Source: an uncultured Eubacteriales bacterium (GTDB lineage Bacteria > Bacillota > Clostridia > Peptostreptococcales > Anaerovoracaceae). From it: a stretch of 64,000 nt of DNA. Location of the stretch: positions 32,144 through 96,143 of the forward strand of contig CACYHR010000017.1 of the NCBI GenBank assembly GCA_902774265.1. The letters are read 5' to 3'. Of the stretch, positions 1 through 64,000 are shown piece after piece. The position numbers and the translations under genes are program-made. The notes beneath the pieces were generated by a model. That model had not been told where the DNA came from, did not search any database, and worked only from the letters and a program-made list of their open reading frames with translations. Each line of letters starts with the position of its first letter. Position 1 is the first letter of the stretch.

Positions 1-571
1 TAAAATTGTCATCCTCACAGTTGCTGATCGGATAGCTCTCTGCGTCTGCAAGAGGATGATCCTCAGGAATAACTGCGATCATCTTCTCCTCTGCAAGCGG
101 TATCCAGTCATAATTCATAGGGTCTGCATAAGCCATAAACCCCATGTCTGCCTCATGCAGATCAAGGTGATGGAATATCTCAGGTCTTACGCCCTCCATT
201 ATGCTGATGTTAACGCCGGGATAGCGGGCCTGAAATCTTCTCACGATCTCAGGCAGCCACGTTGTTGCAACACTCGGATATGCAGCAATGGACAGTTCTC
301 CTACAGACATGCCCCTGAGTTCCGAAGCAAGCTGGTATATATCCGTTTCTCTTGCAATAAATGATCTTACCAGCGGCACGAATTTCACGCCTTCCGGTGT
401 TACGGTAACTCCTTTTTTCGATCTTGTCAGCAGGCTTACTCCCAGCTCCTTTTCGAGCGCAGCAACAAGCTGGCTTACTGCCGAAGGCGTATAACCAAGA
501 TCCTCCGCCGCAGCTCTGAAGCTGCCGAGTTCAACCGATTTAAGAAAAGCTTTGCATCTTGCACTTTCCAT
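1..571 (-). CDS. LysR-family transcriptional regulator (3' end cut by window edge)
   Basis: Translating the minus strand from the ATG at 571 gives about 190 residues of a LysR-type regulator before the window ends. The first ~60 residues form the winged helix-turn-helix: a helix rich in Ala (FRAAAEDLGYTPSAVSQ) followed by LEKELGVSLLTR, the classic LysR recognition region. The start of the co-inducer-binding domain follows (GELSIAAYPSVATTWLPEIV). This family normally binds DNA as a tetramer and responds to a small metabolite; the ligand cannot be told here. The target is unknown because the downstream neighbour lies outside the window. The gene upstream on the same strand is an aminopeptidase P, 79 bases away. 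Confidence 0.93.
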   Translation of the reverse strand, partial: MESARCKAFLKSVELGSFRAAAEDLGYTPSAVSQLVAALEKELGVSLLTRSKKGVTVTPEGVKFVPLVRSFIARETDIYQLASELRGMSVGELSIAAYPSVATTWLPEIVRRFQARYPGVNISIMEGVRPEIFHHLDLHEADMGFMAYADPMNYDWIPLAEEKMIAVIPEDHPLADAESYPISNCEDDNF

Positions 572-650
572 TAATATATAACCTCTTAATTGTAATCTGA
601 AATATCCACTCACCGATCCCGGGCCAGGCTCAGGTTTACCGGAATTCCCG

Positions 651-2501
651 TCACAGCGGACTCGTCTGTTCGATCACGAAATCTTTCATTTCATCATCCA
701 TATACGGGAGCAGCACTTCTCTGACCCATTTATGATAGTCATTTATCCATTCTGTTTCCTCTGCAGTAAGCAGATCCTTATTGATCGCTTCCCTCTCATA
801 AGGAACACATGTTATCGTCTCACTGACAACAGTGCCGGCCGGATAACCCTTAGACTCGCCGTCAGTCATCAGCAGTTCATTCTCTATCCTGATGCCGTAT
901 TCTCCGGCTATGTAAACTCCCGGTTCGTCCGAGATGATCATGCCCGGAACAAGACCGCAAGGCTCATCCTTTCTGCGGATCCCTGCCGGTCCTTCATGTA
1001 CTGCAAGCACATGGCCCACGCCATGTCCGACGCCGTGTCCGAAATCAAGTCCGGCTGATCTGAGAGCCTCCCTCGATGCATCGTCCAGCTGTTTATGCGT
1101 AGTCTCCGGCGTTATCTTATAGCGTGCAAGCGCTATATGTCCCTTCAGGACATAGGTGTAATTGTCCTTCATTTCCTGCGTCAGCGGACCGACTGCGATG
1201 GTACGTGTTATATCTGTTGTGCCGTCGATGTACTGTCCGCCGGAATCGACAAGCAGAAATCCCTCCGGTTTTATTTCGAGGTCTGTCTCCGGCGAAGGAG
1301 CGTAGTGTACGATGGCGCCGTTCGGACCGTATCCCGAAATAGTCTCGAATGAAAGATCAAAGCAGCCTTCCATTTCGCGGCGGCATGCTTCGAGATGATC
1401 AGCTGCGCTGATCTCTGTCTGAGTTTCCTTGCCTGCGGTTTCCTTTATCCATTTTATGAATCTTGTAACTGCAGCTCCGTCCCTGATATGAGCATTCCTT
1501 GTGCAGCTTATCTCAGTCCCGTTCTTTACAGACTTGGCTAGAGCAAGCGGCGAAGCTTCATTTATTATCCTATCCTCATCATCTGCACTTACCCACAGCG
1601 AATAGCTGACGGCAGACGGATCGATCCAGATCTTCTTCCCTGTATCGATCGACGCGATATCTCTGAATATATCGTCATAAGGACAGACGCTGACATATCC
1701 GAGACCTTCGGGCAGTCCGTTTGAAGTTCCTGATTTTTCGCTCAGTCTATCCAGAGCACCGTCCATTACATACAGCTTTACATCATCTCTTCCAAGCAGT
1801 ATGTATGAATAGAATACAGGCGTATAAAGTATGTCTGCTCCGCGCAGATTGAGCAGCCATGCTGTCTGAGTCAGATCCGAGATCAGGAGATAATCTGCCT
1901 TTTTTTCATCCATTGCTGCGCGTATCAGTTCTATCTTTTCATCAGCTTTCATCCCTGCAGATGAGAGAGGCAGCTCCCATATATCAGAAGGTATGATCTC
2001 AGGTCTGTCAGTCCAGATGCGGTCTGCAAGATCTTCATCACATTTTATCCTGACCCTTCCGTATTCCGAGGCCATGCTGTCAGGAAGTATTCCCGCGAGT
2101 TCCTTTTCAAGCTCCAGGCCTTTGCATGCAGGCATTGTACTACCGTCAAAGCCAATGACAAAATCGTCCGAATCATTCGATTCCCTGAATCTGCCGACCA
2201 TGTCTTTGAGGAACTCTGTCACTGTCGGAACGCCCTCTTCACCCATTTTCATGAGTTCAATGCCGCTTCCGGCCAGTTCTCTGTCAGCCTGAAGGAAAAA
2301 TCTGCTGTCAGTCCAGATATAAGCGCTGTTTTCTGTGACTATCAGCTCTTCATTCTCTGCAAGAAGTCCGCTCAGGAATTCACAGCTCCTGAAATGATCA
2401 TTGACATACTCCGATCCGTGAGGATCACCGGAAGGTACATAATATACATCAATACCTTCTTCATACATCAGTTTTTGCAATTCTATGATTTCTTTCTTCA
2501 T
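651..2501 (-). CDS. Xaa-Pro aminopeptidase (aminopeptidase P, M24 family)
   Basis: A 616-residue cytoplasmic metallopeptidase expected to remove the N-terminal residue from peptides with proline in position two. It has the long aminopeptidase P layout: two creatinase-like N-terminal domains (about 1-330) and a C-terminal pita-bread catalytic domain (about 335-600). The five dinuclear metal ligands are visible: Asp419 (LLVDSGG), Asp430 (GTTDITRT), His493 (GVGHGVGH), Glu526 (SDEPGVY) and Glu540 (IRIENELL). The length matches the eukaryote-like long form. The ATG at 2501 is preceded by AGAGG about ten bases upstream. A close paralogue lies 138 bases upstream on the same strand, so this is a tandem duplication. 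Substrate preference is inferred from the family. Confidence 0.95.
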   Translation of the reverse strand: MKKEIIELQKLMYEEGIDVYYVPSGDPHGSEYVNDHFRSCEFLSGLLAENEELIVTENSAYIWTDSRFFLQADRELAGSGIELMKMGEEGVPTVTEFLKDMVGRFRESNDSDDFVIGFDGSTMPACKGLELEKELAGILPDSMASEYGRVRIKCDEDLADRIWTDRPEIIPSDIWELPLSSAGMKADEKIELIRAAMDEKKADYLLISDLTQTAWLLNLRGADILYTPVFYSYILLGRDDVKLYVMDGALDRLSEKSGTSNGLPEGLGYVSVCPYDDIFRDIASIDTGKKIWIDPSAVSYSLWVSADDEDRIINEASPLALAKSVKNGTEISCTRNAHIRDGAAVTRFIKWIKETAGKETQTEISAADHLEACRREMEGCFDLSFETISGYGPNGAIVHYAPSPETDLEIKPEGFLLVDSGGQYIDGTTDITRTIAVGPLTQEMKDNYTYVLKGHIALARYKITPETTHKQLDDASREALRSAGLDFGHGVGHGVGHVLAVHEGPAGIRRKDEPCGLVPGMIISDEPGVYIAGEYGIRIENELLMTDGESKGYPAGTVVSETITCVPYEREAINKDLLTAEETEWINDYHKWVREVLLPYMDDEMKDFVIEQTSPL

Positions 2502-2639
2502 TTCAGTACAGCCTCTTCTTTCGATATATTACTACAAAAACGGGGCATTACGTTCTCCGGCTCTAACATCACCTTTCAGAACAATAAGCCCCGCTGTTTT
2601 GCCCGAAATTATCTCATAACCGGAAAAACCGATTTACGC

Positions 2640-4427
2640 TTATCTGGTCAGCGGCTCAGTCTCTCTGATCACAAATGCTGCTGTTTCCTCATCAAGCAGC
2701 GGCACAAGAGTATCCCTGACCCACTTGTGATAATCGTTTATCCATGCCAGCTCCTCATCTGTAAGAAGCGCGGTATTGATCGCCTCTCTCTCGTAAGGAA
2801 CACATGTCAGCGGTTCATTTACCACATTGCCTTTTCCGTCTTCGCTGAATAAGATAAGGTTTTCGATCCTTACTCCGAACTTGCCGTCGATATAAACGCC
2901 CGGTTCATTGGACATGACCATACCGGCCTTGATCTCGATAGGTTTCGGAACTCTTCTCAGAGTATTAGGTCCTTCATGTACGCCGAGCACATGTCCTACT
3001 CCGTGAGCGAGACCGTGCTTGAAATCGAGTCCGACCTCTCTGAGAGGTTTTCTGGCAGCTGCGTCGAAATCTATTCCTGTCATGCCCGGCTCGATAGCGA
3101 ACATCGATACATCTACATGTGATTTGAGCACATATGTGTAATCATCGATCATTTCCTGTGTAAGAGGTCCGACCGAGATCGTTCTTGTGATGTCAGTTGT
3201 TCCGTCTATGAACTGTGCGCCTGAATCAAGCAGCAGGAAACCTTCAGGTCTGATATCTGCATTTGTCTCAGGTGTAGGAGCATAGTGGATTATAGCACCG
3301 TTAGGGCCGTAGCCGGAGATAGTCTCAAAAGAGAGATCAAAACAGCCTTCCTGTTCGAATCTCATTTCCTGCAGCTTGTCAGCAACACTGATCTCTGTCA
3401 GCTGCTGTTTATTTACATTATCCTTGACCCACTTGATCAGCTTTGTAACAGCCACACCGTCCTTGATATGAGCATGCTTAGTGCTTGCTATCTCAGTATC
3501 GTTCTTGATGATCTTCATCAGGGCAGGCGGTGTCAGAGCATCATGGATCTTCATACCTTCAGGTACGCTGAGGTAAAGAGCATAGTTCGTCGAATTTGAA
3601 TCCAGCCAGATAGTCTTAGCGGCATCCAGCGCAGACACATCCTTGTATATATCATTGTAGCTGCATACTCTGACATAGGAAAGACTTTCAGAAAGTCCCT
3701 TTGAAAGAGCACCGTCCATAAGATAGAGACGCACATCATCCTGTGTCAGAATCGTATAAGCGAAGAATACAGGTGTATAGAGTATGTCAGCTGCACGCAG
3801 ATTGAAGAGCCACGCAGATTCCATCAGATCTGTTATAAGCAGATAATCTGCACCTGCTTTTTTCATCTCCTCTCTTACAGCAGCGATTTTTTCATCAGCG
3901 CTTATCCCTGCTGAACTGAGCGGAAGCTCATATATCTCTGTAGGCTTAAGTTCAGGTCTGCCGGTCCATACCACATCGACCAGATCCTTGTCCCATTTAA
4001 TTTCAGTATTATCATAGCCTGCGAAGATTTCTTTAAGAGCTGCATCAAAGCTGCCCGGCATTACTCTGCCGTCAAAGCCGAGAACGAATTTCTTTCCCGG
4101 ATTCTCTTCATTGTGCTTCTTTACCAGATCCGCGAGGAATTCCTCAACAGTAGGCACACCCGGCTCAGCCATCCTCATCAGCTCGATCTCTGTCCCTGCC
4201 AGCTGCTGCTCCGCCTGCAGGAAGTATCTTCCGTCAGTCCAGAGATAAGCACCCTCCATAGTGACGATAAGCTCCCCTGCTTCTCCTGTCAGACCGCTCA
4301 TGAATTCACGAGCCTTAAAATAGTCATTTACATACTCTGAACTGTGATAATCCCCTGATGGAACATAGTATGCATCCATGCCTTCGCCGGCCATCAGTTT
4401 TCTCAATTCCACGATTTCTTTTTTCAT
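2640..4427 (-). CDS. Xaa-Pro aminopeptidase (aminopeptidase P, M24 family), paralogue 2
   Basis: A 595-residue paralogue of the preceding gene, with the same two-part creatinase N-terminus and M24 catalytic domain. Metal-ligand blocks are intact: LLLDSGAQFIDGTTDITRT (two Asp), HGLAHGVGHVLGVHEGP (His), SNEPGVYIDG and VRIENLILF (two Glu). I chose the ATG at 4427, where the protein begins MKKEIVELRKLM exactly like its neighbour and GGGAGTG lies upstream; an open frame continues to 4550 but that part is unlike the family. The 5' region carries two dyads that could be operators. The role is cytoplasmic turnover of proline-containing peptides, consistent with the opp importer elsewhere in the window. 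Confidence 0.95.
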   Translation of the reverse strand: MKKEIVELRKLMAGEGMDAYYVPSGDYHSSEYVNDYFKAREFMSGLTGEAGELIVTMEGAYLWTDGRYFLQAEQQLAGTEIELMRMAEPGVPTVEEFLADLVKKHNEENPGKKFVLGFDGRVMPGSFDAALKEIFAGYDNTEIKWDKDLVDVVWTGRPELKPTEIYELPLSSAGISADEKIAAVREEMKKAGADYLLITDLMESAWLFNLRAADILYTPVFFAYTILTQDDVRLYLMDGALSKGLSESLSYVRVCSYNDIYKDVSALDAAKTIWLDSNSTNYALYLSVPEGMKIHDALTPPALMKIIKNDTEIASTKHAHIKDGVAVTKLIKWVKDNVNKQQLTEISVADKLQEMRFEQEGCFDLSFETISGYGPNGAIIHYAPTPETNADIRPEGFLLLDSGAQFIDGTTDITRTISVGPLTQEMIDDYTYVLKSHVDVSMFAIEPGMTGIDFDAAARKPLREVGLDFKHGLAHGVGHVLGVHEGPNTLRRVPKPIEIKAGMVMSNEPGVYIDGKFGVRIENLILFSEDGKGNVVNEPLTCVPYEREAINTALLTDEELAWINDYHKWVRDTLVPLLDEETAAFVIRETEPLTR

Positions 4428-4750
4428 TTCTATAACACTCCCGAATATACAGCTTTTTTGTTGATTTGCAAGTAGTTTTGCGGTCGTAACCGCAATATTA
4501 TTTGTACTGCAGTACAAAATCCGTTCTACAGCTAAGCGATATTCTATCACAAGTCCCTGTTAAAAAAAAGACTTATTCATTGCAGCACTTCAGTCATTTG
4601 AAGCGCAGATCACATATATGCATTGACATGATTTGTCTGAATATCTTAAAATTGTATCAAGTAAAAAACATTGGATTTATTATGATCCGGGCCGGAGGTG
4701 ATTGGCAAAAATAAACTGTATCTGTTTTGATATATAAAGCGAGGTGGACT
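4428..4750. promoter_or_regulatory. Divergent intergenic region with two adjacent dyads
   Basis: This 323-base spacer separates the minus-strand aminopeptidase from the plus-strand secreted protein. Two dyads sit side by side. One is TTGCGGT-cgta-ACCGCAA at 4478-4495. The other is a perfect 18-base palindrome, TTTGTACTGCAGTACAAA, at 4501-4518. Both lie 50-90 bases upstream of the aminopeptidase start, where a repressor could act. The AT-rich remainder must hold the promoters of both genes, but I could not fix convincing -35/-10 pairs. No coding sequence was seen. Confidence 0.45.
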
Positions 4751-6145
4751 ATGAACAAGAGATCAATCAAACGGGCTTCTATAAGACTGCTGTCGATCAT
4801 AATGTGTGCAGCAGTTGCATTCGGCTTTATTCCTTTTATGAATGTTGATTCGTTTGCAGAGGATTCTGCTGCTCAGGAAGAGACCCGAGCTTTTGAAGTA
4901 ATGGATGACGGGAGCGAGGTCGAGGTCGACATGTCGCAATACTATCCTCAGATTGCAGATCCTAAAAGCATAGCTGACGAAATTCTTATTGAAGATGGTG
5001 CAGATGCGGGAAATGATGAAGATCTGCCTGAACCTGTTACCGAAAATCTGTCAGTTCGGGATGCGGACTGCGGCAATGCCGGATCGTCAGCCACCGCTGA
5101 GATCGGCTCAATCTATAAAGAGTTAACAGATTCGGGTTTATTCGGAGACAAGCCTTCCGGAATAGGAATACAGGAAGCTTCGATCGAAGAGGTTCCTTCC
5201 GATTCCTATAGTATTCAGTCGACCCGCAACGGAAATATTCTGACATATACAGGATATATAAATGCGCCTTACATTCTGGGAGGATTGTATTTTGACGGGG
5301 CGAACGGCAAATTGGCAAATATCAATTCCAACACGATAAATTACAGTATTGATCTGAGTGATGTGTCTGTCGGTTATCATACAGTGATACTGGAGGTCTT
5401 CAACCAGAACACGGGAAGCTTAGTTGATTATATCGGAGATGCTTATATAGCTGTCAATCCGACTATTAAGCCTGATGATAAGGGTTCAATCGAAGCATAT
5501 TCCACATATATCAAATTCTGGCCTTACAGCTTTGGCTCAAACTCAAAAGCCAGATTATATATGGAGTATAAACCTGCTTCATCCAAAACATGGAAACGTT
5601 CCGGTTATATGGAATCCAATATGGTAGTGTCTTATTATAATCAGGTTTACAAGATCAAAGGTTTCAAAAAGAATAAAAAATATAAAACCAGAATACGTTA
5701 CGGCGTAAATGTCGAATACAATCTTGATGAACAGACCTACACATTCTACGGCCCTACTCTCAGCACAGGTACTTTCAAGACAGGACAGTCAAAAAAACCT
5801 GCGATAAAAAGTGTAAGAGCAAAAGCTGTCAGCGTCAAATACCACAGGGTCAGGCATTACGGTCCGTATACAGGTGTCTATCTCTACACTGAGAAATTCT
5901 ACACCTGCAAGGTCAAGGTTATCGTGAAGCTCAAGAAAAAGCCGGGTACCAAGGGAATAGTAGTAAACGGCAGATATCTCAAGGGCAATAAAAAGACCTA
6001 CACAACAACATTCAATCCGTATCCGAATTATCATCAGAAGCATCCGCGCGGACGCAGTAAATTCAAAGTAACGCTCCGCTCTTATCAGAGCAAAAAATAC
6101 GGCGGTTATTCACCGACATACAGCAAGACCAAAAAGCTTTCATAA
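4751..6145 (+). CDS. Secreted protein of unknown function with basic, Tyr/Lys-rich C-terminus
   Basis: The ATG at 4751 follows GAGGTGG and gives 464 residues. The N-terminus is a typical Sec signal peptide: MNKRSIKRAS, a hydrophobic core to about residue 32, and a likely cut after DSFA. An acidic, low-complexity stretch follows (about 40-120). The middle (about 150-350) looks like beta-rich Ig/fibronectin-type repeats (SVGYHTVILEVFNQ, KARLYMEYKP). The last ~110 residues are strongly basic and rich in Tyr and Lys. I see no LPXTG, transmembrane anchor or catalytic motif. An extracellular or wall-associated role is likely; the basic tail could bind teichoic acid or polysaccharide, but that is a guess. 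Transcription ends at the terminator at 6191. Confidence 0.75.
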   Translation: MNKRSIKRASIRLLSIIMCAAVAFGFIPFMNVDSFAEDSAAQEETRAFEVMDDGSEVEVDMSQYYPQIADPKSIADEILIEDGADAGNDEDLPEPVTENLSVRDADCGNAGSSATAEIGSIYKELTDSGLFGDKPSGIGIQEASIEEVPSDSYSIQSTRNGNILTYTGYINAPYILGGLYFDGANGKLANINSNTINYSIDLSDVSVGYHTVILEVFNQNTGSLVDYIGDAYIAVNPTIKPDDKGSIEAYSTYIKFWPYSFGSNSKARLYMEYKPASSKTWKRSGYMESNMVVSYYNQVYKIKGFKKNKKYKTRIRYGVNVEYNLDEQTYTFYGPTLSTGTFKTGQSKKPAIKSVRAKAVSVKYHRVRHYGPYTGVYLYTEKFYTCKVKVIVKLKKKPGTKGIVVNGRYLKGNKKTYTTTFNPYPNYHQKHPRGRSKFKVTLRSYQSKKYGGYSPTYSKTKKLS

Positions 6146-6190
6146 GCTTTGTTCTATACGTCAGGCTTGATACCGGGACATGCCCGGCAT

Positions 6191-6220
6191 AAAAAAACGG
6201 CTCATTTGAGCCGTTTTTTT
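6191..6220. terminator. Bidirectional intrinsic terminator
   Basis: Stem CGGCTC/GAGCCG with loop ATTT, flanked by seven A on the left and seven T on the right, so it works in both directions. It separates the convergent secreted-protein gene (plus) and flavodoxin gene (minus); the flavodoxin stop codon overlaps its edge. Confidence 0.92.
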
Positions 6221-6686
6221 ATTGATCAAGCCACTCTCTCAGGGCATCCTCGGAAAAGCGTTTAACTTTGAATCTCTTTCCCCTCTTTACAGTTGCCCCG
6301 TCAGCGTTTCGTTTGATTTCATCAACCGCTTCAGTGATATCTATGCCTCCGCTGGTACAGAAAGGATATATGGTCTTTCCCTTAAGATCGTTTTCGTTGA
6401 TGAAGGCAGTGACAGCCTTCGGACATGTCCAGAACCAGATAGGGAAACCTATAATTATTCTGTCAAAATCTCTGAGATTATGTTTAGGATGCTCAAGTTC
6501 CACCGGAACACCGCCTTCTATCTCCGTTTTGGCTCTCGCCAGAGTTTTGAAATATGATTTCGGGTACGGAAGAGCCGGTATAAGCTCTATCGTCCTGTCA
6601 CCTTCCTCAAGAGGAAATTTTTCGACTAATCCCTTGGTAACTCCTGTATGCGAGAAATAAACTACAGCTGTTTTCTGTCCAAACAT
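6219..6686 (-). CDS. Flavodoxin-family protein
   Basis: 155 residues with a flavodoxin-like Rossmann fold. The N-terminal strand and FMN phosphate loop read VVYFSHTGVTKGLVE. A second flavin-contacting block is IIGFPIWFWTCPKAVTAFI, and a third is YPFCTSGGIDITEAV. The length suits short-chain flavodoxins, and the sequence resembles the flavodoxin_4 group of flavodoxin-like quinone or flavin reductases. It probably carries FMN and shuttles electrons in the cytoplasm; the partner cannot be seen. It stands alone between a terminator and a transporter. The start is ATG at 6686. Confidence 0.88.
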   Translation of the reverse strand: MFGQKTAVVYFSHTGVTKGLVEKFPLEEGDRTIELIPALPYPKSYFKTLARAKTEIEGGVPVELEHPKHNLRDFDRIIIGFPIWFWTCPKAVTAFINENDLKGKTIYPFCTSGGIDITEAVDEIKRNADGATVKRGKRFKVKRFSEDALREWLDQ

Positions 6687-6760
6687 ATCATTCTCCCTGA
6701 TCTTGCGTATGCATATTGCTGCGCGCGTTGTGTCTGCTTTTATTTATATCATTTTGAAGA

Positions 6761-6790
6761 ATAACCTGCCGCATAATACGGCAGGTTATA
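6761..6790. terminator. Stem-loop downstream of the POT transporter
   Basis: A near-perfect hairpin: ATAACCTGCCG, loop CATAATA, CGGCAGGTTAT. It lies 25 bases after the transporter stop codon, where an intrinsic terminator is expected. The trailing T tract on the minus strand is weak, so it may act as a 3' stabiliser instead. Confidence 0.5.
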
Positions 6791-6814
6791 CGATTTGCTA
6801 TAGTACAGTATGAA

Positions 6815-8193
6815 TTAGTTATTCTCAACTGCTTCAAGCTCTTTTCTCTGCTCTTCTGTACCATTGATAGCAGCTTCGAATCTGTTCTTGCTGAACAGCA
6901 TCAGAGCGCCTGCTGCGAATACGATGATTGCAGCGATCAGGAATGAACGGGAGAAGTTAACTCTCATTGCATTGTAGAGAGGTCCGTATGCAAGTCCTGC
7001 GAAGAAGATGATCAGAGGCCATGTTCCGAGGAGAGTTCCCAGATATTTCTTAGGAGCGTACTCACTGATGAACGAGTTGCCGAGAGGCGAGAACATGATT
7101 TCACCAACAGTCATCAAGATAGCTGTCAGGATGATGATCCATACGCCTACAGGCTTACCTGTGCTGTTGAATATAGCTGCGCCGACAACCATCATAGCGA
7201 TACCAAATCCGAGGAGCATGATACCGAGAGCAGTCTTTGTCAGCATTGATGGGTCCTTGTCCTTCTTGCTGAGCTTGTTCCAAAGTGCGCCGAATGTAGG
7301 AGCCAGGAAGATGCAGAGCAGTCCGTTCATTGAGTCGAACCATGCTGTAGGCATCTCGAAGTTGGATCCGAGCATCCAGTTAGCCCATCCCATACCACCT
7401 TGTGATTCAGGACCGAACTCATAGTATACAGGCATGTACAGCAGATACCAGAACAGCCAGAACAGAATGTCAGGATCAGGATAGCAACAACTCTGTTCTT
7501 TTCGAGCTTTGTCAGAGGTCTCTTGTCCTTTGTAACATCTGCAGCTTCAATATCCTCAGATCTGTTATCGATGAGGAATGGCTTCTTACCAGCGTCTCCG
7601 AGGTATCTCATACCGAAGAACCACCATGCAGCATCGATCAGCATGAATACAGCGCAAGCCATGAACATCGCTCTGAATCCAGCTCCCTTTGTTCCGATCA
7701 GAGCCAGGAATGTTGTTCCGCAGAATGATCCGATGTTTACGAACATGTACTGGATCGAGAATGCAGTTGTAAGAGTATCCTTGTCGTTTTCGAACTGTCT
7801 TCCGTTGATACCGGAAACGTTACCCTTGAAGAATCCTGTACCTACAGCCAGCAGGATGATAGCCAGCCATACTCCGCCGGATCCGTTTGCTCTTGAAATA
7901 GCAAACCAGCCTGCAGCCATCAGAACTTCTCCGATAGGTACGAGCAGTCTAGGAGCTACCCATCTGTCAGCGATGAATCCACCAATGATAGGTGTGATAT
8001 AAGTCCATGCTACGAACTGTGATGAGAAGATAGCACCCTGTTCAGTTGTGAGTCCGAGTCCGCCTTCTGCAGCCTCAAGTACAACAAAGACAGCGATTCC
8101 CCACTTGCCGCCATAGTATGCAAGTCTCTCGAATGTGAATGTGAGACAGCATACGATGAAACCAAATGGGAACTTTTTAAGTTGTTCTAACAT
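6815..8193 (-). pseudogene. POT/PTR2-family peptide:proton symporter, interrupted by a frameshift
   Basis: Two abutting frames together encode one POT (major facilitator) transporter of about 459 residues with roughly 12 membrane helices. The first frame starts at the ATG at 8193, after GGAGGAATCAAA, and carries the POT hallmarks FERLAYYGGKWG and NVSGINGRQFEND. Near 7455-7470 the reading frame slips: it continues into CSGCSGICCTC, whereas the -1 frame reads LFWLFWYLLYMPVYYEFGPES and runs on to 6815 with the remaining helices. One missing base explains this. The ExxER proton-coupling motif also lacks its first Glu. The gene is either a recent pseudogene or a one-base sequencing error. No slippery heptamer is present at the junction. 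Confidence 0.85.
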
Positions 8194-8297
8194 TTTGATT
8201 CCTCCATAAACAATGAATAGTTAGTAATTAATTTTATATTTAAACACACACTTTTGTATGTATAAATAACTGATTGACGCTATGCGCTTTCAACACC

Positions 8298-8828
8298 TTA
8301 TTCTTCGACCTCAAGACCTGTTTTCTCCGAGAGCAGTTTCGCTACCTTGCGGCCGTTCTTTGCTGCGTCGTTGAAAGGGATCACATAACCCTTATCCCCA
8401 TCAGTGAACACAAACAGGCGATCTTTCGATTTCGCTAAAGTTGTGATGCTGCTGTATGGAGTGGTCTCCGAATAGCTGCCGCTGATCTCGGTTATACCGT
8501 CAGTTCCGAAATCCAGCATAGCTGTTTCGTGATACGGAAGTTTGCCGCTGTTCTTTTTCTTGTAAAAGTCCCTGCGCATACTTCTCTCAAGCATGCCCGG
8601 TGCTCCTATGACCCAGATGGCCGAAGCGAGTCCAAGGCTGACGATCTCAATTATCAGCGCCCTGGTGCTTGCGTGGAATACAATGAACGCAATGATCATT
8701 GCCACAGATATAGCCGGAAGCATGATCCTCTGCAGGAAAAGAGTCCTTTTTCCCTGCTTGCTGTGAGTCAGCTGATACTGACAGAATTCCAGATAATCCG
8801 AATCTTTTAATTTTACATGTACCTTCAA
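8298..8828 (-). CDS. YcxB-like membrane protein
   Basis: 176 residues. Two hydrophobic helices (about 35-75: ISVAMIIAFIVF and IIEIVSLGLASAIWVIG) are followed by a soluble domain of about 90 residues ending SLLSEKTGL-like. The pattern (short N-terminal strand, two helices, then a beta domain with YSSITTLAKSKDRLFVFT) matches the YcxB-like C-terminal family, whose function is unknown. The start is TTG at 8828 with GAGG nine bases upstream; no in-frame ATG gives the conserved N-terminus. It stands alone between the POT gene and a YitT gene. Confidence 0.75.
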   Translation of the reverse strand: MKVHVKLKDSDYLEFCQYQLTHSKQGKRTLFLQRIMLPAISVAMIIAFIVFHASTRALIIEIVSLGLASAIWVIGAPGMLERSMRRDFYKKKNSGKLPYHETAMLDFGTDGITEISGSYSETTPYSSITTLAKSKDRLFVFTDGDKGYVIPFNDAAKNGRKVAKLLSEKTGLEVEE

Positions 8829-9064
8829 AAGATAATACCTCTGAATAATCTATACTATGTAGAACGCAGTTTGAAACTGGGTTTAAATCTGTTCTAAACG
8901 CATGTATTCTACATCTATCTTCACAAAATGTACATACTTTTTACCAAATTTATTGATGAAAAAATAACAAATTTTTCAGCCGTTGTTTATGTTTACAAAC
9001 GCCGGTTTTATTTTAGTATTACTGCACAAAATCCCGTTCGGGGAATAAATTCAGCAGTTTCAGC

Positions 9065-10000
9065 TCAGCTCTGCTGCCCGGAAAGATGGTGTCCGTCATG
9101 CCTGTCTTTTATGGCAGGTTCATACTCCTCATTGTGGAAATACCATGTGAAACCGTTGCCGTTTATCTCACTCATGCTGGTGATAGTGATGAATGCCTGA
9201 GGATCGATCTCCAGAGTAGCTCTCTTGATCCTGTTGAGGTTACGGCTGCTAGCCACACAGTAGATAACTTTTTTCCTGTCATGCATGTATCCGCCCTCTG
9301 CCGAGAGAAGGGTCGTCCCCATGCGCATGCTCAGCAGCTTTTCATTGACCTCCTCCAGTTTGTCGGAAAAGATCATCAGCTGAACCCCGCCCTGCTCCAT
9401 TACTATAAGCTTGTTCATGACTACGCTGTAAATCAGAGCATAAAGAATTCCGAGAATGACACCGTTTGTATCGGTGACGGCTATCTGAAGAATGAATATC
9501 GCCACATCGCTTATATAGAGCATAGGCGCGACCTTCCATCCAAGCTTCCGGTTAAGTATGATGGCAGGTATGTCCGTTCCTCCGGTAGAACCGCCGACCC
9601 TGATTACCAGTCCGAGTCCGACACCATTCAGAACACCGGCGCAAATAGCAGCCAGGAGCGGATCATCCACCATATGCTGCAGAGGTTCGATGCTCTGGAA
9701 TATCCCGAGAAATGTCGGATAGACAAATGTTCCTATCGCGACCGAAGCGGCAAATTTATGTCCCAGCATTATCCAGCCCAGTATGAAAAGTGCAATGTTG
9801 CAGACACCGACTACGACGGAAACACTGAAGCCGGTATAAAAGCTGACTATTCTTCCGATGCCGCTCATTCCGCTTACGACCATGTTGAACGGGAGAGCAA
9901 AACACCCGAGTGCAAAAGCACATATGATATTACCGCATACCATTTGCATTACATCTGAAATCAGTTTTTTATTTATATTTCCTTTGATGGAACCCGGCAT
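9065..10000 (-). CDS. YitT family membrane protein (DUF161/DUF2179), copy 1
   Basis: 311 residues. An N-terminal membrane domain with five to six helices (about 15-205) includes the conserved VVSGMSGIGRI and RVGGSTGGTDIPA motifs. A cytoplasmic C-terminal DUF2179 domain (about 215-290; MRMGTTLLSAEGGYM, ITITSMSEINGNGF) follows. YitT proteins are widespread in Firmicutes; their substrate is not established. The start is ATG at 10000 with GGGAGG upstream. The next upstream gene is a paralogue with the same architecture and matching motifs, so the pair arose by duplication. Confidence 0.92.
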   Translation of the reverse strand: MPGSIKGNINKKLISDVMQMVCGNIICAFALGCFALPFNMVVSGMSGIGRIVSFYTGFSVSVVVGVCNIALFILGWIMLGHKFAASVAIGTFVYPTFLGIFQSIEPLQHMVDDPLLAAICAGVLNGVGLGLVIRVGGSTGGTDIPAIILNRKLGWKVAPMLYISDVAIFILQIAVTDTNGVILGILYALIYSVVMNKLIVMEQGGVQLMIFSDKLEEVNEKLLSMRMGTTLLSAEGGYMHDRKKVIYCVASSRNLNRIKRATLEIDPQAFITITSMSEINGNGFTWYFHNEEYEPAIKDRHDGHHLSGQQS

Positions 10001-10078
10001 CTCAGTACTGCCTCCCTCTGTGCATCATACTCTGATCGAGAGACCGTTTTATTTCAACATACGGCCTCTGTGAAAACT

Positions 10079-10116
10079 AAAAAATGCAGCTCCTGAACGA
10101 GTCAGGCGACTGCATT
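10079..10116 (-). terminator. Intrinsic terminator between the two YitT genes
   Basis: On the minus strand the hairpin AATGCAG...TCAGG/TCCTGA...CTGCATT is followed by TTTTTTAG. It lies about 145 bases downstream of the upstream YitT stop and so separates the two paralogues transcriptionally. Confidence 0.7.
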
Positions 10117-10259
10117 ATACTAATATCATATAAACACAAAGTCAACACATTTAAGATATAAAATACAAAAAAATGCGAGTTAGAGTGTTCATTTTTTGTG
10201 TTTTAAACACAATTTATTGGTGTTTTTCACAAATTTCATAAACGTTGTTTCAACTCCTG

Positions 10260-11171
10260 TCAGCTGAGTTCCCTTCCGCCATGTCTCTCGCCAAGCACAG
10301 GCACATAATCTTCATCATCCAGCATATAGGTGAAACCGTTTCCGTTTACCTCGTTCATATTGGTGATCGTCATGAATGCACCCTTATCTATGCCGAGTAC
10401 AGCTCTCTTTACCTTATTGATGCTCCTGTTGCTGGATGCACAGAGTATGACTTCTTTGTCATCACGCATGTAACCGCCGCGCGCCTTTATCAGAGTCGTA
10501 CCGAATCCTATCTGCAGCAATTCCTCATTGACCTCCGGCAGCTTATCGGTCCATATCATAACCTGATATCCGCCCTGTTCCATTACGATCATCTTGTCCA
10601 TGACAACGCTGTAAACAAGAGTATACAGTATGCCCAGTATGATACCCTCGGTTTCCGTCACAGGTATCTGAATAAGGAATATGGTCACATCTATTACCGA
10701 CATGACCGTCGCCAGCCTCCATCCGAGCTTGCGGTTCAGTATCATTGCCGGAACATCTATACCTCCTGTGGATCCTCCTACCCTGAGGACCAGTCCGAGA
10801 CCGATTCCGTCCAGAACACCGGCACAGACAGCTGCCAGCATAGGCTCATTTACAAGGTGCTGCAGGGTGTCGATATTTTCGAATATACCCATAAAGAACG
10901 GGAAGGCAAATGTTCCAAGCGCTATCGATGCTGCAAATTTCTTACCGAGTATCAGACCTCCGATTACGAACAGCAGGATATTTCCGACTGTTACTACCAT
11001 CGTTACGCTGACTCCCGTGTAATAATTTATCATCCTTCCTATACCGCTCATGCCGCTGACTACCATGTTGTAGGGCAGAGCAAAACATACCACGGCAAAT
11101 GCGCAGATAGCATTTCCGGCGATCATCTCGAGTATCTCGATTATTGATTTTTTATTGATATTCAGCTTCAT
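10260..11171 (-). CDS. YitT family membrane protein (DUF161/DUF2179), copy 2
   Basis: 303 residues from the ATG at 11171, which has GGAG five bases upstream. An open frame continues to 11309, but that part would read through tRNA-Val and its terminator, so I rejected it. The architecture is as in copy 1: membrane domain with MVVSGMSGIGRM and RVGGSTGGIDVPAMI, then a cytoplasmic DUF2179 domain with GFGTTLIKARGGYM and MTITNMNEVNGNGF. It probably has its own promoter between the tRNA-Val terminator and the start codon. The function of the family is unsettled. Confidence 0.92.
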   Translation of the reverse strand: MKLNINKKSIIEILEMIAGNAICAFAVVCFALPYNMVVSGMSGIGRMINYYTGVSVTMVVTVGNILLFVIGGLILGKKFAASIALGTFAFPFFMGIFENIDTLQHLVNEPMLAAVCAGVLDGIGLGLVLRVGGSTGGIDVPAMILNRKLGWRLATVMSVIDVTIFLIQIPVTETEGIILGILYTLVYSVVMDKMIVMEQGGYQVMIWTDKLPEVNEELLQIGFGTTLIKARGGYMRDDKEVILCASSNRSINKVKRAVLGIDKGAFMTITNMNEVNGNGFTYMLDDEDYVPVLGERHGGRELS

Positions 11172-11230
11172 TATCTCCGTTACCTCTCTACTATCTCCGT
11201 AACCTTTTTTCTTTACAATTAGACCGAATG

Positions 11231-11257
11231 AAAAAGAGCTCCGCACGGGAACTCTTT
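11231..11257 (-). terminator. Terminator of tRNA-Val
   Basis: On the minus strand the hairpin AGAGTTCC-CGTGC-GGAGCTCT (one G-U pair) runs into TTTTT, starting eight bases after the tRNA 3' end. Confidence 0.85.
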
Positions 11258-11264
11258 GAAAGCC

Positions 11265-11340
11265 TGGTGGCCTATATTGGACTTGAACCAATGACCTACA
11301 GGTTGTCACCCTGTCGCTCTCCCAACTGAGCTAATAGACC
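11265..11340 (-). tRNA. tRNA-Val (anticodon GAC)
   Basis: A 76-base cloverleaf with encoded CCA. Acceptor stem GGTCTAT/ATAGGCC, D arm GCTC...GAGC, anticodon stem ACAGG/CCTGT with loop GTGACAA (anticodon GAC, reads GUC and GUU), and T arm ATTGG-TTCAAGT-CCAAT. It has its own promoter and terminator. Confidence 0.95.
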
Positions 11341-11352
11341 GCTACAAACGAG

Positions 11353-11381
11353 ATTTTAACACATCTCATCAGGCAGTTCAA
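11353..11381 (-). promoter_or_regulatory. Promoter of tRNA-Val
   Basis: Minus-strand TTGAAC (-35), 17-base spacer, TAAAAT (-10), ending 13 bases before the tRNA 5' end. Confidence 0.75.
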
Positions 11382-11429
11382 GCTATTTTTTGGCCGCGGC
11401 CGCACGGCTGTTACATGTATTTTTTGCCC

Positions 11430-12857
11430 TCACTCTATTCCCAGCGCCTGCTTTGCGAGCCTGTCAGCCATATCATTGTATTTGTCGCCGGAATGCGCGG
11501 CGACTTTAACAAAACTGATCTTCATGCGGGTCCCTGCCTTAGCGACATAATCCCTGTACAGTCTCGTAAGCTTAGTGTTGGCCTTCCAGGTACCGCTTCC
11601 CCATTTGCCTACGCCCTCATAGTCGTGAAATATAGTGACTTCATCGATCCCGTTTCTGAGGCAGAAATCTATTGCTGTCTTTGAGCCCATTATCTCACCG
11701 GCAATGTTGCGGAGCTTCGCAGCCTCTTCATCGTCAAACGCCTGACTGATCTCTCTTGTACTGATTATGTTTCCTTCGCGGTCCGCTCTGAGCATCACTA
11801 CTCCGCAGCTGAATCTGCCGCTCGAAACATCATAGCTTCCGTCGACAAAAGCGCTTACTCCCTCCGGGATCGCTGTGGCGGCTGTATTATGTGAATCAGC
11901 CGGGTTTGCTGCATTTGCACGGTTTCCCGGATCTGCATTCATTCCCGCCGATTCCAGTACGCTGACAGCAGCTTCATATCCTTCAGTTCCCGGGCTGAGT
12001 CCCAGATAATCCAGAGCATCCGCTCCGGCGGCAAAGCTCTTGTATTCCGCGCCGGAGAATCCGTCCACCTGTGCCTTGCACTCATCCCAGCTCAGATAAA
12101 TGCCGGGCTTCAGTCCTTTTTTTACAGCATATATCTTTTTGTTATTCTTTGCCAATTCTCCGCTCTCCTCAAACTTTCTGAGAAATGATCTTCTGTGCAG
12201 CGGCGTATATCCCAGCGCTCTCAGTCCGTCGTAGTGTTTTGCCGTTCCGTATCCCTTATTTGACGCAAAATCATATCCCGGATAGATTTCATCCATCTCC
12301 GTCATATAACTGTCCCTTGCAACCTTGGCAACGATCGATGCGGCTGCTATGCTCAGACTTTTTTCATCACCCTTGATGATAGACTCGCTTGCTGTGTCTG
12401 TATCAAGTTTCACTGCATCTATCAGCAGCATATCTATAGCCGGATAAATTTTCGCGGTTTCATTTCCTGCAGCTTGTTCAGCACATTCACTCAGCGCGGC
12501 ATTGCATGCATCCACCGCACGCTTCATGGCATTTTTAGTAGCTTCGAGAATATTTATCTCATCTATCTCTGTATTGTCCGCGATCCCTATTCCGTAAGCA
12601 AGAGCCCGCGATTTGATAATATCCGACAGTTCCTCCCTCTTTTTTGCAGAGAGTTTTTTGGAATCGTTTATTCCGGGTATGTCCCAGTCATCGGGGAGCA
12701 CGACACATGCAGCATATACAGGACCCGCCAGAGGACCTCTTCCTACTTCATCGATTCCCGCTATATATTTAAAACCGGCGGCTCTGAGTTCATCCTCGTG
12801 AGCCTTCATTTCGGCCAGCTTTTTTATATCTCTTTCAAGTCTTTCCGCTTTAGTCAT
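11430..12857 (-). CDS. rnhB: Fused ribonuclease HII - hybrid-binding domain - ribonuclease HI
   Basis: 475 residues holding two complete RNase H enzymes. Residues ~28-230 are RNase HII, with catalytic Asp36 and Glu37 (GIDEVGRGPLAGP), Asp147 (LLIDAV) and Asp182 (AKVARDSY). Residues ~241-286 form a viroplasmin-type RNA-DNA hybrid-binding domain (KIYAVKKGLKPGIYLSWDEC, DGFSGAEYKSFA). An Ala/Asn-rich linker (~303-330) leads to RNase HI (~334-475) with Asp339, Glu388, Asp412, His455 and Asp465 in the right order. The protein should therefore cleave both single embedded ribonucleotides and longer hybrids. Ordinary bacterial RNase HII has ~200-260 residues. Its place after rbgA is the usual Firmicutes order. 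The start ATG lacks a strong ribosome binding site. Confidence 0.93.
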   Translation of the reverse strand: MTKAERLERDIKKLAEMKAHEDELRAAGFKYIAGIDEVGRGPLAGPVYAACVVLPDDWDIPGINDSKKLSAKKREELSDIIKSRALAYGIGIADNTEIDEINILEATKNAMKRAVDACNAALSECAEQAAGNETAKIYPAIDMLLIDAVKLDTDTASESIIKGDEKSLSIAAASIVAKVARDSYMTEMDEIYPGYDFASNKGYGTAKHYDGLRALGYTPLHRRSFLRKFEESGELAKNNKKIYAVKKGLKPGIYLSWDECKAQVDGFSGAEYKSFAAGADALDYLGLSPGTEGYEAAVSVLESAGMNADPGNRANAANPADSHNTAATAIPEGVSAFVDGSYDVSSGRFSCGVVMLRADREGNIISTREISQAFDDEEAAKLRNIAGEIMGSKTAIDFCLRNGIDEVTIFHDYEGVGKWGSGTWKANTKLTRLYRDYVAKAGTRMKISFVKVAAHSGDKYNDMADRLAKQALGIE

Positions 12858-12890
12858 TTTTTACTGTATGTGATCCCGTTAGATATGATA

Positions 12891-13733
12891 TCACAGGCGC
12901 TCCAGTGTTATCCTGCCGATCTTGCCGCCTCTGAATTCATCAAGAACAGTCCTGCCCGTCCTCTCGTAGTCTATCCTCTTTCCTGACATGATAAATCCTC
13001 TTTTAAGGGCAATATTATCCATGTTTTCGATAGGCTGATCGGATATTTCATCCAGCTTATACCTTTCCTTAAGCAGATCAGGATACGATTCTCCCAGAAC
13101 TCTGATGAGCTCGAAACCGAGATCCTGAACGCCCAGTATCTCATCCCTGATGCTGCCGCAGAATGCCAGATTCAGACCGACATCTGGATCCTCGAATTTA
13201 GGCCACAGTATTCCCGGAGTGTCCAGAAGCTGCATACCGTTTTTAAGCGTAAGCCACTGCTTGCCCCTTGTCACGCCAGGTTTGTCTCCGGTCATGGCAG
13301 ACCGTCTTCCGGTCAGCCTGTTTATAAGCGATGATTTCCCGACATTAGGAACACCTACTATCATGATCCTGAGGGGTCTTTTTACGGATCTCTCGGCATT
13401 GCGCTTTTCCTCTTCTTCCTCGAGAGCTCTGAGAAGCCTGTTGATGTTTTCTCCGGACTGCAGATTGAGATCCATTGCCCTTACAACACCGTCTGCCGCA
13501 CTCAGTCTCTCCTTCCATTTTGAAGTTTCCGAAGCATCCGCAAGATCCGCCTTTCCGAGCACTATTATGCGTCTCTTTCCTGAAATGAGTTCGTCGATGA
13601 CAGGATTTCTGCTGGACACCGGAATACGGCTGTCAACGATCTCCACGACGACATCAACAGTCTTCAGATTTTCCTTAATGAGTTCGCGGGTCTTCTTCAT
13701 GTGACCCGGATACCAGTTTATATTGTCTATCAT
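12891..13733 (-). CDS. rbgA: Ribosome biogenesis GTPase RbgA (YlqF)
   Basis: 280 residues, a circularly permuted GTPase: the G4 motif (GKADLAD, near 57) precedes G1 ([14 protein letters not shown], near 128) and G3 ([10 protein letters not shown]). The N-terminus, [11 protein letters not shown], is diagnostic of YlqF. The C-terminal RNA-binding helical domain is present. In Bacillus subtilis this protein completes late assembly of the 50S subunit around L16. It lies between rplS and the rnhB fusion, the conserved order in Firmicutes. A terminator after rplS means it probably starts its own transcript. Confidence 0.96.
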
Positions 13734-13770
13734 TACTTCTACCCCGGACTGCTTTATTATGCAATCTCTG

Positions 13771-13815
13771 AAAAAACAAAATGCATACCATCTGCGAAAT
13801 GCTCCTGGTATGCAT
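13771..13815 (-). terminator. Terminator of rplS
   Basis: On the minus strand the ten-base stem ATGCATACCA/TGGTATGCAT is followed by TTTGTTTTTT. It starts nine bases after the rplS stop. Confidence 0.9.
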
Positions 13816-13823
13816 CGTGATTA

Positions 13824-14165
13824 CTATTCAGCGCTTCTGATCCTTGCAGCCTTACCTGTTCTCTGGCGCATGTAGTTGAGCTTAGCTCTTCTGACTCTTC
13901 CTCTTCTGACTACTTCGATCTTTTCGATCTTAGGTGAGTGAAGCGGGAATGTCTTCTCTACGCCGATACCGTTTGACAGCTTTCTTACTGTGAAGGTCTC
14001 GTTTACTCCGCCGTGCTGTCTCTTGAGCACATAGCCTTCGAATACCTGGATTCTTTCTCTCTGGCCCTCGATGATCCTGATGTGCACGCGCAGTGTGTCG
14101 CCTACTTTGAATGCAGGGATATCATCCCTTTTGTAATCCATTGTGATCTGGTCTAAAAGATTCAT
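13824..14165 (-). CDS. rplS: 50S ribosomal protein L19
   Basis: 113 residues, the normal length for L19. Conserved segments include [20 protein letters not shown]-type turn residues, [21 protein letters not shown] and a basic C-terminus with [11 protein letters not shown]19 sits at the 30S-50S interface. The ATG at 14165 has AGGAAGGAG just upstream. A promoter at 14255-14283 and a leader of about 85 bases precede the gene. Confidence 0.98.
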
Positions 14166-14249
14166 GTTATTCTCTCCTTCCTCTCATGACGTTCTTGGAA
14201 CACAGGGCCGATCATCGCCCGTCCCAGAGGACCGTCCGTAATAACAGCT
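14166..14249 (-). ncRNA. Possible structured 5' leader of rplS
   Basis: The ~85 bases between the predicted transcription start and rplS are GC-rich and can pair (GGGC near GGCCC; GGGAC near GTTCC). Firmicutes rplS genes often carry an autoregulatory L19 leader RNA here. I cannot confirm a match to that family by eye. Confidence 0.35.
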
Positions 14250-14254
14250 TGCAT

Positions 14255-14283
14255 AGATTACCATATCGCAAAGTCTATTTCAA
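14255..14283 (-). promoter_or_regulatory. Promoter of rplS
   Basis: Minus-strand TTGAAA (-35), 17-base spacer, TAATCT (-10). The distance leaves room for the leader described above. Confidence 0.55.
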
Positions 14284-14338
14284 GGTTTTTTATAAAAACA
14301 ATACAGTTTATGTTCTTAGGCTTTAAATTCTCAGACCT

Positions 14339-15217
14339 TTATGCTCTTGGATGTGTCCTGTTGAATACGTCCTTTACATGTATCTCCGTCACGGCCAGAT
14401 ATGCGATGCCTATCGACATATCCTCAAAACCCATGAGTTCCTGCAGTGTTTTGAGGTCTCCGCCGTTCTGCAGTATGTGCACGGCGAAGCTGTCTCTCAG
14501 TATCTGCGGAGTCATGCGGCTTCCGGCATTGATACGGCTGCCGTAATCCTTCATTATCTTCCAGATTCCCTGCCTTGTAAGCGCCTCACCTCTCATATTG
14601 ACAAAAACATGATCCTCTTCGCTGTGAGGACGTCCGGCCAGATCATCATATACAGTTCCGATATATTTCTCCAGCGCAGCTTTTGCGTACTTACCGAGCG
14701 GTACTATGCGGCTTTCGTCATTGACATCCTTCAGAGTTACGAAGCTCATCCTGAGATTTATATCTTCGAAGCAGAGTCTTACGACCTCTGTAACTCTGGC
14801 ACCTGTCCCGTACATGAATTCCAGCAGGGCTGTATCCCTGATCCCCTTCGGGCTGTCATCGGGAAGTTCAAGAAGACTCTCTATCTCCTCTACAGTAAGA
14901 TAATCGACATCGCGCCTTTCTCCTCTTGCAGACTTTATACGCGAGAACGGATTGTCTTCTCGTTTGCCGCAGCGAATACAGTATTCGTAATACATTCTGA
15001 GAGCAGAGATCTTACGGTTAACGGTTGCCTTTGATTTCTTCTGATTACCGAGCTCCAGTATATATGATACAGCGTCGCTCTCCGAGCATTTATCCATATC
15101 CGTGACGCCCCTGCTCAGGAGATAGTTCCTGAAACTTTTAATATCCCTCTCATAAGCAATCAGAGTATTTTCGGCTTTCTTTTTTTCCGTTCTCAGATAA
15201 TCAATGAATTCACTCAT
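14339..15217 (-). CDS. xerD: XerD-like tyrosine recombinase with altered catalytic residues
   Basis: 292 residues from the ATG at 15217 (AGGGGC upstream; the frame continues to 15256 into the NUDIX gene). It aligns end to end with XerD: a SAM-like N-terminal core-binding domain (1-105), then the catalytic domain ending in HPRA as in E. coli XerD. Arg141 (TGARVTE), Arg241 (LRDSF) and the nucleophile Tyr273 (IAYLAV) are kept. The HxxR histidine is Gln238, the later His/Trp position is Phe264 (MGFED), and the catalytic lysine position of the beta hairpin holds VND. XerD with XerC resolves chromosome dimers at dif. The adjacent NUDIX gene matches the nudF-xerD neighbourhood of Firmicutes. Activity is doubtful. 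Confidence 0.85.
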   Translation of the reverse strand: MSEFIDYLRTEKKKAENTLIAYERDIKSFRNYLLSRGVTDMDKCSESDAVSYILELGNQKKSKATVNRKISALRMYYEYCIRCGKREDNPFSRIKSARGERRDVDYLTVEEIESLLELPDDSPKGIRDTALLEFMYGTGARVTEVVRLCFEDINLRMSFVTLKDVNDESRIVPLGKYAKAALEKYIGTVYDDLAGRPHSEEDHVFVNMRGEALTRQGIWKIMKDYGSRINAGSRMTPQILRDSFAVHILQNGGDLKTLQELMGFEDMSIGIAYLAVTEIHVKDVFNRTHPRA

Positions 15218-15230
15218 ATAACGCCCCTTA

Positions 15231-15764
15231 TCAGATCTCTCCCGCCATTCTGGCAAAGAGTATTCCTATTATCGTCTTGCTGTCGAGTATCTCATTTTTC
15301 ATGATCATGTCAACGAGATCATCAGCATCATACTCATACACATCTATGCATTCGGTCGGATCAAGATGTCTTTCACCGCGCATCAGATCCCTGCACAGAT
15401 AAATGTAAAGCTGTTCGCTTGAATAACCGCATGTCGGTATGTATGTCAGAAGCAGCTTCACCGATCCCGCTTTGTAGCCGGTCTCCTCTTCAAGCTCTCT
15501 GACAGCCGTAACATAATTATCTTCACCCGGATCCTTTTTTCCTGCAGGCAGTTCAAGCATTTCGCACTCAAAAGCCTTGCGATACTGCTTTTCCATAAGG
15601 ATCTTTCCCTCATCAGTCACAGCGACCAGAATAGATCCTCCGTTATGTTCAACGATATCTCTTATCGATTCCCCGGCGACCGTCTCAACCATATGACGTC
15701 TTACTTTGAATACGGCGCCGTCAAACACTACTTCGCTGCTTATAGTCTTTTCTTCAAAAGCCAT
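15231..15764 (-). CDS. NUDIX hydrolase, ADP-ribose pyrophosphatase-like
   Basis: 177 residues. A complete NUDIX box is present: G(x5)E(x7)REL-EEE-TGY, starting at GKKDPGEDN near residue 77. The N-terminal beta domain, VVFDGAVFKVRRHMVE, and the overall length are typical of ADP-ribose diphosphatases (NudF group), which hydrolyse ADP-ribose to AMP and ribose-5-phosphate. The start ATG has GGGGAG upstream. The gene ends 14 bases before the XerD homologue and is probably co-transcribed with it. Confidence 0.93.
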   Translation of the reverse strand: MAFEEKTISSEVVFDGAVFKVRRHMVETVAGESIRDIVEHNGGSILVAVTDEGKILMEKQYRKAFECEMLELPAGKKDPGEDNYVTAVRELEEETGYKAGSVKLLLTYIPTCGYSSEQLYIYLCRDLMRGERHLDPTECIDVYEYDADDLVDMIMKNEILDSKTIIGILFARMAGEI

Positions 15765-15880
15765 CTGCCTGTCTCCCCGTTCTGTCTATTTACGATAAAA
15801 TAATTATCACACCAGCAGATTTTAACACAAAGGCATGCAAATGTCATCTTTTATCACTTCCGGCACTCCTTTTCGGGTAT

Positions 15881-15994
15881 AATGGTTTCAACTGATCATA
15901 CGGCGTTGCCGCAAGGTTGAAACCATTGATCTACGGCGGCCGGGCGCCTTCGATAGAATGGTTTCACCCGATTATACGGCGTTGCCGCAAGGTT
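15881..15994. repeat. Duplicated 38-base hairpin unit upstream of a YihY gene
   Basis: Two copies of a 38-base unit, at 15881-15918 and 15957-15994, differ at three positions and repeat with a 76-base period. In the first copy a perfect 12-base inverted repeat (AATGGTTTCAAC at 15881 and GTTGAAACCATT at 15916) encloses a smaller hairpin, CGGC-GTT-GCCG. The second copy keeps the inner hairpin but not the outer right arm. TATAAT at 15878-15883 overlaps the first copy and may be a -10 element, which would place both hairpins in the leader of the gene at 16022. Confidence 0.8.
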
Positions 15995-16021
15995 CATAAA
16001 ATTACATAAGGCGATACAGGT

Positions 16022-16975
16022 ATGGGAAAATTCAAAAATCTGATCAGGCAATCAATAAAACTGTCCATTCGCGGGTTTGGCGAGTTTCAGGATTATAAGA
16101 TGTCCGTGTACTCAGGCTATGCGACGCTGTTCATAGTGACAGGGATGATACCGTTCATCATCCTTATCATAGCCGCAGTAAATCTTATTCCCGGATATAC
16201 GACAGCAGACGCTGTTGATATACTGCTTCAGTTCCTGCCGGACCTCGAGGCTATAAGGGATCTTGTAACATCGCTTATAAATGACATCAAAACTCAGTCC
16301 GGCGGACTGGTTACTTCGGTCGCAACCGTGACCACACTGTGGTCTGCAAGCAAGGGTGTAATGGCTATACAAAAAGGTCTGAATCAGCTCGACAGCGAAG
16401 ACGAAAGCAGTACATCGGAGGATGAAAGCATCGAGATAGCTGCGAAAAAAGGCCGTATATATGTGAGAGGCATATTTAAGCGGCTGTTTTTCACACTGAT
16501 GCTTATTATTCTGATCCCGGCGATGTTTGTATTCGAGATGCTGAACGACGCCATTGCAGATATCATTCAGTCTGTAGTAAAGAAAGTGAATGCCAATGTT
16601 TTGCAGTCGACTCTTGCGAGCATCGACTCATTCTTTGATATCAGTTCATTTTTAGTCATACTGCTCGCATTTCTGGTGATCATAAGTATTTTTGCATACC
16701 TTCCCGCAAAGCGCAGAACACTCAGGAGCCAGCTGCCCGGCGCTTTAGTGACAAGCTTATGCTGGTTCGTGTTTACCGAACTTTTTTCCGTTTTTATAAG
16801 GCTCTTTTACCACTCTTCCTACCTGTACGGAGTTCTGGCAGCGATATTCCTGCTGCTCATGTGGCTCCGCTATATGGTCATGATACTCTTCGCCGGCAGT
16901 GTTCTGAATCATTTAATTGAAGACGACCGCGAAAGAGCTGCTACACAAGATCCAGATTATGAGCCAGTTCATTGA
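16022..16975 (+). CDS. YihY/virulence factor BrkB family membrane protein
   Basis: 317 residues with about six transmembrane helices: FIVTGMIPFIILIIAAVNL (near 38-55), a helix near 150 (LFFTLMLIILIPAMFVF), FLVILLAFLVIISIF, and two C-terminal helices (GVLAAIFLLLMWLRYMVMILFAG). The signature around YSGYATLFIVTGMIPF and the FY-SSYLYG-LAAIFLLLMW block define the YihY (BrkB) family, once misnamed RNase BN. Its role is unknown; transport or envelope functions have been suggested. The ATG follows GGCGATACAGGT. It is preceded by the duplicated hairpins at 15881-15994. Its 3' end overlaps a convergent gene by 35 bases. A second YihY gene lies at 56812. Confidence 0.9.
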   Translation: MGKFKNLIRQSIKLSIRGFGEFQDYKMSVYSGYATLFIVTGMIPFIILIIAAVNLIPGYTTADAVDILLQFLPDLEAIRDLVTSLINDIKTQSGGLVTSVATVTTLWSASKGVMAIQKGLNQLDSEDESSTSEDESIEIAAKKGRIYVRGIFKRLFFTLMLIILIPAMFVFEMLNDAIADIIQSVVKKVNANVLQSTLASIDSFFDISSFLVILLAFLVIISIFAYLPAKRRTLRSQLPGALVTSLCWFVFTELFSVFIRLFYHSSYLYGVLAAIFLLLMWLRYMVMILFAGSVLNHLIEDDRERAATQDPDYEPVH

Positions 16976-17330
16976 TAAAACGCTTCTTCCATTTCTTCCA
17001 TGTATTCTCGTGCGCATAGTCTCCGAAGCCTGTCCCTGCCATAATATTCTCTATAAGATCCTGCCTCATGTCTTCCGGTACAGGCTGGATGGCCGCTCTT
17101 ATAGCCCTCAGCCTGCGCACACCCTCTTCTATAACTTTCTCTGTCACCATTGACTCCCCTTCCGTGCCGCAGCAAAGCAGCTCATCAGGCTGTTCTTTGT
17201 AATTATGCATAGCCTCGAGCATTCGAAGCCTGTCTATATCCTTGATTATCCATATGCACTGATAATACACAGGCCTCGGAAGATTTATACCAGATAAGGC
17301 ATCATCCGCTTCCTTTTTAATTCTTCCCAT
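16941..17330 (-). CDS. Unknown protein (129 aa)
   Basis: 129 residues, mostly helical, with no membrane segment or signal. The stretch RPVYYQCIWIIKDIDRLRMLEAMH and the basic-aromatic C-terminus (NTWKKWKKRFINELAHNLDL) faintly recall small phage-type regulators such as RinA/ArpU, but I would not assign it. GGGAGG sits seven bases before the ATG at 17330, which supports a real gene. The stop lies 35 bases inside the 3' end of the convergent YihY gene. Confidence 0.65.
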   Translation of the reverse strand: MGRIKKEADDALSGINLPRPVYYQCIWIIKDIDRLRMLEAMHNYKEQPDELLCCGTEGESMVTEKVIEEGVRRLRAIRAAIQPVPEDMRQDLIENIMAGTGFGDYAHENTWKKWKKRFINELAHNLDLV

Positions 17331-17472
17331 TTCAGTCCTCCCTTGTTTTTACTGCATTATGTACACCGTGACTCTATTTTAGATGCATGCGTGCGCCTCA
17401 GTATGTAAGCGCGGTGAAGAGGGAAAGAATCGCAGTATTTCATGCAAAAAAAGCCGTATTACAGACGCCAAT

Positions 17473-17503
17473 AAAAAAGGCAAAAGCATATCACCTCTGC
17501 CTT
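17473..17503 (-). terminator. Terminator after the PHP gene
   Basis: On the minus strand AAGGCA...TGCCTT is followed by TTTTATT. It begins ten bases after the PHP gene stop and closes the tig-to-PHP gene run. Confidence 0.75.
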
Positions 17504-17513
17504 GTAAGTGTAT

Positions 17514-18374
17514 TCAATCCATTCCGTGATATCTGGAGAAGTCTCTTTTTTGAACATCTGAGTGGAAATCCGAGCCTCTGGTAATGATCAGGTTATGCTC
17601 CTTCGCATACTTCACAAGCAGTTCACTCTGCTGCTCGTCAGCGGACGGATGATAGCATTCTATTCCGTCGACTCCAAACCTGACCATTTTGTCAAGTATC
17701 GTATAAAGACGCGGTTCGAACTCCTTCCACGGTTCGTGCGATTTTCTCTGTTCCATCGGATGAGCCATAACAGCGACCCCGCCGGCTTCATGTATCAGCC
17801 AGATTACGAATCCGGCCGGGAATGTCTCTTTCTTGATTGCACGCATATCCGGTTCGCGGAAGATCCCGCTGAATGCTTCCTGGACCGAACCGATTATACC
17901 CTTGTTGACCATTATCCTTGCAAATGTCGGCTTGCCCACATATCTGCCGCCGTTTACCGATCTGACATCCTCATCGGTAATGCCGTAACCTCTTTTGTTT
18001 AGAGCTTCCTGCATGGTCTTGTTTCGCTCATCTCTTCTTTCGAGCATGGCTTCAATGTTTTCCTTGAAATCCGGCTGCAGATGATCGAATCCGTAACCCA
18101 GCATATGTATCTCGCTGCTGAGCGGATCCTCTGAATCGAATTCAATACCCGGGATAAACTCTATGTCTTTATCCTTTGCATAATCAACGCCGACAAGCGT
18201 GCCGTCGATACCGTCATGGTCGGTAATGGATATTACTCTGTATCCCTCATTCATCCAGCGGTCGATCACCTGCTCGGGAGTAAGCTCCCCATCCGAAAAG
18301 CAGGTATGGATATGGGTATCTTTTTTCTGATCGCTCGTAAGCAGCTCAATAATTTTTTCTCTGTCGTACAACAT
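17514..18374 (-). CDS. PHP-domain metal-dependent phosphoesterase
   Basis: 286 residues. PHP-family metal-binding motifs occur in order: DTHIHTCFSDG (near 19), ITDHDG (near 50), PGIEFDS, EIHMLGYGF, MAHPMEQ and GSDFHSD near the C-terminus. Such stand-alone PHP proteins act as trinuclear-metal phosphatases on small nucleotides (for example 3',5'-nucleoside bisphosphates) or on nucleic-acid ends; the substrate here is not determinable. It follows hpt by 13 bases, consistent with one transcript and possibly a nucleotide-related job. Confidence 0.88.
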   Translation of the reverse strand: MLYDREKIIELLTSDQKKDTHIHTCFSDGELTPEQVIDRWMNEGYRVISITDHDGIDGTLVGVDYAKDKDIEFIPGIEFDSEDPLSSEIHMLGYGFDHLQPDFKENIEAMLERRDERNKTMQEALNKRGYGITDEDVRSVNGGRYVGKPTFARIMVNKGIIGSVQEAFSGIFREPDMRAIKKETFPAGFVIWLIHEAGGVAVMAHPMEQRKSHEPWKEFEPRLYTILDKMVRFGVDGIECYHPSADEQQSELLVKYAKEHNLIITRGSDFHSDVQKRDFSRYHGMD

Positions 18375-18387
18375 GCTTTTTATGTCT

Positions 18388-18948
18388 CTATAGATATTCT
18401 ATATCACTTTCTTCAAGATAACTGATGTATGGAAGTCCCCTGAATCTCTGGTCATAATCGAGTCCGTATCCGATCACGAACAGGTCATCCACTTCAAATC
18501 CGATATAGTCCGGCTTGACATCTGCTACCCTGCGGGATTGTTTGTTCAGCATGGTGCATATCCTAATGGACTTCGGTCCTCTTTCGTTCAGTTTGTTAAC
18601 CAGATATTTGAGCGTATTACCGGTATCGACTATATCTTCAACTATGATTATATGCTTATTGTACAGGTTGAGAGTAGGCTCATAGGTGATCTTTACAACT
18701 CCGGAACTGGTCGTTGATGATCCGTAGCTGCTCGCTGAGATGAACTCAACCTTGGTATCGACTGTGGTATATTTAAGGATATCCACCAGCCACAGCACCG
18801 ATCCCTTAAGTGTTCCGAGAAGTATTACTTCTTCTCCCTCATAGTCCTCATCGATCTGTTTTGCCAGTTCCTTAGCTCTGTTAACGATCTGATCCTGATT
18901 GTAGAGCAGCTTGCCCAGGAATTTGCTTTCGAGTGTTTTGTCTGACAT
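18388..18948 (-). CDS. hpt: Hypoxanthine phosphoribosyltransferase
   Basis: 186 residues. The PRPP-binding loop, IIIVEDIVDTGNTLKYL (near 97-113), and the Mg/pyrophosphate loop LLGTLKGSVLW are typical of Hpt, as is the flexible loop SSYGSSTTSSG. It salvages hypoxanthine (and guanine) with PRPP to make IMP/GMP in the cytoplasm. It starts three bases after engB ends and belongs to the same gene run. Confidence 0.96.
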   Translation of the reverse strand: MSDKTLESKFLGKLLYNQDQIVNRAKELAKQIDEDYEGEEVILLGTLKGSVLWLVDILKYTTVDTKVEFISASSYGSSTTSSGVVKITYEPTLNLYNKHIIIVEDIVDTGNTLKYLVNKLNERGPKSIRICTMLNKQSRRVADVKPDYIGFEVDDLFVIGYGLDYDQRFRGLPYISYLEESDIEYL

Positions 18949-18951
18949 GGT

Positions 18952-19554
18952 TTACTCTCCTTTATTCCACTTATCAATAAGAGCCTGCAGAACATCCAGC
19001 AGTTCTTCATCTCCCGTTTTTTTGAGAGCGGAGACCGGGATGATCTTATCATTTTTGCCCATACCCAGCGTATTTCTTATCTCTTTTATGTTTCGGGCTT
19101 TTTCGTTGCTGCTTATCTTATCAGCCTTGGTCGCAACTACTATGCCGTCAAGCCCGTAGTATTTCAGATAATCATACATCTGCACATCCTGAGCGCTTGG
19201 CTTATGACGTATATCAACCAGCTGCACGACCTTTATCAGATTAGGTCTGTGTTCCAGGTATGATTCCATCATCTTTCCCCATTTTTCACTCTCAGACCTG
19301 CTGATCCTGGCAAATCCATATCCGGGCAGATCAACTATCCTGAACTCGTCGTTGCACAGGTAGAAATTGATCGTCCGTGTTTTTCCGGGACTTCCGGATA
19401 CTCTTGCGAGGCTCTTGCGGCCCGTAATGAGATTCAGCAGCGAGGATTTGCCGACATTGGATCTGCCGGCAAACGCTATTTCAGGAACATCTGCTCCCGG
19501 ATACTGCGACGGCTTGACCGCCACTGTTTCAAGTTCCGATCTGTGTATCTTCAT
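18952..19554 (-). CDS. engB: Ribosome biogenesis GTP-binding protein EngB (YsxC)
   Basis: 200 residues. G1 GRSNVGKSSLL (near 30-40), G3 DLPGYGFA (near 75) and G4 TKADK (near 142) are intact, and the length matches EngB. It is an essential GTPase for 50S subunit maturation. It starts ten bases after lon, the normal Firmicutes order lon-engB. Confidence 0.97.
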   Translation of the reverse strand: MKIHRSELETVAVKPSQYPGADVPEIAFAGRSNVGKSSLLNLITGRKSLARVSGSPGKTRTINFYLCNDEFRIVDLPGYGFARISRSESEKWGKMMESYLEHRPNLIKVVQLVDIRHKPSAQDVQMYDYLKYYGLDGIVVATKADKISSNEKARNIKEIRNTLGMGKNDKIIPVSALKKTGDEELLDVLQALIDKWNKGE

Positions 19555-19564
19555 ATGATCATCT

Positions 19565-21883
19565 CTACTTTATCACTACAGGAATAACATCTTCGAATGT
19601 CTCTGCAGGTATGAATTCTATCTGTTTTCTGACCGAAGCCGGTATATCCTCGAGATCAGGCACATTCTCCTTAGGAATGATGATCCTGCGTATACCCTGC
19701 CTGTAGGCAGCAAGGGATTTCTCCTTGAGTCCGCCTATTCTCAACACCCTGCCTCTCAGAGTGATTTCTCCGGTCATTGCGACTGTCCTGTCAGCCTTAC
19801 GGTCTGTGAGCAGTGAGAACAGAGCACTTGTCATGGTTACTCCTGCAGACGGTCCGTCCTTAGGTGTAGCGCCTTCAGGAATATGGATCTGTATATCGTA
19901 ATCCTTGAATATGTCCTTGCTGATTTTGTATTTTGAGGCTATCGATTTGATGTAACCGAGAGATGTCTGAGCTGATTCTCTCATGACATCACCCATCTGA
20001 CCGGTAAGTATCAGCTTGCCTGAACCCGGCATCTTTACAGACTCTATCGTAAGAGTCACGCCGCCTACGGATGTCCATGCCATGCCTGTCGTAACACCGA
20101 CCTCAGGCTCGAGCGAATCTATATCATCGATAAATATTCTCTTGCCGAGATATTTGTCGAGGTTGCGCGGAGTTATCTCGTTCTTGAATTTCCTGTTGCT
20201 TACTATCTTTCGCGCTGCCTTGCGGCATGCATTGCCTATCTCCCTTTCGAGATTACGGACGCCGGCCTCGCGTGTATAATACTCGATTATATCTCTGATA
20301 GCCGCCTTGGAGATGGTGAGCTGGGTCTTTTTGATACCGTTCTCCTTCATCTTCTTTGGCACAAGATAGTTGGAAGCTATCATGACCTTTTCCTCTTCAG
20401 TGTAGCTGGACAGTTCGATCACTTCCATTCTGTCAAGAAGAGGCGCCGGTATAGTAGCTGTGGTATTGGCAGTAGTTATGAACATTACCTTTGAGAGATC
20501 AAACGGAATCTCAAGATAATGGTCGGTAAAAGTGCTGTTCTGTTCCGGATCGAGTACCTCGAGCAGTGCCGAAGCAGGATCGCCCCGGAAATCACTGCCT
20601 ATCTTATCCACCTCGTCAAAGAGGAAGAGCGGATTGTTCGTACCGGATTCTATAATGCTGTTTATGACTCTGCCCGGTATAGCACCGATATATGTACGGC
20701 GGTGTCCCCTTATCTCAGCTTCGTCACGCACACCGCCCAGAGACATTCTTACGAATTCCCTGTTGGTAGCTCTGGCAATGGATCTTGCTATAGATGTCTT
20801 TCCGACTCCCGGCGGACCGACGAGACAGATAATCGGACCCTTGTTTTCCTTTGTAAGGTGCTGCACTGCAAGGTTCTCGAGTATCCTCTCCTTGACCTTT
20901 TCAAGGCCGTAGTGATCATCATTAAGTATCTTCTCTGCCTTTTTGAGATTATTGTTGACCTTTGAGGAATTGTGCCACGGCAGCTCCAGTATAGTCTCTA
21001 TGTATGTCCTCGATACATTTGCATCCGGACTCATAGGACTCATCTTGCTGAACTTGTCGATCTCCTTGCGAACCTTCGCATCAGTCTTTTCATCGAGCTT
21101 GAGTTCGCCCAGCTTCTCACGCCATGCTCTTGCCTCATCATCCGCGTCCTCATCCTCTCCGAGTTCCTCTTTGATGACCTGGAGCTGTTCTCTGAGATAA
21201 TACTCTTTCTGCCCCCTGTTCATATTCTTGACAACGCGGTTGTTGATCCTCTTTGCGATAGAGAGTATATTGTTCTCTCTGCCGATTATATCGATCAGAT
21301 GTCCGACTCTGAGCTTTACGGAATCTATTTCGAGAAGAGTCTGCTTGATGTCATATGTCACATCTATCTCATTGGCTATCAGGCTGCAGAGCAGTGAAGG
21401 ATCATCGATATTATCCATCAGCGCTGCTCCTGCTGATTCGCCCTGTCCGCTCAGTTCCAGATATTTGAGATACATCTGTCTCATAACTCTGATATTGGCC
21501 TGCAGATTTACATCGGAGATATCGTTGTCATAATCCTCCGCAATTCTATAATTACAGGTGAGAAATGAACCCTGATCCGTGATCTCGCTGATCCTTACTC
21601 TCTCCTCGCAAACTACCAGAATGCGTACATATTCGTCATTTTTCTTGACAACCTGCCTTACTCTGATAAGGCAGCCTGTCAGATAACAGTCTTCCTGACG
21701 AGGTTCATTAACACTTGTATCTCTCTGCGCAGACACTACAATATACTTGTCGCCGTTCATCGCATGATCAACGGCGGCAAGTGATTTATCTCTTCCGATA
21801 TCGAATCCGACTATGGTGCCGGCAAAGAATGTCTGTCCTCTCAGCGGTATATAAGGTACCATCTTTTCGATCTCTGCTGACAT
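19565..21883 (-). CDS. lon: ATP-dependent protease Lon
   Basis: 772 residues, LonA type. The N-terminal substrate-binding domain (about 10-200) is followed by a coiled region (REQLQVIKEELGED), AAA+ module with Walker A GPPGVGKTS (near 353) and Walker B FLFDEVDKIG, then the protease domain. The Ser-Lys dyad is Ser679 (DGPSAG) and Lys720 (GGLKEKS). It degrades misfolded and regulatory proteins. The clpX stop and lon start overlap by one base (TAATG), which indicates translational coupling. Confidence 0.98.
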   Translation of the reverse strand: MSAEIEKMVPYIPLRGQTFFAGTIVGFDIGRDKSLAAVDHAMNGDKYIVVSAQRDTSVNEPRQEDCYLTGCLIRVRQVVKKNDEYVRILVVCEERVRISEITDQGSFLTCNYRIAEDYDNDISDVNLQANIRVMRQMYLKYLELSGQGESAGAALMDNIDDPSLLCSLIANEIDVTYDIKQTLLEIDSVKLRVGHLIDIIGRENNILSIAKRINNRVVKNMNRGQKEYYLREQLQVIKEELGEDEDADDEARAWREKLGELKLDEKTDAKVRKEIDKFSKMSPMSPDANVSRTYIETILELPWHNSSKVNNNLKKAEKILNDDHYGLEKVKERILENLAVQHLTKENKGPIICLVGPPGVGKTSIARSIARATNREFVRMSLGGVRDEAEIRGHRRTYIGAIPGRVINSIIESGTNNPLFLFDEVDKIGSDFRGDPASALLEVLDPEQNSTFTDHYLEIPFDLSKVMFITTANTTATIPAPLLDRMEVIELSSYTEEEKVMIASNYLVPKKMKENGIKKTQLTISKAAIRDIIEYYTREAGVRNLEREIGNACRKAARKIVSNRKFKNEITPRNLDKYLGKRIFIDDIDSLEPEVGVTTGMAWTSVGGVTLTIESVKMPGSGKLILTGQMGDVMRESAQTSLGYIKSIASKYKISKDIFKDYDIQIHIPEGATPKDGPSAGVTMTSALFSLLTDRKADRTVAMTGEITLRGRVLRIGGLKEKSLAAYRQGIRRIIIPKENVPDLEDIPASVRKQIEFIPAETFEDVIPVVIK

Positions 21884-23145
21884 TATGCTCCCTTTTCTGT
21901 CCTTTCTTCATTCCCGCCTTTTCTGACAAGTACAGGATATTTTCCTTCCGTAACAGTTTCCTCTGTTATCACACATTTGATGACATCCTTCTCAGAAGGG
22001 ATATCGTACATGATATCCGTCATTATGCCCTCAAATATGCCTCTGAGTCCTCTCGCACCAGTCCCGAGCTTAAGCGCCTTTTCGGCAATAGCATGTATGG
22101 CTTCGTCTGTTACCTCAAGCTCGACATCGTCCATGGCAAGCAGGGTCTGATACTGCTTAACCAGCGAATTTCTCGGCTCCGTGATTATCCTCACAAGCGC
22201 TTTTTCGCTAAGCTCGCTGAGCGATACCATAACCGGCAGTCTTCCTATAAGCTCCGGAATGAGTCCGAATCTCAGGAGATCTTCAGGCTCAGCCTTGAGG
22301 AGGATATCTTCATCAGGAATATCGAGTTTGTCTTCATCCTGATTAAATCCTATAACCTTGCTTCCGAGTCTCACCCTGATGATCCTGTCAAGACCGGTGA
22401 AGGCTCCTCCGCATATAAAGAGCACATCTTTTGTGTCGAAATGTATAAACTCCTGATTAGGATGCTTGCGTCCTCCCTGCGGCGGTACATTTGCAATAGT
22501 TCCCTCAATGATCTTAAGGAGAGCCTGCTGAACACCCTCGCCGCTGACATCTCTAGTGATCGACATATTCTCGGATTTGCGGGCGATCTTATCTATCTCA
22601 TCAACATATATGATGCCCTTCTGAGCTCTTTCCAGATCACCGTCCGCAGCCTGGTACAGTCTCAGAAGGATGTTTTCGACATCCTCTCCGACATAACCGG
22701 CCTCTGTGAGCGATGTGGCGTCCACGATCGCAAACGGGACATCAAGGATACGGGCAAGAGTCTGAGCAAGCAAAGTCTTGCCGCTTCCTGTCGGTCCCAG
22801 CATTAAAATATTGCTCTTACTGAGTTCTATAGCGTTTCTGTCACTGACAGAATGCTTCTCGAGATGTCTGATTCTTTTATAGTGGTTGTATACAGCTACT
22901 GCGAGACTTTTCTTAGCCGGATCCTGCTCTATAACATACTGATCAAGCTCCTCCTTGATCTCAGCAGGTCTCGGCAGTCTGTCTGATTTCTTTCTCTGTG
23001 CAGGATAGCTCTCCTCCTCGAGAAGAGATTTGCACAGATCTATACATTCATTGCAAATGTAAACATCAGGCCCGACTATTATCTTCCGGACCTGAGAACT
23101 TGGTTTACCGCAGAATGAACATACGAGTTCGTTATTGTCTGCCAT
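21883..23145 (-). CDS. clpX: ATP-dependent Clp protease ATP-binding subunit ClpX
   Basis: 420 residues. The N-terminal zinc-binding domain has Cys9, Cys12, Cys31 and Cys34. The AAA+ module has Walker A GPTGSGKT (near 117-124), Walker [12 protein letters not shown] and the sensor region [11 protein letters not shown]-like ([14 protein letters not shown]). An IGF-type ClpP-binding loop region (VIGFNQ) is visible. ClpX unfolds substrates and feeds them into ClpP, encoded 14 bases upstream. It is coupled to lon downstream. Confidence 0.98.
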
Positions 23146-23159
23146 AGGAAATAATCTCC

Positions 23160-23741
23160 TTAATGTTTTTCAATCACCTTGTCGATCAGGCCGTACTCTG
23201 CAGCCTGTGCAGCCGACATGTAATTGTCTCTGTCTGTGTCCCTTTCAATGATTTCAAGATCCTGTCCGCTTGACTCTGCAAGTATTCTGTTCAGTTTATT
23301 CTTGATGTCAAGAATGTGATCGGCGGTTATCTTGATATCCGATGCCTGACCCTGAAATCCCCCCAGAGGCTGATGAATCATTATCTCAGCATTAGGCAGA
23401 GCATATCTTTTGCCTTTGGTGCCCGCAGAAAGCAGCACGGCACCCATGCTGGCAGCCATTCCGACACATATAGTGCTGATATCCGGCTTGATATACTTCA
23501 TAGTATCGTAAATAGCCAGACCTGCAGTCACCATGCCTCCCGGTGAATTGATGTATATATTGATGTCCTTGTCAGGATCCTGTGCTTCAAGGAAAAGCAG
23601 CTGAGCAACAACGATGCTCGCTGTATGCTCAGTTATCTCTTCGTCTATGAATATGATCCTGTCAATGAGAAGACGCGAATATATATCATACGTCCTCTCA
23701 CCCTGTCCTGTCTGCTCGACAACATAAGGTACATAATTCAT
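23160..23741 (-). CDS. clpP: ATP-dependent Clp protease proteolytic subunit ClpP
   Basis: 193 residues, the standard ClpP length. The catalytic triad is Ser98 (GMAASMG), His123 (MIHQPLGG) and Asp172 (DTDRDN). The N-terminus, [20 protein letters not shown], is typical of mature Firmicutes ClpP. It forms the tetradecameric peptidase chamber that partners with ClpX. It starts seven bases after tig ends. Confidence 0.98.
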
Positions 23742-23747
23742 GGTATA

Positions 23748-25067
23748 TTATTTATCCTCTTCTTCTTTTTCTTCTTTCTTCTCAACCTGAACGGCATTGT
23801 CAAACAGGAAGTCGATAGCTTTCTTTGTAAGAGCATCATCTTTGAAGTATCCGTTTGTATCGGATCCTGCCATCTCTTTTACCTGATCAACAGTCATTCC
23901 GTACTGCTCACCGAATTCCTGCATGAGCTTTTCAACTTCCTCTTCTGCTGCCTCAAGTCCTTCCATTCTGATGACATTCTTCAGAAGGATCCTTGTCTTT
24001 ACTCTCTTCTCGGCATCAGCTTTTGCATCTTCTCTGATGTCATCCATTGTCTTGCCTGTCCATTCAAGGTACTGCTGCAGGCTTACTCCCTGTGATGAAA
24101 GGCTCTGGTTCATTTCATAGATCATGTTATCAAGCTCGTTCTTTACCATTACCTCAGGAGCTTCGATCTCATTTGCATTGTAAAGTGCCTCAAGAGCTCT
24201 GTCCTTCATCATTGAAAGATCTCTGCTGTCTGCGTTCTCCTGCAGTTTTTTCTTAAGGTCTTCCTTATACTCAGCGAGTGTCTCGAATTCACTTACATCG
24301 CTTGCGAGTTCGTCATCGATTTCCGGCAGGATCTCGTTCTTGATCTCATGGATCTTGCACTTGAAGAGTGCAGCCTTTCCTGCGAGATCCTCAGCATGAT
24401 AATCCTCAGGGAAAGTTACATTTACTTCAACTTCCTCGCCTGCATCCTTACCCTCGAGCTGTTCCTCGAATCCCGGAATGAATTGTCCGCTGCCCAGCTT
24501 GAGTTCAAAATTCTCGGCAGTGCCGCCTGCAAATGTTTCGCCGTCTACGCTTCCTTCAAAGTCGAGGATCACTGTATCGCCGTTCTCCGATTTGCGGTCG
24601 GTAACAGCCTCCATCCTTGCCTGGCTCTTCTGAACTCTCTCGAGCTCGGACTGAACTTCCTCGTCACCGATAACAGTCTCGAATTTTTCTATTTCGAGGC
24701 CCTTATAATTTCCGACCTCTACCTCAGGGAATACCTGAACGCTTCCTGTCAGTACAACAGGCTCACCTTTTTTGATCTCAGGAGAATCGAACGAAGGCTG
24801 TGAAATGACCTCTATGTCCATTTCCTTTACTGCATCAAAGTAACCGTTTTCGAGCAGACTGTTGAGAGCCTCGTCCCAGAATATGTCATGTCCGTAGAAA
24901 TTCTCGATAATCTTTCTCGGCGCCTTGCCCTTACGGAAACCATCGATTGAGAATTTGTTCCTGTTTGCAATGTACACCTTATTGATCGCATCATTCCATT
25001 CTTCCGGTGTAAACTCGATGCTGAATTTTACTACTCCGTTTTCTTTTGAGATCTGTGTAGCCTTCAT
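23748..25067 (-). CDS. tig: Trigger factor (ribosome-bound chaperone, peptidyl-prolyl isomerase)
   Basis: 439 residues. The ribosome-binding signature is GFRKGKAPRKIIENFYG (near 43-59). A central FKBP-type isomerase domain (about 160-245; GDTVILDFEGSVDGETF, GSGQFIPGFEEQLEGK) and a helical C-terminal chaperone arm follow. The tail is Lys/Glu-rich. It holds nascent chains at the ribosome exit. The position before clpP-clpX-lon is conserved in bacteria. Confidence 0.97.
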   Translation of the reverse strand: MKATQISKENGVVKFSIEFTPEEWNDAINKVYIANRNKFSIDGFRKGKAPRKIIENFYGHDIFWDEALNSLLENGYFDAVKEMDIEVISQPSFDSPEIKKGEPVVLTGSVQVFPEVEVGNYKGLEIEKFETVIGDEEVQSELERVQKSQARMEAVTDRKSENGDTVILDFEGSVDGETFAGGTAENFELKLGSGQFIPGFEEQLEGKDAGEEVEVNVTFPEDYHAEDLAGKAALFKCKIHEIKNEILPEIDDELASDVSEFETLAEYKEDLKKKLQENADSRDLSMMKDRALEALYNANEIEAPEVMVKNELDNMIYEMNQSLSSQGVSLQQYLEWTGKTMDDIREDAKADAEKRVKTRILLKNVIRMEGLEAAEEEVEKLMQEFGEQYGMTVDQVKEMAGSDTNGYFKDDALTKKAIDFLFDNAVQVEKKEEKEEEDK

Positions 25068-25116
25068 TTGAATACTTCCTCCGTTTTATAAATATTATCT
25101 TTTATTATTATCAATA

Positions 25117-25728
25117 CTAATGATAAGCCCTCTGCAGCTTTGATCTGTCCTCTGTTTCAAGAGAATATTTGTTACTGATCAGCTCGGCAAGTTTCATGAA
25201 ATCATCCTCGTCTCCGTAATACCACTCTATCTCGAGTTCGCATATAGGAACGGAATGACCGTCAACATGATGAATAATTCCCGTATCCAGCGATATACAG
25301 CTTATTGATTTGCCCGTATCGACCTTGAACTGCCTGCGTTCATAGTCCATATCTATAGTCTTGACAAGCTTTTTGTCACCGGCAGCATCATAAAGGACAT
25401 CATAGGCATCGCTGGAAATGAATATCTTTATATCAGGGTTTTCCGCAAATCTCTCATCGTTTACGACAAGATTGAACTCCTCTCTGCGATGCAGCCCTTC
25501 ACTGACATTGACATCCCATTTGATGGTCGCGGTATAGCGCTCATCCTCCTGCCTTATCCTGTATGCGATTCCCTTACGGCGGAAATCCATATCCGGGGTA
25601 TCGAAATAAGTCGCATGCATGCTGATGGTCTCAACAGCTTCAAGCCCCATCTTATTGATTTCGGCATTCTCCACTATCTGATCGAATATAGCCGTATCGG
25701 TCAGGTTGTATTTGAATTCAGTTTCCAT
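25117..25728 (-). CDS. CYTH-domain protein (triphosphate tunnel family)
   Basis: 203 residues. The ExExK signature is at Glu2, Glu4 and Lys6. Alternating charged strands that form the tunnel follow: TYFDTPDMDFRRKGIAYRIR, YTATIKW, and CELEIEWYYGD. CYTH proteins bind triphosphates with Mg; bacterial members include inorganic triphosphatases. This one is a single-domain form without a CHAD partner. The substrate is inferred from the family. A promoter-like site lies just upstream at 25772-25800. Confidence 0.9.
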   Translation of the reverse strand: METEFKYNLTDTAIFDQIVENAEINKMGLEAVETISMHATYFDTPDMDFRRKGIAYRIRQEDERYTATIKWDVNVSEGLHRREEFNLVVNDERFAENPDIKIFISSDAYDVLYDAAGDKKLVKTIDMDYERRQFKVDTGKSISCISLDTGIIHHVDGHSVPICELEIEWYYGDEDDFMKLAELISNKYSLETEDRSKLQRAYH

Positions 25729-25771
25729 ATTATCTCCCCGCTGCAGATTCGTATCACACTTATACTATTGC

Positions 25772-25800
25772 ATAATACGCACAGCTTAATGATTTTACAA
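25772..25800 (-). promoter_or_regulatory. Promoter upstream of the CYTH gene
   Basis: Minus-strand TTGTAA (-35), 17-base spacer, TATTAT (-10). It lies about 45 bases before the start codon, in the gap after murI, and could drive the CYTH gene and the tig-clp-lon run. Confidence 0.55.
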
Positions 25801-25816
25801 GAAAAACGATCAATAA

Positions 25817-26617
25817 TCAATCTTCAAGTTTTACAAACTTTATTTTAAAATCCGTACCTGCAAAAAGCATGTCCGTCATAGCTATGAAATTCTCGGAAAG
25901 GTCGCTTGCATAATATCTGTCTCTGAGCTCCGGCCCGTCAGCCAGCATATCCCTTTGGGTAAGGATCTCACGGGCTTCACTTATTACCTCTGCCGAGGAG
26001 CTGTAAAGTCTGATACCCGGATAGAGTTTTCTGATATGTCCTGATATAAGCGGATAATGAGTGCATCCGAGTATGAGATTATCAAATCCGCTTTCTCTGA
26101 CAAAATCGTCCATATAGTGTTTCACGGTTAGCTCCATTATGTCGGTTCCCGAGAAGCCCTCTTCGACAAGCGGAACTATTGCCGGGCAGGCGAGACTGCT
26201 TACTTCGATATCCGGATCCAGCTCTTTAAGGCTCCTCCCGTACACATCGCTTCCTATGGTAGCCTTTGTAGCTATGACCCCTACCCTGCGGCATCCGTCA
26301 CTTACTACCTTTTTGACGGTCGGTTCTATTACGCCCAGTATCGGGATGTCAGGATAGCGCTCTCTCAGCGAGTCAAGAGCCATTGCAGTTACCGTATTAC
26401 ACGCTATTATGATCATCTTGGTGTCCTTTGATACCAGATAATCTACTATCTGTGTCGCGAATTTTCTTATAGTATCAGGCGACTTCGATCCGTACGGAGT
26501 TCTAGCTGTATCTCCGTAGTATATCACTTTTTCGTCCGGCAGCTGTTTATGCAGTTCATAGACCGATGTCAGCCCGCCGAGGCCCGAATCGAAAAATCCG
26601 ATTGGCCTGTTGTCCAT
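25817..26617 (-). CDS. murI: Glutamate racemase
   Basis: 266 residues. The two catalytic cysteines are Cys73 (IIACNTVT) and Cys185 (LGCTHYP), with Asp10 in FFDSGLGG and the YYGDTARTPYG motif. It interconverts L- and D-glutamate to supply D-Glu for peptidoglycan. It follows the beta-CASP nuclease gene by three bases, so the two are probably co-transcribed. Confidence 0.97.
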   Translation of the reverse strand: MDNRPIGFFDSGLGGLTSVYELHKQLPDEKVIYYGDTARTPYGSKSPDTIRKFATQIVDYLVSKDTKMIIIACNTVTAMALDSLRERYPDIPILGVIEPTVKKVVSDGCRRVGVIATKATIGSDVYGRSLKELDPDIEVSSLACPAIVPLVEEGFSGTDIMELTVKHYMDDFVRESGFDNLILGCTHYPLISGHIRKLYPGIRLYSSSAEVISEAREILTQRDMLADGPELRDRYYASDLSENFIAMTDMLFAGTDFKIKFVKLED

Positions 26618-26620
26618 ATT

Positions 26621-28336
26621 TTAATCCTCCCAGGCTCCGTGTTTGCGCAGGAGCTCGTTGATTTCTCTTGTAAGTTTGATGATCTCTTTATTGGATGTAC
26701 CCTGACAGTGCTCAATATGATCCATGAGCCTGTTTCCGGCACGACACAGTTCATTATATGCCTTAACGGCTTTTGCTGTAGACTCCGTGACTTTCCATTC
26801 ACCTTCTTTATCGCCATGTGAGTGCTCAGGTTTACGGCTCGAGAGTCTGCCTTCACTGTCAAATGATCTGATTTCGACGATACCGCCTTCAGCCTCTTTC
26901 CTGATAACAGGAACGACAACGGCCTTTTTGACGAGTTCGTCACTGATAAGATCCCATACCTCTCCGCTGTACGGAGCGACGGCAGGCCTGCCGATGCGTT
27001 CGGATGCTTCTTCAGCAAAATGGTCTGTCACTTTGTCTTCGCCGTGGTTAACGAAAAGTCTTATGCCCGGGGCAGCGTCCTCCACCCATTTGAGCAGCAT
27101 CTTTTCATCTGCATGACTGCTGAAAGAATCTATCTTTCTTATCTCGGCACACACCTGTATATCTTCACCGAAGAGCCTTACCATAGTTTCTCCGTCAAGC
27201 AGTCTGGCACCGAGAGTTTCGCGGCTCTGATATCCTACAAAGAGTATCGTGCATTCCGGTCTCCACAGATTGTGCTTAAGGTGATGACGTATCCTTCCCG
27301 CTTCGCACATTCCCGATGCGGAAATGATGATCTTCGGAGTCGGGTCGTCGTTTATCGCTCTGGACTCTTCACTCGATACGGACACCTTGAGATCAGGGAA
27401 AACTACAGGATTAATACCTTTTCTGAGAAGCTCGAGAGCCTCATCGTCGTAGTATTCCTCCATCTCGGAACTGTATATCTCAGTAGCTTCAACGGCAAGA
27501 GGACTGTCCACAACCACTTTGAATCCATCGTGATTTTTTATAAGTCCCTTTTCCTTTATTATCCTGATATAGTAAAGCAGTTCCTGTGTCCTTCCGACAG
27601 CAAAAGAAGGTATAACAACATTACCACCTCTGTCAAGGGTTTTCTGTATAACATCTGTAAGTTCCGCTACATAATCAGGACTTGGAGCATGAAGTCTGTC
27701 CCCGTATGTCGATTCGCATACTACATAATCCGCATGCGGAGGAGTCTGAGGCTCCTTTATCAGCGGCTTATTCAGATTGCCGAGATCGCCCGAGAACAGC
27801 AGAGTCCTCTCCTGATCACCCTCCCTGAGCCTGAACAGGATATTTGATGAACCGAGCAAGTGACCGGCATCAGTGAAGCTAATCGAAACGCCATCAAACA
27901 GTTCCATCTCCTGACCGTATCCGCTTGTACGGAAAAGTTCCATTGTTTTCAGCACATCATCGCTGGTGTAAAGAGGAACATATTCCTCTCTGCCCGATCT
28001 TTTACCTTTGCGGTTTCTCCATTGTGCTTCAAATTCCTGTATGTGAGCGGAATCCAGCAGCATTATCTTGCAAAGGCGTGATGTTGCTTCAGTCGTGTAA
28101 ACAGGTCCGCTAAACCCGTTCGCCACAAGAAACGGCAGTTTGCCCGTATGATCGATATGTGCATGAGTCGCAACAACAGCATCTATTTCAGAAGGAGCAA
28201 CAGGTATTTCGATATTCTCAAAAAGATCTCTGCCCTGCTCCATTCCGCAGTCTACCAGTATATTTTTTCCATTCACTTCAAGCAAAGTACATGATCCGGT
28301 AACCTCATGTGCAGCACCGATAAATGTAACTTTCAT
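26621..28336 (-). CDS. MBL-fold beta-CASP ribonuclease
   Basis: 571 residues from the ATG at 28336, which has GGAGGG eight bases upstream (an in-frame start at 28360 is less likely). The metallo-beta-lactamase domain carries ATHAHIDHTGKLP (HxHxDH), a metal-binding FSGDLGNLN block and SFSSHADEK. The beta-CASP domain carries ISASGMCEAGRIRHHL. Members of this group (CPSF-73/RNase J relatives) process RNA as endo- or 5'-exonucleases. A C-terminal extension of about 100 residues (from about 465) is not part of the core fold. It is immediately followed by murI. Confidence 0.93.
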   Translation of the reverse strand: MKVTFIGAAHEVTGSCTLLEVNGKNILVDCGMEQGRDLFENIEIPVAPSEIDAVVATHAHIDHTGKLPFLVANGFSGPVYTTEATSRLCKIMLLDSAHIQEFEAQWRNRKGKRSGREEYVPLYTSDDVLKTMELFRTSGYGQEMELFDGVSISFTDAGHLLGSSNILFRLREGDQERTLLFSGDLGNLNKPLIKEPQTPPHADYVVCESTYGDRLHAPSPDYVAELTDVIQKTLDRGGNVVIPSFAVGRTQELLYYIRIIKEKGLIKNHDGFKVVVDSPLAVEATEIYSSEMEEYYDDEALELLRKGINPVVFPDLKVSVSSEESRAINDDPTPKIIISASGMCEAGRIRHHLKHNLWRPECTILFVGYQSRETLGARLLDGETMVRLFGEDIQVCAEIRKIDSFSSHADEKMLLKWVEDAAPGIRLFVNHGEDKVTDHFAEEASERIGRPAVAPYSGEVWDLISDELVKKAVVVPVIRKEAEGGIVEIRSFDSEGRLSSRKPEHSHGDKEGEWKVTESTAKAVKAYNELCRAGNRLMDHIEHCQGTSNKEIIKLTREINELLRKHGAWED

Positions 28337-28459
28337 CAGATATTCCCTCCTTATCTGCACCTATACGGAGATTATTGTACCACACTTATGTGTTATTTCC
28401 TTGTATTTCATACAAAATACTCTTCTTATCATCATGAGCTGCGTTCAGTGCACTGCCGC

Positions 28460-28687
28460 GCAGATGTATTTCGCTCTCAGCATACCTCGAATCGGCAGAT
28501 TGCTGTAAGGCAGCGACAGACAGAGAATCTGGAGGAGCCGCTAAGAGTGCTGCGAGAAGACTGCAGGCGAGCGGCTAAGGACCGGCCGTCGCAAGCGAAG
28601 CGTCAGACTAGGTCCTCCGCGAGGCAAAGCCGACGAGCCAAGCACTCTCGGTGACGGAAGATAAGCAGATGTATTTCGCTCTCAGCA
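28460..28687. repeat. GC-rich structured segment bounded by 23-base direct repeats
   Basis: The 23-base sequence GCAGATGTATTTCGCTCTCA+GCA occurs at 28460-28482 and again at 28665-28687. Between the copies are several perfect inverted repeats: AGCCGCT/AGCGGCT (28536, 28570), AGGACC/GGTCCT (28578, 28611), AGAGTGCT/AGCACTCT (28544, 28641) and GGAGGA/TCCTCC (28531, 28613). It could be a structured RNA, or a small mobile repeat flanked by its target. No open frame with a ribosome binding site is inside. Confidence 0.65.
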
Positions 28688-28743
28688 CACTTCGGTGCCG
28701 GTTGATGGCTGAATTGTGACGTTTTGGTGAAATGTAAAAAATG

Positions 28744-28770
28744 TTAGCACTCAGTATTGACGAGTGCTAA
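28744..28770. promoter_or_regulatory. CIRCE operator (HrcA binding site)
   Basis: Canonical TTAGCACTC-N9-GAGTGCTAA with all 18 arm bases perfect. It overlaps the -35 box of the hsp20 promoter, so HrcA should repress hsp20 until heat shock. Confidence 0.96.
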
Positions 28771-28785
28771 CAAAAGTGTTATAAC
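28757..28785 (+). promoter_or_regulatory. Promoter of hsp20
   Basis: TTGACG (-35), 17-base spacer, TATAAC (-10). The -35 box lies within the CIRCE element. Confidence 0.8.
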
Positions 28786-28889
28786 ATAGCTGTCAGGTGA
28801 TGAAGCCCGATGAAACAGGCAGAATAAAGCCGGGGCGGTCACTAACACAAAACAGCTAAAAATATATTTTACATACAGGAGGTAATACT

Positions 28890-29336
28890 ATGTTCTATCC
28901 AAGACTTTTCAACGACGATCTTTTTGACAGCTTTATGAATTTCGATTTTCCTGCATTCAAGGATACTGACAGCAAGGTGTTCAGCAAGAGCGCTAATGGT
29001 CTCATGAAGACCGATGTGCGTGAGCAGGACGACAACTATGTACTCGACATCGATCTGCCGGGCTTCAAGAAGGATGAGATCAGTCTGACTCTCGATAACG
29101 GTTATCTGGTAGTAGGTGCTGCAAAGACAGTCAGCGATGAGGAAAAGGATTCCAAAGGCAAGATGCTCCGCCAGGAGAGATTCTCCGGCGCTATGCAGAG
29201 AAGCTTCTATGTAGGCGAAGGTATCGATGAAACAGATGTAAAGGCTAAATTCGAAGACGGCGTTCTCTGTCTCTCCTTCCCTAAGGAAAAGCAGCCTGAG
29301 ATCCCTGAAAAGAAGACCATCATGATCGAGGGCTAA
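28890..29336 (+). CDS. Hsp20 / alpha-crystallin small heat-shock protein
   Basis: 148 residues with a central alpha-crystallin domain (about 40-135): VREQDDNYVLDIDLPGFKKDEI, LDNGYLVVGAAK and the conserved RQERFSGAMQRSFYVGEGI. The C-terminal tail contains the IPEKK region in place of a strict IxI motif (PEIPEKKTIMI). Small Hsps hold unfolded proteins without ATP. AGGAGG is eight bases before the ATG. CIRCE upstream indicates HrcA control, which is more often seen for groESL and dnaK than for hsp20. The gene is monocistronic, with a terminator at 29386. Confidence 0.96.
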   Translation: MFYPRLFNDDLFDSFMNFDFPAFKDTDSKVFSKSANGLMKTDVREQDDNYVLDIDLPGFKKDEISLTLDNGYLVVGAAKTVSDEEKDSKGKMLRQERFSGAMQRSFYVGEGIDETDVKAKFEDGVLCLSFPKEKQPEIPEKKTIMIEG

Positions 29337-29385
29337 CGCGCATGATGCGTCATCCGGAATGATAATCAGATCATAAAAAACCTTT

Positions 29386-29427
29386 AAAAAACCTTCTGCG
29401 GTATACACGAAACTGCAGAAGGTTTTT
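29386..29427 (+). terminator. Terminator of hsp20
   Basis: AACCTTCTGC/GCAGAAGGTT stem with a 16-base loop, followed by TTTTT; A-rich on the left, so it may also serve the opposite strand. Confidence 0.88.
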
Positions 29428-29463
29428 CATTTATAACTATGCGGCTCACAATGGCCTTTACTA

Positions 29464-30801
29464 TCAGTATTCCTCAGGAAGCATATTCGTGACGTCCTGC
29501 GCGATTATGAACACCTCTGTTGCCACTCCGTCCTCTTTCTTTGTGACAGTATATTTATATGCATAATACTCAACATGACCGTTTATATGCGAACGGATAA
29601 CAACGACGGCTACATCCTGTATGCTCATGATGCTTCTCAGATTGTCAATACGTATCAGCTTGGCTACCGTCCTGTAATTGTCCGCATCGCTTACCTGTGA
29701 CAGCAGCGAACTGCAGTATTCATTGTAATCGCCCTCTTTAACCAGAGTGATGTCATTAGGGCTGCCTATAACATAGTCATATCTGCATGTCTTAAGATCG
29801 ACTCTGATGACCTTTTCAAGCAGATTCGACATCGCATTCGATATGTATTCCGCATTCCTTCTCTCTTCCTCAATCTGCTCCTGCTGCTTGCTGTATCCCA
29901 TAGACATAATGATCATATAGGCTGCAAAGAGCATTGTAATGAAAACTATAAGGAAGGCACCGTTGCTGTTGGCCTTTTTGAGTATATCGGCAGAAGCACT
30001 TGCAGGAAAGCTTCTTACGAGTATCCACCCGGAGCTTTCGATATTGGCAGCATACGCATCAGTCATCTCCCCTGACGAAATATATGAGAGAGACGCATTA
30101 CCTCCGGCATAGAATACCTTGCGTATGTTTGTCAGTTCCTCTTCACTGCAGCCTCCGGATTTCTCCAGATATTCAAAATAATCATCGAAACGCGTTCTTT
30201 TCGTTGAGCCGATTATCCTGCCGTTCCTGTCGCAGAGCCAGCTTTCGCCGTCCAGCCCGAAGAGCTTGTAGTTGATCATATTGTATATACTGCTCTTTCC
30301 GAATACTCCGAGCATGACGCCGATGACCTTGCTGCCGTTATACACAGGCGCATAGAATACGATCTGTCTTTCACCATTGACTCTTGAGCGTGTAATAAAA
30401 TCGATCCCGGAATGCCCTCTCATTCCCTCCTTAAAGCAATTCAAATCCAGCAGATTAGCCTTGATACCCTCGCTGGTATAGTCTCTGCCCTTTGCATCCA
30501 CATAGCGAAGAGATTCAAAGGCGGAATTCTCTTCGAATTCTCTGAGTGTACCGAGGTCGACCTTGCTGCCCTTCATGGTCTCTCCGTACAGATAAGCCGT
30601 TGATCTTATAAAAGAGAGATTATTTGTAAATATGGAATCTATCGATTCAGCGCGCTGCACTGTCAGTTCGTACAGATACTCAGCATTCTGATTCTTTATC
30701 CTTGCTGAATTGCTATGCGCAAAAATAGCAAAGGCAATAAAAATGCATACTACGAGAACCAGAGAAAGAATCATCCGCCTTTTTCCGCTGTTTATATCCA
30801 T
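29464..30801 (-). CDS. dCache-type membrane sensor lacking a recognised output domain
   Basis: 445 residues. TM1 is about 11-30, an extracellular double-Cache sensor about 35-275 (RYVDAKGRDYTS, FITRSRVNGERQIVFYAPVYNG, VIGVMLGVFG), and TM2 about 281-303. A short helix follows (about 304-325), then a cytoplasmic domain of about 115 residues (KVIRVDLKTCRYDYVIGSP...EYYAYKYTVTKKEDG...IIAQDVTNM) that looks like a PAS fold. The architecture equals diguanylate-cyclase receptors, but no GGDEF, EAL, kinase or chemotaxis domain follows. It may be a truncated receptor or a regulatory partner. The gene starts 13 bases after the DUF5662 gene. Confidence 0.78.
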   Translation of the reverse strand: MDINSGKRRMILSLVLVVCIFIAFAIFAHSNSARIKNQNAEYLYELTVQRAESIDSIFTNNLSFIRSTAYLYGETMKGSKVDLGTLREFEENSAFESLRYVDAKGRDYTSEGIKANLLDLNCFKEGMRGHSGIDFITRSRVNGERQIVFYAPVYNGSKVIGVMLGVFGKSSIYNMINYKLFGLDGESWLCDRNGRIIGSTKRTRFDDYFEYLEKSGGCSEEELTNIRKVFYAGGNASLSYISSGEMTDAYAANIESSGWILVRSFPASASADILKKANSNGAFLIVFITMLFAAYMIIMSMGYSKQQEQIEEERRNAEYISNAMSNLLEKVIRVDLKTCRYDYVIGSPNDITLVKEGDYNEYCSSLLSQVSDADNYRTVAKLIRIDNLRSIMSIQDVAVVVIRSHINGHVEYYAYKYTVTKKEDGVATEVFIIAQDVTNMLPEEY

Positions 30802-30814
30802 TATATCCCCTTTT

Positions 30815-31351
30815 TTATTTCTCCTTCAGCCACGCTTTTACATAACTGAAGGCAGCTTCTTCACCTTCATCCTTCAGAATGCGAAGCATTTTCTCAAGCT
30901 CCGACGCTGTTTCCGGATGCATCATCGTCCACTTTCTGGCGCGCATAAAATAATCATATGCGGAAGCGTCTGTATATTTGTCGCGAAGATATATCCTGCA
31001 GGCTGCGACACGGTCGCAGAACATCTCCGCCACATAGCGTTTCGGCATCTTATTGCCTCCAAAGCCTACGGATCCGTCTTCGTTAATGACATAATCTATC
31101 CAGTACTCGAAATGATGCTTATTGCGTCCCTTGTGATGCAGCCAGGCCTTCGAAAGTCCTGTTTTCCTGCGTTCCGCATCGTTTGGGCTCCTGTGCCCCT
31201 GATAATATATGGCTCCGCGCCAGAATTCGCCCGGCGAATACTTGCTGAGGTCATGCAAAAGACCCTGCCTGACAAGTCCCAGCCTTATACAGTATCTGCA
31301 TACCAGATTGCGGTGTTCGGTTATTGTCCTGAAATGTTTGATAGGATGCAT
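30815..31351 (-). CDS. DUF5662 family protein
   Basis: 178 residues, soluble. It opens with HPIKHFRTITEHRNLV and contains LLHDLSKYSPGEFW and LHHKGRNKHHFEYW, a spacing of His and Asp residues suggesting a metal-binding helical fold. These features match the DUF5662 family, known from Firmicutes genomes and phages; no function is established. It lies head to head with tRNA-Ala and upstream of the dCache sensor. The ribosome binding site before the ATG is weak. Confidence 0.8.
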   Translation of the reverse strand: MHPIKHFRTITEHRNLVCRYCIRLGLVRQGLLHDLSKYSPGEFWRGAIYYQGHRSPNDAERRKTGLSKAWLHHKGRNKHHFEYWIDYVINEDGSVGFGGNKMPKRYVAEMFCDRVAACRIYLRDKYTDASAYDYFMRARKWTMMHPETASELEKMLRILKDEGEEAAFSYVKAWLKEK

Positions 31352-31374
31352 AGAAATTATTTTTCTCTCATGGC

Positions 31375-31404
31375 TTGTATGACCGTATTATTAAGTGCTA
31401 TAAT
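31375..31404 (+). promoter_or_regulatory. Promoter of tRNA-Ala
   Basis: TTGTAT (-35), 18-base spacer, consensus TATAAT (-10) with an upstream TG (TGCTATAAT, extended -10). The -10 ends 30 bases before the tRNA. Confidence 0.75.
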
Positions 31405-31434
31405 CATTAACAGCTTTTATACAGCATTTGATAA

Positions 31435-31510
31435 GGGGCGTTAGCGCAGCTGGGAGCGCGTCTGACTGGCAGTCAGGAGGTCACGAGTTCGAGCCTCGTA
31501 CGCTCCACCA
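31435..31510 (+). tRNA. tRNA-Ala (anticodon GGC)
   Basis: A 76-base cloverleaf with encoded CCA. Acceptor GGGGCGT/ACGCTCC, D arm GCGC...GCGC, anticodon arm TCTGA-CTGGCAG-TCAGG (anticodon GGC, reads GCC/GCU) and T arm ACGAG-TTCGAGC-CTCGT. Confidence 0.96.
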
Positions 31511-31539
31511 AAGAACAGGCTTTATGCCTGTTCTTTTTT
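31511..31539 (+). terminator. Terminator of tRNA-Ala
   Basis: AAGAACAGGC-TTTAT-GCCTGTTCTT followed by TTTT, directly after the CCA end. Confidence 0.93.
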
Positions 31540-31591
31540 ACTGTTTAATTGTCCGTAATCATCCATCTGTTCTGTATGTCTGCGTAGTAAA

Positions 31592-33268
31592 TCAATCTTC
31601 CTGCTCATCTGAAATGATATCTGCTATAAGATCGCTGACTATCCCCGCCTTTTTTCGCTCTTTATCCTCATACATGAGTCTGTCCGCTCTCTTATAGACA
31701 TCATATGCGCTTCTGTCCGCTTCCGGATCATATATCGCGATACCGCTTGCTATATTTATCTCTTTCCACGGCTTATCACTTGCCTCTGTGATCCTCAGGG
31801 ACCTCAGTTCAAACTCCCTGCAGAGTTCGACCCTGTTGCTGTAGTCATCATTCTGCAGAATAGCTGCGAATTCATCGCCGCCTATACGGAAGACCGGACT
31901 GTGCCTGAACACTTCACAGATTAGTCTGCACGCTGTCTTGAGATATACATCGCCTTTGGAATGGCCGTAAGTATCGTTGATCTCCTTGAGTCTGTTGCAG
32001 TCGAACATACAGACAGCGAATTCCGGTTTACCGCCCTCAGGAGCTGCCGCAATCGAATCATCCAGATCGCGTACATACATATCAAATGCTCCCTTGTTTC
32101 TCAGAGATGTAAGAGCATCCTTATACGCCATATCATTAAGACCGCCGATATATACCTTAAGGTGATCGACCAGCTGCCTGAATGTTCCGGTAAGTATGCC
32201 GACTTCATCCTTACCGTCATAATCCAGTTCAACATCATAATCACCCTTATCGATACGCTTCGCAGCCTCGGTAAGATATGTCAGCGGCTTTACTATGCGT
32301 CCAACAGTGACAAGACCGACAATAAGGAACAGCATCAGTATCACCGCTGCAGCGGCTACCATAACATAGATAGCATTCATCCATCCGGCATCTATCTCCG
32401 TTTCAGGTGCGGCAACGAACAGTCTCATACCGTTCGACAGCATACTCCATGCAGCTCTCTGCCTCACTCCTTCATAATCGAATATCACTATAGGCTTTGC
32501 TGCGGAAAGCTTGCTCGATATGAGCTCAGAGCTTATATCAGATACAGGCGTTCCCGATTCGACTGTACGGTGATAGATGATAACATCATCCTCATTGACG
32601 AGGAACGGATAGCCGTTATCAAAGGACACAATGTATTCCATCTGCTTGCGCAGCATCTCATAGCTTACATCAATGCCTATAACACCTATGAACTGATTCT
32701 TCCAGTACACAGGCGCAACATAAGAGATCATCTTGGAGCCGTTAAGATTCTCATTTTTATACGGCTCAAGCCATACCGCATGCTTTTTTGCCTTAGGTAT
32801 ATAAAACCATCCGACATGCTCCGTATCATCCGGTTTGTACTTGCTTATATCGGTCAGTTCGGATTTTACGAAATCAACACGTCCGTATTTTGAGTACCAG
32901 AAACCATTCAGAGTTTCCGAAATATCAGGAGAAACTCTGAAATAGTATGTCATTATACCGTTAGTATTGCTCGCAACGCTTCGGAACAGCGTCTCTACTT
33001 TTTCGAGATAGGCTTCCATTTCCTTATCCGAAAGCCCCTTCATTTCCTCCGTGGCATATCTTGAGACAACATCAACAGACTGTTCGATACTGTTAAGATA
33101 GGAATCGAGAGTCTGCTGTCTGGTCTCGCATGTCAGATTAAGGAGCTCATCAGAAGCCTTGTCTCCATAGGATTTGATCGAATAGATACCGATTACGCCT
33201 ATGGCAGCTATGCTCGTTATGACGGCGAATACTATTAATAATGTGATTCTTGAACGTATCGATCTCAT
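31592..33268 (-). CDS. Membrane diguanylate cyclase (dCache-HAMP-GGDEF)
   Basis: 558 residues. TM1 is about 7-29, an extracellular dCache sensor about 35-290, TM2 about 299-322, HAMP about 320-372, and a GGDEF domain about 380-545. The active site reads FRIGGDEF (463-467 intact), with DCNRLKEINDTYGHSKGD for substrate and metal binding. The RxxD inhibitory site is not conserved, so product feedback is unlikely. It should make c-di-GMP in response to an extracellular ligand. It stands alone between tRNA-Ala and an M24 peptidase. Confidence 0.93.
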   Translation of the reverse strand: MRSIRSRITLLIVFAVITSIAAIGVIGIYSIKSYGDKASDELLNLTCETRQQTLDSYLNSIEQSVDVVSRYATEEMKGLSDKEMEAYLEKVETLFRSVASNTNGIMTYYFRVSPDISETLNGFWYSKYGRVDFVKSELTDISKYKPDDTEHVGWFYIPKAKKHAVWLEPYKNENLNGSKMISYVAPVYWKNQFIGVIGIDVSYEMLRKQMEYIVSFDNGYPFLVNEDDVIIYHRTVESGTPVSDISSELISSKLSAAKPIVIFDYEGVRQRAAWSMLSNGMRLFVAAPETEIDAGWMNAIYVMVAAAAVILMLFLIVGLVTVGRIVKPLTYLTEAAKRIDKGDYDVELDYDGKDEVGILTGTFRQLVDHLKVYIGGLNDMAYKDALTSLRNKGAFDMYVRDLDDSIAAAPEGGKPEFAVCMFDCNRLKEINDTYGHSKGDVYLKTACRLICEVFRHSPVFRIGGDEFAAILQNDDYSNRVELCREFELRSLRITEASDKPWKEINIASGIAIYDPEADRSAYDVYKRADRLMYEDKERKKAGIVSDLIADIISDEQED

Positions 33269-33466
33269 TCAAAATTCTTCCATGTCCGGCAGCCGGGTAT
33301 TTGATATCCCGGCCTCATATAATCTTACGCAGTCAGTATAGCATACAACACAACTACAAATGTGTCAATTCAAACATGCGTAAACAGCATTTTTTCTATT
33401 TATATTGCGTTACAATCCACCCCCGGGACTCTATCCCTCCCCTTACGGCGGACCGCTGAAGCGATT

Positions 33467-34708
33467 CTATCTCATAAGCGCTTCAATGTCTTCTATCGTG
33501 CGTGGTATGCCGGCCGAAAGGTTCTCGCATCCGTCTTCGGTAATAAGGCAGTTATCCTCGAGCCTGAAGCCTATTCCCCATTCCTCATGATAGATACCTA
33601 CGTCTATACAGAATACCATATCCGGCGCAATGAACTCCGGAGTCTCGACAACATCGTGTACATCGAAGCCTATATGATGAGCTCCTCCGTGCCACATATA
33701 CTTCCCTATATTGGAAACATCGTCCAGCACTCCGGCATCAACAAGGAGCTCTGCGTTGTATTCTCTTATGGTCTTATCTACCGCATCCATCCTCATGCCC
33801 GGCTTAACGATGCTGAACATGTAGTCTGATGTTTTCAGCGCGCACTCGTACAGCAGCTTCTGCCTGTCGCTGAATTTCCCGTTGCACGGCCAGCTTCTCG
33901 ATACATCATTTATCAGAAAGTCCCACATAACGCCTACATCGTTCAGAACCATATCTCCGTCATTCGCCTGTCCGGTATAGGAATAGTTGTGAATGATGAA
34001 ATTGCCCTTTCCCGCAGAAATGATCGGAGGGAATCCGTAAATATAAGGAGCATATTCATGTATAGCCCTGTCGAATTCAACCTTGTACATGAACTCTCTC
34101 ATTCCCGGCTTTGAATGCTTCATCATAGCCAGAATACCCTCTCCCGTTATCTTTTCTGCCGTACGCAGTGCATCGATCTCACACGGCTGCTTGTAAAGTC
34201 TGAGCTTTCTGAAAAGCGGATCGCTGTTTCCGAAGCTCATGAAAGGCAGATTGTGGTGCACATAATGCTTGAAATCGTGCTGCGCCCTGTCTATGTCGCT
34301 GTCGTCGGCTTTATACAGATCCAGATAAAGCTTTCCGTAATTTCCGGACCATGCATCTTTGCGGAAATCTTTAATAAACTCTCCGCTGCTTCTGATATCG
34401 CTTATCCCGGATATTTCCTCCGCTTCTGCAGGTTTGATCCTGACCCCTGTCCATCTCTCCGCATAATCGTCAGGCGGGAGTAAGTATAGAGTCTCGTGAA
34501 CGCTTCCGTCTCCGTCCTTACGCGCAAAAAGTATAGCCTCTTTGCAGGTAAGACCGGTCAGATATACGAAATTTCTGTCCGCAAAAAAAGAATAATATTC
34601 ATCGTTTGTCTTGATTATCTCTCTTCCGGAAAAGACAGCGAACAGCGATCCTTCCGGAAGCATATCGTACATTTTTTTCCTGTTGCCGATAAAGAATTCT
34701 TTTTTCAA
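33467..34708 (-). CDS. M24 metallopeptidase, Xaa-Pro aminopeptidase type
   Basis: 413 residues from a TTG start at 34708 that has AGGAG and AAGGAAA directly upstream; the frame runs open to 34783 without family resemblance. The N-terminal AMP_N domain (FFIGNRKKMYDMLPEGSLF, SFFADRNFVYLTGL) precedes the pita-bread domain. Metal-ligand blocks are LNDVGVMWDFLINDVSRSWP (two Asp), GAHHIGFDVHD (His) and FRLEDNCLIT (last Glu). The first Glu block reads CIDVGIY, so Asp stands where E is usual. It is shorter than the two aminopeptidase P paralogues at the left end and resembles bacterial PepP. Substrate probably Xaa-Pro peptides. Confidence 0.88.
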   Translation of the reverse strand: MKKEFFIGNRKKMYDMLPEGSLFAVFSGREIIKTNDEYYSFFADRNFVYLTGLTCKEAILFARKDGDGSVHETLYLLPPDDYAERWTGVRIKPAEAEEISGISDIRSSGEFIKDFRKDAWSGNYGKLYLDLYKADDSDIDRAQHDFKHYVHHNLPFMSFGNSDPLFRKLRLYKQPCEIDALRTAEKITGEGILAMMKHSKPGMREFMYKVEFDRAIHEYAPYIYGFPPIISAGKGNFIIHNYSYTGQANDGDMVLNDVGVMWDFLINDVSRSWPCNGKFSDRQKLLYECALKTSDYMFSIVKPGMRMDAVDKTIREYNAELLVDAGVLDDVSNIGKYMWHGGAHHIGFDVHDVVETPEFIAPDMVFCIDVGIYHEEWGIGFRLEDNCLITEDGCENLSAGIPRTIEDIEALMR

Positions 34709-34814
34709 TTTCCTTTTCTCCTGTAATTCAAGATCCAAGACCCAGATCACCATAGCGGGATCACACAGCTCCCGCTCAGGCATTCTGTGTCTGTGAAAAA
34801 TACTGATTCCTGTT

Positions 34815-34874
34815 AAAACAGATCCGGCCGCGCCGCCTATTTATGACGTTACAGCCGGATCCGGTCTGTTTTTT
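34815..34874 (-). terminator. Terminator of the opp operon
   Basis: On the minus strand a bulged stem (AACAGA, five extra bases, TCCGGC against GCCGGATCTGTT) ends in TTTT. It begins six bases after the oppF stop. Confidence 0.7.
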
Positions 34875-34879
34875 ACAGC

Positions 34880-35854
34880 TTATCTGCCTTCCATGAGGTG
34901 GCAGGCCACGAAGTGTCCCGGAGACATTTCTCTTGTCGCAGGCATCTCATTAAAGCATCTTTCGGTTGCAAAATCGCATCTGCTTGCGAATCTGCAGGCG
35001 TTCTTAGGATTTATCGGGCTCGATATCTCACCCTTGATAGGGATACGTCTGTTTGCCCTTGCTTTATCAGGATCCGCCTCAGGTATAGATGAAAGCAGCG
35101 CCCTTGTATACGGATGCATAGGGTTTGAGTAAAGCTCATCCGATGAAGCTGTCTCTACAACAGTACCGAGATACATTACCACTACTCTCTCCGAAAGGTA
35201 TTTTACTACCGAGAGGTCATGTGCGATAAAGAGATATGTGAGCCCCAGATCGTCCTGAAGCTCATTGAGCATATTCAGCACCTGTGCCTGTATCGATACG
35301 TCCAGAGCAGATATCGGCTCATCACAGATGATGAATTCCGGATGTACGGACAGAGCTCTTGCGATACCTATACGCTGTCTCTGTCCTCCCGAGAACTCGT
35401 GAGGGAATCTCGACATGTGATCCTTATTGAGTCCGACCGTAGCCAGCAGCCTTTCGACCTCTGCTTCGATTTCTTCATTTGACTTGCCCTGCAGCTTGAG
35501 TCCCTCTCCGACGATTTCCTTGACTGTCATACGCGGGTTGAGAGAAGCATACGGATTCTGGAATATCATCTGAACTTTATGACAGAATTCCTTCTTTTCC
35601 TGCTTATTCAGTTTGGTAATGTCCTGCCCGTCATAAAGGACCTGTCCCGATGTCGGCTCATACAGTCTTATAAGACATCTGCCCGCTGTGGATTTGCCGC
35701 ATCCTGATTCTCCTACGAGTCCGACAGTCTCACCTCTGTATATATTGAACGATACTCCGTCTACAGCCTTGAGCGTGGCATTTCTGCCAACCTGGAAATA
35801 TTTGCACAGATCTTTGACCTGAACGAGAGGTTCTGCATTGTAGTCTACTTTCAT
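34880..35854 (-). CDS. oppF: Oligopeptide ABC transporter ATP-binding protein OppF
   Basis: 324 residues. Walker A GESGCGKSTAGRCL (near 50), signature FSGGQRQRIGIARAL and Walker B FIICDEPISALD, plus the OppF/DppF C-terminal extension with a Cys-containing cluster (NACRFASRCDFATERC). It powers peptide import with OppD. Its ATG overlaps the oppD stop by four bases. The order in the operon is oppA-B-C-D-F. Confidence 0.95.
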   Translation of the reverse strand: MKVDYNAEPLVQVKDLCKYFQVGRNATLKAVDGVSFNIYRGETVGLVGESGCGKSTAGRCLIRLYEPTSGQVLYDGQDITKLNKQEKKEFCHKVQMIFQNPYASLNPRMTVKEIVGEGLKLQGKSNEEIEAEVERLLATVGLNKDHMSRFPHEFSGGQRQRIGIARALSVHPEFIICDEPISALDVSIQAQVLNMLNELQDDLGLTYLFIAHDLSVVKYLSERVVVMYLGTVVETASSDELYSNPMHPYTRALLSSIPEADPDKARANRRIPIKGEISSPINPKNACRFASRCDFATERCFNEMPATREMSPGHFVACHLMEGR

Positions 35855-36876
35855 TTTGCCTCTCCTTTCCTGCGTCTGAATTCTGTATCAGGTGCATTCT
35901 CATGCTGCAGCCAGCATCTTGTCATATGTTCATCGCTGAGTTTATATTCCTCAGGCGGATACTGATTGCAGACATCCATGCAGTAATCGCATCTTGCAGC
36001 AAAAGGACAGCCGACAGGAGGAGAGAACAGATCCGGAGGAGTTCCCTCGATTGGCTGCAGTTTATCTCCTCTCGCCGTCTCCAGTCTGGCGATCGAATGC
36101 ATAAGACCGCTCGTGTACGGATGAGATGTCTCGTAGTAAATCTCTCTTGCCGTTCCTTTTTCTACGACTTTACCGCCGTACATTACGACAACTCTGTCGC
36201 ATACCTTTGCTATTACGCCGAGATCGTGTGTGATCATTATGATCGATGTTCCCAGCTTTTCCTTGAGTTCGAGCAAAAGCTCTAGTATCTGAGCCTCGAT
36301 CGTTACATCGAGAGATGTAGTCGGCTCATCGCATATTATGACGCTCGGTCTGGAAACGAGAGCGATAGCGATCATGATACGCTGTTTCATACCGCCCGAG
36401 AGTTCATGCGGATACTGGTTGAAACGCTTCTCCGTATCGGAGATGCCGACCAGCTTCATTATCTCCATGGCCTTTTCCTTTGCTTCCTGTTTGAAAACAC
36501 CCTCTCTGCCGTGGAATACTTCCATGATCTGCTTGCCGACCTTCATAGTCGGGTTGAGGGATGTCATAGGGTCCTGGAATACGAAGCCTATCTCTCCGCC
36601 TCTTATATTACGGATGGCCTTGTTATCCATTTTAAGAATATCTTCACCCTTGTAGAGTATCTCTCCTCCTTCGAAGAACCCCGGAGGTTCAGGGTTGAGC
36701 CTCAGTATGCACTGGGCAGTAACGCTCTTGCCGCATCCGGATTCACCTACAATGCCGAGCACTTCTCCTTCTCTCAGATCAAAGCTTACATCACGAACAG
36801 CTTTGACTTCGCCGCCATATGTCTTGAAGGAATATACGACATTTTTCAGTTCGAGAATTTTATTGTCCTCTGCCAT
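35851..36876 (-). CDS. oppD: Oligopeptide ABC transporter ATP-binding protein OppD
   Basis: 341 residues. Walker A GESGCGKSVTAQC, signature LSGGMKQRIMIAIAL and Walker B VIICDEPTTSLD. The C-terminal oligopeptide-transporter extension has CPFAARCDYCMDVC, like the Fe-S-type cluster region of OppD/DppD. It pairs with OppF below the OppB-OppC channel. It starts 14 bases after oppC. Confidence 0.95.
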   Translation of the reverse strand: MAEDNKILELKNVVYSFKTYGGEVKAVRDVSFDLREGEVLGIVGESGCGKSVTAQCILRLNPEPPGFFEGGEILYKGEDILKMDNKAIRNIRGGEIGFVFQDPMTSLNPTMKVGKQIMEVFHGREGVFKQEAKEKAMEIMKLVGISDTEKRFNQYPHELSGGMKQRIMIAIALVSRPSVIICDEPTTSLDVTIEAQILELLLELKEKLGTSIIMITHDLGVIAKVCDRVVVMYGGKVVEKGTAREIYYETSHPYTSGLMHSIARLETARGDKLQPIEGTPPDLFSPPVGCPFAARCDYCMDVCNQYPPEEYKLSDEHMTRCWLQHENAPDTEFRRRKGEAK

Positions 36877-36890
36877 ATTCTTCCTCCTTT

Positions 36891-37814
36891 CTACTCGGTT
36901 CCTCTCAGCTTAGGATCGACCGCGTCGCGGAGACCGTCGCCGAGCAGGTTAAGCGCCAGCATTGTCGTACAGATTACAGCCGCAGGAATAGCGACTTCAT
37001 GAGGATGCACTCTTAGATAAGCTATACCCTCTTTGGCCAGGATACCCCAGCTGCATCTCGGAGGCGCGATACCAAGTCCGATATATGACAGGAAAGCCTC
37101 CTGGAAAATAGCTCCCGGGATAGCCAGGCACAGGTTTGTGACCAGCATTCCCACGATATTAGGTATTATGTGTTTGATGATTATCACGAAATCAGATACG
37201 CCGAGCACCTTGGCCGCCATGACGAAATCCTGCTCCTTGAGCCTGTAGACTTCGCCCCTGACGAATCGGCAGGTACCTATCCACCCGACTACGCACATAG
37301 CAACGATCAGCGGAGCAACACCCTTTCCGAGTACGAGCATGACCAGAATGGTGATAATAAGGCTCGGTATACCGTAAAGGATATCAACTATACGCATCAT
37401 GATCATATCCAGCTTGCCGCCGTAGTATCCGCAGAGGCCTCCGATGACCGCTCCGACGCACATATTGATAGTTGCCGCGAAGAGTCCTATCGAGAGAGAT
37501 ACTCTTGCGCCCATCCAAGTACGCACCCACTGGTCACGGCCGGTAGCATCAGTTCCGAACCAGTGCTCCAGCGAAGGCGCAGCATGCTGATTGGTTGCAT
37601 CCATCGTAGAAAATCCATACTTACTCAGCATCGGAGCAAATATCGCCAGCAGTATATATGCAAGCAATATGCACATACCTGCGAATGCAGCTTTATTTTT
37701 GCGGAATCTCCTCCACGCATCCTGCCAGAAAGACAGCGACGGACGGGAGATGGTTTCCATCTTTTCTATATTTTTGCCTTTGATGACAAACATTTCCTTA
37801 CTCAGATTTTCCAT
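36891..37814 (-). CDS. oppC: Oligopeptide ABC transporter permease OppC
   Basis: 307 residues from the ATG at 37814, which has AGGTGA upstream; a GTG at 37823 would sit on top of the ribosome binding site. The layout is the N-terminal OppC_N segment (FWQDAWRRFRKNKAAFAGMCILLAYILLAIFAP), then a BPD_transp_1 domain with five helices and the EAA-type loop (ILGVSDFVIIIKHIIPNIVG). It forms the membrane channel with OppB. Confidence 0.95.
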   Translation of the reverse strand: MENLSKEMFVIKGKNIEKMETISRPSLSFWQDAWRRFRKNKAAFAGMCILLAYILLAIFAPMLSKYGFSTMDATNQHAAPSLEHWFGTDATGRDQWVRTWMGARVSLSIGLFAATINMCVGAVIGGLCGYYGGKLDMIMMRIVDILYGIPSLIITILVMLVLGKGVAPLIVAMCVVGWIGTCRFVRGEVYRLKEQDFVMAAKVLGVSDFVIIIKHIIPNIVGMLVTNLCLAIPGAIFQEAFLSYIGLGIAPPRCSWGILAKEGIAYLRVHPHEVAIPAAVICTTMLALNLLGDGLRDAVDPKLRGTE

Positions 37815-37823
37815 GTATGTCAC

Positions 37824-38744
37824 CTACCTTTTCCCTATACGGACACGCGGATCCGCAACGCCGTACAGAATATCAACTATGAGGTTCGCTGTTACCAGGA
37901 AGATACCGTAGAACAGCGTCATGCCCAGGATCATGGAATAATCATTGTTGTTTACGCTCTCAACGTAATATTTACCCATTCCCGGGATAGCGAATATGGA
38001 CTCGATTACGAATGTACCGGTCAGAACCGAAGCCACCGTAGGTCCGAGTATGGTCATGACAGGCATGATAGCATTTCGTATCTGATGCCTGACTGTGATC
38101 CTCGCTTCAGTCAGTCCCTTGGATCTTGCAGTTTTGATGTAATCCTGCGTAGTTACTTCGAGCATGCTCGCACGCATTATACGCGAAACGGATGCAAGAG
38201 TATAGAAGGCCAGAGCAGTGGCCGGCAGTATCGTATATTCGATTCCTTTATATTGAGCCACCGGAAGCAAGCCCCACTTGATCCCGAAGAAATACTGCAG
38301 CAGCGCACCCATGATGAAATCCGGGATGCTGGTGCCGATGATCGCAACGATTACGCAGAAAAAGTCGATCTTAGTGCCTCTTTTGCGTGCGGCGAGTATA
38401 CCGAGGATCAGTCCGAATGAGATGGCCAGGCAGAGCGCCCTGATACCGAGGTCAGCCGAGAACGGGAATGTCTGTCCGATGATATAATTTACAGTTTTAT
38501 TGGTGTACTTCATCGAGAATCCGAAGTCACCGTGAAGCAGATTGCCCAGATAATGGAAATACTGGACGATCAGCGGTTTGTCGAAGCCATAATACTTAGT
38601 CATATTCTCAATGACCTGCGGAGTCAGCTTAGGATTGGTAAACGGTTCTCCCGGCATGAGTCTTACCAGAAAGAAGACTATGGTCACCAGTGCCCACAGA
38701 GTCAATATGGCTGCGATGACACGTTTGATTACGTACTTTGTCAT
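37824..38744 (-). CDS. oppB: Oligopeptide ABC transporter permease OppB
   Basis: 306 residues from the ATG at 38744, which has GGAGGG five bases upstream. TM1 is ILTLWALVTIVFFLVRLMPGEPF, typical of OppB/DppB, and the BPD_transp_1 domain has the EAA loop (ARSKGLTEARITVRHQIRNAIMP). It forms the channel with OppC. It is separated from oppA by a strong stem-loop. Confidence 0.95.
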   Translation of the reverse strand: MTKYVIKRVIAAILTLWALVTIVFFLVRLMPGEPFTNPKLTPQVIENMTKYYGFDKPLIVQYFHYLGNLLHGDFGFSMKYTNKTVNYIIGQTFPFSADLGIRALCLAISFGLILGILAARKRGTKIDFFCVIVAIIGTSIPDFIMGALLQYFFGIKWGLLPVAQYKGIEYTILPATALAFYTLASVSRIMRASMLEVTTQDYIKTARSKGLTEARITVRHQIRNAIMPVMTILGPTVASVLTGTFVIESIFAIPGMGKYYVESVNNNDYSMILGMTLFYGIFLVTANLIVDILYGVADPRVRIGKR

Positions 38745-38768
38745 CGTTTCCCTCCTGCAATGATTCAA

Positions 38769-38800
38769 CGAAAGCCCCGGTATTGCTGCCGGGGCTTTCG
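38769..38800 (-). terminator. Intercistronic stem-loop between oppA and oppB
   Basis: A perfect 12-base stem, CGAAAGCCCCGG/CCGGGGCTTTCG, with an eight-base loop. No T tract follows on the minus strand, so it more likely stabilises oppA mRNA or reduces read-through than terminates fully. It would let the binding protein outnumber the permease. Confidence 0.75.
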
Positions 38801-38863
38801 TGATTAATCAGCTCTAAACAGTTATTTGCATCAGATTGTTTTAGTTCAATTGGTGATAACTGA

Positions 38864-40510
38864 TTATTCTGCTACGTCAGCGTAAGCCCAGTCGATGTTG
38901 ATGCTGAATGAATAGAATGTAACATCCTTCATTTTAGGGCTCAGCAGGTAGGACTGGTTCCTTGCCTGCAGCGGAACCCATGCACCATCCTCGATCAGAA
39001 TCTGCTCAGCCTCGTTCAGAAGATCCATTCTCTTGTTATGATCATCCGTCACAGCCTGTGCTGCATCGAGCTTAGCATCGAATTTTTCATTTCCGTATGG
39101 TGTGTACCAGTTAACGTCGGATCTGAAGAGGTTGAGATATGTTGTAGGGTCATCAAAGTCAGGGCCCCATCCTGCATATCCGATCTCATAATCGAACTTA
39201 GGGAATACTTCACCGTAAATGTCAGCATATGTTACCTGACGGATATTTACTTTGATGCCGAGAGCATTCTGCCACTGCTCCTGCAGTACCTCAGCGATCT
39301 TCTTGTTGGACTCGGCGTCTGTTGTAACGAACTCAATCTCGATATCTCCTGGATCCTTGATATTAAGTTCCTTCATAGCAGCCTCGAGGTGCTCCTTAGC
39401 CTTGTCGATATCGCCCTCGATAGGATATGCATAGGAATCTACATTGTAGGATTCGCCGTATGTCTTTCCGTCCTTGCCGGTCAGGCCAGGGAAGCAGAGT
39501 GCGTTATAAGGCACATAAAGTCCGCTGTTTGCAAGCTGGTTGTACTCAACTCTGTTGAGTGCAAAGTTGAGAGCCAGTCTGAAATCCTTATTTCCCCATA
39601 CCGGGTTGTCACTGTTAGGATTGATGTAGCAGTAGTCTACGTTACCGTTCAGATATACGCCGTAATCATCATTGTCCTTGTAGTTCTCAACGACTGCGTT
39701 GTCAAGTCTTACGAAGTCGAGCTCGCCGTTCTCATACATAGCGAGAGCTGTATCAGGCTTCTCAATATAATTGATTTCGACCTTGTCGAGCTTGATATTG
39801 TCAGCATCCCAGAATTCAGGATTCTTTTCGAATACATAAACATTATTCTCTGTAGATGTCAGAACGAAAGGTCCGGAGTATACGTTCTTATCAGCTGTAG
39901 CTGCGAATTCATTTCCGTACTCCTCTACGACATCCTGCCGAAGAGGTGCGAGGTTTGTCTGCATACCGATAGCCGAAAGAAGTACTTCCATAGGACGATC
40001 AAGTGTTACCTCGACTGTCTTATCGTCTATAGCCTTGATACCGAGTTCTTCAGGCTTTGCCTCGCCTGCTTCAACCTTTGAAGCGTTCTTTATACCGATT
40101 GTATCAAGATACCATGAATAAGGTGAACCTACATCAGGATCTACCAGTCTCTGCCAGCTGTAAACGAAGTCCTGTGCCTTGATAGGCTCGCCGTCGCTCC
40201 ATTTGGCGTCACGGAGATGGAATGTATAAACAGTACCATCCTCGCTGATGTCCCAGGATTCAGCAATACCAGGTGTTACTTCTCCGCCGGTATTACGGGT
40301 AAGACCCTCCGTAATAGCATGCTGGATCTCGTTATCGCCGATGCTGTTTCCCTTAGTCGGGTCAAAAGTAGTAGCTTCAGTATTGACAGCATATCTGAAT
40401 ACCTTACCTTCTTCAGAACTGCCGCCGCCGCTGCCCGGAGTGCTGCAGCTTGCCAGAGTGGCAATGATCATAGCAGCCGCCAGAGCAAGAGCCAGAAATC
40501 TCTTCTTCAT
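38864..40510 (-). CDS. oppA: Oligopeptide-binding lipoprotein OppA
   Basis: 548 residues, SBP_bac_5 family. A lipoprotein signal peptide (KKRFLALALAAAMIIATLASC) has its lipidation Cys at 22, then a Gly/Ser linker. Family motifs include RNTGGEVTPGIAESWDISEDGTVYTFHLRD near 75-105 region (given here as landmarks), WSDGEPIKAQDFVYSW and IDWAYADV at the end. It captures peptides outside the membrane for OppBCDF. AAGGAGG precedes the ATG. It is the first gene of the operon. Confidence 0.95.
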   Translation of the reverse strand: MKKRFLALALAAAMIIATLASCSTPGSGGGSSEEGKVFRYAVNTEATTFDPTKGNSIGDNEIQHAITEGLTRNTGGEVTPGIAESWDISEDGTVYTFHLRDAKWSDGEPIKAQDFVYSWQRLVDPDVGSPYSWYLDTIGIKNASKVEAGEAKPEELGIKAIDDKTVEVTLDRPMEVLLSAIGMQTNLAPLRQDVVEEYGNEFAATADKNVYSGPFVLTSTENNVYVFEKNPEFWDADNIKLDKVEINYIEKPDTALAMYENGELDFVRLDNAVVENYKDNDDYGVYLNGNVDYCYINPNSDNPVWGNKDFRLALNFALNRVEYNQLANSGLYVPYNALCFPGLTGKDGKTYGESYNVDSYAYPIEGDIDKAKEHLEAAMKELNIKDPGDIEIEFVTTDAESNKKIAEVLQEQWQNALGIKVNIRQVTYADIYGEVFPKFDYEIGYAGWGPDFDDPTTYLNLFRSDVNWYTPYGNEKFDAKLDAAQAVTDDHNKRMDLLNEAEQILIEDGAWVPLQARNQSYLLSPKMKDVTFYSFSINIDWAYADVAE

Positions 40511-40596
40511 AAAAATGCCTCCTTAAAGAAATTCCCAATAGTTGCCTGTGCAATCCAAGTGTCAAAATTCGTGACAAAATGGATACTCACAACTGC

Positions 40597-40625
40597 ATTG
40601 TAACTCATTTCAGACCGAAGTACAA
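40597..40625 (-). promoter_or_regulatory. Promoter of the opp operon
   Basis: Minus-strand TTGTAC (-35), 17-base spacer, TACAAT (-10), about 87 bases upstream of the oppA start codon. Confidence 0.65.
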
Positions 40626-40660
40626 ATTGTTTTAAGAAAAAGTGAATCCGTCATACCATT

Positions 40661-40693
40661 AAAAAAACTCTGTATCCGAAGATACAGAGTTTT
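40661..40693 (-). terminator. Terminator of tRNA-Leu
   Basis: A perfect 13-base stem, AAAACTCTGTATC-CGAA-GATACAGAGTTTT, with more T on the minus strand. It starts three bases after the tRNA 3' end. Confidence 0.92.
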
Positions 40694-40695
40694 GC

Positions 40696-40780
40696 TGGTG
40701 CGGATGAAAGGATTCGAACCTTCACGATGTTACTCACACGGACCTGAACCGTGCGCGTCTGCCAATTCCGCCACATCCGC
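40696..40780 (-). tRNA. tRNA-Leu (anticodon CAG)
   Basis: 85 bases with a long class II variable arm and encoded CCA. Acceptor GCGGATG/CATCCGC, anticodon loop TTCAGGT (anticodon CAG, reads CUG), and T loop TTCGAAT. Own promoter and terminator. Confidence 0.96.
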
Positions 40781-40842
40781 ATATGATGTTGTCTGCATGG
40801 TGTGTCGGCAAAAGAATCATTTCTGTTTCCGGCACGCCATGC

Positions 40843-40871
40843 ATTATACACTATTAAACTGCTGTTGTCGA
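40843..40871 (-). promoter_or_regulatory. Promoter of tRNA-Leu
   Basis: Minus-strand TCGACA (-35), 17-base spacer, TATAAT (-10), about 62 bases before the tRNA. Confidence 0.75.
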
Positions 40872-40946
40872 GCATTTTTTTATGGTTTTGCAAAGTATTT
40901 ATTTAAGTACGCAGCATACCCGCATGCCCGTCAATGTAAAACTGTC

Positions 40947-41237
40947 TTAGTTCTCGTCTTCTGCAGCCATTATTGCATCAAACTCCGCAGCTGCAGCATC
41001 GAATTCCTCTTCGGATTCGATCTCAAGGATCTCGAACTCGTCATCAGCGAGCTGCTTATATCCGTAGATATATACATCGTCTGTTCCGTCATCCGGCTCA
41101 AGAGCGATATACTCCTTGCCGTTCAGTTCGAAGGTTCCCATTACATAGCAGTCAACTGCTGTATCATCATCAAATTCGAGAGTTATGATATCCTCTTCTT
41201 CCTCTTCTATGTTTACGTTCTTGATTTCGTCTGACAT
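40947..41237 (-). CDS. DUF1292 family acidic protein
   Basis: 96 residues, very acidic. The core (DIITLEFDDDTAVDCYVMGTF, GKEYIALEP, VYIYGYKQ, DEFEILEIE) is the DUF1292 (YrzB-like) beta fold, followed by a Glu/Ala-rich tail. The family is common in Firmicutes and has no established function. It is preceded by the DAACS transporter gene on the same strand, 83 bases away. Confidence 0.9.
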   Translation of the reverse strand: MSDEIKNVNIEEEEEDIITLEFDDDTAVDCYVMGTFELNGKEYIALEPDDGTDDVYIYGYKQLADDEFEILEIESEEEFDAAAAEFDAIMAAEDEN

Positions 41238-41320
41238 AATGCAATTCTCCTTTCACTGTGAATGCCACTTCAATATAACACGGAACGACCGCTTTTTCAA
41301 GCAGTGATTGCGCATATGAG

Positions 41321-42946
41321 TCAGGACTGCAGTACATCGCGGTCCAGCATTCCCAGACCCGAAGAAATATTGAGCAGCGACATCGGAAGCACAAGCATCT
41401 CAAAAGATGTAACAAAGAAATCCGTGATTATATCGATGGCAAGTGCTACCGCAAGCGCCTCTGACGGTATCCCCATCTGGGCAAATATGATAGTGTAGGC
41501 TATTGCACCGCCGCCCGGTATAGGCGGGGTGGATATGGCTATGATCGATGAAATAAATACCGCTACGACAAGCCATCCGACTGAACAGCTCACATCGTAT
41601 CTTTCCGCAAAATAGAATACGATCAGCAGATTATAAACTGCAGATACAGGTTTATGCATTACCATCCCCAGCGGTATGCCGAATCTTATAAGAGATGTCT
41701 CGATACCGAGTTTTTCCTCGCAGGTCTCGACATTGCTGCTGAATGCGGCAGCTGATGATGCAGTAGTCAGCGCTACGATGAATGTCGGAATGCTCTTTCG
41801 TATCAGAGTGCCTGTATTCACCTTTAATCTTATTGAAGTGATGATAAAGAATGCAGCCGCCACAGCCGCAAATGCTGCAATGATTGATGCCATCAGTTTC
41901 CACGATGAGGTCATTATATCAATACTGTCTGCCCATATCATGTTGATAATGACGAGAAAGATCACAAAAGGAACCAGTTTACTGATGATCTCCATCAGAA
42001 ACTGCACCAGATAATTGACCTCTTCTATCGCTCTGGCAACCGATCTGGTCTTTCTGCCGAGATACAGAAGCGCTACTCCGATGATGACGGCCATAAATAT
42101 GATCTGCAGAGTATTGCCCGTAGCAAACGGCTCTACGATAGTTGAAGGAAAAATGCCGAGTATGAGTTCAGCAACAGACGCAAACTGCCCTTTAGTATTG
42201 CCTCCGCCGGATAGTCCGGGTCCGAGCGCCGGAAAAAAAGCAACACAGCATGCACAGGCAGCTATCGTCGTAAAGATATACTGCAGCATCATTTTTTTGC
42301 CTATTTTACTCAGAGTGGAAGCGTCACCGATACCATAAACGCCCCAGGCAACGGAAAGAAATATCATCGGTCCGGCAATACATCCGAGTATATTGAAAAA
42401 GGTATTATAGACAGGATCGATCAGTGCAGTCAGCAGTGCATCACGGACACTATCCGGCAATATTATCTTACCGGTCATACCGACAATGATCGCCGAAAGC
42501 ATGACCAGGCATAGTTTGGTGATCTGACCGACAGGCTTTTTCCTGACTCTGAATCTGATGCGGTTTACACCTTTATCATAGCTGTATTCCGGGCTGAGAT
42601 CGAGGCTGGTCAGTATGCCGTCTGTGAAACTTCCAAACCCCTTATCATTTGAACACGGGTTGATCGCTTCTCCTTCGAGTTCTATGGATATGAAAGGAAT
42701 CAGCATAAACCTGCTCATATCCAGAACCAGACGAGCGTCTTCGCATCCGTGGCTGAGCCAGAAGATCATGCATTCTTCTGCAGACAGTCTGTATTTCAGC
42801 GCATCCTTTCTCTCAGATCCGACATTATCGCAGAATTGCATTATAAGATCCGATACCTCATCGCATGCCTCTGCATTCAGACGAAATTCTTTATTAATTT
42901 TTTCTTTAAACAAATTCTTTTTATGCATTTTCACCGTTCTTTTCAT
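41321..42946 (-). CDS. Dicarboxylate/amino acid:cation symporter with extra N-terminal soluble domain
   Basis: 541 residues from the ATG at 42946, which has GAGGG eight bases upstream; frames starting earlier overlap uvrC. The last ~420 residues are a DAACS (SLC1-like) transporter with eight helices and two re-entrant loops: TTASSAAAFSSNVETCEE is the serine-rich hairpin HP1, and STPPIPGGGAIAYT is HP2. It should import glutamate or dicarboxylates with Na or H. The first ~115 residues form a soluble domain (FRLNAEACDEVSDLIMQFC, YRLSAEECMIFWLSHG, VLDMSRFMLIPFISIE) absent from standard members; the helix-strand pattern vaguely recalls GHKL/anti-sigma ATPase folds but the nucleotide boxes are not visible. 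Confidence 0.88.
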   Translation of the reverse strand: MKRTVKMHKKNLFKEKINKEFRLNAEACDEVSDLIMQFCDNVGSERKDALKYRLSAEECMIFWLSHGCEDARLVLDMSRFMLIPFISIELEGEAINPCSNDKGFGSFTDGILTSLDLSPEYSYDKGVNRIRFRVRKKPVGQITKLCLVMLSAIIVGMTGKIILPDSVRDALLTALIDPVYNTFFNILGCIAGPMIFLSVAWGVYGIGDASTLSKIGKKMMLQYIFTTIAACACCVAFFPALGPGLSGGGNTKGQFASVAELILGIFPSTIVEPFATGNTLQIIFMAVIIGVALLYLGRKTRSVARAIEEVNYLVQFLMEIISKLVPFVIFLVIINMIWADSIDIMTSSWKLMASIIAAFAAVAAAFFIITSIRLKVNTGTLIRKSIPTFIVALTTASSAAAFSSNVETCEEKLGIETSLIRFGIPLGMVMHKPVSAVYNLLIVFYFAERYDVSCSVGWLVVAVFISSIIAISTPPIPGGGAIAYTIIFAQMGIPSEALAVALAIDIITDFFVTSFEMLVLPMSLLNISSGLGMLDRDVLQS

Positions 42947-42983
42947 ATCTCTGTCCCTCTTTTGCTTCCGGATCATTTGCGGA

Positions 42984-44921
42984 TCATTCCCGCTCTTCGC
43001 TCTGCTCCCGGCTTCGGGACGCAAAGAATTCAACTACGCTCTCCGCTGCCTTCGATGTCATTCCGTCAAGCCCGCTCAGTTCTTCATAGCTCGCCTTGCG
43101 GATCGCATCAATGCTGCCGTATTTGCCCAGAAGCAGGGCGCGTCTTCTCGGTCCGATATCCGGAATGTCCTCGAGAACCGAATGTATCATCTTCTTTCCC
43201 TTTACACCGGACATGAATGTTATGGCAAATCTGTGGACCTCTTCCTGTATGTTGCCGCAGTAGCTGAAAAGCAGTCTGTTGCCCTTGAGGTCTATTTCGC
43301 GGCCGTCGTCAAAGACGATCGCTCTTGTCCTGTGAAAATCGTCTTTGGCGAGCCCGACCACCGGGATCGCGATGCGGAACGCATCGACGACGGCCTTTAC
43401 GGCATGCACCTGGCCAAGGCCTCCGTCAATGAACATTATATCAGGATAGGTGCTGAATCCTTCATCGCCCTGTCTTGCACGTTTAAGGCGTCTGTATATA
43501 ACTTCGCGCAGGCTGCCGTAATCATCTCCCTCGGCAGTGCGAACCTTGAATTTCCTGTAATCCGATTTGACCGGCTCACGGCCTTCATAAACGACCATAG
43601 CTCCGACAGTATCGAGGCCGTTGAAATTCGAAATGTCGTAGGCTTCCACCCTGTATTCCCTGTCATCATCCTCCGGAATGAGCAGCGGTGCATCTCCGTT
43701 AATGGAGCATGCATATTCTATCAGGGAAGCGATCTCATTTCTCAGTGCATCCCTGCGTTCAGCCTCCCGTTCAGCTCTCTCGTCAAGAGATTTGGAAAGC
43801 TCGGCCGAGTCTTCTACCGCCATATTGAGCAGAGCTTTTTTCTCGCCCCTCTCCGGTACGATCAGCCTTGTCCTGTGCATATTGTCGCTCTTCATGGCGG
43901 CATTCTCCGAGTTCACACTGTCAAGAAAACCTTCGATAAGCTCTTCATCCTCAATATGCACCGGCATCAGTATCTCCCTCGGGAGCCAGGTCTGCTCAGG
44001 ATAGTACTGCTTTATGAATGAAGACAGTATCTCCGTTCCGCGGCTCTCCTTCTGACCTTCAGCCTCTTCACGGATATATGTGATCTCCCTTCCGCTCAGT
44101 TTTCCGTCTCTCACCCGGTACTGCGCTATAACGCTCGATCTGTGAGTGATCACAGGGATAAGGATATCCACATCCCTGTCCTTTACCATAGAAGCACGCT
44201 GAGTCTCGCCGATCGCCCTGAGCGACTTTATATAATCCCTGTATTTAGCGGCATCCTCATACTCGAGTTTTTCGGATGCTTCCAGCATCAGCGCTTCAAG
44301 TTTTTTGATTATCCTCGAATCATGACCGTTCAGTATATCCAGTATATCCTCAACCATAGAAGCGTATTTTTCGTCATCTGTCTCTCCGACGCAGACGCCC
44401 GGACATTTTCCGATAAAATAATTGAGACACGGCCTGACGCCTGCCCTGAAGTCCTGCTGTCTGCATTTTTTCAGAGGATACATCTCATCGATCATCTTCA
44501 TAATATGCCTCACCGCAGCGCCATCGGTATAAGGGCCGAAATACCTGTTGCCGTCTCTCAGCAGTCTGCGCGTGCTGATAACTCTCGGATATTTTTCCGC
44601 TACGGTGACTTCTATGTAAGGATACGATTTATCATCCTTGAGCAGAATGTTGTACCGCGGCATATATTTCTTGATCAGATTGCACTCCAATACGAGGGCT
44701 TCCATCTCAGTAGCGCAGCTTATGTATTCAAACTCAGCTATCACGGAGACCATCGCCCTCACTTTGGGATCGGACTGTGAAGTGCTGCGGAAATAGCTTC
44801 TTACGCGGTTTCGCAGATTTATCGCTTTTCCGACATATATGACCTCACCCAGGCTGTCCTTATGCATATAGACCCCGGGAGTCCCGGGGAGTTTTTTCAA
44901 TTCCTCTTCAATTACAAACAT
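42984..44921 (-). CDS. uvrC: Excinuclease ABC subunit C
   Basis: 646 residues from the ATG at 44921, giving MFVIEEELKKLPGTPGVYM, the normal UvrC start. An earlier in-frame ATG at 44960 lies in a repeated element and adds non-UvrC sequence. The GIY-YIG nuclease (GVYMHKDSLGEVIYVGKAI), UVR domain (LEDAAKYRDYI-like), RNase H-like 5' nuclease (YDISNFNGLDTVGAMV, MFIDGGLGQV) and C-terminal helix-hairpin-helix (LEDIPDIGPRRRALLL) are all present. With UvrAB it incises both sides of bulky DNA lesions. Confidence 0.97.
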   Translation of the reverse strand: MFVIEEELKKLPGTPGVYMHKDSLGEVIYVGKAINLRNRVRSYFRSTSQSDPKVRAMVSVIAEFEYISCATEMEALVLECNLIKKYMPRYNILLKDDKSYPYIEVTVAEKYPRVISTRRLLRDGNRYFGPYTDGAAVRHIMKMIDEMYPLKKCRQQDFRAGVRPCLNYFIGKCPGVCVGETDDEKYASMVEDILDILNGHDSRIIKKLEALMLEASEKLEYEDAAKYRDYIKSLRAIGETQRASMVKDRDVDILIPVITHRSSVIAQYRVRDGKLSGREITYIREEAEGQKESRGTEILSSFIKQYYPEQTWLPREILMPVHIEDEELIEGFLDSVNSENAAMKSDNMHRTRLIVPERGEKKALLNMAVEDSAELSKSLDERAEREAERRDALRNEIASLIEYACSINGDAPLLIPEDDDREYRVEAYDISNFNGLDTVGAMVVYEGREPVKSDYRKFKVRTAEGDDYGSLREVIYRRLKRARQGDEGFSTYPDIMFIDGGLGQVHAVKAVVDAFRIAIPVVGLAKDDFHRTRAIVFDDGREIDLKGNRLLFSYCGNIQEEVHRFAITFMSGVKGKKMIHSVLEDIPDIGPRRRALLLGKYGSIDAIRKASYEELSGLDGMTSKAAESVVEFFASRSREQSEERE

Positions 44922-44928
44922 CTGCCTG

Positions 44929-44980
44929 TTCAACCAGAAGCAAAGCTCCAATAAGTTCACTTAATCGGAGGGAGCGATGC
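44929..44980 (-). repeat. 52-base hairpin repeat, copy B (between dacF and uvrC)
   Basis: This spacer matches 52432-52483 at 44 of 52 positions. On the minus strand it folds as CTCCGA-TTAAGT...ACTTA-TTGGAG. Changes in the inner stem are compensatory against copy A (CAAGC/GCTTG in A, TAAGT/ACTTA here). It fills the entire gap from the dacF stop codon to eight bases before the uvrC ATG, so it forms part of the uvrC leader. Confidence 0.8.
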
Positions 44981-46812
44981 TACTCTGTTTTATCCTTCCC
45001 GGATTTCTTTTCCCTGATGCGGCGGTTGAGTTTCGCTCTCTTAAGGTCGGTCTTGCTTCCGCTCAGTTCCGCCTTCATCTCATTTTCCTCGCGTAGTGCT
45101 GCGTCTATGGCTTCCTTGCGGATATCAGAAGTGCGAGGCGGCAGCTTGTCGTAGTTACCGCTGTCAAACGTCCAGTTCCTCTTCTTCCTGTCCTCATCGA
45201 CGACAAGCTGCTCGCGAGCAAGCTCGCGAATGCGCCTCTGGCGCATCGCCTCGTGCTTCTTTGCCCTCTTTTTATTGATCTGCCGTATCCTGAGCTTTGC
45301 CAGCAGCAAAAGCAATACAACTGCTCCTGCAATAATCACGGCTCTGTTTGAAATATATATCTGAGAAGGGGGCCAGCCCTTCTTAACGTCCTTTTTTATA
45401 ACAAGATCCACAGTTCCCTTCAGCTCATCGGCAACATAGATCCTGAACTCTCCGACTTTAGTTCCCTTTTTCATCGGTGCAGACAGTCCGCTCTTCATAA
45501 TGACCTCTGTCTTCACCAGTGCCTCACTTCCTTCCGGAGGCACATATGCATATCCTTTTGTTTCGGTATAAGCCGGGACTCTGGTGCGTTCTCCGCCCTT
45601 CACCCTTACATAGCCTTCCCGCTTACCGTCCTTTACGATGACATTTCTTGTAACATGATCATCGCCGTATTTGAGCAGAGCAGATGCTTCCTTTGCCTGC
45701 ATCGTTATATCCGAATCCATCAGCACGACTACCATCTGCATCCCGTCTTTTACGGATATGCATGAATACTGTGCAGCATTCACAGGGCTTCCCGTATACC
45801 CGGATATACCTCCTGCGGTATATTCGTATAGATCTTTCTTGTTTTCGACCGCCTTCGCAGGGTCGGTGCTCCTGACGCTGACGACACGTCGAGCCTTTTT
45901 TCTGAAAACTATGAATGATCTTTCATCCTCTTCGAGTGCTTCTCTGATCAGCGGATACCTGAAGGCCGCCTGTGTTATCATCGCGCATTCCTCTGCAGTC
46001 GAATACTGTCCGGTGCTGTATTCACCTGCCGGATCCGTGAAATGTGTATCCATCAGGCCTAGAGCAACAGCCTTGGAATTCATCTCCTTTATGAATATCT
46101 TCCTTTTTGAAGCACTGTAACTCGCAAGCGCCTCCGCCGACTGGACATCCCCGCTCATCAGCATCGTATAGAGCAGATCTCCCACAGTGACTGATTCTCC
46201 ATCTCTGAAGGTCTGCCCCAGGGAAGACAGCTTCCGGTCGATATCGACCTTATTTTTCAGCTCCGCATTATTATACATATTATCGATGACGACCATGGCT
46301 GTCATCAGCATCGTGATCCTGCCGGGATGCATTTTTCTCTCCGGATGCTTTTCCAGAACGACCTCGCTTGTAGATCCCGACATGACGATATACGAGCTGG
46401 AGCTGACATCATCAATAGTCCACGGCTTCACAGGCATCTGCTTTTTTTCTTCTTTATTTTTTTCTTTGTTCTTATCCTTATCTTTGTTCTTATCTTTCTC
46501 TTTACTCTTATCTTTATCCGATTTACCGGGCTTTTCCTTCGAATCCTTTTCGGTTTTTTTCGAATTTCCGGATTCTTTTTTGCCGCTCTCGTCCGACCCT
46601 TTTTCGTCCTCTTTCACGGCTTCAGTCTGTTTTTTCTTTTTACTACCGCTGCTTTCCTTATCATCCTCATTCGCAGCAAAAACATTCAAAAAAGCACCAA
46701 AACCGATGGTGGTCACCAGTATCAGCACCATAAGTACAGACATGATGGCCACCATTGATCTTTTGGTTTCTATTCGCAATGTATCTTTGATCCTTTTGTT
46801 CTGATCAGACAA
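44980..46812 (-). CDS. Serine peptidase S11-like (DacF-type) protein lacking the catalytic motifs
   Basis: 610 residues. TM1 is about 20-42, a Lys/Glu/Asp-rich extracellular linker about 50-127, an S11 carboxypeptidase-like domain about 135-370, a PBP5_C-like beta domain about 385-475, TM2 about 487-506, and a basic cytoplasmic tail of about 100 residues. The S11 fold is recognisable (GESVTVGDLLYTMLMSGD, NSKAVALGLMDTHFTDPAG), but the active-site motifs are lost. SxxK is Arg165-Ile-Thr-Met168, SxN is Ser220-Gly-Asp222, and KTG is Ile336-Ser-Gly338. It probably binds cell wall or a partner rather than trimming D-Ala. It lies between serC and uvrC. Confidence 0.85.
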   Translation of the reverse strand: MSDQNKRIKDTLRIETKRSMVAIMSVLMVLILVTTIGFGAFLNVFAANEDDKESSGSKKKKQTEAVKEDEKGSDESGKKESGNSKKTEKDSKEKPGKSDKDKSKEKDKNKDKDKNKEKNKEEKKQMPVKPWTIDDVSSSSYIVMSGSTSEVVLEKHPERKMHPGRITMLMTAMVVIDNMYNNAELKNKVDIDRKLSSLGQTFRDGESVTVGDLLYTMLMSGDVQSAEALASYSASKRKIFIKEMNSKAVALGLMDTHFTDPAGEYSTGQYSTAEECAMITQAAFRYPLIREALEEDERSFIVFRKKARRVVSVRSTDPAKAVENKKDLYEYTAGGISGYTGSPVNAAQYSCISVKDGMQMVVVLMDSDITMQAKEASALLKYGDDHVTRNVIVKDGKREGYVRVKGGERTRVPAYTETKGYAYVPPEGSEALVKTEVIMKSGLSAPMKKGTKVGEFRIYVADELKGTVDLVIKKDVKKGWPPSQIYISNRAVIIAGAVVLLLLLAKLRIRQINKKRAKKHEAMRQRRIRELAREQLVVDEDRKKRNWTFDSGNYDKLPPRTSDIRKEAIDAALREENEMKAELSGSKTDLKRAKLNRRIREKKSGKDKTE

Positions 46813-46836
46813 CTGCTTCTCCGTTTTTTACGTGTA

Positions 46837-47928
46837 TTACTTGTGCGCCGCTTCGAATTCCTTCATGTATTCTACCAGCTTGTCAACACCTTCCTCAGGC
46901 ATAGCATTGTAGATGGAAGCTCTGCATCCGCCTACGATCCTGTGTCCCTTGAGGTTGATCATTCCTCTTTCCTTTGCGCCGGCAACGAACTCTTTGTCGA
47001 GCTCAGCACTAGGAGTTACGAATGTAACATTCATGAGAGATCTGTCTTCCTTTGCAACAGTGCCCTTGAAGAAATCTGAGTTGTCAAGGCAGTCATACAG
47101 CTTCTGAGCCTTGCGTACGTCTTTCTCATGCATAGCAGCTACGCCGCCTGTAGCGAGGAGATATTTGAAAACTTCGCCTGCAACATAGATAGTGTAGCAT
47201 GGAGGTGTATTGTACATCGAACCCTTTTCTGCGTGTGTCTTGTAGTCCAGATAGATAGGAGTGTTAGCAGGAGCCTTGCCTACCAGATCCTTACGAACGA
47301 TGACGATAGTCATTCCTGCAGGAGCAACGTTCTTCTGTGCGCCGGCATAGATCAGGCCGAACTTTCTAACGTCGATCTCTTCTGACAGGATGCATGACGA
47401 CATGTCAGCTACGAGCAGATGATCTCCGAAATCAGGAAGCTCATTGTAATGAGTTCCGAATACAGTATTGTTGTAGCATACATATACATAATCAACATCG
47501 TCTCTGATGTCTTCCTTGCTTACCTTTGGAATGTATGAATACTTGTCCTCTTCGGAGGATGCAACGCATCTTGCATCACCGAACTTACGGGCTTCTTCAT
47601 AAGCCTTCTTGCCCCACTGACCTGCTACGATGTAGTCAGCCTTGCCTGTTCCTGTCATCAGGTTGATAGGAACCATCGAGAACTGCAGTGTACCGCCGCC
47701 CTGGAGGAAGAGTACATAGTAGTCATCAGGAATGTTCATCAGCTTGCGCAGATTAGCCTCCGCGTCGTCGATGATCTTCTGGAACTCAGGGGATCTGTGG
47801 CTCATTTCCATTACGGACTCGCCTGTTCCTTCATAGTTGAGCATCTCATCAGCACACTTCTTCAGCACTTCTACAGGAAGAGTTGATGGGCCTGCGGAGA
47901 AATTATATACACGATAATCATCAGCCAT
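46837..47928 (-). CDS. serC: Phosphoserine aminotransferase
   Basis: 363 residues, class V aminotransferase. It opens with NFSAGPSTLPVEVL; the PLP-binding Lys lies in IYAGAQKNVAPAG (near 198), and HRIVGGCRASIYNA is at the C-terminus. It converts 3-phosphohydroxypyruvate and glutamate to phosphoserine, the second step of serine synthesis. GGAGG lies before the ATG. It is divergent from serA with adjacent promoters, and co-directional with the dacF-like gene 24 bases downstream. Confidence 0.96.
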   Translation of the reverse strand: MADDYRVYNFSAGPSTLPVEVLKKCADEMLNYEGTGESVMEMSHRSPEFQKIIDDAEANLRKLMNIPDDYYVLFLQGGGTLQFSMVPINLMTGTGKADYIVAGQWGKKAYEEARKFGDARCVASSEEDKYSYIPKVSKEDIRDDVDYVYVCYNNTVFGTHYNELPDFGDHLLVADMSSCILSEEIDVRKFGLIYAGAQKNVAPAGMTIVIVRKDLVGKAPANTPIYLDYKTHAEKGSMYNTPPCYTIYVAGEVFKYLLATGGVAAMHEKDVRKAQKLYDCLDNSDFFKGTVAKEDRSLMNVTFVTPSAELDKEFVAGAKERGMINLKGHRIVGGCRASIYNAMPEEGVDKLVEYMKEFEAAHK

Positions 47929-48023
47929 TGGTCTGTACCTCCGTTTTGAATTTAATAAAGGATTAATATTTGCTTATGTCAAAAACCCGCATCAAAAACT
48001 GACGATGGATTTTCGCCAGATAA

Positions 48024-48052
48024 ATTATACTGCAATGATAACCTTTTCGCAA
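48024..48052 (-). promoter_or_regulatory. Promoter of serC
   Basis: Minus-strand TTGCGA (-35), 17-base spacer, perfect TATAAT (-10). Its -35 is only three bases from that of serA. Confidence 0.75.
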
Positions 48053-48055
48053 TTG

Positions 48056-48084
48056 TTGAAAGCATATTAACGAGAGAGTATAAT
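48056..48084 (+). promoter_or_regulatory. Promoter of serA
   Basis: TTGAAA (-35), 17-base spacer, perfect TATAAT (-10). Confidence 0.82.
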
Positions 48085-48091
48085 ATTAAAG

Positions 48092-48138
48092 GTTACAGGA
48101 ATCTCTGTATATGATGCAGTGATTCCGTATCATGTAAC
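48092..48138 (+). promoter_or_regulatory. Stem-loop in the serA leader
   Basis: GTTACA-GGAATC at 48092 pairs with GATTCC (48121) and TGTAAC (48133), with a six-base bulge. It would lie right at the 5' end of the serA mRNA. It has no terminator tail; it may stabilise or regulate the message. Confidence 0.5.
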
Positions 48139-48195
48139 TCAGCAAAGACAATATATAACCCTTATTCTTTATTCAAATTTTTTATGGAGGACGTA

Positions 48196-49332
48196 ATGGA
48201 TAAATATTTTATCGGTACTCTTAACAACATTTCCCCTAAGGGTCTCTGCAGACTCACTGACAAGTATGAGCTGACCGAAGACGTTGATAAGGCAAACGGA
48301 ATCATCGTCAGATCATTCAAAATGCATGACATGGATTTCTCCGATGATCTTATGGCTATCGGAAGAGCAGGTGCAGGCGTTAACAACATTCCGCTCGACA
48401 AATGCAGTGAAAAAGGCATCGTAGTATTCAATGCTCCTGGTGCTAACTCCAATGCAGTTAAAGAACTCGCTGTTGCAGGCATGATCATGGGCGCACGCAA
48501 CATGTATGAGGGCATCGCATGGGGACAGACTCTCGAAGGCGATGTAGCTGCCAATGTTGAGAAGGGCAAAAAACAGTTTGCAGGAACAGAGATAGCAGGC
48601 AAGACTCTCGGTATCATCGGTCTCGGCGCTATCGGAGCAAAGATCGCAAATGCTGCTGAAGCTCTCGGTATGACAGTAGTAGGCTACGAAGCATTCACAC
48701 CGCATCCATGCCTGACCGCAGATGTCAAGCTCTGCGACAGCGTAGAGGAAATGGTTCCTATGTGCGACTTCATCTCGATCCACGTTCCTTCACTGCCGAC
48801 AACAAAGGGCATGGTCAACAAGGATCTCATCGCAAAGATGAAGGACGGAGTCATCTTCATGAACTATGCAAGACCTGACCTCATAGTAGTAGACGACGTA
48901 ATCGAGGCTCTTGAGTCCGGCAAGATGAGAAAGTACATGACAGACCTGCTCGAGCCTGAATACATTGGCAAAAAAGGCATCGTTGCAACTCCGCATCTGG
49001 GCGCTTCCACAGCTGAGGCTGAAGAGAACTGCGCTATCATGGCTACAGACCAGCTCATGGATTACCTCGAAAACGGCAACATCGTTAACTCCGTCAACTT
49101 CCCGAGAGTAAGCCTCGAGAAGAGCGGCGCAGAAAGACACTGCTTCCTCCTCAAATCCGAAAAGACAGCTGAGGAGATCGAAGCAAAGATGAAAGAATTC
49201 TACGGCGGCAAGCTGACAGGCATCGCCGGCGCAAAGGTCAGAAACAGCGATTTCGGCTATTTCATCGTTGATGTTGCAGAATCAACAGCACCATTCAGCT
49301 GCGACTGCGTCATCAGGACAAGAGTTCTGTAG
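48196..49332 (+). CDS. serA: D-3-phosphoglycerate dehydrogenase
   Basis: 378 residues from the ATG at 48196, which has GGAGG six bases upstream; an in-frame ATG at 48184 overlaps that site. The NAD-binding loop is IIGLGAIGAKIANAAEALG (near 138-156). Catalytic residues: Arg in NYARPDLI, an acidic residue downstream and His in TPHLGASTAEAEE. A shortened ACT-like C-terminus (HCFLLKSEKTAEEI...) ends the protein. It oxidises 3-phosphoglycerate in the first step of serine synthesis and works with SerC, encoded divergently. Confidence 0.95.
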   Translation: MDKYFIGTLNNISPKGLCRLTDKYELTEDVDKANGIIVRSFKMHDMDFSDDLMAIGRAGAGVNNIPLDKCSEKGIVVFNAPGANSNAVKELAVAGMIMGARNMYEGIAWGQTLEGDVAANVEKGKKQFAGTEIAGKTLGIIGLGAIGAKIANAAEALGMTVVGYEAFTPHPCLTADVKLCDSVEEMVPMCDFISIHVPSLPTTKGMVNKDLIAKMKDGVIFMNYARPDLIVVDDVIEALESGKMRKYMTDLLEPEYIGKKGIVATPHLGASTAEAEENCAIMATDQLMDYLENGNIVNSVNFPRVSLEKSGAERHCFLLKSEKTAEEIEAKMKEFYGGKLTGIAGAKVRNSDFGYFIVDVAESTAPFSCDCVIRTRVL

Positions 49333-49360
49333 TAATACGCTTATCCAAAAGCTTATCCGG

Positions 49361-49390
49361 AGAGGGGCATAGAACATGCCCCTCTTTTTA
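49361..49390 (+). terminator. Terminator of serA
   Basis: AGAGGGGCAT-AGAAC-ATGCCCCTCT followed by TTTT, 28 bases after the stop. Confidence 0.93.
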
Positions 49391-49515
49391 TGCATTTTAT
49401 GCTGTTTATCAGTCTTCGCTTCAGATATGAAGCTGTATACAGCAGACACGACCCGCAAAACAATAAAATAGCCGCGCGTATTATCCGCGCGGCCGATGAC
49501 CGAATTGTTTTGGCG

Positions 49516-52227
49516 CTATTTCCTTCTGAATACCAGTATGCTGCCTCCGAAACCTCCGCCTATAAGTCTGACTGCTGCCGTATCCGGTTTAGCCTTGTAT
49601 TCATCAAGCGCTCTCGAAAGACCGTTCTCGTCCACATCAGGAGGCATGACGTTTTTGAGCATGTTTTCCGAACTGCGGCCCGAATAGTTGATGCACTGGA
49701 GGAATCTCTCGACATTTCCGGCCTTGAGAGCCTCGGCTGCCGCAAGCACTCTTTCGTTCTCATCAAAGAAATGTCTTGCCCTGTTAAGCTGCAGCTCTGT
49801 CAGCTCGCCTGCATCAAGCTTTTCACGCAGCACAGGCAGCTGGCGTTTGAACTGCTCGTCATTGAGGTCTCCCAGCCTCTTTACGCCGAGTATCTCCGCC
49901 ACCCTGAACATGTCATCCGGGATCGATGCATAATCATCATCGAGATCGGCATGATCAGACTCCGTGCCTATGACCAGCATTTCCAGTCCTGCAGCATCAA
50001 AATCAAAGTCTATAAGCTCTATCTCAGGCTCCCTGCTGTTAAAATCGATAAGCGCCATCTGCCCGAGACTTATAGCCAGCTGATCCATCAGCCCGCATGG
50101 CTTGCCGTAATAAGCAGACTCTGCAAACTGTCCTATCTTTGCAATCTGTACAGCATCAGCCCTTCCTTCGAAGAATTTTTCGTTTATTATCCGCGCTAAA
50201 AGGATCTCAAAGGCCGCTGATGAGCTGAGTCCGCTTCCAACAGCCACCTCGCTTTTGATATGAGCATCGAATCCTCTGCCGTATGTCTCAAAAGCCCCGA
50301 ACAGATCTACGAATCCGTCAAGTATGCCTGTAACCAGAGCAGCAGTCGTTCCCTTTTCGTAATGGCTGCGGTCCGTCATGCTTACCTCGAAAGGCTCAAA
50401 ACCTTCAGATACGACTCTGATCACATCACGATGGTTATCAGCCACGAGAGCTCTTATCCTGCATGGCGCCGGCGCTACCATAACCTTTCCGCCCTGATGA
50501 TCGGTGTGATTTCCGATTATCTCTATTCTTCCTGTTCCTACGTATTCCTTTACCTTCTGCACCTCTCTGTCATAAGTAAGAAAACCGTTAATCTCTTCCT
50601 CAACATCCGACAGCTGTGTAAATATCGCTGCGCACAATCCCCTTTTAATCAGAGGTTCTATCTCCTGTGTATAAAGTCTGCTGATTTCATCGAGAAACTC
50701 CGCCTCATCAGAGCATTTTTTATAGCCGTATATTTTTTCCGCGCTGAAACAGTGATCCGGGATCCTGCATGAGTATCCGCCGAACTCTGAGAGAACCAGC
50801 GGTTTTTCATCCGCCGCGATATCAAGCGGTCCGGAGTAAATATGATAGCTGTCAACATCGCTTTTTGTCTGCCTGAACCAGCCCGAAGTGCTGTCGATAA
50901 ATCTCGTTTCGTCCAGAGCCCTGAGCCTGTCATACGCAGCGTCTGCATCAAACTGCCCCCATCCCTCATTGAAAATCGTCCAGTAGCATATTGACGGATG
51001 GTTGTAAAGATGCTTTACTGCAACTTCCATCGAGTTCAGAAATATTTCTCTTGTCTCCGGATCGCTGTGCTTTCCGGCATCCGACAGCTTCTGCATGCCA
51101 AGCTTCGCACCTATGACAGGCAGTACTGAATCACGCATATACGAGTAGTCGGAATTGTTTACCATATCCTGGAAAACGACCATTCCAAGCCTGTCACAGT
51201 CATAGTAAAACCTCTCCGGCTCTATCTTCAGATGCTTTCTGAGCGTGTTGAAGCCTAGCCTTTTCATGGCCGTTATATCTGCCGCATACGCTCCGGGACT
51301 TTTCGGAGTGTACAGTCCGTCCTGCCAGTATCCCTGATCGAGAACACCGTTGAAGAAATACGGCTCTCCGTTCAGGCACAGTCTCTTATACCCGTCTTTT
51401 TCCTTTATCGAAAGCGTTCTCAGCGCGAAATATGATCTGACCCTGTCGCTGACCGATGCGTCAAAATCTCCGTCGGTCCACTTCAGCTGTACAGTCTCGC
51501 CCTTCGGAAGCGAGCGCTCTGACTCTATCGTAAATTCATACAGATGCGGATCCTCCGGAGTCCAGTGGTGCGGCCTGTGTATATCGATATGTATCGATGC
51601 GCAGTTTTTTTCAAGTCCCTCTTCTTTTACCAGCCGATGAGTCTCACCGAGCAGCGATATCATTCCCGATGTTATGCCGTAGGCCCGGATCTCGACCCAG
51701 TCGAGGCCGGTATCTATTTTGAGAAAATCGATGTGTTCTTCCGGTACCGGTTCCAGCCAGACGCTCTGCCAGATTCCCGATACAGGCGTATACCACATAC
51801 CGCCGTTATCGTTTTTCTGCTTGCCCCATGGATATTTATGATCGAGTCTGTCCGCAGCCTCGACCCTGATGTGGTTTTCTCCTCCGAAATTAATGAATTC
51901 CGTTACATCAAATGAGAACGGCAGATATCCGCCCTCATGAGTCCCGACATCAGCATTGTTCACATATACATTGGCTATCTGATCTACAGCGCCGAAATGG
52001 AGCAGTACGCGTCTTCCGTCCCATTCTCCGGGCACATCAAAATCCCGCTCATAAACCATAGCTCCGTCAGCGGAAATGCGTCTGCCGATGCCCGAAAGTT
52101 CTGATTCAGGGCAGAACGGAACTATTATCGTTTCATCCTCATTATATATCCATTCCCCGTCCAGGCTCAGCCAGTCCTGTCTCACCATCTGCGGACGAGG
52201 GTAATTATCAGTCCATTTTTCTGTCAT
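49516..52227 (-). CDS. Fused glycoside hydrolase family 2 - galactokinase
   Basis: 903 residues joining two enzymes. Residues 1-~558 are a GH2 hydrolase: jelly-roll (about 20-160), Ig-like domain and TIM barrel, with acid/base Glu421 (IFNEGWGQFD) and probable nucleophile Glu481 (VLSEFGGYS). Residues ~563-903 are a galactokinase: GRIEIIGNHTDHQ (567-577), VAVGSGLSSSAA ATP loop (661-672), catalytic Asp715 (CGLMDQ) and GGGFGGS (890-896). The GH2 part stops near its usual end (TYDREVQKV); the kinase part lacks its normal first ~30 residues. The chimera would release galactose from a beta-galactoside and phosphorylate it. Beta-glucuronidase-type specificity of the GH2 half cannot be excluded. Confidence 0.9.
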   Translation of the reverse strand: MTEKWTDNYPRPQMVRQDWLSLDGEWIYNEDETIIVPFCPESELSGIGRRISADGAMVYERDFDVPGEWDGRRVLLHFGAVDQIANVYVNNADVGTHEGGYLPFSFDVTEFINFGGENHIRVEAADRLDHKYPWGKQKNDNGGMWYTPVSGIWQSVWLEPVPEEHIDFLKIDTGLDWVEIRAYGITSGMISLLGETHRLVKEEGLEKNCASIHIDIHRPHHWTPEDPHLYEFTIESERSLPKGETVQLKWTDGDFDASVSDRVRSYFALRTLSIKEKDGYKRLCLNGEPYFFNGVLDQGYWQDGLYTPKSPGAYAADITAMKRLGFNTLRKHLKIEPERFYYDCDRLGMVVFQDMVNNSDYSYMRDSVLPVIGAKLGMQKLSDAGKHSDPETREIFLNSMEVAVKHLYNHPSICYWTIFNEGWGQFDADAAYDRLRALDETRFIDSTSGWFRQTKSDVDSYHIYSGPLDIAADEKPLVLSEFGGYSCRIPDHCFSAEKIYGYKKCSDEAEFLDEISRLYTQEIEPLIKRGLCAAIFTQLSDVEEEINGFLTYDREVQKVKEYVGTGRIEIIGNHTDHQGGKVMVAPAPCRIRALVADNHRDVIRVVSEGFEPFEVSMTDRSHYEKGTTAALVTGILDGFVDLFGAFETYGRGFDAHIKSEVAVGSGLSSSAAFEILLARIINEKFFEGRADAVQIAKIGQFAESAYYGKPCGLMDQLAISLGQMALIDFNSREPEIELIDFDFDAAGLEMLVIGTESDHADLDDDYASIPDDMFRVAEILGVKRLGDLNDEQFKRQLPVLREKLDAGELTELQLNRARHFFDENERVLAAAEALKAGNVERFLQCINYSGRSSENMLKNVMPPDVDENGLSRALDEYKAKPDTAAVRLIGGGFGGSILVFRRK

Positions 52228-52391
52228 AATCTCTGATTTCTTTCCCAGTCTGTTAATGATTTACTTTTACACAAAGTCTGCTGTTCTGCAGACTGCATTA
52301 TGACTAAGTATAACACCTGACAGATCTTTTTTGTGTAATATTTGACGGATAAATCAATAGTTATTCTCATATTTCGCAGCATTTATCCGGT

Positions 52392-52427
52392 AAAAAAAGC
52401 AGGGATACCGTAAAACAGTTTCCCTGC
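52392..52427 (-). terminator. Intrinsic terminator downstream of the hairpin element and DUF4914 gene
   Basis: On the minus strand GCAGGGA, a 15-base loop, TCCCTGC, then TTTTTTTA. Confidence 0.9.
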
Positions 52428-52431
52428 GCAT

Positions 52432-52610
52432 TTCAACCAGAAACAAAGCTCCAACAAGCTCGCTTGATTGGAGCGAGCGACGCCGTCAACAGACACCGGG
52501 AGCTTCAGCTCCTGAGAGCATCAGTGGGGGATTGTTACCCACTACCCACCACTGATGGTCGAAAATGGAACCCGCCGTCTAAGAGGCGGGGGACATCCGG
52601 TGTCTGTTAT
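52432..52610 (-). repeat. Palindrome-rich element, copy A (IS200/IS605-end-like or structured RNA)
   Basis: About 180 bases made almost wholly of hairpins. An outer stem, AACAGACACCGG/CCGGTGTCTGTT (52488-52499 and about 52598-52609), encloses three hairpins: GGAGC-TTCA-GCTCC, ATCAGTGG...CCACTGAT and CCCGCC-GTCTAAGA-GGCGGG. Outside it lies a fourth hairpin, GCTCCAA-CAAGC-TC-GCTTG-A-TTGGAGC, whose 52-base unit recurs at 44929-44980. On the minus strand it follows the DUF4914 gene and is closed by the terminator at 52392. It resembles the folded ends of IS200/IS605 elements, but no transposase or TnpB remains. Confidence 0.7.
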
Positions 52611-52640
52611 TAAACAGTTTGCCGGACATCAGCCGCCGGA

Positions 52641-54569
52641 TCATTTCCTGCTTTTTCTGGCTTCATGTCTGCCTTTGATCGGATTGATCGGCGTCAGCTT
52701 AACATATTCCTCAACAGGAGCATCATTAAGACACAGCTCAATGATCTTCCTTCCCAGCGGATCGAGTTCAGGAACCATGAACTGTTTGAGTTCCTCTTTG
52801 AAGAAATCAGTCAGGATCTTCGAGCATACATCGTAGCCGTCCTCACCCAGCTTGGACTGAAGCTCCGGACGCAGGAATGTACGTCTGATAAACTGACCGT
52901 CGATCTTCATCTCATCAAGAGAATATCCGAAGAGAGGACATCTGGCTTCAACCAGGTGAGCCGCCTTGACTGTTCCGCTTCGTCTCGCGAGATACTCACG
53001 CGTGATCCATTCCGCCTTGAATCCGATCTCATACGCTCCGATATGCTGGTTCGGAACCAGAATATTGAGCGTATTCGGTGTTTCGATGATCTGTTTCAGC
53101 AGCATGTTGGCCTGAGTGACCTTGAGACCTGTTGCGAACGGCCAGTATGAACCGACTCCCTCAGCCGAAAGACCGCTGCCCGGTGAATTCTCAGCGATAG
53201 ACGGGTTCTTGAATCCGCGCGGCGAAACCAGTCTCCACAGCCATGCAAGGGCAGGAGGAACGATCTGTACGAATCCCATGATCCCGTAATTCGGATCCTT
53301 TCTTGTGCTCGGCGGCATCCTTACTCCGAAAGATCTGATATCGACCTCAAGCGCCTCATCTCCCGGTATGATATCATCTATCATTTCACGCGGAATGATG
53401 ACCCTCGGATTGCTGCACGGCTTGCCGTTTGACTCTATCGTATGTTCCCAGATCAGACATGTTGCGCCCGGCGTACCGTCTATGTTAAAGAATTCAAGCG
53501 GCTCATCCGGGTGTATGCTTATCCTCTCATAGAGAGGGATGTTGCCGTAATAATTGTCGCCGTCGACTCTGAGGAACCATCCGTTCTCAGCATCAGTTAT
53601 TACCAGTTTGCCCGAAGTATCCTGCATATCCTTATGAGCCATGACCATATCGTCAGCTATAGGGAAGATATCGCAGGTATCGCCCAGACTGATATAGAAT
53701 TCCTCACCTGTCTGAGTATGCCTTGCAAGAAGGACTCTGTTATCCGCCTCGCGTCTTATCTCCTCAAGCATCTCACTTTTGCCGCCGCCCGAAGCGCCCT
53801 CGTGCATGAACACCAACTCGTTTTCGTACGGTGTCTGCAGGAGTGCGGCAGATGCGTGGTTGGTGATCCAGCCCTCATTCTCGCCTATATCAAGCAGCAT
53901 CGAGAATACACCTTTTTTTGCGCTTGGTCCCGGATACAGATTGTATGAGAACACCTCATGCAGTTCCTTTGATCTGCAGTGAACAACAGCCTGTTTGCCG
54001 CCGAAATACGTATGTCTGAACGGCGGAGCCACATAAATTATACCGCGCGGTTCATATTCCTTCTTCAGCTCGCCTATCCCCGTAAAATCCTGGATATTGG
54101 CAAGAGCATAAGCAAAGAAAGCCGCATTCGCAGGGCATACGACCAGTGCCGGATAGCCGTGGTATTTCCCGCCTATACTGACAGGCATAACGATCAGATG
54201 CTGCTCTGCCAGCCAGTTCATCGTAGCAGCTCTGAGTTCGCCGAAATCAGTTCCCCATACATCGGTATATCTCGGTTTATCGGTCGGAAGGTCATCTCCT
54301 ATGTACATGCAGTGAGGATCTCTTCTCCTCATGTACTCCTCGGTGAAATTAACAGATGATCCGTTCTTGCATCTGACGACCTCTGCCTCCTGTACATAGC
54401 CTTTGCCCGGAACAGTATATCCCACAATATGTACACTTCCGCCCGAAGTACCGAAGCACAGTTCATACAGCTCCTCCTTGCTGGCCGGGTAATAGATATT
54501 CGGGCAGGCCGCAAGTGCCGTCCTCAGATCGGCAGGTAGTTTTATCTTTTCCAAATAATCGTTTTTCAT
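52641..54569 (-). CDS. DUF4914 family protein with PEP-carboxykinase-like P-loop
   Basis: 642 residues. A nucleotide-binding loop, HEGASGGGKSEMLEE (Gly258-Ser265), lies mid-protein, preceded by LVVCPANAAFFAYALANIQDFTG and FGGKQAVVHCRS. The layout is that of the DUF4914 family, which looks distantly related to PEP carboxykinase-type kinases (P-loop GASGGGKS in a large C-terminal-half domain). Later conserved parts include FNIDGTPGATCLIWEHTIES and NPRVIIPREMI. I infer an ATP- or GTP-dependent phosphotransferase; the substrate is unknown. Transcription probably runs into the hairpin element and its terminator. Confidence 0.82.
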   Translation of the reverse strand: MKNDYLEKIKLPADLRTALAACPNIYYPASKEELYELCFGTSGGSVHIVGYTVPGKGYVQEAEVVRCKNGSSVNFTEEYMRRRDPHCMYIGDDLPTDKPRYTDVWGTDFGELRAATMNWLAEQHLIVMPVSIGGKYHGYPALVVCPANAAFFAYALANIQDFTGIGELKKEYEPRGIIYVAPPFRHTYFGGKQAVVHCRSKELHEVFSYNLYPGPSAKKGVFSMLLDIGENEGWITNHASAALLQTPYENELVFMHEGASGGGKSEMLEEIRREADNRVLLARHTQTGEEFYISLGDTCDIFPIADDMVMAHKDMQDTSGKLVITDAENGWFLRVDGDNYYGNIPLYERISIHPDEPLEFFNIDGTPGATCLIWEHTIESNGKPCSNPRVIIPREMIDDIIPGDEALEVDIRSFGVRMPPSTRKDPNYGIMGFVQIVPPALAWLWRLVSPRGFKNPSIAENSPGSGLSAEGVGSYWPFATGLKVTQANMLLKQIIETPNTLNILVPNQHIGAYEIGFKAEWITREYLARRSGTVKAAHLVEARCPLFGYSLDEMKIDGQFIRRTFLRPELQSKLGEDGYDVCSKILTDFFKEELKQFMVPELDPLGRKIIELCLNDAPVEEYVKLTPINPIKGRHEARKSRK

Positions 54570-54608
54570 GTTTGCAAAATTACCTTTTCAAAAATATTTT
54601 TTTCGCTG

Positions 54609-54815
54609 TTAATGCACGCTGTCAGGAATAGTCTCTACTTCTTCGACATCGATAGCCTCGATACGTATCTCTGCCTCTTCCTCCAGAGCAGCTGCTGCCT
54701 CCGCTTCTCTCGCTGCTCTCTCCGCGTCCTCTTTTTCAAAACGAGCTCTGGTATTCAGAACCTTAAGGACAATATATATCACAGCAAGAATCACAAGTAA
54801 AGATAAAGTGATCAT
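54609..54815 (-). CDS. Small single-pass membrane protein
   Basis: 68 residues: an N-terminal membrane helix (ITLSLLVILAVIYIVLKVL), then a highly charged Ala/Glu-rich tail that could form a coiled coil. GAGGAG is eight bases before the ATG, and the gene lies 39 bases upstream of DUF4914 on the same strand. The family is not recognised. Confidence 0.65.
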   Translation of the reverse strand: MITLSLLVILAVIYIVLKVLNTRARFEKEDAERAAREAEAAAALEEEAEIRIEAIDVEEVETIPDSVH

Positions 54816-54876
54816 TCCAGTCTCCTCTCTTTTTCTCCGGTTACATATTCAACCCACTGCCGGTAATCAGCACCGG

Positions 54877-55191
54877 TCAGTAATCGCCGGGCCATCCGCT
54901 CACTTCGGAATCGGGGAAATTCGCTAATGCATATTTCAGCATTTTCTCACGTCCGCTTATATGCGTAGAATGGACATTTATATGTTCAGGCTTCATATCA
55001 TGCTTCTTCATATATTTCAGCGCATCAAAACCGGTGAACAGGCTGTCAAATCCGAGATCGTAGTCAAGATCCACCAGCTCCAGACAATCCCTGTACCGGT
55101 CCAGAAGCGCAAGAAAATCAGCATAGTTGTCAGCTGAAGCATAATCCTCTCCGCGGGGCGCTGTGCGCCAGTCATCAAGATACAGCTTCAT
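54877..55191 (-). CDS. Cyclic-phosphate-processing receiver-like (cREC) domain protein
   Basis: 104 residues. The pattern KLYLDDWRTAP (N-terminal acidic pair), VDLDYDLG, TGFDALKYMKKH, INVHSTHISGREKML matches the small cREC family, a receiver-like fold with conserved Asp, His and Ser proposed to process cyclic phosphate ends in RNA or nucleotide contexts. It is not a phospho-acceptor of two-component type. It starts one base after the stop of a small membrane protein gene, so the two are probably translated together. Confidence 0.75.
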   Translation of the reverse strand: MKLYLDDWRTAPRGEDYASADNYADFLALLDRYRDCLELVDLDYDLGFDSLFTGFDALKYMKKHDMKPEHINVHSTHISGREKMLKYALANFPDSEVSGWPGDY

Positions 55192-55192
55192 A

Positions 55193-55339
55193 CTATTTAT
55201 TACCGGCCTTTTTTCCCAGAAATCCGGCTATGCCGGCCGCCGCGAGCGTAATAACAGCCACCGCGGCTCTCGCAGCAAAAGATTTTTTCTGGTATTCGCG
55301 CAGTTCATCTTCTTTTTTTCTGATATCTTTTTCAGTCAT
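55193..55339 (-). CDS. Small membrane protein next to the cREC gene
   Basis: 48 residues if translation starts at the ATG at 55339 (AAGGG eight bases upstream); starts at 55357 or a TTG at 55384 are possible. A charged N-terminal helix (MTEKDIRKKEDELREYQKK) precedes one membrane helix (AARAAVAVITLAAAGIAGFLG). The DNA upstream contains two copies of a 21-base unit at 55344-55364 and 55368-55388 (19 of 21 identical), which duplicates the ribosome binding site region. The stop is one base from the cREC start. Function unknown. Confidence 0.55.
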   Translation of the reverse strand: MTEKDIRKKEDELREYQKKSFAARAAVAVITLAAAGIAGFLGKKAGNK

Positions 55340-55383
55340 TTCATTTTCCCTTATCATCAATACTGCCTTTTCCCGTATCAACA

Positions 55384-55402
55384 ATACTACTTAAGGTAGT
55401 AT
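55384..55402. promoter_or_regulatory. Perfect dyad upstream of the small membrane protein/cREC pair
   Basis: ATACTAC-TTAAG-GTAGTAT, seven-base arms. It overlaps the likely promoter area of the pair and could bind a small dimeric repressor. Confidence 0.45.
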
Positions 55403-55454
55403 ATACAAGTCCCTCCTGCTGCCGGGCAGACATTCTGTGAGCCGGAGTGAATTG

Positions 55455-55844
55455 TTACTGTTTATTCTTCAGGAGATCTCTTATCTCTGTCAGCAGAGCG
55501 ATGTCCTCAGGTACCGGTTCAGGTTCTGCAGGCGCTTCTTCCTCTTTCTTTATCAGGGCAGTCTTTGCCTTATTCATTGATTTGATGATCATAAAGAGTA
55601 CGAGTGCTACGAGCAGAAAATCGATGACCGCCTGCAGAAACGCGCCGTATCCTATCGTTGCGTTGCCTACTGTTACAGACATATCCTCGACACTGTGGCC
55701 TCCGGTTATGACACCGATTACAGGCATAAGAATATTATCTACCAGAGCTGTCACGATTGCCGTGAACGCACCTCCGATTATAATACCTACGGCCATATCC
55801 ATAACATTGCCCTTGCTGATAAACTCTTTGAATTCCTTTAACAT
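55455..55844 (-). CDS. mscL: Large-conductance mechanosensitive channel
   Basis: 129 residues. The pore helix, KGNVMDMAVGIIIGGAFTAIVTALVDNILMP (near 11-40; two pieces of the MscL signature), the periplasmic loop and second helix (FLLVALVLFMIIKSMN), and the C-terminal helix (LLTEIRDLLK) are complete. It opens under membrane tension to relieve hypo-osmotic shock. AAGGAG lies before the ATG. It is monocistronic by spacing. Confidence 0.97.
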   Translation of the reverse strand: MLKEFKEFISKGNVMDMAVGIIIGGAFTAIVTALVDNILMPVIGVITGGHSVEDMSVTVGNATIGYGAFLQAVIDFLLVALVLFMIIKSMNKAKTALIKKEEEAPAEPEPVPEDIALLTEIRDLLKNKQ

Positions 55845-55898
55845 TTTCCATATCTCCTTTCAAAGTAAATATCACCTGATAATCTTCAGTTGCAATCT

Positions 55899-56825
55899 TT
55901 ATTTTATCAGCGTTATAGCTGATCTTACTGTCGTTATACTGCAGAGATCTCTTCCCTCTTCATATTCACCGTCCAGTGTCCAGTGAGTACCGGGATCTAT
56001 CTCCACCTCTATATCTCTTGCAGAAAAGAATGCTATCTGATCGGATGCAAGGTTGCCGGCAAGCATGTTGACAACTATATTATTGAGAGTTATAGGATCC
56101 TTTGGCATGCTGACCATCAGTACTTCCATCAGTCCGTCGTTCATATCCACGTCGAGCTTGTCAAGCTTGAGTATTCCTGCTACGGATTTTGAATTGCATA
56201 TCGCTCCGAATACATAGTCTCCCTCAACTATCTTTTCATTAGGAGTGCCCTTATCGGCAGTCACCTTTGCATGAACGGACTTGATCGACAGCAGATCCTT
56301 TATGCCTCCGAGCACATAAGCAGTATGACCCAGAATATTCTTGATATTCTGAGGCACAGAGTAGCTGGTCGATGTGAATGCGCCGAAGCTTGCTACATAG
56401 CTGAAATATCTGCCGTTAAAATTGCCTATATCGAAACTTGTCGGCGTTCCTTCCAGTATTATATCCACACAATCGAATATGGTCGAAGGCAGTCCGATCG
56501 AATTCGCAAAATCATTGGTTGAACCGGAAGGTATGTATCCTATAGGTACATTGATACCGGAACTTACCAGACCGTCAATCACCTCATTAAGTGTGCCGTC
56601 ACCTCCCGAAACGACTACCCTGTCCGCATCAGATGCATATTGAGCCGCATAATCACGGGCATCTCCTTTGCCTGCAGTCATAAGCACCTGAGTCAGAAAT
56701 CCTGCATTCGAAAACTTCTGAATGATCTCCGAAAGATATTTCGGTGCGAGCATTATTCCCGATTTAGGATTCATGATCAGAAGCAGCTTTTTTCTTTCCG
56801 CCATTTCCTTATTATCGTTCATCAT
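55899..56825 (-). CDS. Diacylglycerol kinase-family lipid kinase
   Basis: 308 residues. The DAGK catalytic domain has NPKSG (near 19), GGDGTLNEVIDGL (74-78 for GGDGT) and PSGSTNDFA; the YegS-type C-terminal beta domain follows (DVDMNDGLMEVLMVSMP, WTLDGEYEEGRD). It phosphorylates a lipid alcohol, possibly diacylglycerol or undecaprenol, at the membrane. Its start codon overlaps the end of the upstream YihY gene by 14 bases, so the two are translationally coupled. Confidence 0.93.
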   Translation of the reverse strand: MMNDNKEMAERKKLLLIMNPKSGIMLAPKYLSEIIQKFSNAGFLTQVLMTAGKGDARDYAAQYASDADRVVVSGGDGTLNEVIDGLVSSGINVPIGYIPSGSTNDFANSIGLPSTIFDCVDIILEGTPTSFDIGNFNGRYFSYVASFGAFTSTSYSVPQNIKNILGHTAYVLGGIKDLLSIKSVHAKVTADKGTPNEKIVEGDYVFGAICNSKSVAGILKLDKLDVDMNDGLMEVLMVSMPKDPITLNNIVVNMLAGNLASDQIAFFSARDIEVEIDPGTHWTLDGEYEEGRDLCSITTVRSAITLIK

Positions 56826-58023
56826 TTTCTGTTTTTTCGGATCCTGACCCGGTTTCAGTCAGAGCGCCGTTCTCTTTTTCGGATCCCTCATCGGTTCCCG
56901 CTCTTTCAAGCTCAGCCTCTATCTCTTTTTCTATCCTGAATCTGATCCTTCTCTCCTCCTTAAGAGCTTCTATCTCTCTCTCCCGTTTCTCTTCATATCC
57001 CGGGTCAAGTTTTCTTGAAAATCTGACCGCTATACTGTCGAGTGATCTGTCCTCCATGTCGTAATCACCGATAATCAGCTTGTTAAACATTTCCTCGCCG
57101 TTATCTCCGTATTGTCTTATCAGATATTCCCTGATCTTTGCAGGCGTCAGTCTGCCGCGGCGCATATGGATGTCCCACGATTTGTTGAACATCATGCCTA
57201 TACACAAAACCCAGCTGATCATATAGAACCAAAGCATCATAGCCACTATACTCGAAAAAGCTCCGTAAAGCAGATTGTGGTTGACCGCTTTTTCTATGTA
57301 TAACGAATATATCCATGTAACCAGCATTATGCCGACCGTAGCTACAACAGCACCGGGAAGAACTGCGCGCATCGGCACTCTTATACGGGGCAGCAGATAA
57401 TAATTTGCCAGTATTACTACAAAGAACAGCAGAGTCAGTATCGGAGTCTTCAGCTCTCCTATAAGGAATACGAGGTACTGATTATGAAATACCCTGTTAG
57501 CGATGCCTTCCCCGTATATATATACGATAACAGAAAGAGCTATCACCAGTATTGAAAGCATGGCTATAGGAATAGACTTCAGCCTTTCGGTAATGAAATT
57601 GAACCTGTATCTGCCGTAGCTCAGAGTGTATGTAGTCAGCCTGGAAAGTGAAAACGCCAGTGCCGAGGCAGACCACAGAGCAAGTATCATCATGAACAAA
57701 TTCGTAACAGCCGCTGATGACGATGCTGAGAGCAGTGTCTTTATGAAGCTGCTTACCTGTGTTGACAGATGCTGACTGAGCCAGTATCTTATATAGTCCA
57801 TCGATATATCAAAAATACCGAGGACCTGCGTAAGAACTATCAGCAGAGGAATCGATGACATGAAGAAGAAATAGGCTATCTGGGCAGCAAAGCCAGCATA
57901 ATAAGGGTCGTCAAACTGCCTCCACAGATGGAAACCTATCTTGAGCATACGTTTCCATGTCAAAGGGAGTTTTTTCCTGTTGGGATTATTGTCCACTACT
58001 GTATTACGCCAGAAATCACTCAT
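56812..58023 (-). CDS. YihY/virulence factor BrkB family membrane protein, copy 2
   Basis: 403 residues. An N-terminal amphipathic segment (KRMLKIGFHLWRQFDDPYYAGFAAQIAYFFFMSS split across two motifs) is followed by about six membrane helices, as in YihY proteins, with LLYGAFSSIVAMMLWFYMISWVLCIG as the family-typical last pair. A cytoplasmic tail of about 125 residues is strongly charged (Glu/Arg-rich). It shares only family-level likeness with the copy at 16022. Function unknown. It is coupled to the lipid kinase gene. Confidence 0.9.
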   Translation of the reverse strand: MSDFWRNTVVDNNPNRKKLPLTWKRMLKIGFHLWRQFDDPYYAGFAAQIAYFFFMSSIPLLIVLTQVLGIFDISMDYIRYWLSQHLSTQVSSFIKTLLSASSSAAVTNLFMMILALWSASALAFSLSRLTTYTLSYGRYRFNFITERLKSIPIAMLSILVIALSVIVYIYGEGIANRVFHNQYLVFLIGELKTPILTLLFFVVILANYYLLPRIRVPMRAVLPGAVVATVGIMLVTWIYSLYIEKAVNHNLLYGAFSSIVAMMLWFYMISWVLCIGMMFNKSWDIHMRRGRLTPAKIREYLIRQYGDNGEEMFNKLIIGDYDMEDRSLDSIAVRFSRKLDPGYEEKREREIEALKEERRIRFRIEKEIEAELERAGTDEGSEKENGALTETGSGSEKTENDER

Positions 58024-58054
58024 ATGACAGCCTGTTTATCATGCCTTTTTTATC

Positions 58055-58711
58055 TCAGCCAAGTAATCTCTCCAGTTCCATAAGAGCACGTGCTCTGTGA
58101 CTGATCGAATTCTTTTGTTCAGGCTCCATCTCAGCAAATGTAATATCATAGCCGTCAGGCATAAAGAGGGGATCAAAGCCGAATCCCTTCCCGCCCTTTA
58201 ACTCTTCGGTTATATGGCCCGGACATTCGCCTCTCGCGGTCAGTACATATGCTCCGTCCTTCAGAACAGCTTCTGCCGGTACGCCCTGCTGATCAGGATA
58301 TATCATAGTAATCACGGTTACAAACTGTGCGCTTCTCTTTTCCGCCGGAACGCCGTCCATTTCCTTCAGGAGCTTGACATTGTTATCGTCATACGTGCAG
58401 CCCTCGCCCGCGTATCTTGCGCTGTAGATGCCCGGTTCTCCGCCGAGAGCATCGACCATAAGGCCCGAATCATCAGCAATGACCGGACTGTCGAGGTATT
58501 CGGCAAATCTGTTATCGTCCCTGATCATATCGTATATTGCACGTGCCTTTATCTCAGAATTATCCTCAAATGTAGTGCCCGTTTCTTCGATATCATCCGC
58601 AGGCAGACCCGCATCATCACGCGATATGACTCTGAGTCCGTATTTTTCGAGGATCGCGCTTATCTCGCGGATTTTGTTTTTATTCTGCGATGCAAGTATT
58701 GCAGTTCTCAT
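58055..58711 (-). CDS. rdgB: RdgB/HAM1 family non-canonical purine NTP pyrophosphatase
   Basis: 218 residues. ILASQNKNKIREI at the N-terminus, VIADDSGLMVDALGGEPGIYSARYAG (the family signature, shown as landmark) in the middle, and GFGFDPLF and SHRARAL at the end. It hydrolyses ITP, dITP and XTP to monophosphates and keeps them out of DNA. Slightly longer than the 195-200 residue norm, with a small insert near 145-160. GGGAGG precedes the ATG. Confidence 0.95.
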   Translation of the reverse strand: MRTAILASQNKNKIREISAILEKYGLRVISRDDAGLPADDIEETGTTFEDNSEIKARAIYDMIRDDNRFAEYLDSPVIADDSGLMVDALGGEPGIYSARYAGEGCTYDDNNVKLLKEMDGVPAEKRSAQFVTVITMIYPDQQGVPAEAVLKDGAYVLTARGECPGHITEELKGGKGFGFDPLFMPDGYDITFAEMEPEQKNSISHRARALMELERLLG

Positions 58712-58747
58712 GCAAATCCTCCCTGATAATCAAAATCTATTTTACCA

Positions 58748-60178
58748 TTATTCTTCGCTGCGCGCCACTGCCATCATCAATGCGCATTCTATACGCTTTT
58801 TGTGCAGCTCGCATCCGAATTTATATACTTTGTTGATATCACCGTTTGAGTGATAATTATTGGCAGCACATCCGCCTGCACAGTATAGTTTTGCCCAGCA
58901 TCCGCGGCACTTATCTCTCGTATACAGATTATTCTTCCCGCGGAAAATATCCACTACCTCAGGATGTGTGATGCCTTCATATATATTTCCGGCCAGCATT
59001 TCATCATCACCCACGAACTGATGGCATGGATAGAGATCGCCGGTCGGGGTCACGGCAAGGTATTCCGTCGCTACTCCGCATCCCGATACCCTCTTGTAAA
59101 TGCACGGGCCCCCTGTAAGATCCACGGTATAATGATAAAAGCTGAAGCCTTCGCCCTTCTTTTCTCTTTCAAGCATCTCCAGAGCGAGTTTTTCATATTC
59201 CTCAAAGAGCAGCGGCAGGTCTTCGCTGCTGAGAGCATACGGAACATCCGGATCGGATACGACCGGTTCTATGGAAGTCTCTCTGAATCCCATATCCGCC
59301 ATCGCCAGAACATCGCTGCAAAAATCCTTATTGTAGGCCGTATACGTACCGCGCATGTAATATTCTGTCGATCTGCGTTCGGCACCCTCTTCAGTCCTCG
59401 AATCGACCAGAGCTCTGAAATTGTCTATGATCCTGTCATAGGTTCCGCTGCCGTCTTTGGCATGTCTCATTCTGTCGTGGGTTTCACGCCTTCCATCGAG
59501 GCTGAGTACGACATTCCCCATTTCCCTGTTGGTAAAATCGATCACATCGTCATCGATCAGAACGCCGTTTGTAGTAAGCGTAAAATTGAATATCTTATCA
59601 TGCTTCTTTTCGAGCTCTCTTCCGTATCTGACAAGCTCTTTGCAGACATCCCAGTTTATGAGCGGTTCCCCGCCGAAGAAATCGACTTCGAGATGTCTGC
59701 GGCTTCCGGAATTCTCAACAAGATAATCCAGTGCCCTCTTTCCTACCTCGAGACTCATTATCCCGCTCTTGCCTGAGTATTCTCCCTTTCCGGCAAAGCA
59801 GTATTCACAGTCCATATTGCATCCGTGTGCAACATGAAGGCATATCGCCTTGAGAACAGACTGCTTCAGCTTAAGATCCTCAGCCTGATCTTCGTATATA
59901 TCCACAGACCAGAGCAGGCCTTCTTTATTCAGCGCCTTCAGTTCATCGTAAACATCGAGCAGTTCGGATACATCGACATTATATTTTACGGAAAGATCCG
60001 CTGTGATCTCAGCCCTGATATCATTTCTGCCCAGTATTTCCGCTGCATCTCTGTCGGATGGAATGGCTGCATCGATAATTCCGATCATATCATAAGCGAC
60101 CTCGTCCACAGAATGTACCGAAGCGCTGTTTGCATCAACGACGATATAGTAATCATTAAGTTTATATTGGTGTATCAT
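58748..60178 (-). CDS. scfB: Radical SAM SCIFF maturase (thioether cross-link-forming, ranthipeptide)
   Basis: 476 residues from the ATG at 60178 (MIHQYKLNDYYIV, AGGGG upstream); the frame extends to a TTG at 60205. The N-terminal RiPP recognition region (about 1-90) precedes the radical-SAM core with Cys120, Cys124 and Cys127 (GCNMDCEYCFAG). The SPASM region carries the auxiliary cluster cysteines (CHQFVGDD, CRGCWAKLYCAGGCA, FGCELHK). It should bind three 4Fe-4S clusters and join Cys sulfur to a side-chain carbon in the SCIFF peptide, encoded 90 bases upstream behind a terminator-like hairpin. Confidence 0.95.
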   Translation of the reverse strand: MIHQYKLNDYYIVVDANSASVHSVDEVAYDMIGIIDAAIPSDRDAAEILGRNDIRAEITADLSVKYNVDVSELLDVYDELKALNKEGLLWSVDIYEDQAEDLKLKQSVLKAICLHVAHGCNMDCEYCFAGKGEYSGKSGIMSLEVGKRALDYLVENSGSRRHLEVDFFGGEPLINWDVCKELVRYGRELEKKHDKIFNFTLTTNGVLIDDDVIDFTNREMGNVVLSLDGRRETHDRMRHAKDGSGTYDRIIDNFRALVDSRTEEGAERRSTEYYMRGTYTAYNKDFCSDVLAMADMGFRETSIEPVVSDPDVPYALSSEDLPLLFEEYEKLALEMLEREKKGEGFSFYHYTVDLTGGPCIYKRVSGCGVATEYLAVTPTGDLYPCHQFVGDDEMLAGNIYEGITHPEVVDIFRGKNNLYTRDKCRGCWAKLYCAGGCAANNYHSNGDINKVYKFGCELHKKRIECALMMAVARSEE

Positions 60179-60221
60179 AGTTCCCCTGTAATTGCCGGCC
60201 TTCAATCGCTGTCAGCCGTGC

Positions 60222-60255
60222 AAAATAAAAAATGGCGCCGCTCACAGGCAGCGCC
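60222..60255 (-). terminator. Attenuator/terminator between SCIFF peptide and maturase
   Basis: On the minus strand GGCGCTGC-CTGTGA-GCGGCGCC (one mismatch) is followed by ATTTTTTATTTT. It would let the peptide be made in excess of the enzyme. Confidence 0.85.
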
Positions 60256-60268
60256 GAATCAGATATTC

Positions 60269-60418
60269 TTACTTATCCTTGCGCTGCTCGCAGTGCTGGT
60301 TAGCAACGCTGCACGAAGTCTTGCTTGCTGACTGGCACGAAGTCTGGCACTCGCCGCATCCGCCTGTCATCTGAGACTTTGCCATATCCCTTGTAGTGAT
60401 AGTCTTGATTCTCTTCAT
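60269..60418 (-). CDS. scfA: SCIFF-type ranthipeptide precursor with five cysteines
   Basis: 49 residues, MKRIKTITTRDM...TGGCGECQTSC...TSCSVANQHCE, ending in RKDK. The leader, the TGGCGECQTSC block and the adjacent maturase identify it as SCIFF (six cysteines in forty-five residues). Cysteines are at 21, 24, 28, 36 and 43. The position of the usual fourth cysteine, 32, is Ser (AGC), and residue 37 is Ser instead of the usual Thr. AGGAGG precedes the ATG. A promoter lies at 60474-60502 and a TACAnnTGTA dyad at 60443-60456. The role of mature SCIFF is not settled; quorum-type or regulatory functions have been proposed. Confidence 0.93.
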   Translation of the reverse strand: MKRIKTITTRDMAKSQMTGGCGECQTSCQSASKTSCSVANQHCEQRKDK

Positions 60419-60442
60419 TGGTTCATCCTCCTGTATCTTATT

Positions 60443-60456
60443 ACTACAGTTGTAGT
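60443..60456. promoter_or_regulatory. TACAnnTGTA dyad in the scfA leader
   Basis: ACTACA-GT-TGTAGT, a perfect dyad of the TACAnnTGTA type bound by CopY/BlaI-family repressors. It lies between the -10 box and the scfA ribosome binding site, where a bound protein would block transcription. Confidence 0.5.
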
Positions 60457-60473
60457 TTTATCTACGCATGAAA

Positions 60474-60502
60474 GCATAACACTTCCGGGCCTCATCTGTC
60501 AA
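60474..60502 (-). promoter_or_regulatory. Promoter of scfA
   Basis: Minus-strand consensus TTGACA (-35), 17-base spacer, TTATGC (-10, weak; TATGCT one base on is an alternative). Confidence 0.65.
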
Positions 60503-60513
60503 TCAGCCCGCTG

Positions 60514-61290
60514 TCACTGCTTCGGAGCTGCAGTTATCCTGTAGCTGAATACAGCCTCTTTCCTGGCATCCTTGTTTACTATCCTGATCCTGTCAGCCTT
60601 GCCCTCAGTGCTGTCAGCCTTTACCAGTATGCTGACGGATTCGTCAGCTCCTATATCAAGCAACGCTTCCTGTCCCGGCTTAGGCGGCAGATCCCAGTTC
60701 CTGGTATCCGGATTGTATGAAGTATGATAGAACCTGATCTTTCCTACCGTTACATCTATATTGTACAGGCAGTCAACATTGACGCTCGGCAGCAGACATT
60801 CATTCTGCTTTTCGCTAAGCTGTCCCCAAAGCGTAACAGTTGCGGCAGCTGTCCTGTAGATCAGACCTCTGTACTCGCTTCTGGCCTTTATCGCCTCGCT
60901 TACGATCAAAATATCACACGGCGCATTGCCGATGATATACTCTGCAGTGGAGCCAATGCTGCTCAGCATATCATTCTGCGAAGACTTGGTCATCACTATC
61001 AGGTCAGTCCCGGTATCTCTGACAGCTCTCACTACCCTGATACCTGCTTTTCCTATAGCCGATTTAGTATATACTTTAAATCCCTCCAGAGACTTCTTAA
61101 GCTGTTCCAGTTTCTCATCAAGAGCTGCAATTGCAGTCGCCTCCTCTTCAGGTTTTGCTGCATATCCGAGACTCTCATCCACCATCATGAGAACTATTTC
61201 AGCTTCCTCAGGTGTAAAATTATTGCGCACATAGGCAAGAGCTTTGAGACTGCGCTCGGTGTCGTCCAGCGGCAGGAGTATTTTTTTCAT
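60514..61290 (-). CDS. Universal stress protein (UspA) domain with a C-terminal extra domain
   Basis: 258 residues from the ATG at 61290, which has GGGAGG seven bases upstream. Residues 1-~140 are a Usp fold: KKILLPLDDTERSLKAL, TDLIVMTKSSQN, and the nucleotide loop GSTAEYIIGNAPCDILIV. Residues ~145-258 form a beta-rich domain (NVDCLYNIDVTVGKIRFYHTS, DIGADESVSILVKAD, EAVFSYRIT) I do not recognise. Typical Usp proteins end near 150. It could sense ATP or a ligand through the added domain; function unknown. Confidence 0.85.
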   Translation of the reverse strand: MKKILLPLDDTERSLKALAYVRNNFTPEEAEIVLMMVDESLGYAAKPEEEATAIAALDEKLEQLKKSLEGFKVYTKSAIGKAGIRVVRAVRDTGTDLIVMTKSSQNDMLSSIGSTAEYIIGNAPCDILIVSEAIKARSEYRGLIYRTAAATVTLWGQLSEKQNECLLPSVNVDCLYNIDVTVGKIRFYHTSYNPDTRNWDLPPKPGQEALLDIGADESVSILVKADSTEGKADRIRIVNKDARKEAVFSYRITAAPKQ

Positions 61291-61364
61291 ATCAGTCCTC
61301 CCTTGTTTCCAATTAAACAACTGTAACTTTATAAATCACTTGTCTCTATAGTATCACAAACAAT

Positions 61365-62447
61365 CTATTTTAGGTACTTCTTATTGAGCGTCATGATGAA
61401 TATTTCCATCACAGAGTAAAGGACGAGATAGTCGTCATCATACGACAGTATAATATCATTCTGACATCGCCCCACAGTATCGAAGAGTATGTTAGGCGAT
61501 CCTCCTATCACGGCCTTTTCGATGCCGTCCTTTTCGACAATATAGTTAAATGACATATTGGCACGTCTGTTGGCCGGCATTATCCTGACGGTGAATTCGC
61601 CCGCATCAGTATTTGCGATGAACGCATCACCGCCGGAGATCTTGATTCTCCTGATGTCGCCAAAATGTTCTCCGTCCGCGAATATATCATAGCCTGCGCT
61701 GTCTGTAACTATACCTTTGCCATTGAATGCCCGCGGCACCACAGATGCCATTTCCGCACCATCCGTATCGAATACCTTAGCCTCGAAAGGATTATAGGAA
61801 TTTCTGACCTCAAGCACATCGTTTCCGTCTGCATCCCTGAAATAATTCTCAGATGAATTATGATAGTAGAATGTAAATCTGCCGATACTGTCCGGAACCG
61901 GCGCGTTAATGTCCGCGTCAAGCTTTTCTATCAGCTCTGTAAGGTCTCTGATCATCATTACCGACGCAAGCTTAAAAGCCGCGAATGAAGAATAGCGTTT
62001 CGGAGTGACCTCTGTTTCCTTAGCATTTATGAAATCACTGAATCTGTACTCATCCTCTTCACCGCGGATTATATTATTGACCATGGTGATATGCTTTACA
62101 TCCAGCATATTCTTTTTGCGCGAAATGACGACACAGTCCTTGTAGCGGTTTGGGCCGAAGATAATGCTGTCTCCTTCAAAGCCCCTGTGGCCCGCAATCC
62201 ATGCACGGCCGAGAGGCGTATCCATATTTCTGAAACATTCAAAGAGCTCATCTATACCGAGATCGGTCCTTACGATCTTTTCGTATACGCTTCGGTCATT
62301 AAATTTTCCGCCGCCCCTGTTATAGAATATCGCAAACGCAAGCAGCAGCATAATGCCGCCCATTATCCATTTCCCTACAGAAAATGCCAGAAGTCCTGAT
62401 ATTCCGGTCAGGACCCCCAGCAGTGTCATCACCCTGTCTTCCTTCAT
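61365..62447 (-). CDS. Unknown membrane-anchored protein with beta-rich C-terminus
   Basis: 360 residues. Two hydrophobic helices near the N-terminus (LLGVLTGISGLLAFSVG and IMGGIMLLLAFAIFY) anchor it; a region to about 170 is of mixed type, and a beta-rich C-terminal part (FTFYYHNSSENYFRDADGN, LEVRNSYNPFEAKVFDTDG, KISGGDAFIANTDAG) faintly recalls tubby/LURP-one folds. That resemblance is tentative. AGGAG lies ten bases before the ATG at 62447. Its upstream neighbour is a phosphohexomutase; a hairpin separates them. Confidence 0.7.
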   Translation of the reverse strand: MKEDRVMTLLGVLTGISGLLAFSVGKWIMGGIMLLLAFAIFYNRGGGKFNDRSVYEKIVRTDLGIDELFECFRNMDTPLGRAWIAGHRGFEGDSIIFGPNRYKDCVVISRKKNMLDVKHITMVNNIIRGEEDEYRFSDFINAKETEVTPKRYSSFAAFKLASVMMIRDLTELIEKLDADINAPVPDSIGRFTFYYHNSSENYFRDADGNDVLEVRNSYNPFEAKVFDTDGAEMASVVPRAFNGKGIVTDSAGYDIFADGEHFGDIRRIKISGGDAFIANTDAGEFTVRIMPANRRANMSFNYIVEKDGIEKAVIGGSPNILFDTVGRCQNDIILSYDDDYLVLYSVMEIFIMTLNKKYLK

Positions 62448-62463
62448 CTGGTGTTATCTCCTG

Positions 62464-62493
62464 CGTATCCGCCAGTCAAAGCTGACGGATACG
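62464..62493. promoter_or_regulatory. Stem-loop before the unknown membrane protein gene
   Basis: CGTATCCG-C-CAG/CTG-A-CGGATACG with loop TCAAAG. It lies between the phosphohexomutase stop and the ribosome binding site of the next gene. No T tract on either strand, so an mRNA processing or stability element is more likely than a terminator. Confidence 0.55.
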
Positions 62494-62524
62494 TGATTTC
62501 TGTTATAAATTATGCCTCGAAATT

Positions 62525-64000
62525 TTATGCCCCGAGCAGCTTGTCTACAGCACTTCTGATAGCTGCTCTGTTTGCCTCAGCCTCTTCGGCACTTCCGCCA
62601 TTAGCCATCACATATGTCTTGACCTTCGGCTCCGTTCCCGATGGTCTGACGGCAACAGCGCATCCGCCCTCAAGATCATAGAACAGAACATTGCTCTTTG
62701 TGAATCCCGGGATATCTGTCAGATAATCCTTTACTCCGCATACTTTGAGACCTATCTCAGCAGGCTGATCAGCTCTGATATTGCTCATCACTGCCTGCAT
62801 CTTATCCTGAGCATCATACCCTTCGAATACTGCAGACTCAGTATTCTCAACATAGTATCCGTATTTTTCGTACAGAGCCAGAAGGCCTTCGTATACAGAC
62901 ATTCCCTTAGCCTTATACCAGCATCCTACCTCTGCCATCATCATAGCAGCAAACACGGCGTCCTTATCTCTTGCGTAAGTGCCGCCGAGGAAGCCTATGC
63001 TCTCTTCAAATCCGAATATAAAGCTCTCATCACCGTTCTCGTCATGTTCCTTGATCTTTTCACCGATGAACTTGAATCCTGTCAGTACTTCGTACATTTT
63101 TACGTTGTTCATTTCACAGATCCTGTTTGCCATGACTGTGGAAACAATGGATTTGCAGACGAAAGGATTCGAAGGCATAGTTCCGAGTTCATTTCTCATA
63201 GTGATGATGTAGTCGAGCATCAGACATGCGATCTGATTGCCGCTCAGCACCTTGTACTCATCTCCGCTCTTTACTACCGCACCGCATCTGTCGCTGTCCG
63301 GGTCGACTCCTATTACAAGCTCGGCACCGTTCTTCTTTGCATATTCGATAGCCAGTGCAAAACCTTCGGTATTCTCAGGATTAGGCGACTTGACCGTCGG
63401 GAAATTCCCGTCAGGTATCATCTGCTCCTCTACAGGAATGATGGCACCGTATCCCTGTCTTTTAAGGATCTCAGGAACCAGCTTGTATCCTGCGCCGTGG
63501 AAAGGTGTGAATACTATCTTCATCTCAGGTCCGACCTGCTCGATATACTTTCTTGTGATCGAGGTCTCCATGACTCTGCCGATGTAGACCTCATCCATCT
63601 TATCACCGAGTATCTCAACGAGGCCCTTGTCGAGAGCTTCCTGATAATCCATAGTCTTTACATCTTTGAAGATATCGATCTTTGCGATCTCGGCAGAAAC
63701 GACATCCGCATGCTCAGGTCCGAGCTGGGCGCCGTCAGCCCAGTAAGCCTTGTAGCCGTTATATTCCTTAGGATTATGGCTGGCAGTTATATTGATTCCA
63801 GCGATAGATCCTGTCTCCCTGACTGCGAAGGAGAGCTCAGGTGTAGGTCTCATATCATCGAATATAAATACCTTGATCCCGTTTGCAGCCATGACTGCAG
63901 CTGCCTCTTCGGCATACAGTCTCGAATTATTTCTCGAATCATGAGCGATGGCAACTCCGCATCCCTCTTTTGAATCGCCGCCTATCTGCCCGCCTTTCTC
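62525..64000 (-). CDS. Phosphoglucomutase/phosphomannomutase family (5' end beyond window)
   Basis: 492 residues are visible; the start lies beyond base 64000. All four active-site segments are present: the phosphoserine loop NITASHNPKEYNGYK, metal-binding GVDPDSDRCG, sugar-binding FGFEESIGFLGG and the phosphate loop RPSGTEPKVK. The layout matches the long bacterial phosphoglucomutase (PgcA-like, ~575 residues). It interconverts glucose-1-phosphate and glucose-6-phosphate (or mannose analogues), linking sugar catabolism to wall polymers and, in principle, to galactose entering through the Leloir pathway. Confidence 0.95.
   Translation of the reverse strand, partial: EKGGQIGGDSKEGCGVAIAHDSRNNSRLYAEEAAAVMAANGIKVFIFDDMRPTPELSFAVRETGSIAGINITASHNPKEYNGYKAYWADGAQLGPEHADVVSAEIAKIDIFKDVKTMDYQEALDKGLVEILGDKMDEVYIGRVMETSITRKYIEQVGPEMKIVFTPFHGAGYKLVPEILKRQGYGAIIPVEEQMIPDGNFPTVKSPNPENTEGFALAIEYAKKNGAELVIGVDPDSDRCGAVVKSGDEYKVLSGNQIACLMLDYIITMRNELGTMPSNPFVCKSIVSTVMANRICEMNNVKMYEVLTGFKFIGEKIKEHDENGDESFIFGFEESIGFLGGTYARDKDAVFAAMMMAEVGCWYKAKGMSVYEGLLALYEKYGYYVENTESAVFEGYDAQDKMQAVMSNIRADQPAEIGLKVCGVKDYLTDIPGFTKSNVLFYDLEGGCAVAVRPSGTEPKVKTYVMANGGSAEEAEANRAAIRSAVDKLLGA

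Follow-up and report, generated by a model that had tools for sequence, protein, structure and literature searches.

Is a reading frame that joins a GH2 glycosidase to a galactokinase a working enzyme or the relic of a deletion between two genes, and which sugar would such an enzyme release and phosphorylate? The question arises from a window of 64,000 nucleotides (the whole stretch of DNA analysed), in which positions 49516-52227 of the minus strand form a stop-free frame of 903 amino acids, read from 52227 to 49516. Translation and Pfam bear out the original prediction of a single frame with GH2 and galactokinase halves. Its motif positions also agree with ours (Glu421 in NEGWGQ, Glu481 in SEFGG, GNHTDHQ from residue 572, GSGLSSSAA from 664, Asp715 in MDQ and GGGFGGS from 890), and the junction sequence quoted there does start at residue 553.

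Architecture of the fused gene

The features of the locus are as follows.

49516..52227, minus strand: fusion gene of 903 aa, GH2 glycosidase then GHMP/galactokinase-like kinase (ORF and Pfam), an architecture common to 16 of 47 genus genomes
50551..52227, minus strand: GH2 half, residues 1-559 (Pfam); closest solved structures 7sf2 and 9j6m/9j6n (beta-D-galactofuranosidase)
50965..50967, minus strand: Glu421, predicted acid/base (NE motif), aligned with ORF1110 E464 (Streptomyces) and unchanged in 16 of 16 fused sequences
50785..50787, minus strand: Glu481, predicted nucleophile, aligned with E530 of ORF1110; kept in 16 of 16
50617..50619, minus strand: Thr537 in the motif (F/Y)TQ..DVE, taken as the Thr found instead of the -1 subsite Trp in GH2_18/19 (alignment; PMC12243196)
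50515..50571, minus strand: junction, residues 553-571 (alignment of fused sequences and AlphaFold model)
49519..50550, minus strand: kinase half, residues 560-903 (Pfam); closest solved structures are galactokinases
50494..50514, minus strand: GNHTDHQ sugar-binding motif, residues 572-578, with Asn where aligned canonical galactokinases have Glu
50212..50238, minus strand: GSGLSSSAA ATP-binding loop, residues 664-672 (alignments)
50083..50085, minus strand: Asp715, predicted catalytic base of the kinase (alignments)
49540..49560, minus strand: GGGFGGS, residues 890-896, with 7 residues left before the C-terminus, fewer than in separate relatives
48184..49332, plus strand: flanking 2-hydroxyacid dehydrogenase gene, the same neighbour beside GH2 in the genus, whether fused or unfused

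The GH2 half exceeds curated Pfam cut-offs for Glyco_hydro_2_N (residues 54-158), Glyco_hydro_2_C (312-449) and Glyco_hydro_2_N2, with the middle domain Glyco_hydro_2 slightly below its own (22.6, cut-off 23); these domains and both catalytic glutamates place it in family GH2. The kinase half likewise exceeds the cut-offs for the galactokinase signature GalKase_gal_bdg (566-595, covering profile positions 18-47 of 49; 30, cut-off 23.1) and GHMP_kinases_N (647-722; 50.4, cut-off 22.3). GHMP_kinases_C had no match in the fusion at E 0.1, and none at 1e-5 in two relatives that are separate genes, L127 and L237. Judged by eye, the protein starts without an obvious signal peptide.

AlphaFold models the whole protein with pLDDT 90.4 and pTM 0.89 (junction blocks 94/92/90). 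The junction was predicted to be abrupt, and in both alignment and model the end of the GH2 half does lead directly, with no linker, into the first strand of the kinase (predicted at 560-571). Modelling of the kinase half had been proposed as a check; taken alone, it gives pLDDT 92.2 and pTM 0.88. In a fold search, the best 50 of its 200 matches (E <=0.001) are all galactokinases, with TM by target <=0.79. The claim that about 30 N-terminal kinase residues are missing depends on the comparison. Among 26 unfused members of the kinase subfamily, 7 to 119 residues precede the Gly-Arg, and at least 45 do so in 20 of them; the claim holds against most of these and fails against L226, L236 and L237, which have only 7-10. 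The kinase C-terminus, on which the prediction was silent, is also short, with 7-10 residues after GGGFGGS in 13 of 13 complete fused copies versus 32-53 in the 26 separate kinases.

Conservation and history of the fusion

We found the fusion in 16 of the 47 genomes of the genus. The 16 sequences all differ, come from several assembly projects and are ~62-70% identical to the window protein. A search for the same junction in related genomes had been suggested with the prediction, and one gap-free junction is indeed common to all 16 in the alignment. Every fused sequence that covers the catalytic positions checked has kept them, except for the ATP loop of G060 (GGGTSSSAA); the G007 copy has a frame break near residue 875. 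The dN/dS ratio was 0.016 in the kinase half (dS 0.46) and 0.029 in the GH2 half for G014/G001, 0.076 (dS 1.0) and 0.076 for G025/G021, 0.046 (dS 1.4) and 0.039 (dS 2.0) for G070/G030, and 0.059 (dS 2.6) in the kinase half of G027/G062, whose GH2 half was saturated; these values come from our own Nei-Gojobori script, run on eight pairs, of which those other than the four quoted were saturated or nearly so. These ratios indicate purifying selection on both halves of the protein. Because the joint has been kept unchanged across many species, it apparently belongs to a working two-step enzyme and not to a genome accident, and that is what the fusion looks like in this group of mostly uncultured gut bacteria.

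The distribution of galactokinase genes is complementary. A separate galactokinase was found in 2 of the 16 fusion genomes versus 14 of the 15 genus relatives with an unfused GH2 gene (Fisher p 7e-6, uncorrected for kinship). Six fusion genomes carry galT and have the fusion as the only galactokinase found. In eight of the 16, galT (PF01087) was not found, among them G060, G035, G021 and G030, which are 92-95% complete; the alternative uridylyltransferase PF01704 matched none of the 47 genus genomes and no control genome either.

A quick tree groups the fused kinase halves in a single clade (SH-aLRT 97), which stands next to the 41 separate GNHTDH-type kinases and outside all of them, on a stem of 0.96 changes per site; the fused rows and the canonical outgroup are both long branches, and the placement carries a long-branch warning. 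Descent of the kinase half from the genus's own separate galactokinase was set aside on account of this placement. In the GH2 tree, the 15 unfused genus genes are nested inside the fused ones, with support of 98/93 for their group with G021, G025, G070 and G030, and an AU test did not reject a single fused-gene clade (p 0.12). Loci L028, L029 and L125 have upstream genes in common with unfused loci, which agrees with the nesting. The occurrence of GH2 and galK as separate genes in related strains had been named as grounds for doubting the fusion. Such strains do exist, as 14 of the 15 unfused relatives; descent of their GH2 genes from fused ones is probable and not proven.

Probable substrates of the two halves

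Sequence matches of the GH2 half in the PDB are led by 7sf2 (1.6e-96), which was deposited as a beta-galactosidase, and the galactofuranosidase 9j6n (3.7e-88), followed by 7xyr (6.3e-53). Foldseek returns 9j6m, 7sf2 and 9j6n at ~1e-52, 7xyr at 5.9e-43 and the next structure at 5.5e-32. From the alignment and GH2 sequences familiar to us, we take Thr537 to stand at the position of the -1 subsite Trp. In the GH2 furanosidase group GH2_18/19, which holds galactofuranosidases and alpha-L-arabinofuranosidases alike, Thr replaces this Trp; the same source assigns 9j6m and 7xyr to the group, 7xyr to GH2_19, and leaves 7sf2 unmentioned (PMC12243196). The nearest structures and the exchange of Trp for Thr thus place the half in GH2_18/GH2_19. 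It is probably an exo-furanosidase of the galactofuranosidase/arabinofuranosidase group, most like GH2_18.

The closest characterized relative is ORF1110 of Streptomyces sp. JHA19 (9j6m/9j6n; GH2_18), which is 32% identical to the window protein and has the same GH2 fold, both catalytic glutamates and the Thr for the -1 Trp. Unlike the fusion, it has an AbfB domain and a signal peptide and no kinase (PMC4560423). Its E464A and E530A mutants keep 2.6% and 15.2% of activity, and seven of the eight acidic residues whose change to Ala left <=15.5% are identical in the window protein. ORF1110 is reported to have no activity on pyranoside pNP substrates, beta-D-Gal included (PMC4560423). A LacZ-type beta-galactosidase or beta-glucuronidase was rejected on the Thr for Trp and on NCBIfam equivalog scores far under the cut-offs (99.3 of 999 and 98.8 of 544), the only NCBIfam families to match this furanosidase-like group. 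The beta-galactosidase implied by the original prediction thus gives way to a grouping with GH2 furanosidases by sequence, structure and Thr537, and for this reason a beta-galactosidase assay would probably be negative.

The kinase half shares its fold, three motif regions and active-site Arg and Asp with canonical galactokinases (1pie, human GALK1, 1s4e), and differs from them in its low identity (22-28%), in the Asn of its sugar motif and in falling below curated cut-offs. The Glu that this Asn replaces presumably contacts O6 of galactose. All five NCBIfam galactokinase equivalogs were missed (best 141.7 of 385; another 120.4 of 226.65), as they were by three separate GNHTDH-type relatives. 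The GNHTDH-type galactokinases of Bacillota (such as G000:C2 and L127 7955-9301) are nearer, with ~35-45% identity and the same motifs; they are separate genes of 362-487 aa in the alignment, whereas the fused form is C-terminally shorter and makes its own clade. They often lie near galT, adjoining it or standing one gene off in 11 of 21 context loci, and at one locus the kinase adjoins a melibiase.

Competing readings and the proposed pathway

The reading we favor, and consider reasonably probable from sequence and models, is a stable bifunctional enzyme in which a cytosolic exo-galactofuranosidase would feed its own galactokinase. Small galactofuranosides would be taken into the cell, where the GH2 half may cut off terminal beta-D-galactofuranose. 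The freed sugar would convert spontaneously to galactopyranose, which the GHMP kinase at the C-terminus of this polypeptide would phosphorylate with ATP; in genomes with galT, the resulting galactose 1-phosphate would enter the Leloir pathway. A single event may have joined the kinase to the GH2 C-terminus at this chromosomal place, with the fused kinase then taking the place of the separate gene in most carriers. A clade of 15 species probably lost the kinase half later, and a separate galactokinase is present in 14 of them.

Among the alternatives, an assembly join or a recent deletion scar between two neighboring genes is extremely unlikely. The genomes with the fusion are drafts split into many contigs, those named being metagenome or uncultured-organism assemblies, and the comparison rests on assembled sequence; against this, one junction recurs in 16 divergent sequences from several projects, with catalytic residues kept and low dN/dS. 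On these grounds both accidents were rejected, and of the "working chimera or deletion scar" left open by the original prediction, the chimera is favored and the scar is not. It is also quite unlikely that only one half is active, with a working hydrolase and a shortened kinase of structural or regulatory use, or the reverse. The C-terminal residues present in separate relatives and missing here would fit such a loss, as would the G007 frame break and the altered G060 loop; it is opposed by the otherwise intact kinase motifs and Asp715, by a kinase dN/dS as low as the hydrolase's, by the confident model of the kinase alone and by the 14 of 16 carriers in which a separate kinase was not found.

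An L-arabinose fusion, which we regard as unlikely, would pair an alpha-L-arabinofuranosidase with a kinase shifted to L-arabinose 1-kinase or another sugar 1-kinase. Both furanosidase activities occur in GH2_18/19 (PMC12243196), and the long stem of the kinase, its Asn for Glu and the eight fusion genomes in which galT was not found are consistent with a changed sugar. The galT and melibiase neighbors of the separate GNHTDH-type kinases speak instead for galactose, as do the six galT-bearing genomes with the fusion as sole galactokinase found and an adjacent GH2-galactokinase pair (L223) whose kinase is canonical (425.9, over the curated cut-off of 385). L-arabinose isomerase, found in 5 of the 47 genus genomes and 3 of the 16 fused ones, tells against the ordinary arabinose route only.

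Returning to the proposed galactofuranosidase-galactokinase, the GH2 gene in other genera either adjoins a gene for galactokinase or for an MFS transporter or, in three genomes, forms a fusion with that transporter. Separate adjacent GH2 and galactokinase genes occur in 4 of 11 family genomes outside the genus with a strong GH2 match (G510, G470, G592 and G626); they overlap by 4 bp in G510 and, at the first possible start, by 20 bp in G470, whose galactokinase is canonical. No kinase lies beside GH2 in any of 68 loci (L035-L102, flanks up to 5 kb). Within the genus, MFS and GH2 are on different contigs in 28 of the 28 fused or unfused genomes having both, MFS was not found in G000, and BLAST against a small reference set showed no common galactose gene around MFS.

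Galactofuranose, a rare ring form of galactose, is present in microbial and fungal glycans. To our knowledge it is absent from mammals, and we know of hardly anything on its intracellular use by gut bacteria. The fusion, together with transporter genes that in relatives adjoin this hydrolase or are fused to it, defines a specific candidate pathway. We tentatively suggest that the fusion may be the core of an undescribed galactofuranose salvage in gut Clostridia, comprising MFS importer, GH2 and galactokinase with parts fused pairwise by lineage (MFS-GH2 in three genomes, GH2-kinase in 16), and that this family may repeatedly join galactokinase to whichever enzyme supplies its substrate (GH2 in this case, GH36 in two genomes and perhaps mutarotase in one), which would immediately trap freed galactose as galactose 1-phosphate.

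None of the open-access titles and abstract beginnings searched describes a GH2-galactokinase fusion. AgaSK is the one natural glycosidase-sugar kinase fusion in print that we know of. Like the window protein, RgAgaSK of Ruminococcus gnavus E1, a gut member of the Bacillota, has a glycosidase and an ATP-dependent sugar kinase in one chain and a limited spread; it differs in that a GH36 alpha-galactosidase is joined to a sucrose kinase whose substrate is glucose/sucrose and not the galactose set free, according to its abstract (PMC7688924). For AgaSK, comparable kinetic parameters are reported for the intact enzyme and its isolated domains. Unlike AgaSK, the kinase described here would act on the very sugar released by its own hydrolase.

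Within the same family, two genomes from another genus carry an unrelated GH36-galactokinase fusion (G502, L285:2585-6019; G576, L284:5031-8486), the two copies being 82% identical. A third candidate, G727, was suggested by frame length and rejected for an in-frame TAA with an ATG immediately after. As in the GH2 fusion, the glycosidase precedes the galactokinase and is joined ~8 residues ahead of the kinase GR(V/I) motif; unlike it, the GH36 alpha-galactosidase fusions have their own C-terminal GHMP domain and canonical kinases that score 545.9 and 536.1, above the curated cut-off of 385. This second pairing suggests that linkage has been favored more than once in the family, and one genome perhaps carries a mutarotase-galactokinase fusion.

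The fused gene and its conservation

The glycosidase-kinase fusion occupies one uninterrupted frame, and the motif positions given for it in the original prediction were correct when the translation was rechecked.

52227-49516, minus strand: fusion gene, 903 aa, stop-free frame

Pfam places GH2 domains at residues 54-449 of the protein, a galactokinase signature at 566-595 and a GHMP kinase N-terminal domain at 647-722. Upstream on the same strand, window positions 52641-54569 encode a 642-aa protein that matches DUF4914 over its full length.

The fused form is present in 16 of the 47 genomes from the window's genus. The same junction, which the original prediction had proposed seeking in related genomes, runs gap-free from YDR through GRIE to GNHTDHQGG in all 16 distinct fused sequences (13 complete), reading GTGRIE in 15 and ATGRIE in G060. 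Among incomplete copies, that of G009 ends at a contig edge after residue 624 and that of G001 is without its first 412 residues; the G007 frame (locus L126) is broken near residue 875, close to the kinase C-terminus, which may reflect sequencing error or decay. Active-site motifs are unchanged wherever covered, the sole exception being G060 (GGGTSSSAA instead of GSGLSSSAA). The fusion was confined to this genus among 197 genomes sampled from the family and seen in the window's own genome (G000) alone among 398 sampled from the phylum. The compared genomes are draft assemblies, and the fusion is known here from sequence and models; named carriers are MAGs labeled Mogibacterium sp., Candidatus Crickella caballi (Anaerovoracaceae in NCBI taxonomy), or Clostridiales/Clostridia bacterium.

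Substitution rates indicate that both halves are under purifying selection. We computed dN/dS for each half separately in eight pairs of fused genes. Kinase-half values were 0.016, 0.076, 0.046, and 0.059 at dS 0.46, 1.0, 1.4, and 2.6, and the GH2 half gave 0.029, 0.076, and 0.039 at dS 0.59, 0.73, and 2.0 in the first three of those pairs, with two further values of 0.034 and 0.058 at dS 1.9-2.5; the remaining values were saturated at silent sites.

Predicted activities of the two halves

The GH2 half is probably a furanosidase acting on Galf or Araf. Its best solved relatives are 7sf2, a beta-galactosidase by its deposition label, and the beta-D-galactofuranosidase ORF1110 of Streptomyces sp. 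JHA19 (9j6m/9j6n). Thr537, found in 16/16 fused sequences, stands at the position (equated by reading of the alignment) where Thr replaces the -1 subsite Trp in the furanosidase group GH2_18/19 (PMC12243196). ORF1110 is reported to be specific for beta-D-Galf (PMC4560423). Of the eight acidic residues reported there with at most 15.5% activity as Ala, seven (D201, D330, E405, D423, E464, E530, and E594) are identical in the window protein, whereas D500 aligns with Arg; numbering was shifted by 23 for this mapping, and 17/18 sites then showed the expected letter.

The kinase half is probably a galactokinase, judging from its sequence and predicted structure, whose closest solved folds are galactokinases among the matches listed. 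The original prediction would have been undermined by a kinase half unable to fold, and the models give no sign of folding failure in the shortened kinase: modeled alone (39 rows), it reached pLDDT 92.2 and pTM 0.88. The whole protein (63 rows) had mean pLDDT 90.4 and pTM 0.89, with strand 560-571 spanning the junction and block pLDDT of 94, 92, and 90 across residues 551-580. Counting against a galactokinase, the fused kinase scores below the NCBIfam models' cut-offs for that enzyme, which three separate relatives also miss, and Asn replaces Glu in its sugar motif. It also retains 7-10 residues past GGGFGGS, versus 32-53 in separate relatives, and all 13 complete fused kinases (the window's and 12 others) terminate within three residues of a common endpoint. 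Separate kinases sharing this sugar motif (GNHTDH-type) adjoin galT or sit one gene off in 11 of 21 context loci, of which six belong to the window's genus. A cluster 28 gene, interpreted in L165 as an NAD-dependent epimerase, adjoins three such kinases, and a melibiase adjoins one at L163.

Separate galactokinases and origin of the fusion

The distribution of galactokinase genes suggests that the fused kinase replaces the separate enzyme in carriers. By PF10509 search, 18 of the 47 genus genomes have a separate galactokinase: 2 carry both forms (G000 and G009), 14 the fused only, 16 the separate only, and 15 neither. It occurs in 2/16 fused genomes, versus 14/15 with an unfused GH2 gene and 2/16 others; the one unfused-GH2 genome without it is G002 (79% complete). 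The fused-unfused contrast has a Fisher p of 7e-6 with kinship ignored, and the effective number of independent cases is far below 31 because the genomes share descent. In G009, whose contamination is 4%, the contig bearing the separate kinase is 3.9 kb long, and the gene may have been binned in error. In G000 (3.26 Mb, 110 contigs, 90.8% complete) the corresponding contig measures 95 kb; the separate kinase there is 448 aa long, belongs to the fused half's subfamily, and adjoins galT. Its start is overlapped by a frame with PnrA-like substrate-binding and calcineurin-like phosphoesterase domains (L127:5323-7986, contig C2); a Bmp-domain protein likewise adjoins the kinase at L176. galT is present in 8/16 fused genomes, the fusion being the sole galactokinase found in six of these, and a PF01087 search did not find it in G060, G062, G027, G035, G021, G030, G070, and G025.

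In a quick tree that carried a long-branch warning, 15 fused kinases formed a single clade (SH-aLRT 97) to which none of the 41 separate GNHTDH-type kinases belonged. In the GH2 tree, 15 unfused genus genes formed one clade (100/100) nested within the fused ones (98/93); a single fused clade was not rejected (AU p 0.12). Fused and unfused genes share a chromosomal place beside a 2-hydroxyacid dehydrogenase gene, mostly with class-V aminotransferase and D-alanyl-D-alanine carboxypeptidase genes where loci extend far enough. The nesting and the shared place together suggest that the fusion is probably ancestral in the genus and that the kinase half was probably lost later.

Other fusions and gene neighbors in the family

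Glycosidase-kinase fusions are already known as a general kind, since RgAgaSK is reported to be a GH36-sucrose kinase fusion (PMC7688924). We found no description of a GH2-galactokinase fusion in the open-access literature searched. Further galactokinase frames occur in the family:

L285:2585-6019 (G502): GH36 alpha-galactosidase and canonical galactokinase in one frame, 1144 aa
L284:5031-8486 (G576): GH36 alpha-galactosidase and canonical galactokinase in one frame, 1151 aa
L225:8946-10871 (G578): aldose 1-epimerase and GNHTDH-type galactokinase in one frame, 641 aa, cut by contig end

By sequence, the GH36-galactokinase frame is a second glycosidase-galactokinase fusion of this family. Its two copies, from one genus, are 82% identical end to end, and among the matches listed from 349 family genomes these two alone spanned the whole query in a single match. 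Next to this fusion is a 454-aa gene that looks MFS-like by eye. The GH36 and galactokinase genes overlap by 4 bp in G568; they abut in G727, where an intervening stop codon excludes a fusion. The epimerase-kinase frame is possibly an error because it was seen in one genome; in G646 (L226) the epimerase and kinase are encoded by distinct genes that overlap by 4 bp.

GH2 neighbors in other genomes lend support to a predicted hydrolase-galactokinase coupling. Of the 11 family genomes outside the genus with a GH2 match at E <1e-90, four (G510, G592, G626, and G470) carry GH2 and galactokinase genes as same-strand neighbors, the galactokinase of G470 being canonical; across loci L035-L102, 68 in all, a kinase lay beside GH2 in none. 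Among 83 loci examined, 37 have an MFS gene immediately upstream of GH2; some of the 83 are two cuts of one genome, and 80 include at least 1 kb of upstream sequence. The two are also fused, with MFS N-terminal:

L221:7422-10421 (G592): MFS-GH2 fusion, 999 aa, directly downstream of galactokinase
L222:7002-8858 (G626): MFS-GH2 fusion, cut by contig end, directly downstream of galactokinase
L075:3627-6668: MFS-GH2 fusion, 1013 aa

In the window's genus, MFS and GH2 lie on different contigs, yet they co-occur: 29 genomes have both, 3 GH2 only (G000, G062, and G027), 2 MFS only, and 13 neither (Fisher p 3.5e-7, kinship ignored). MFS was counted at E <1e-60, excluding a weak G061 match, and the search did not find it in the window's own genome. 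In G470, a compact minus-strand run (L223:4566-13537) comprises GH36-like, MFS_2, MFS_1, GH2, canonical galactokinase, and hexokinase-like genes, the galactokinase overlapping GH2 by 20 bp.
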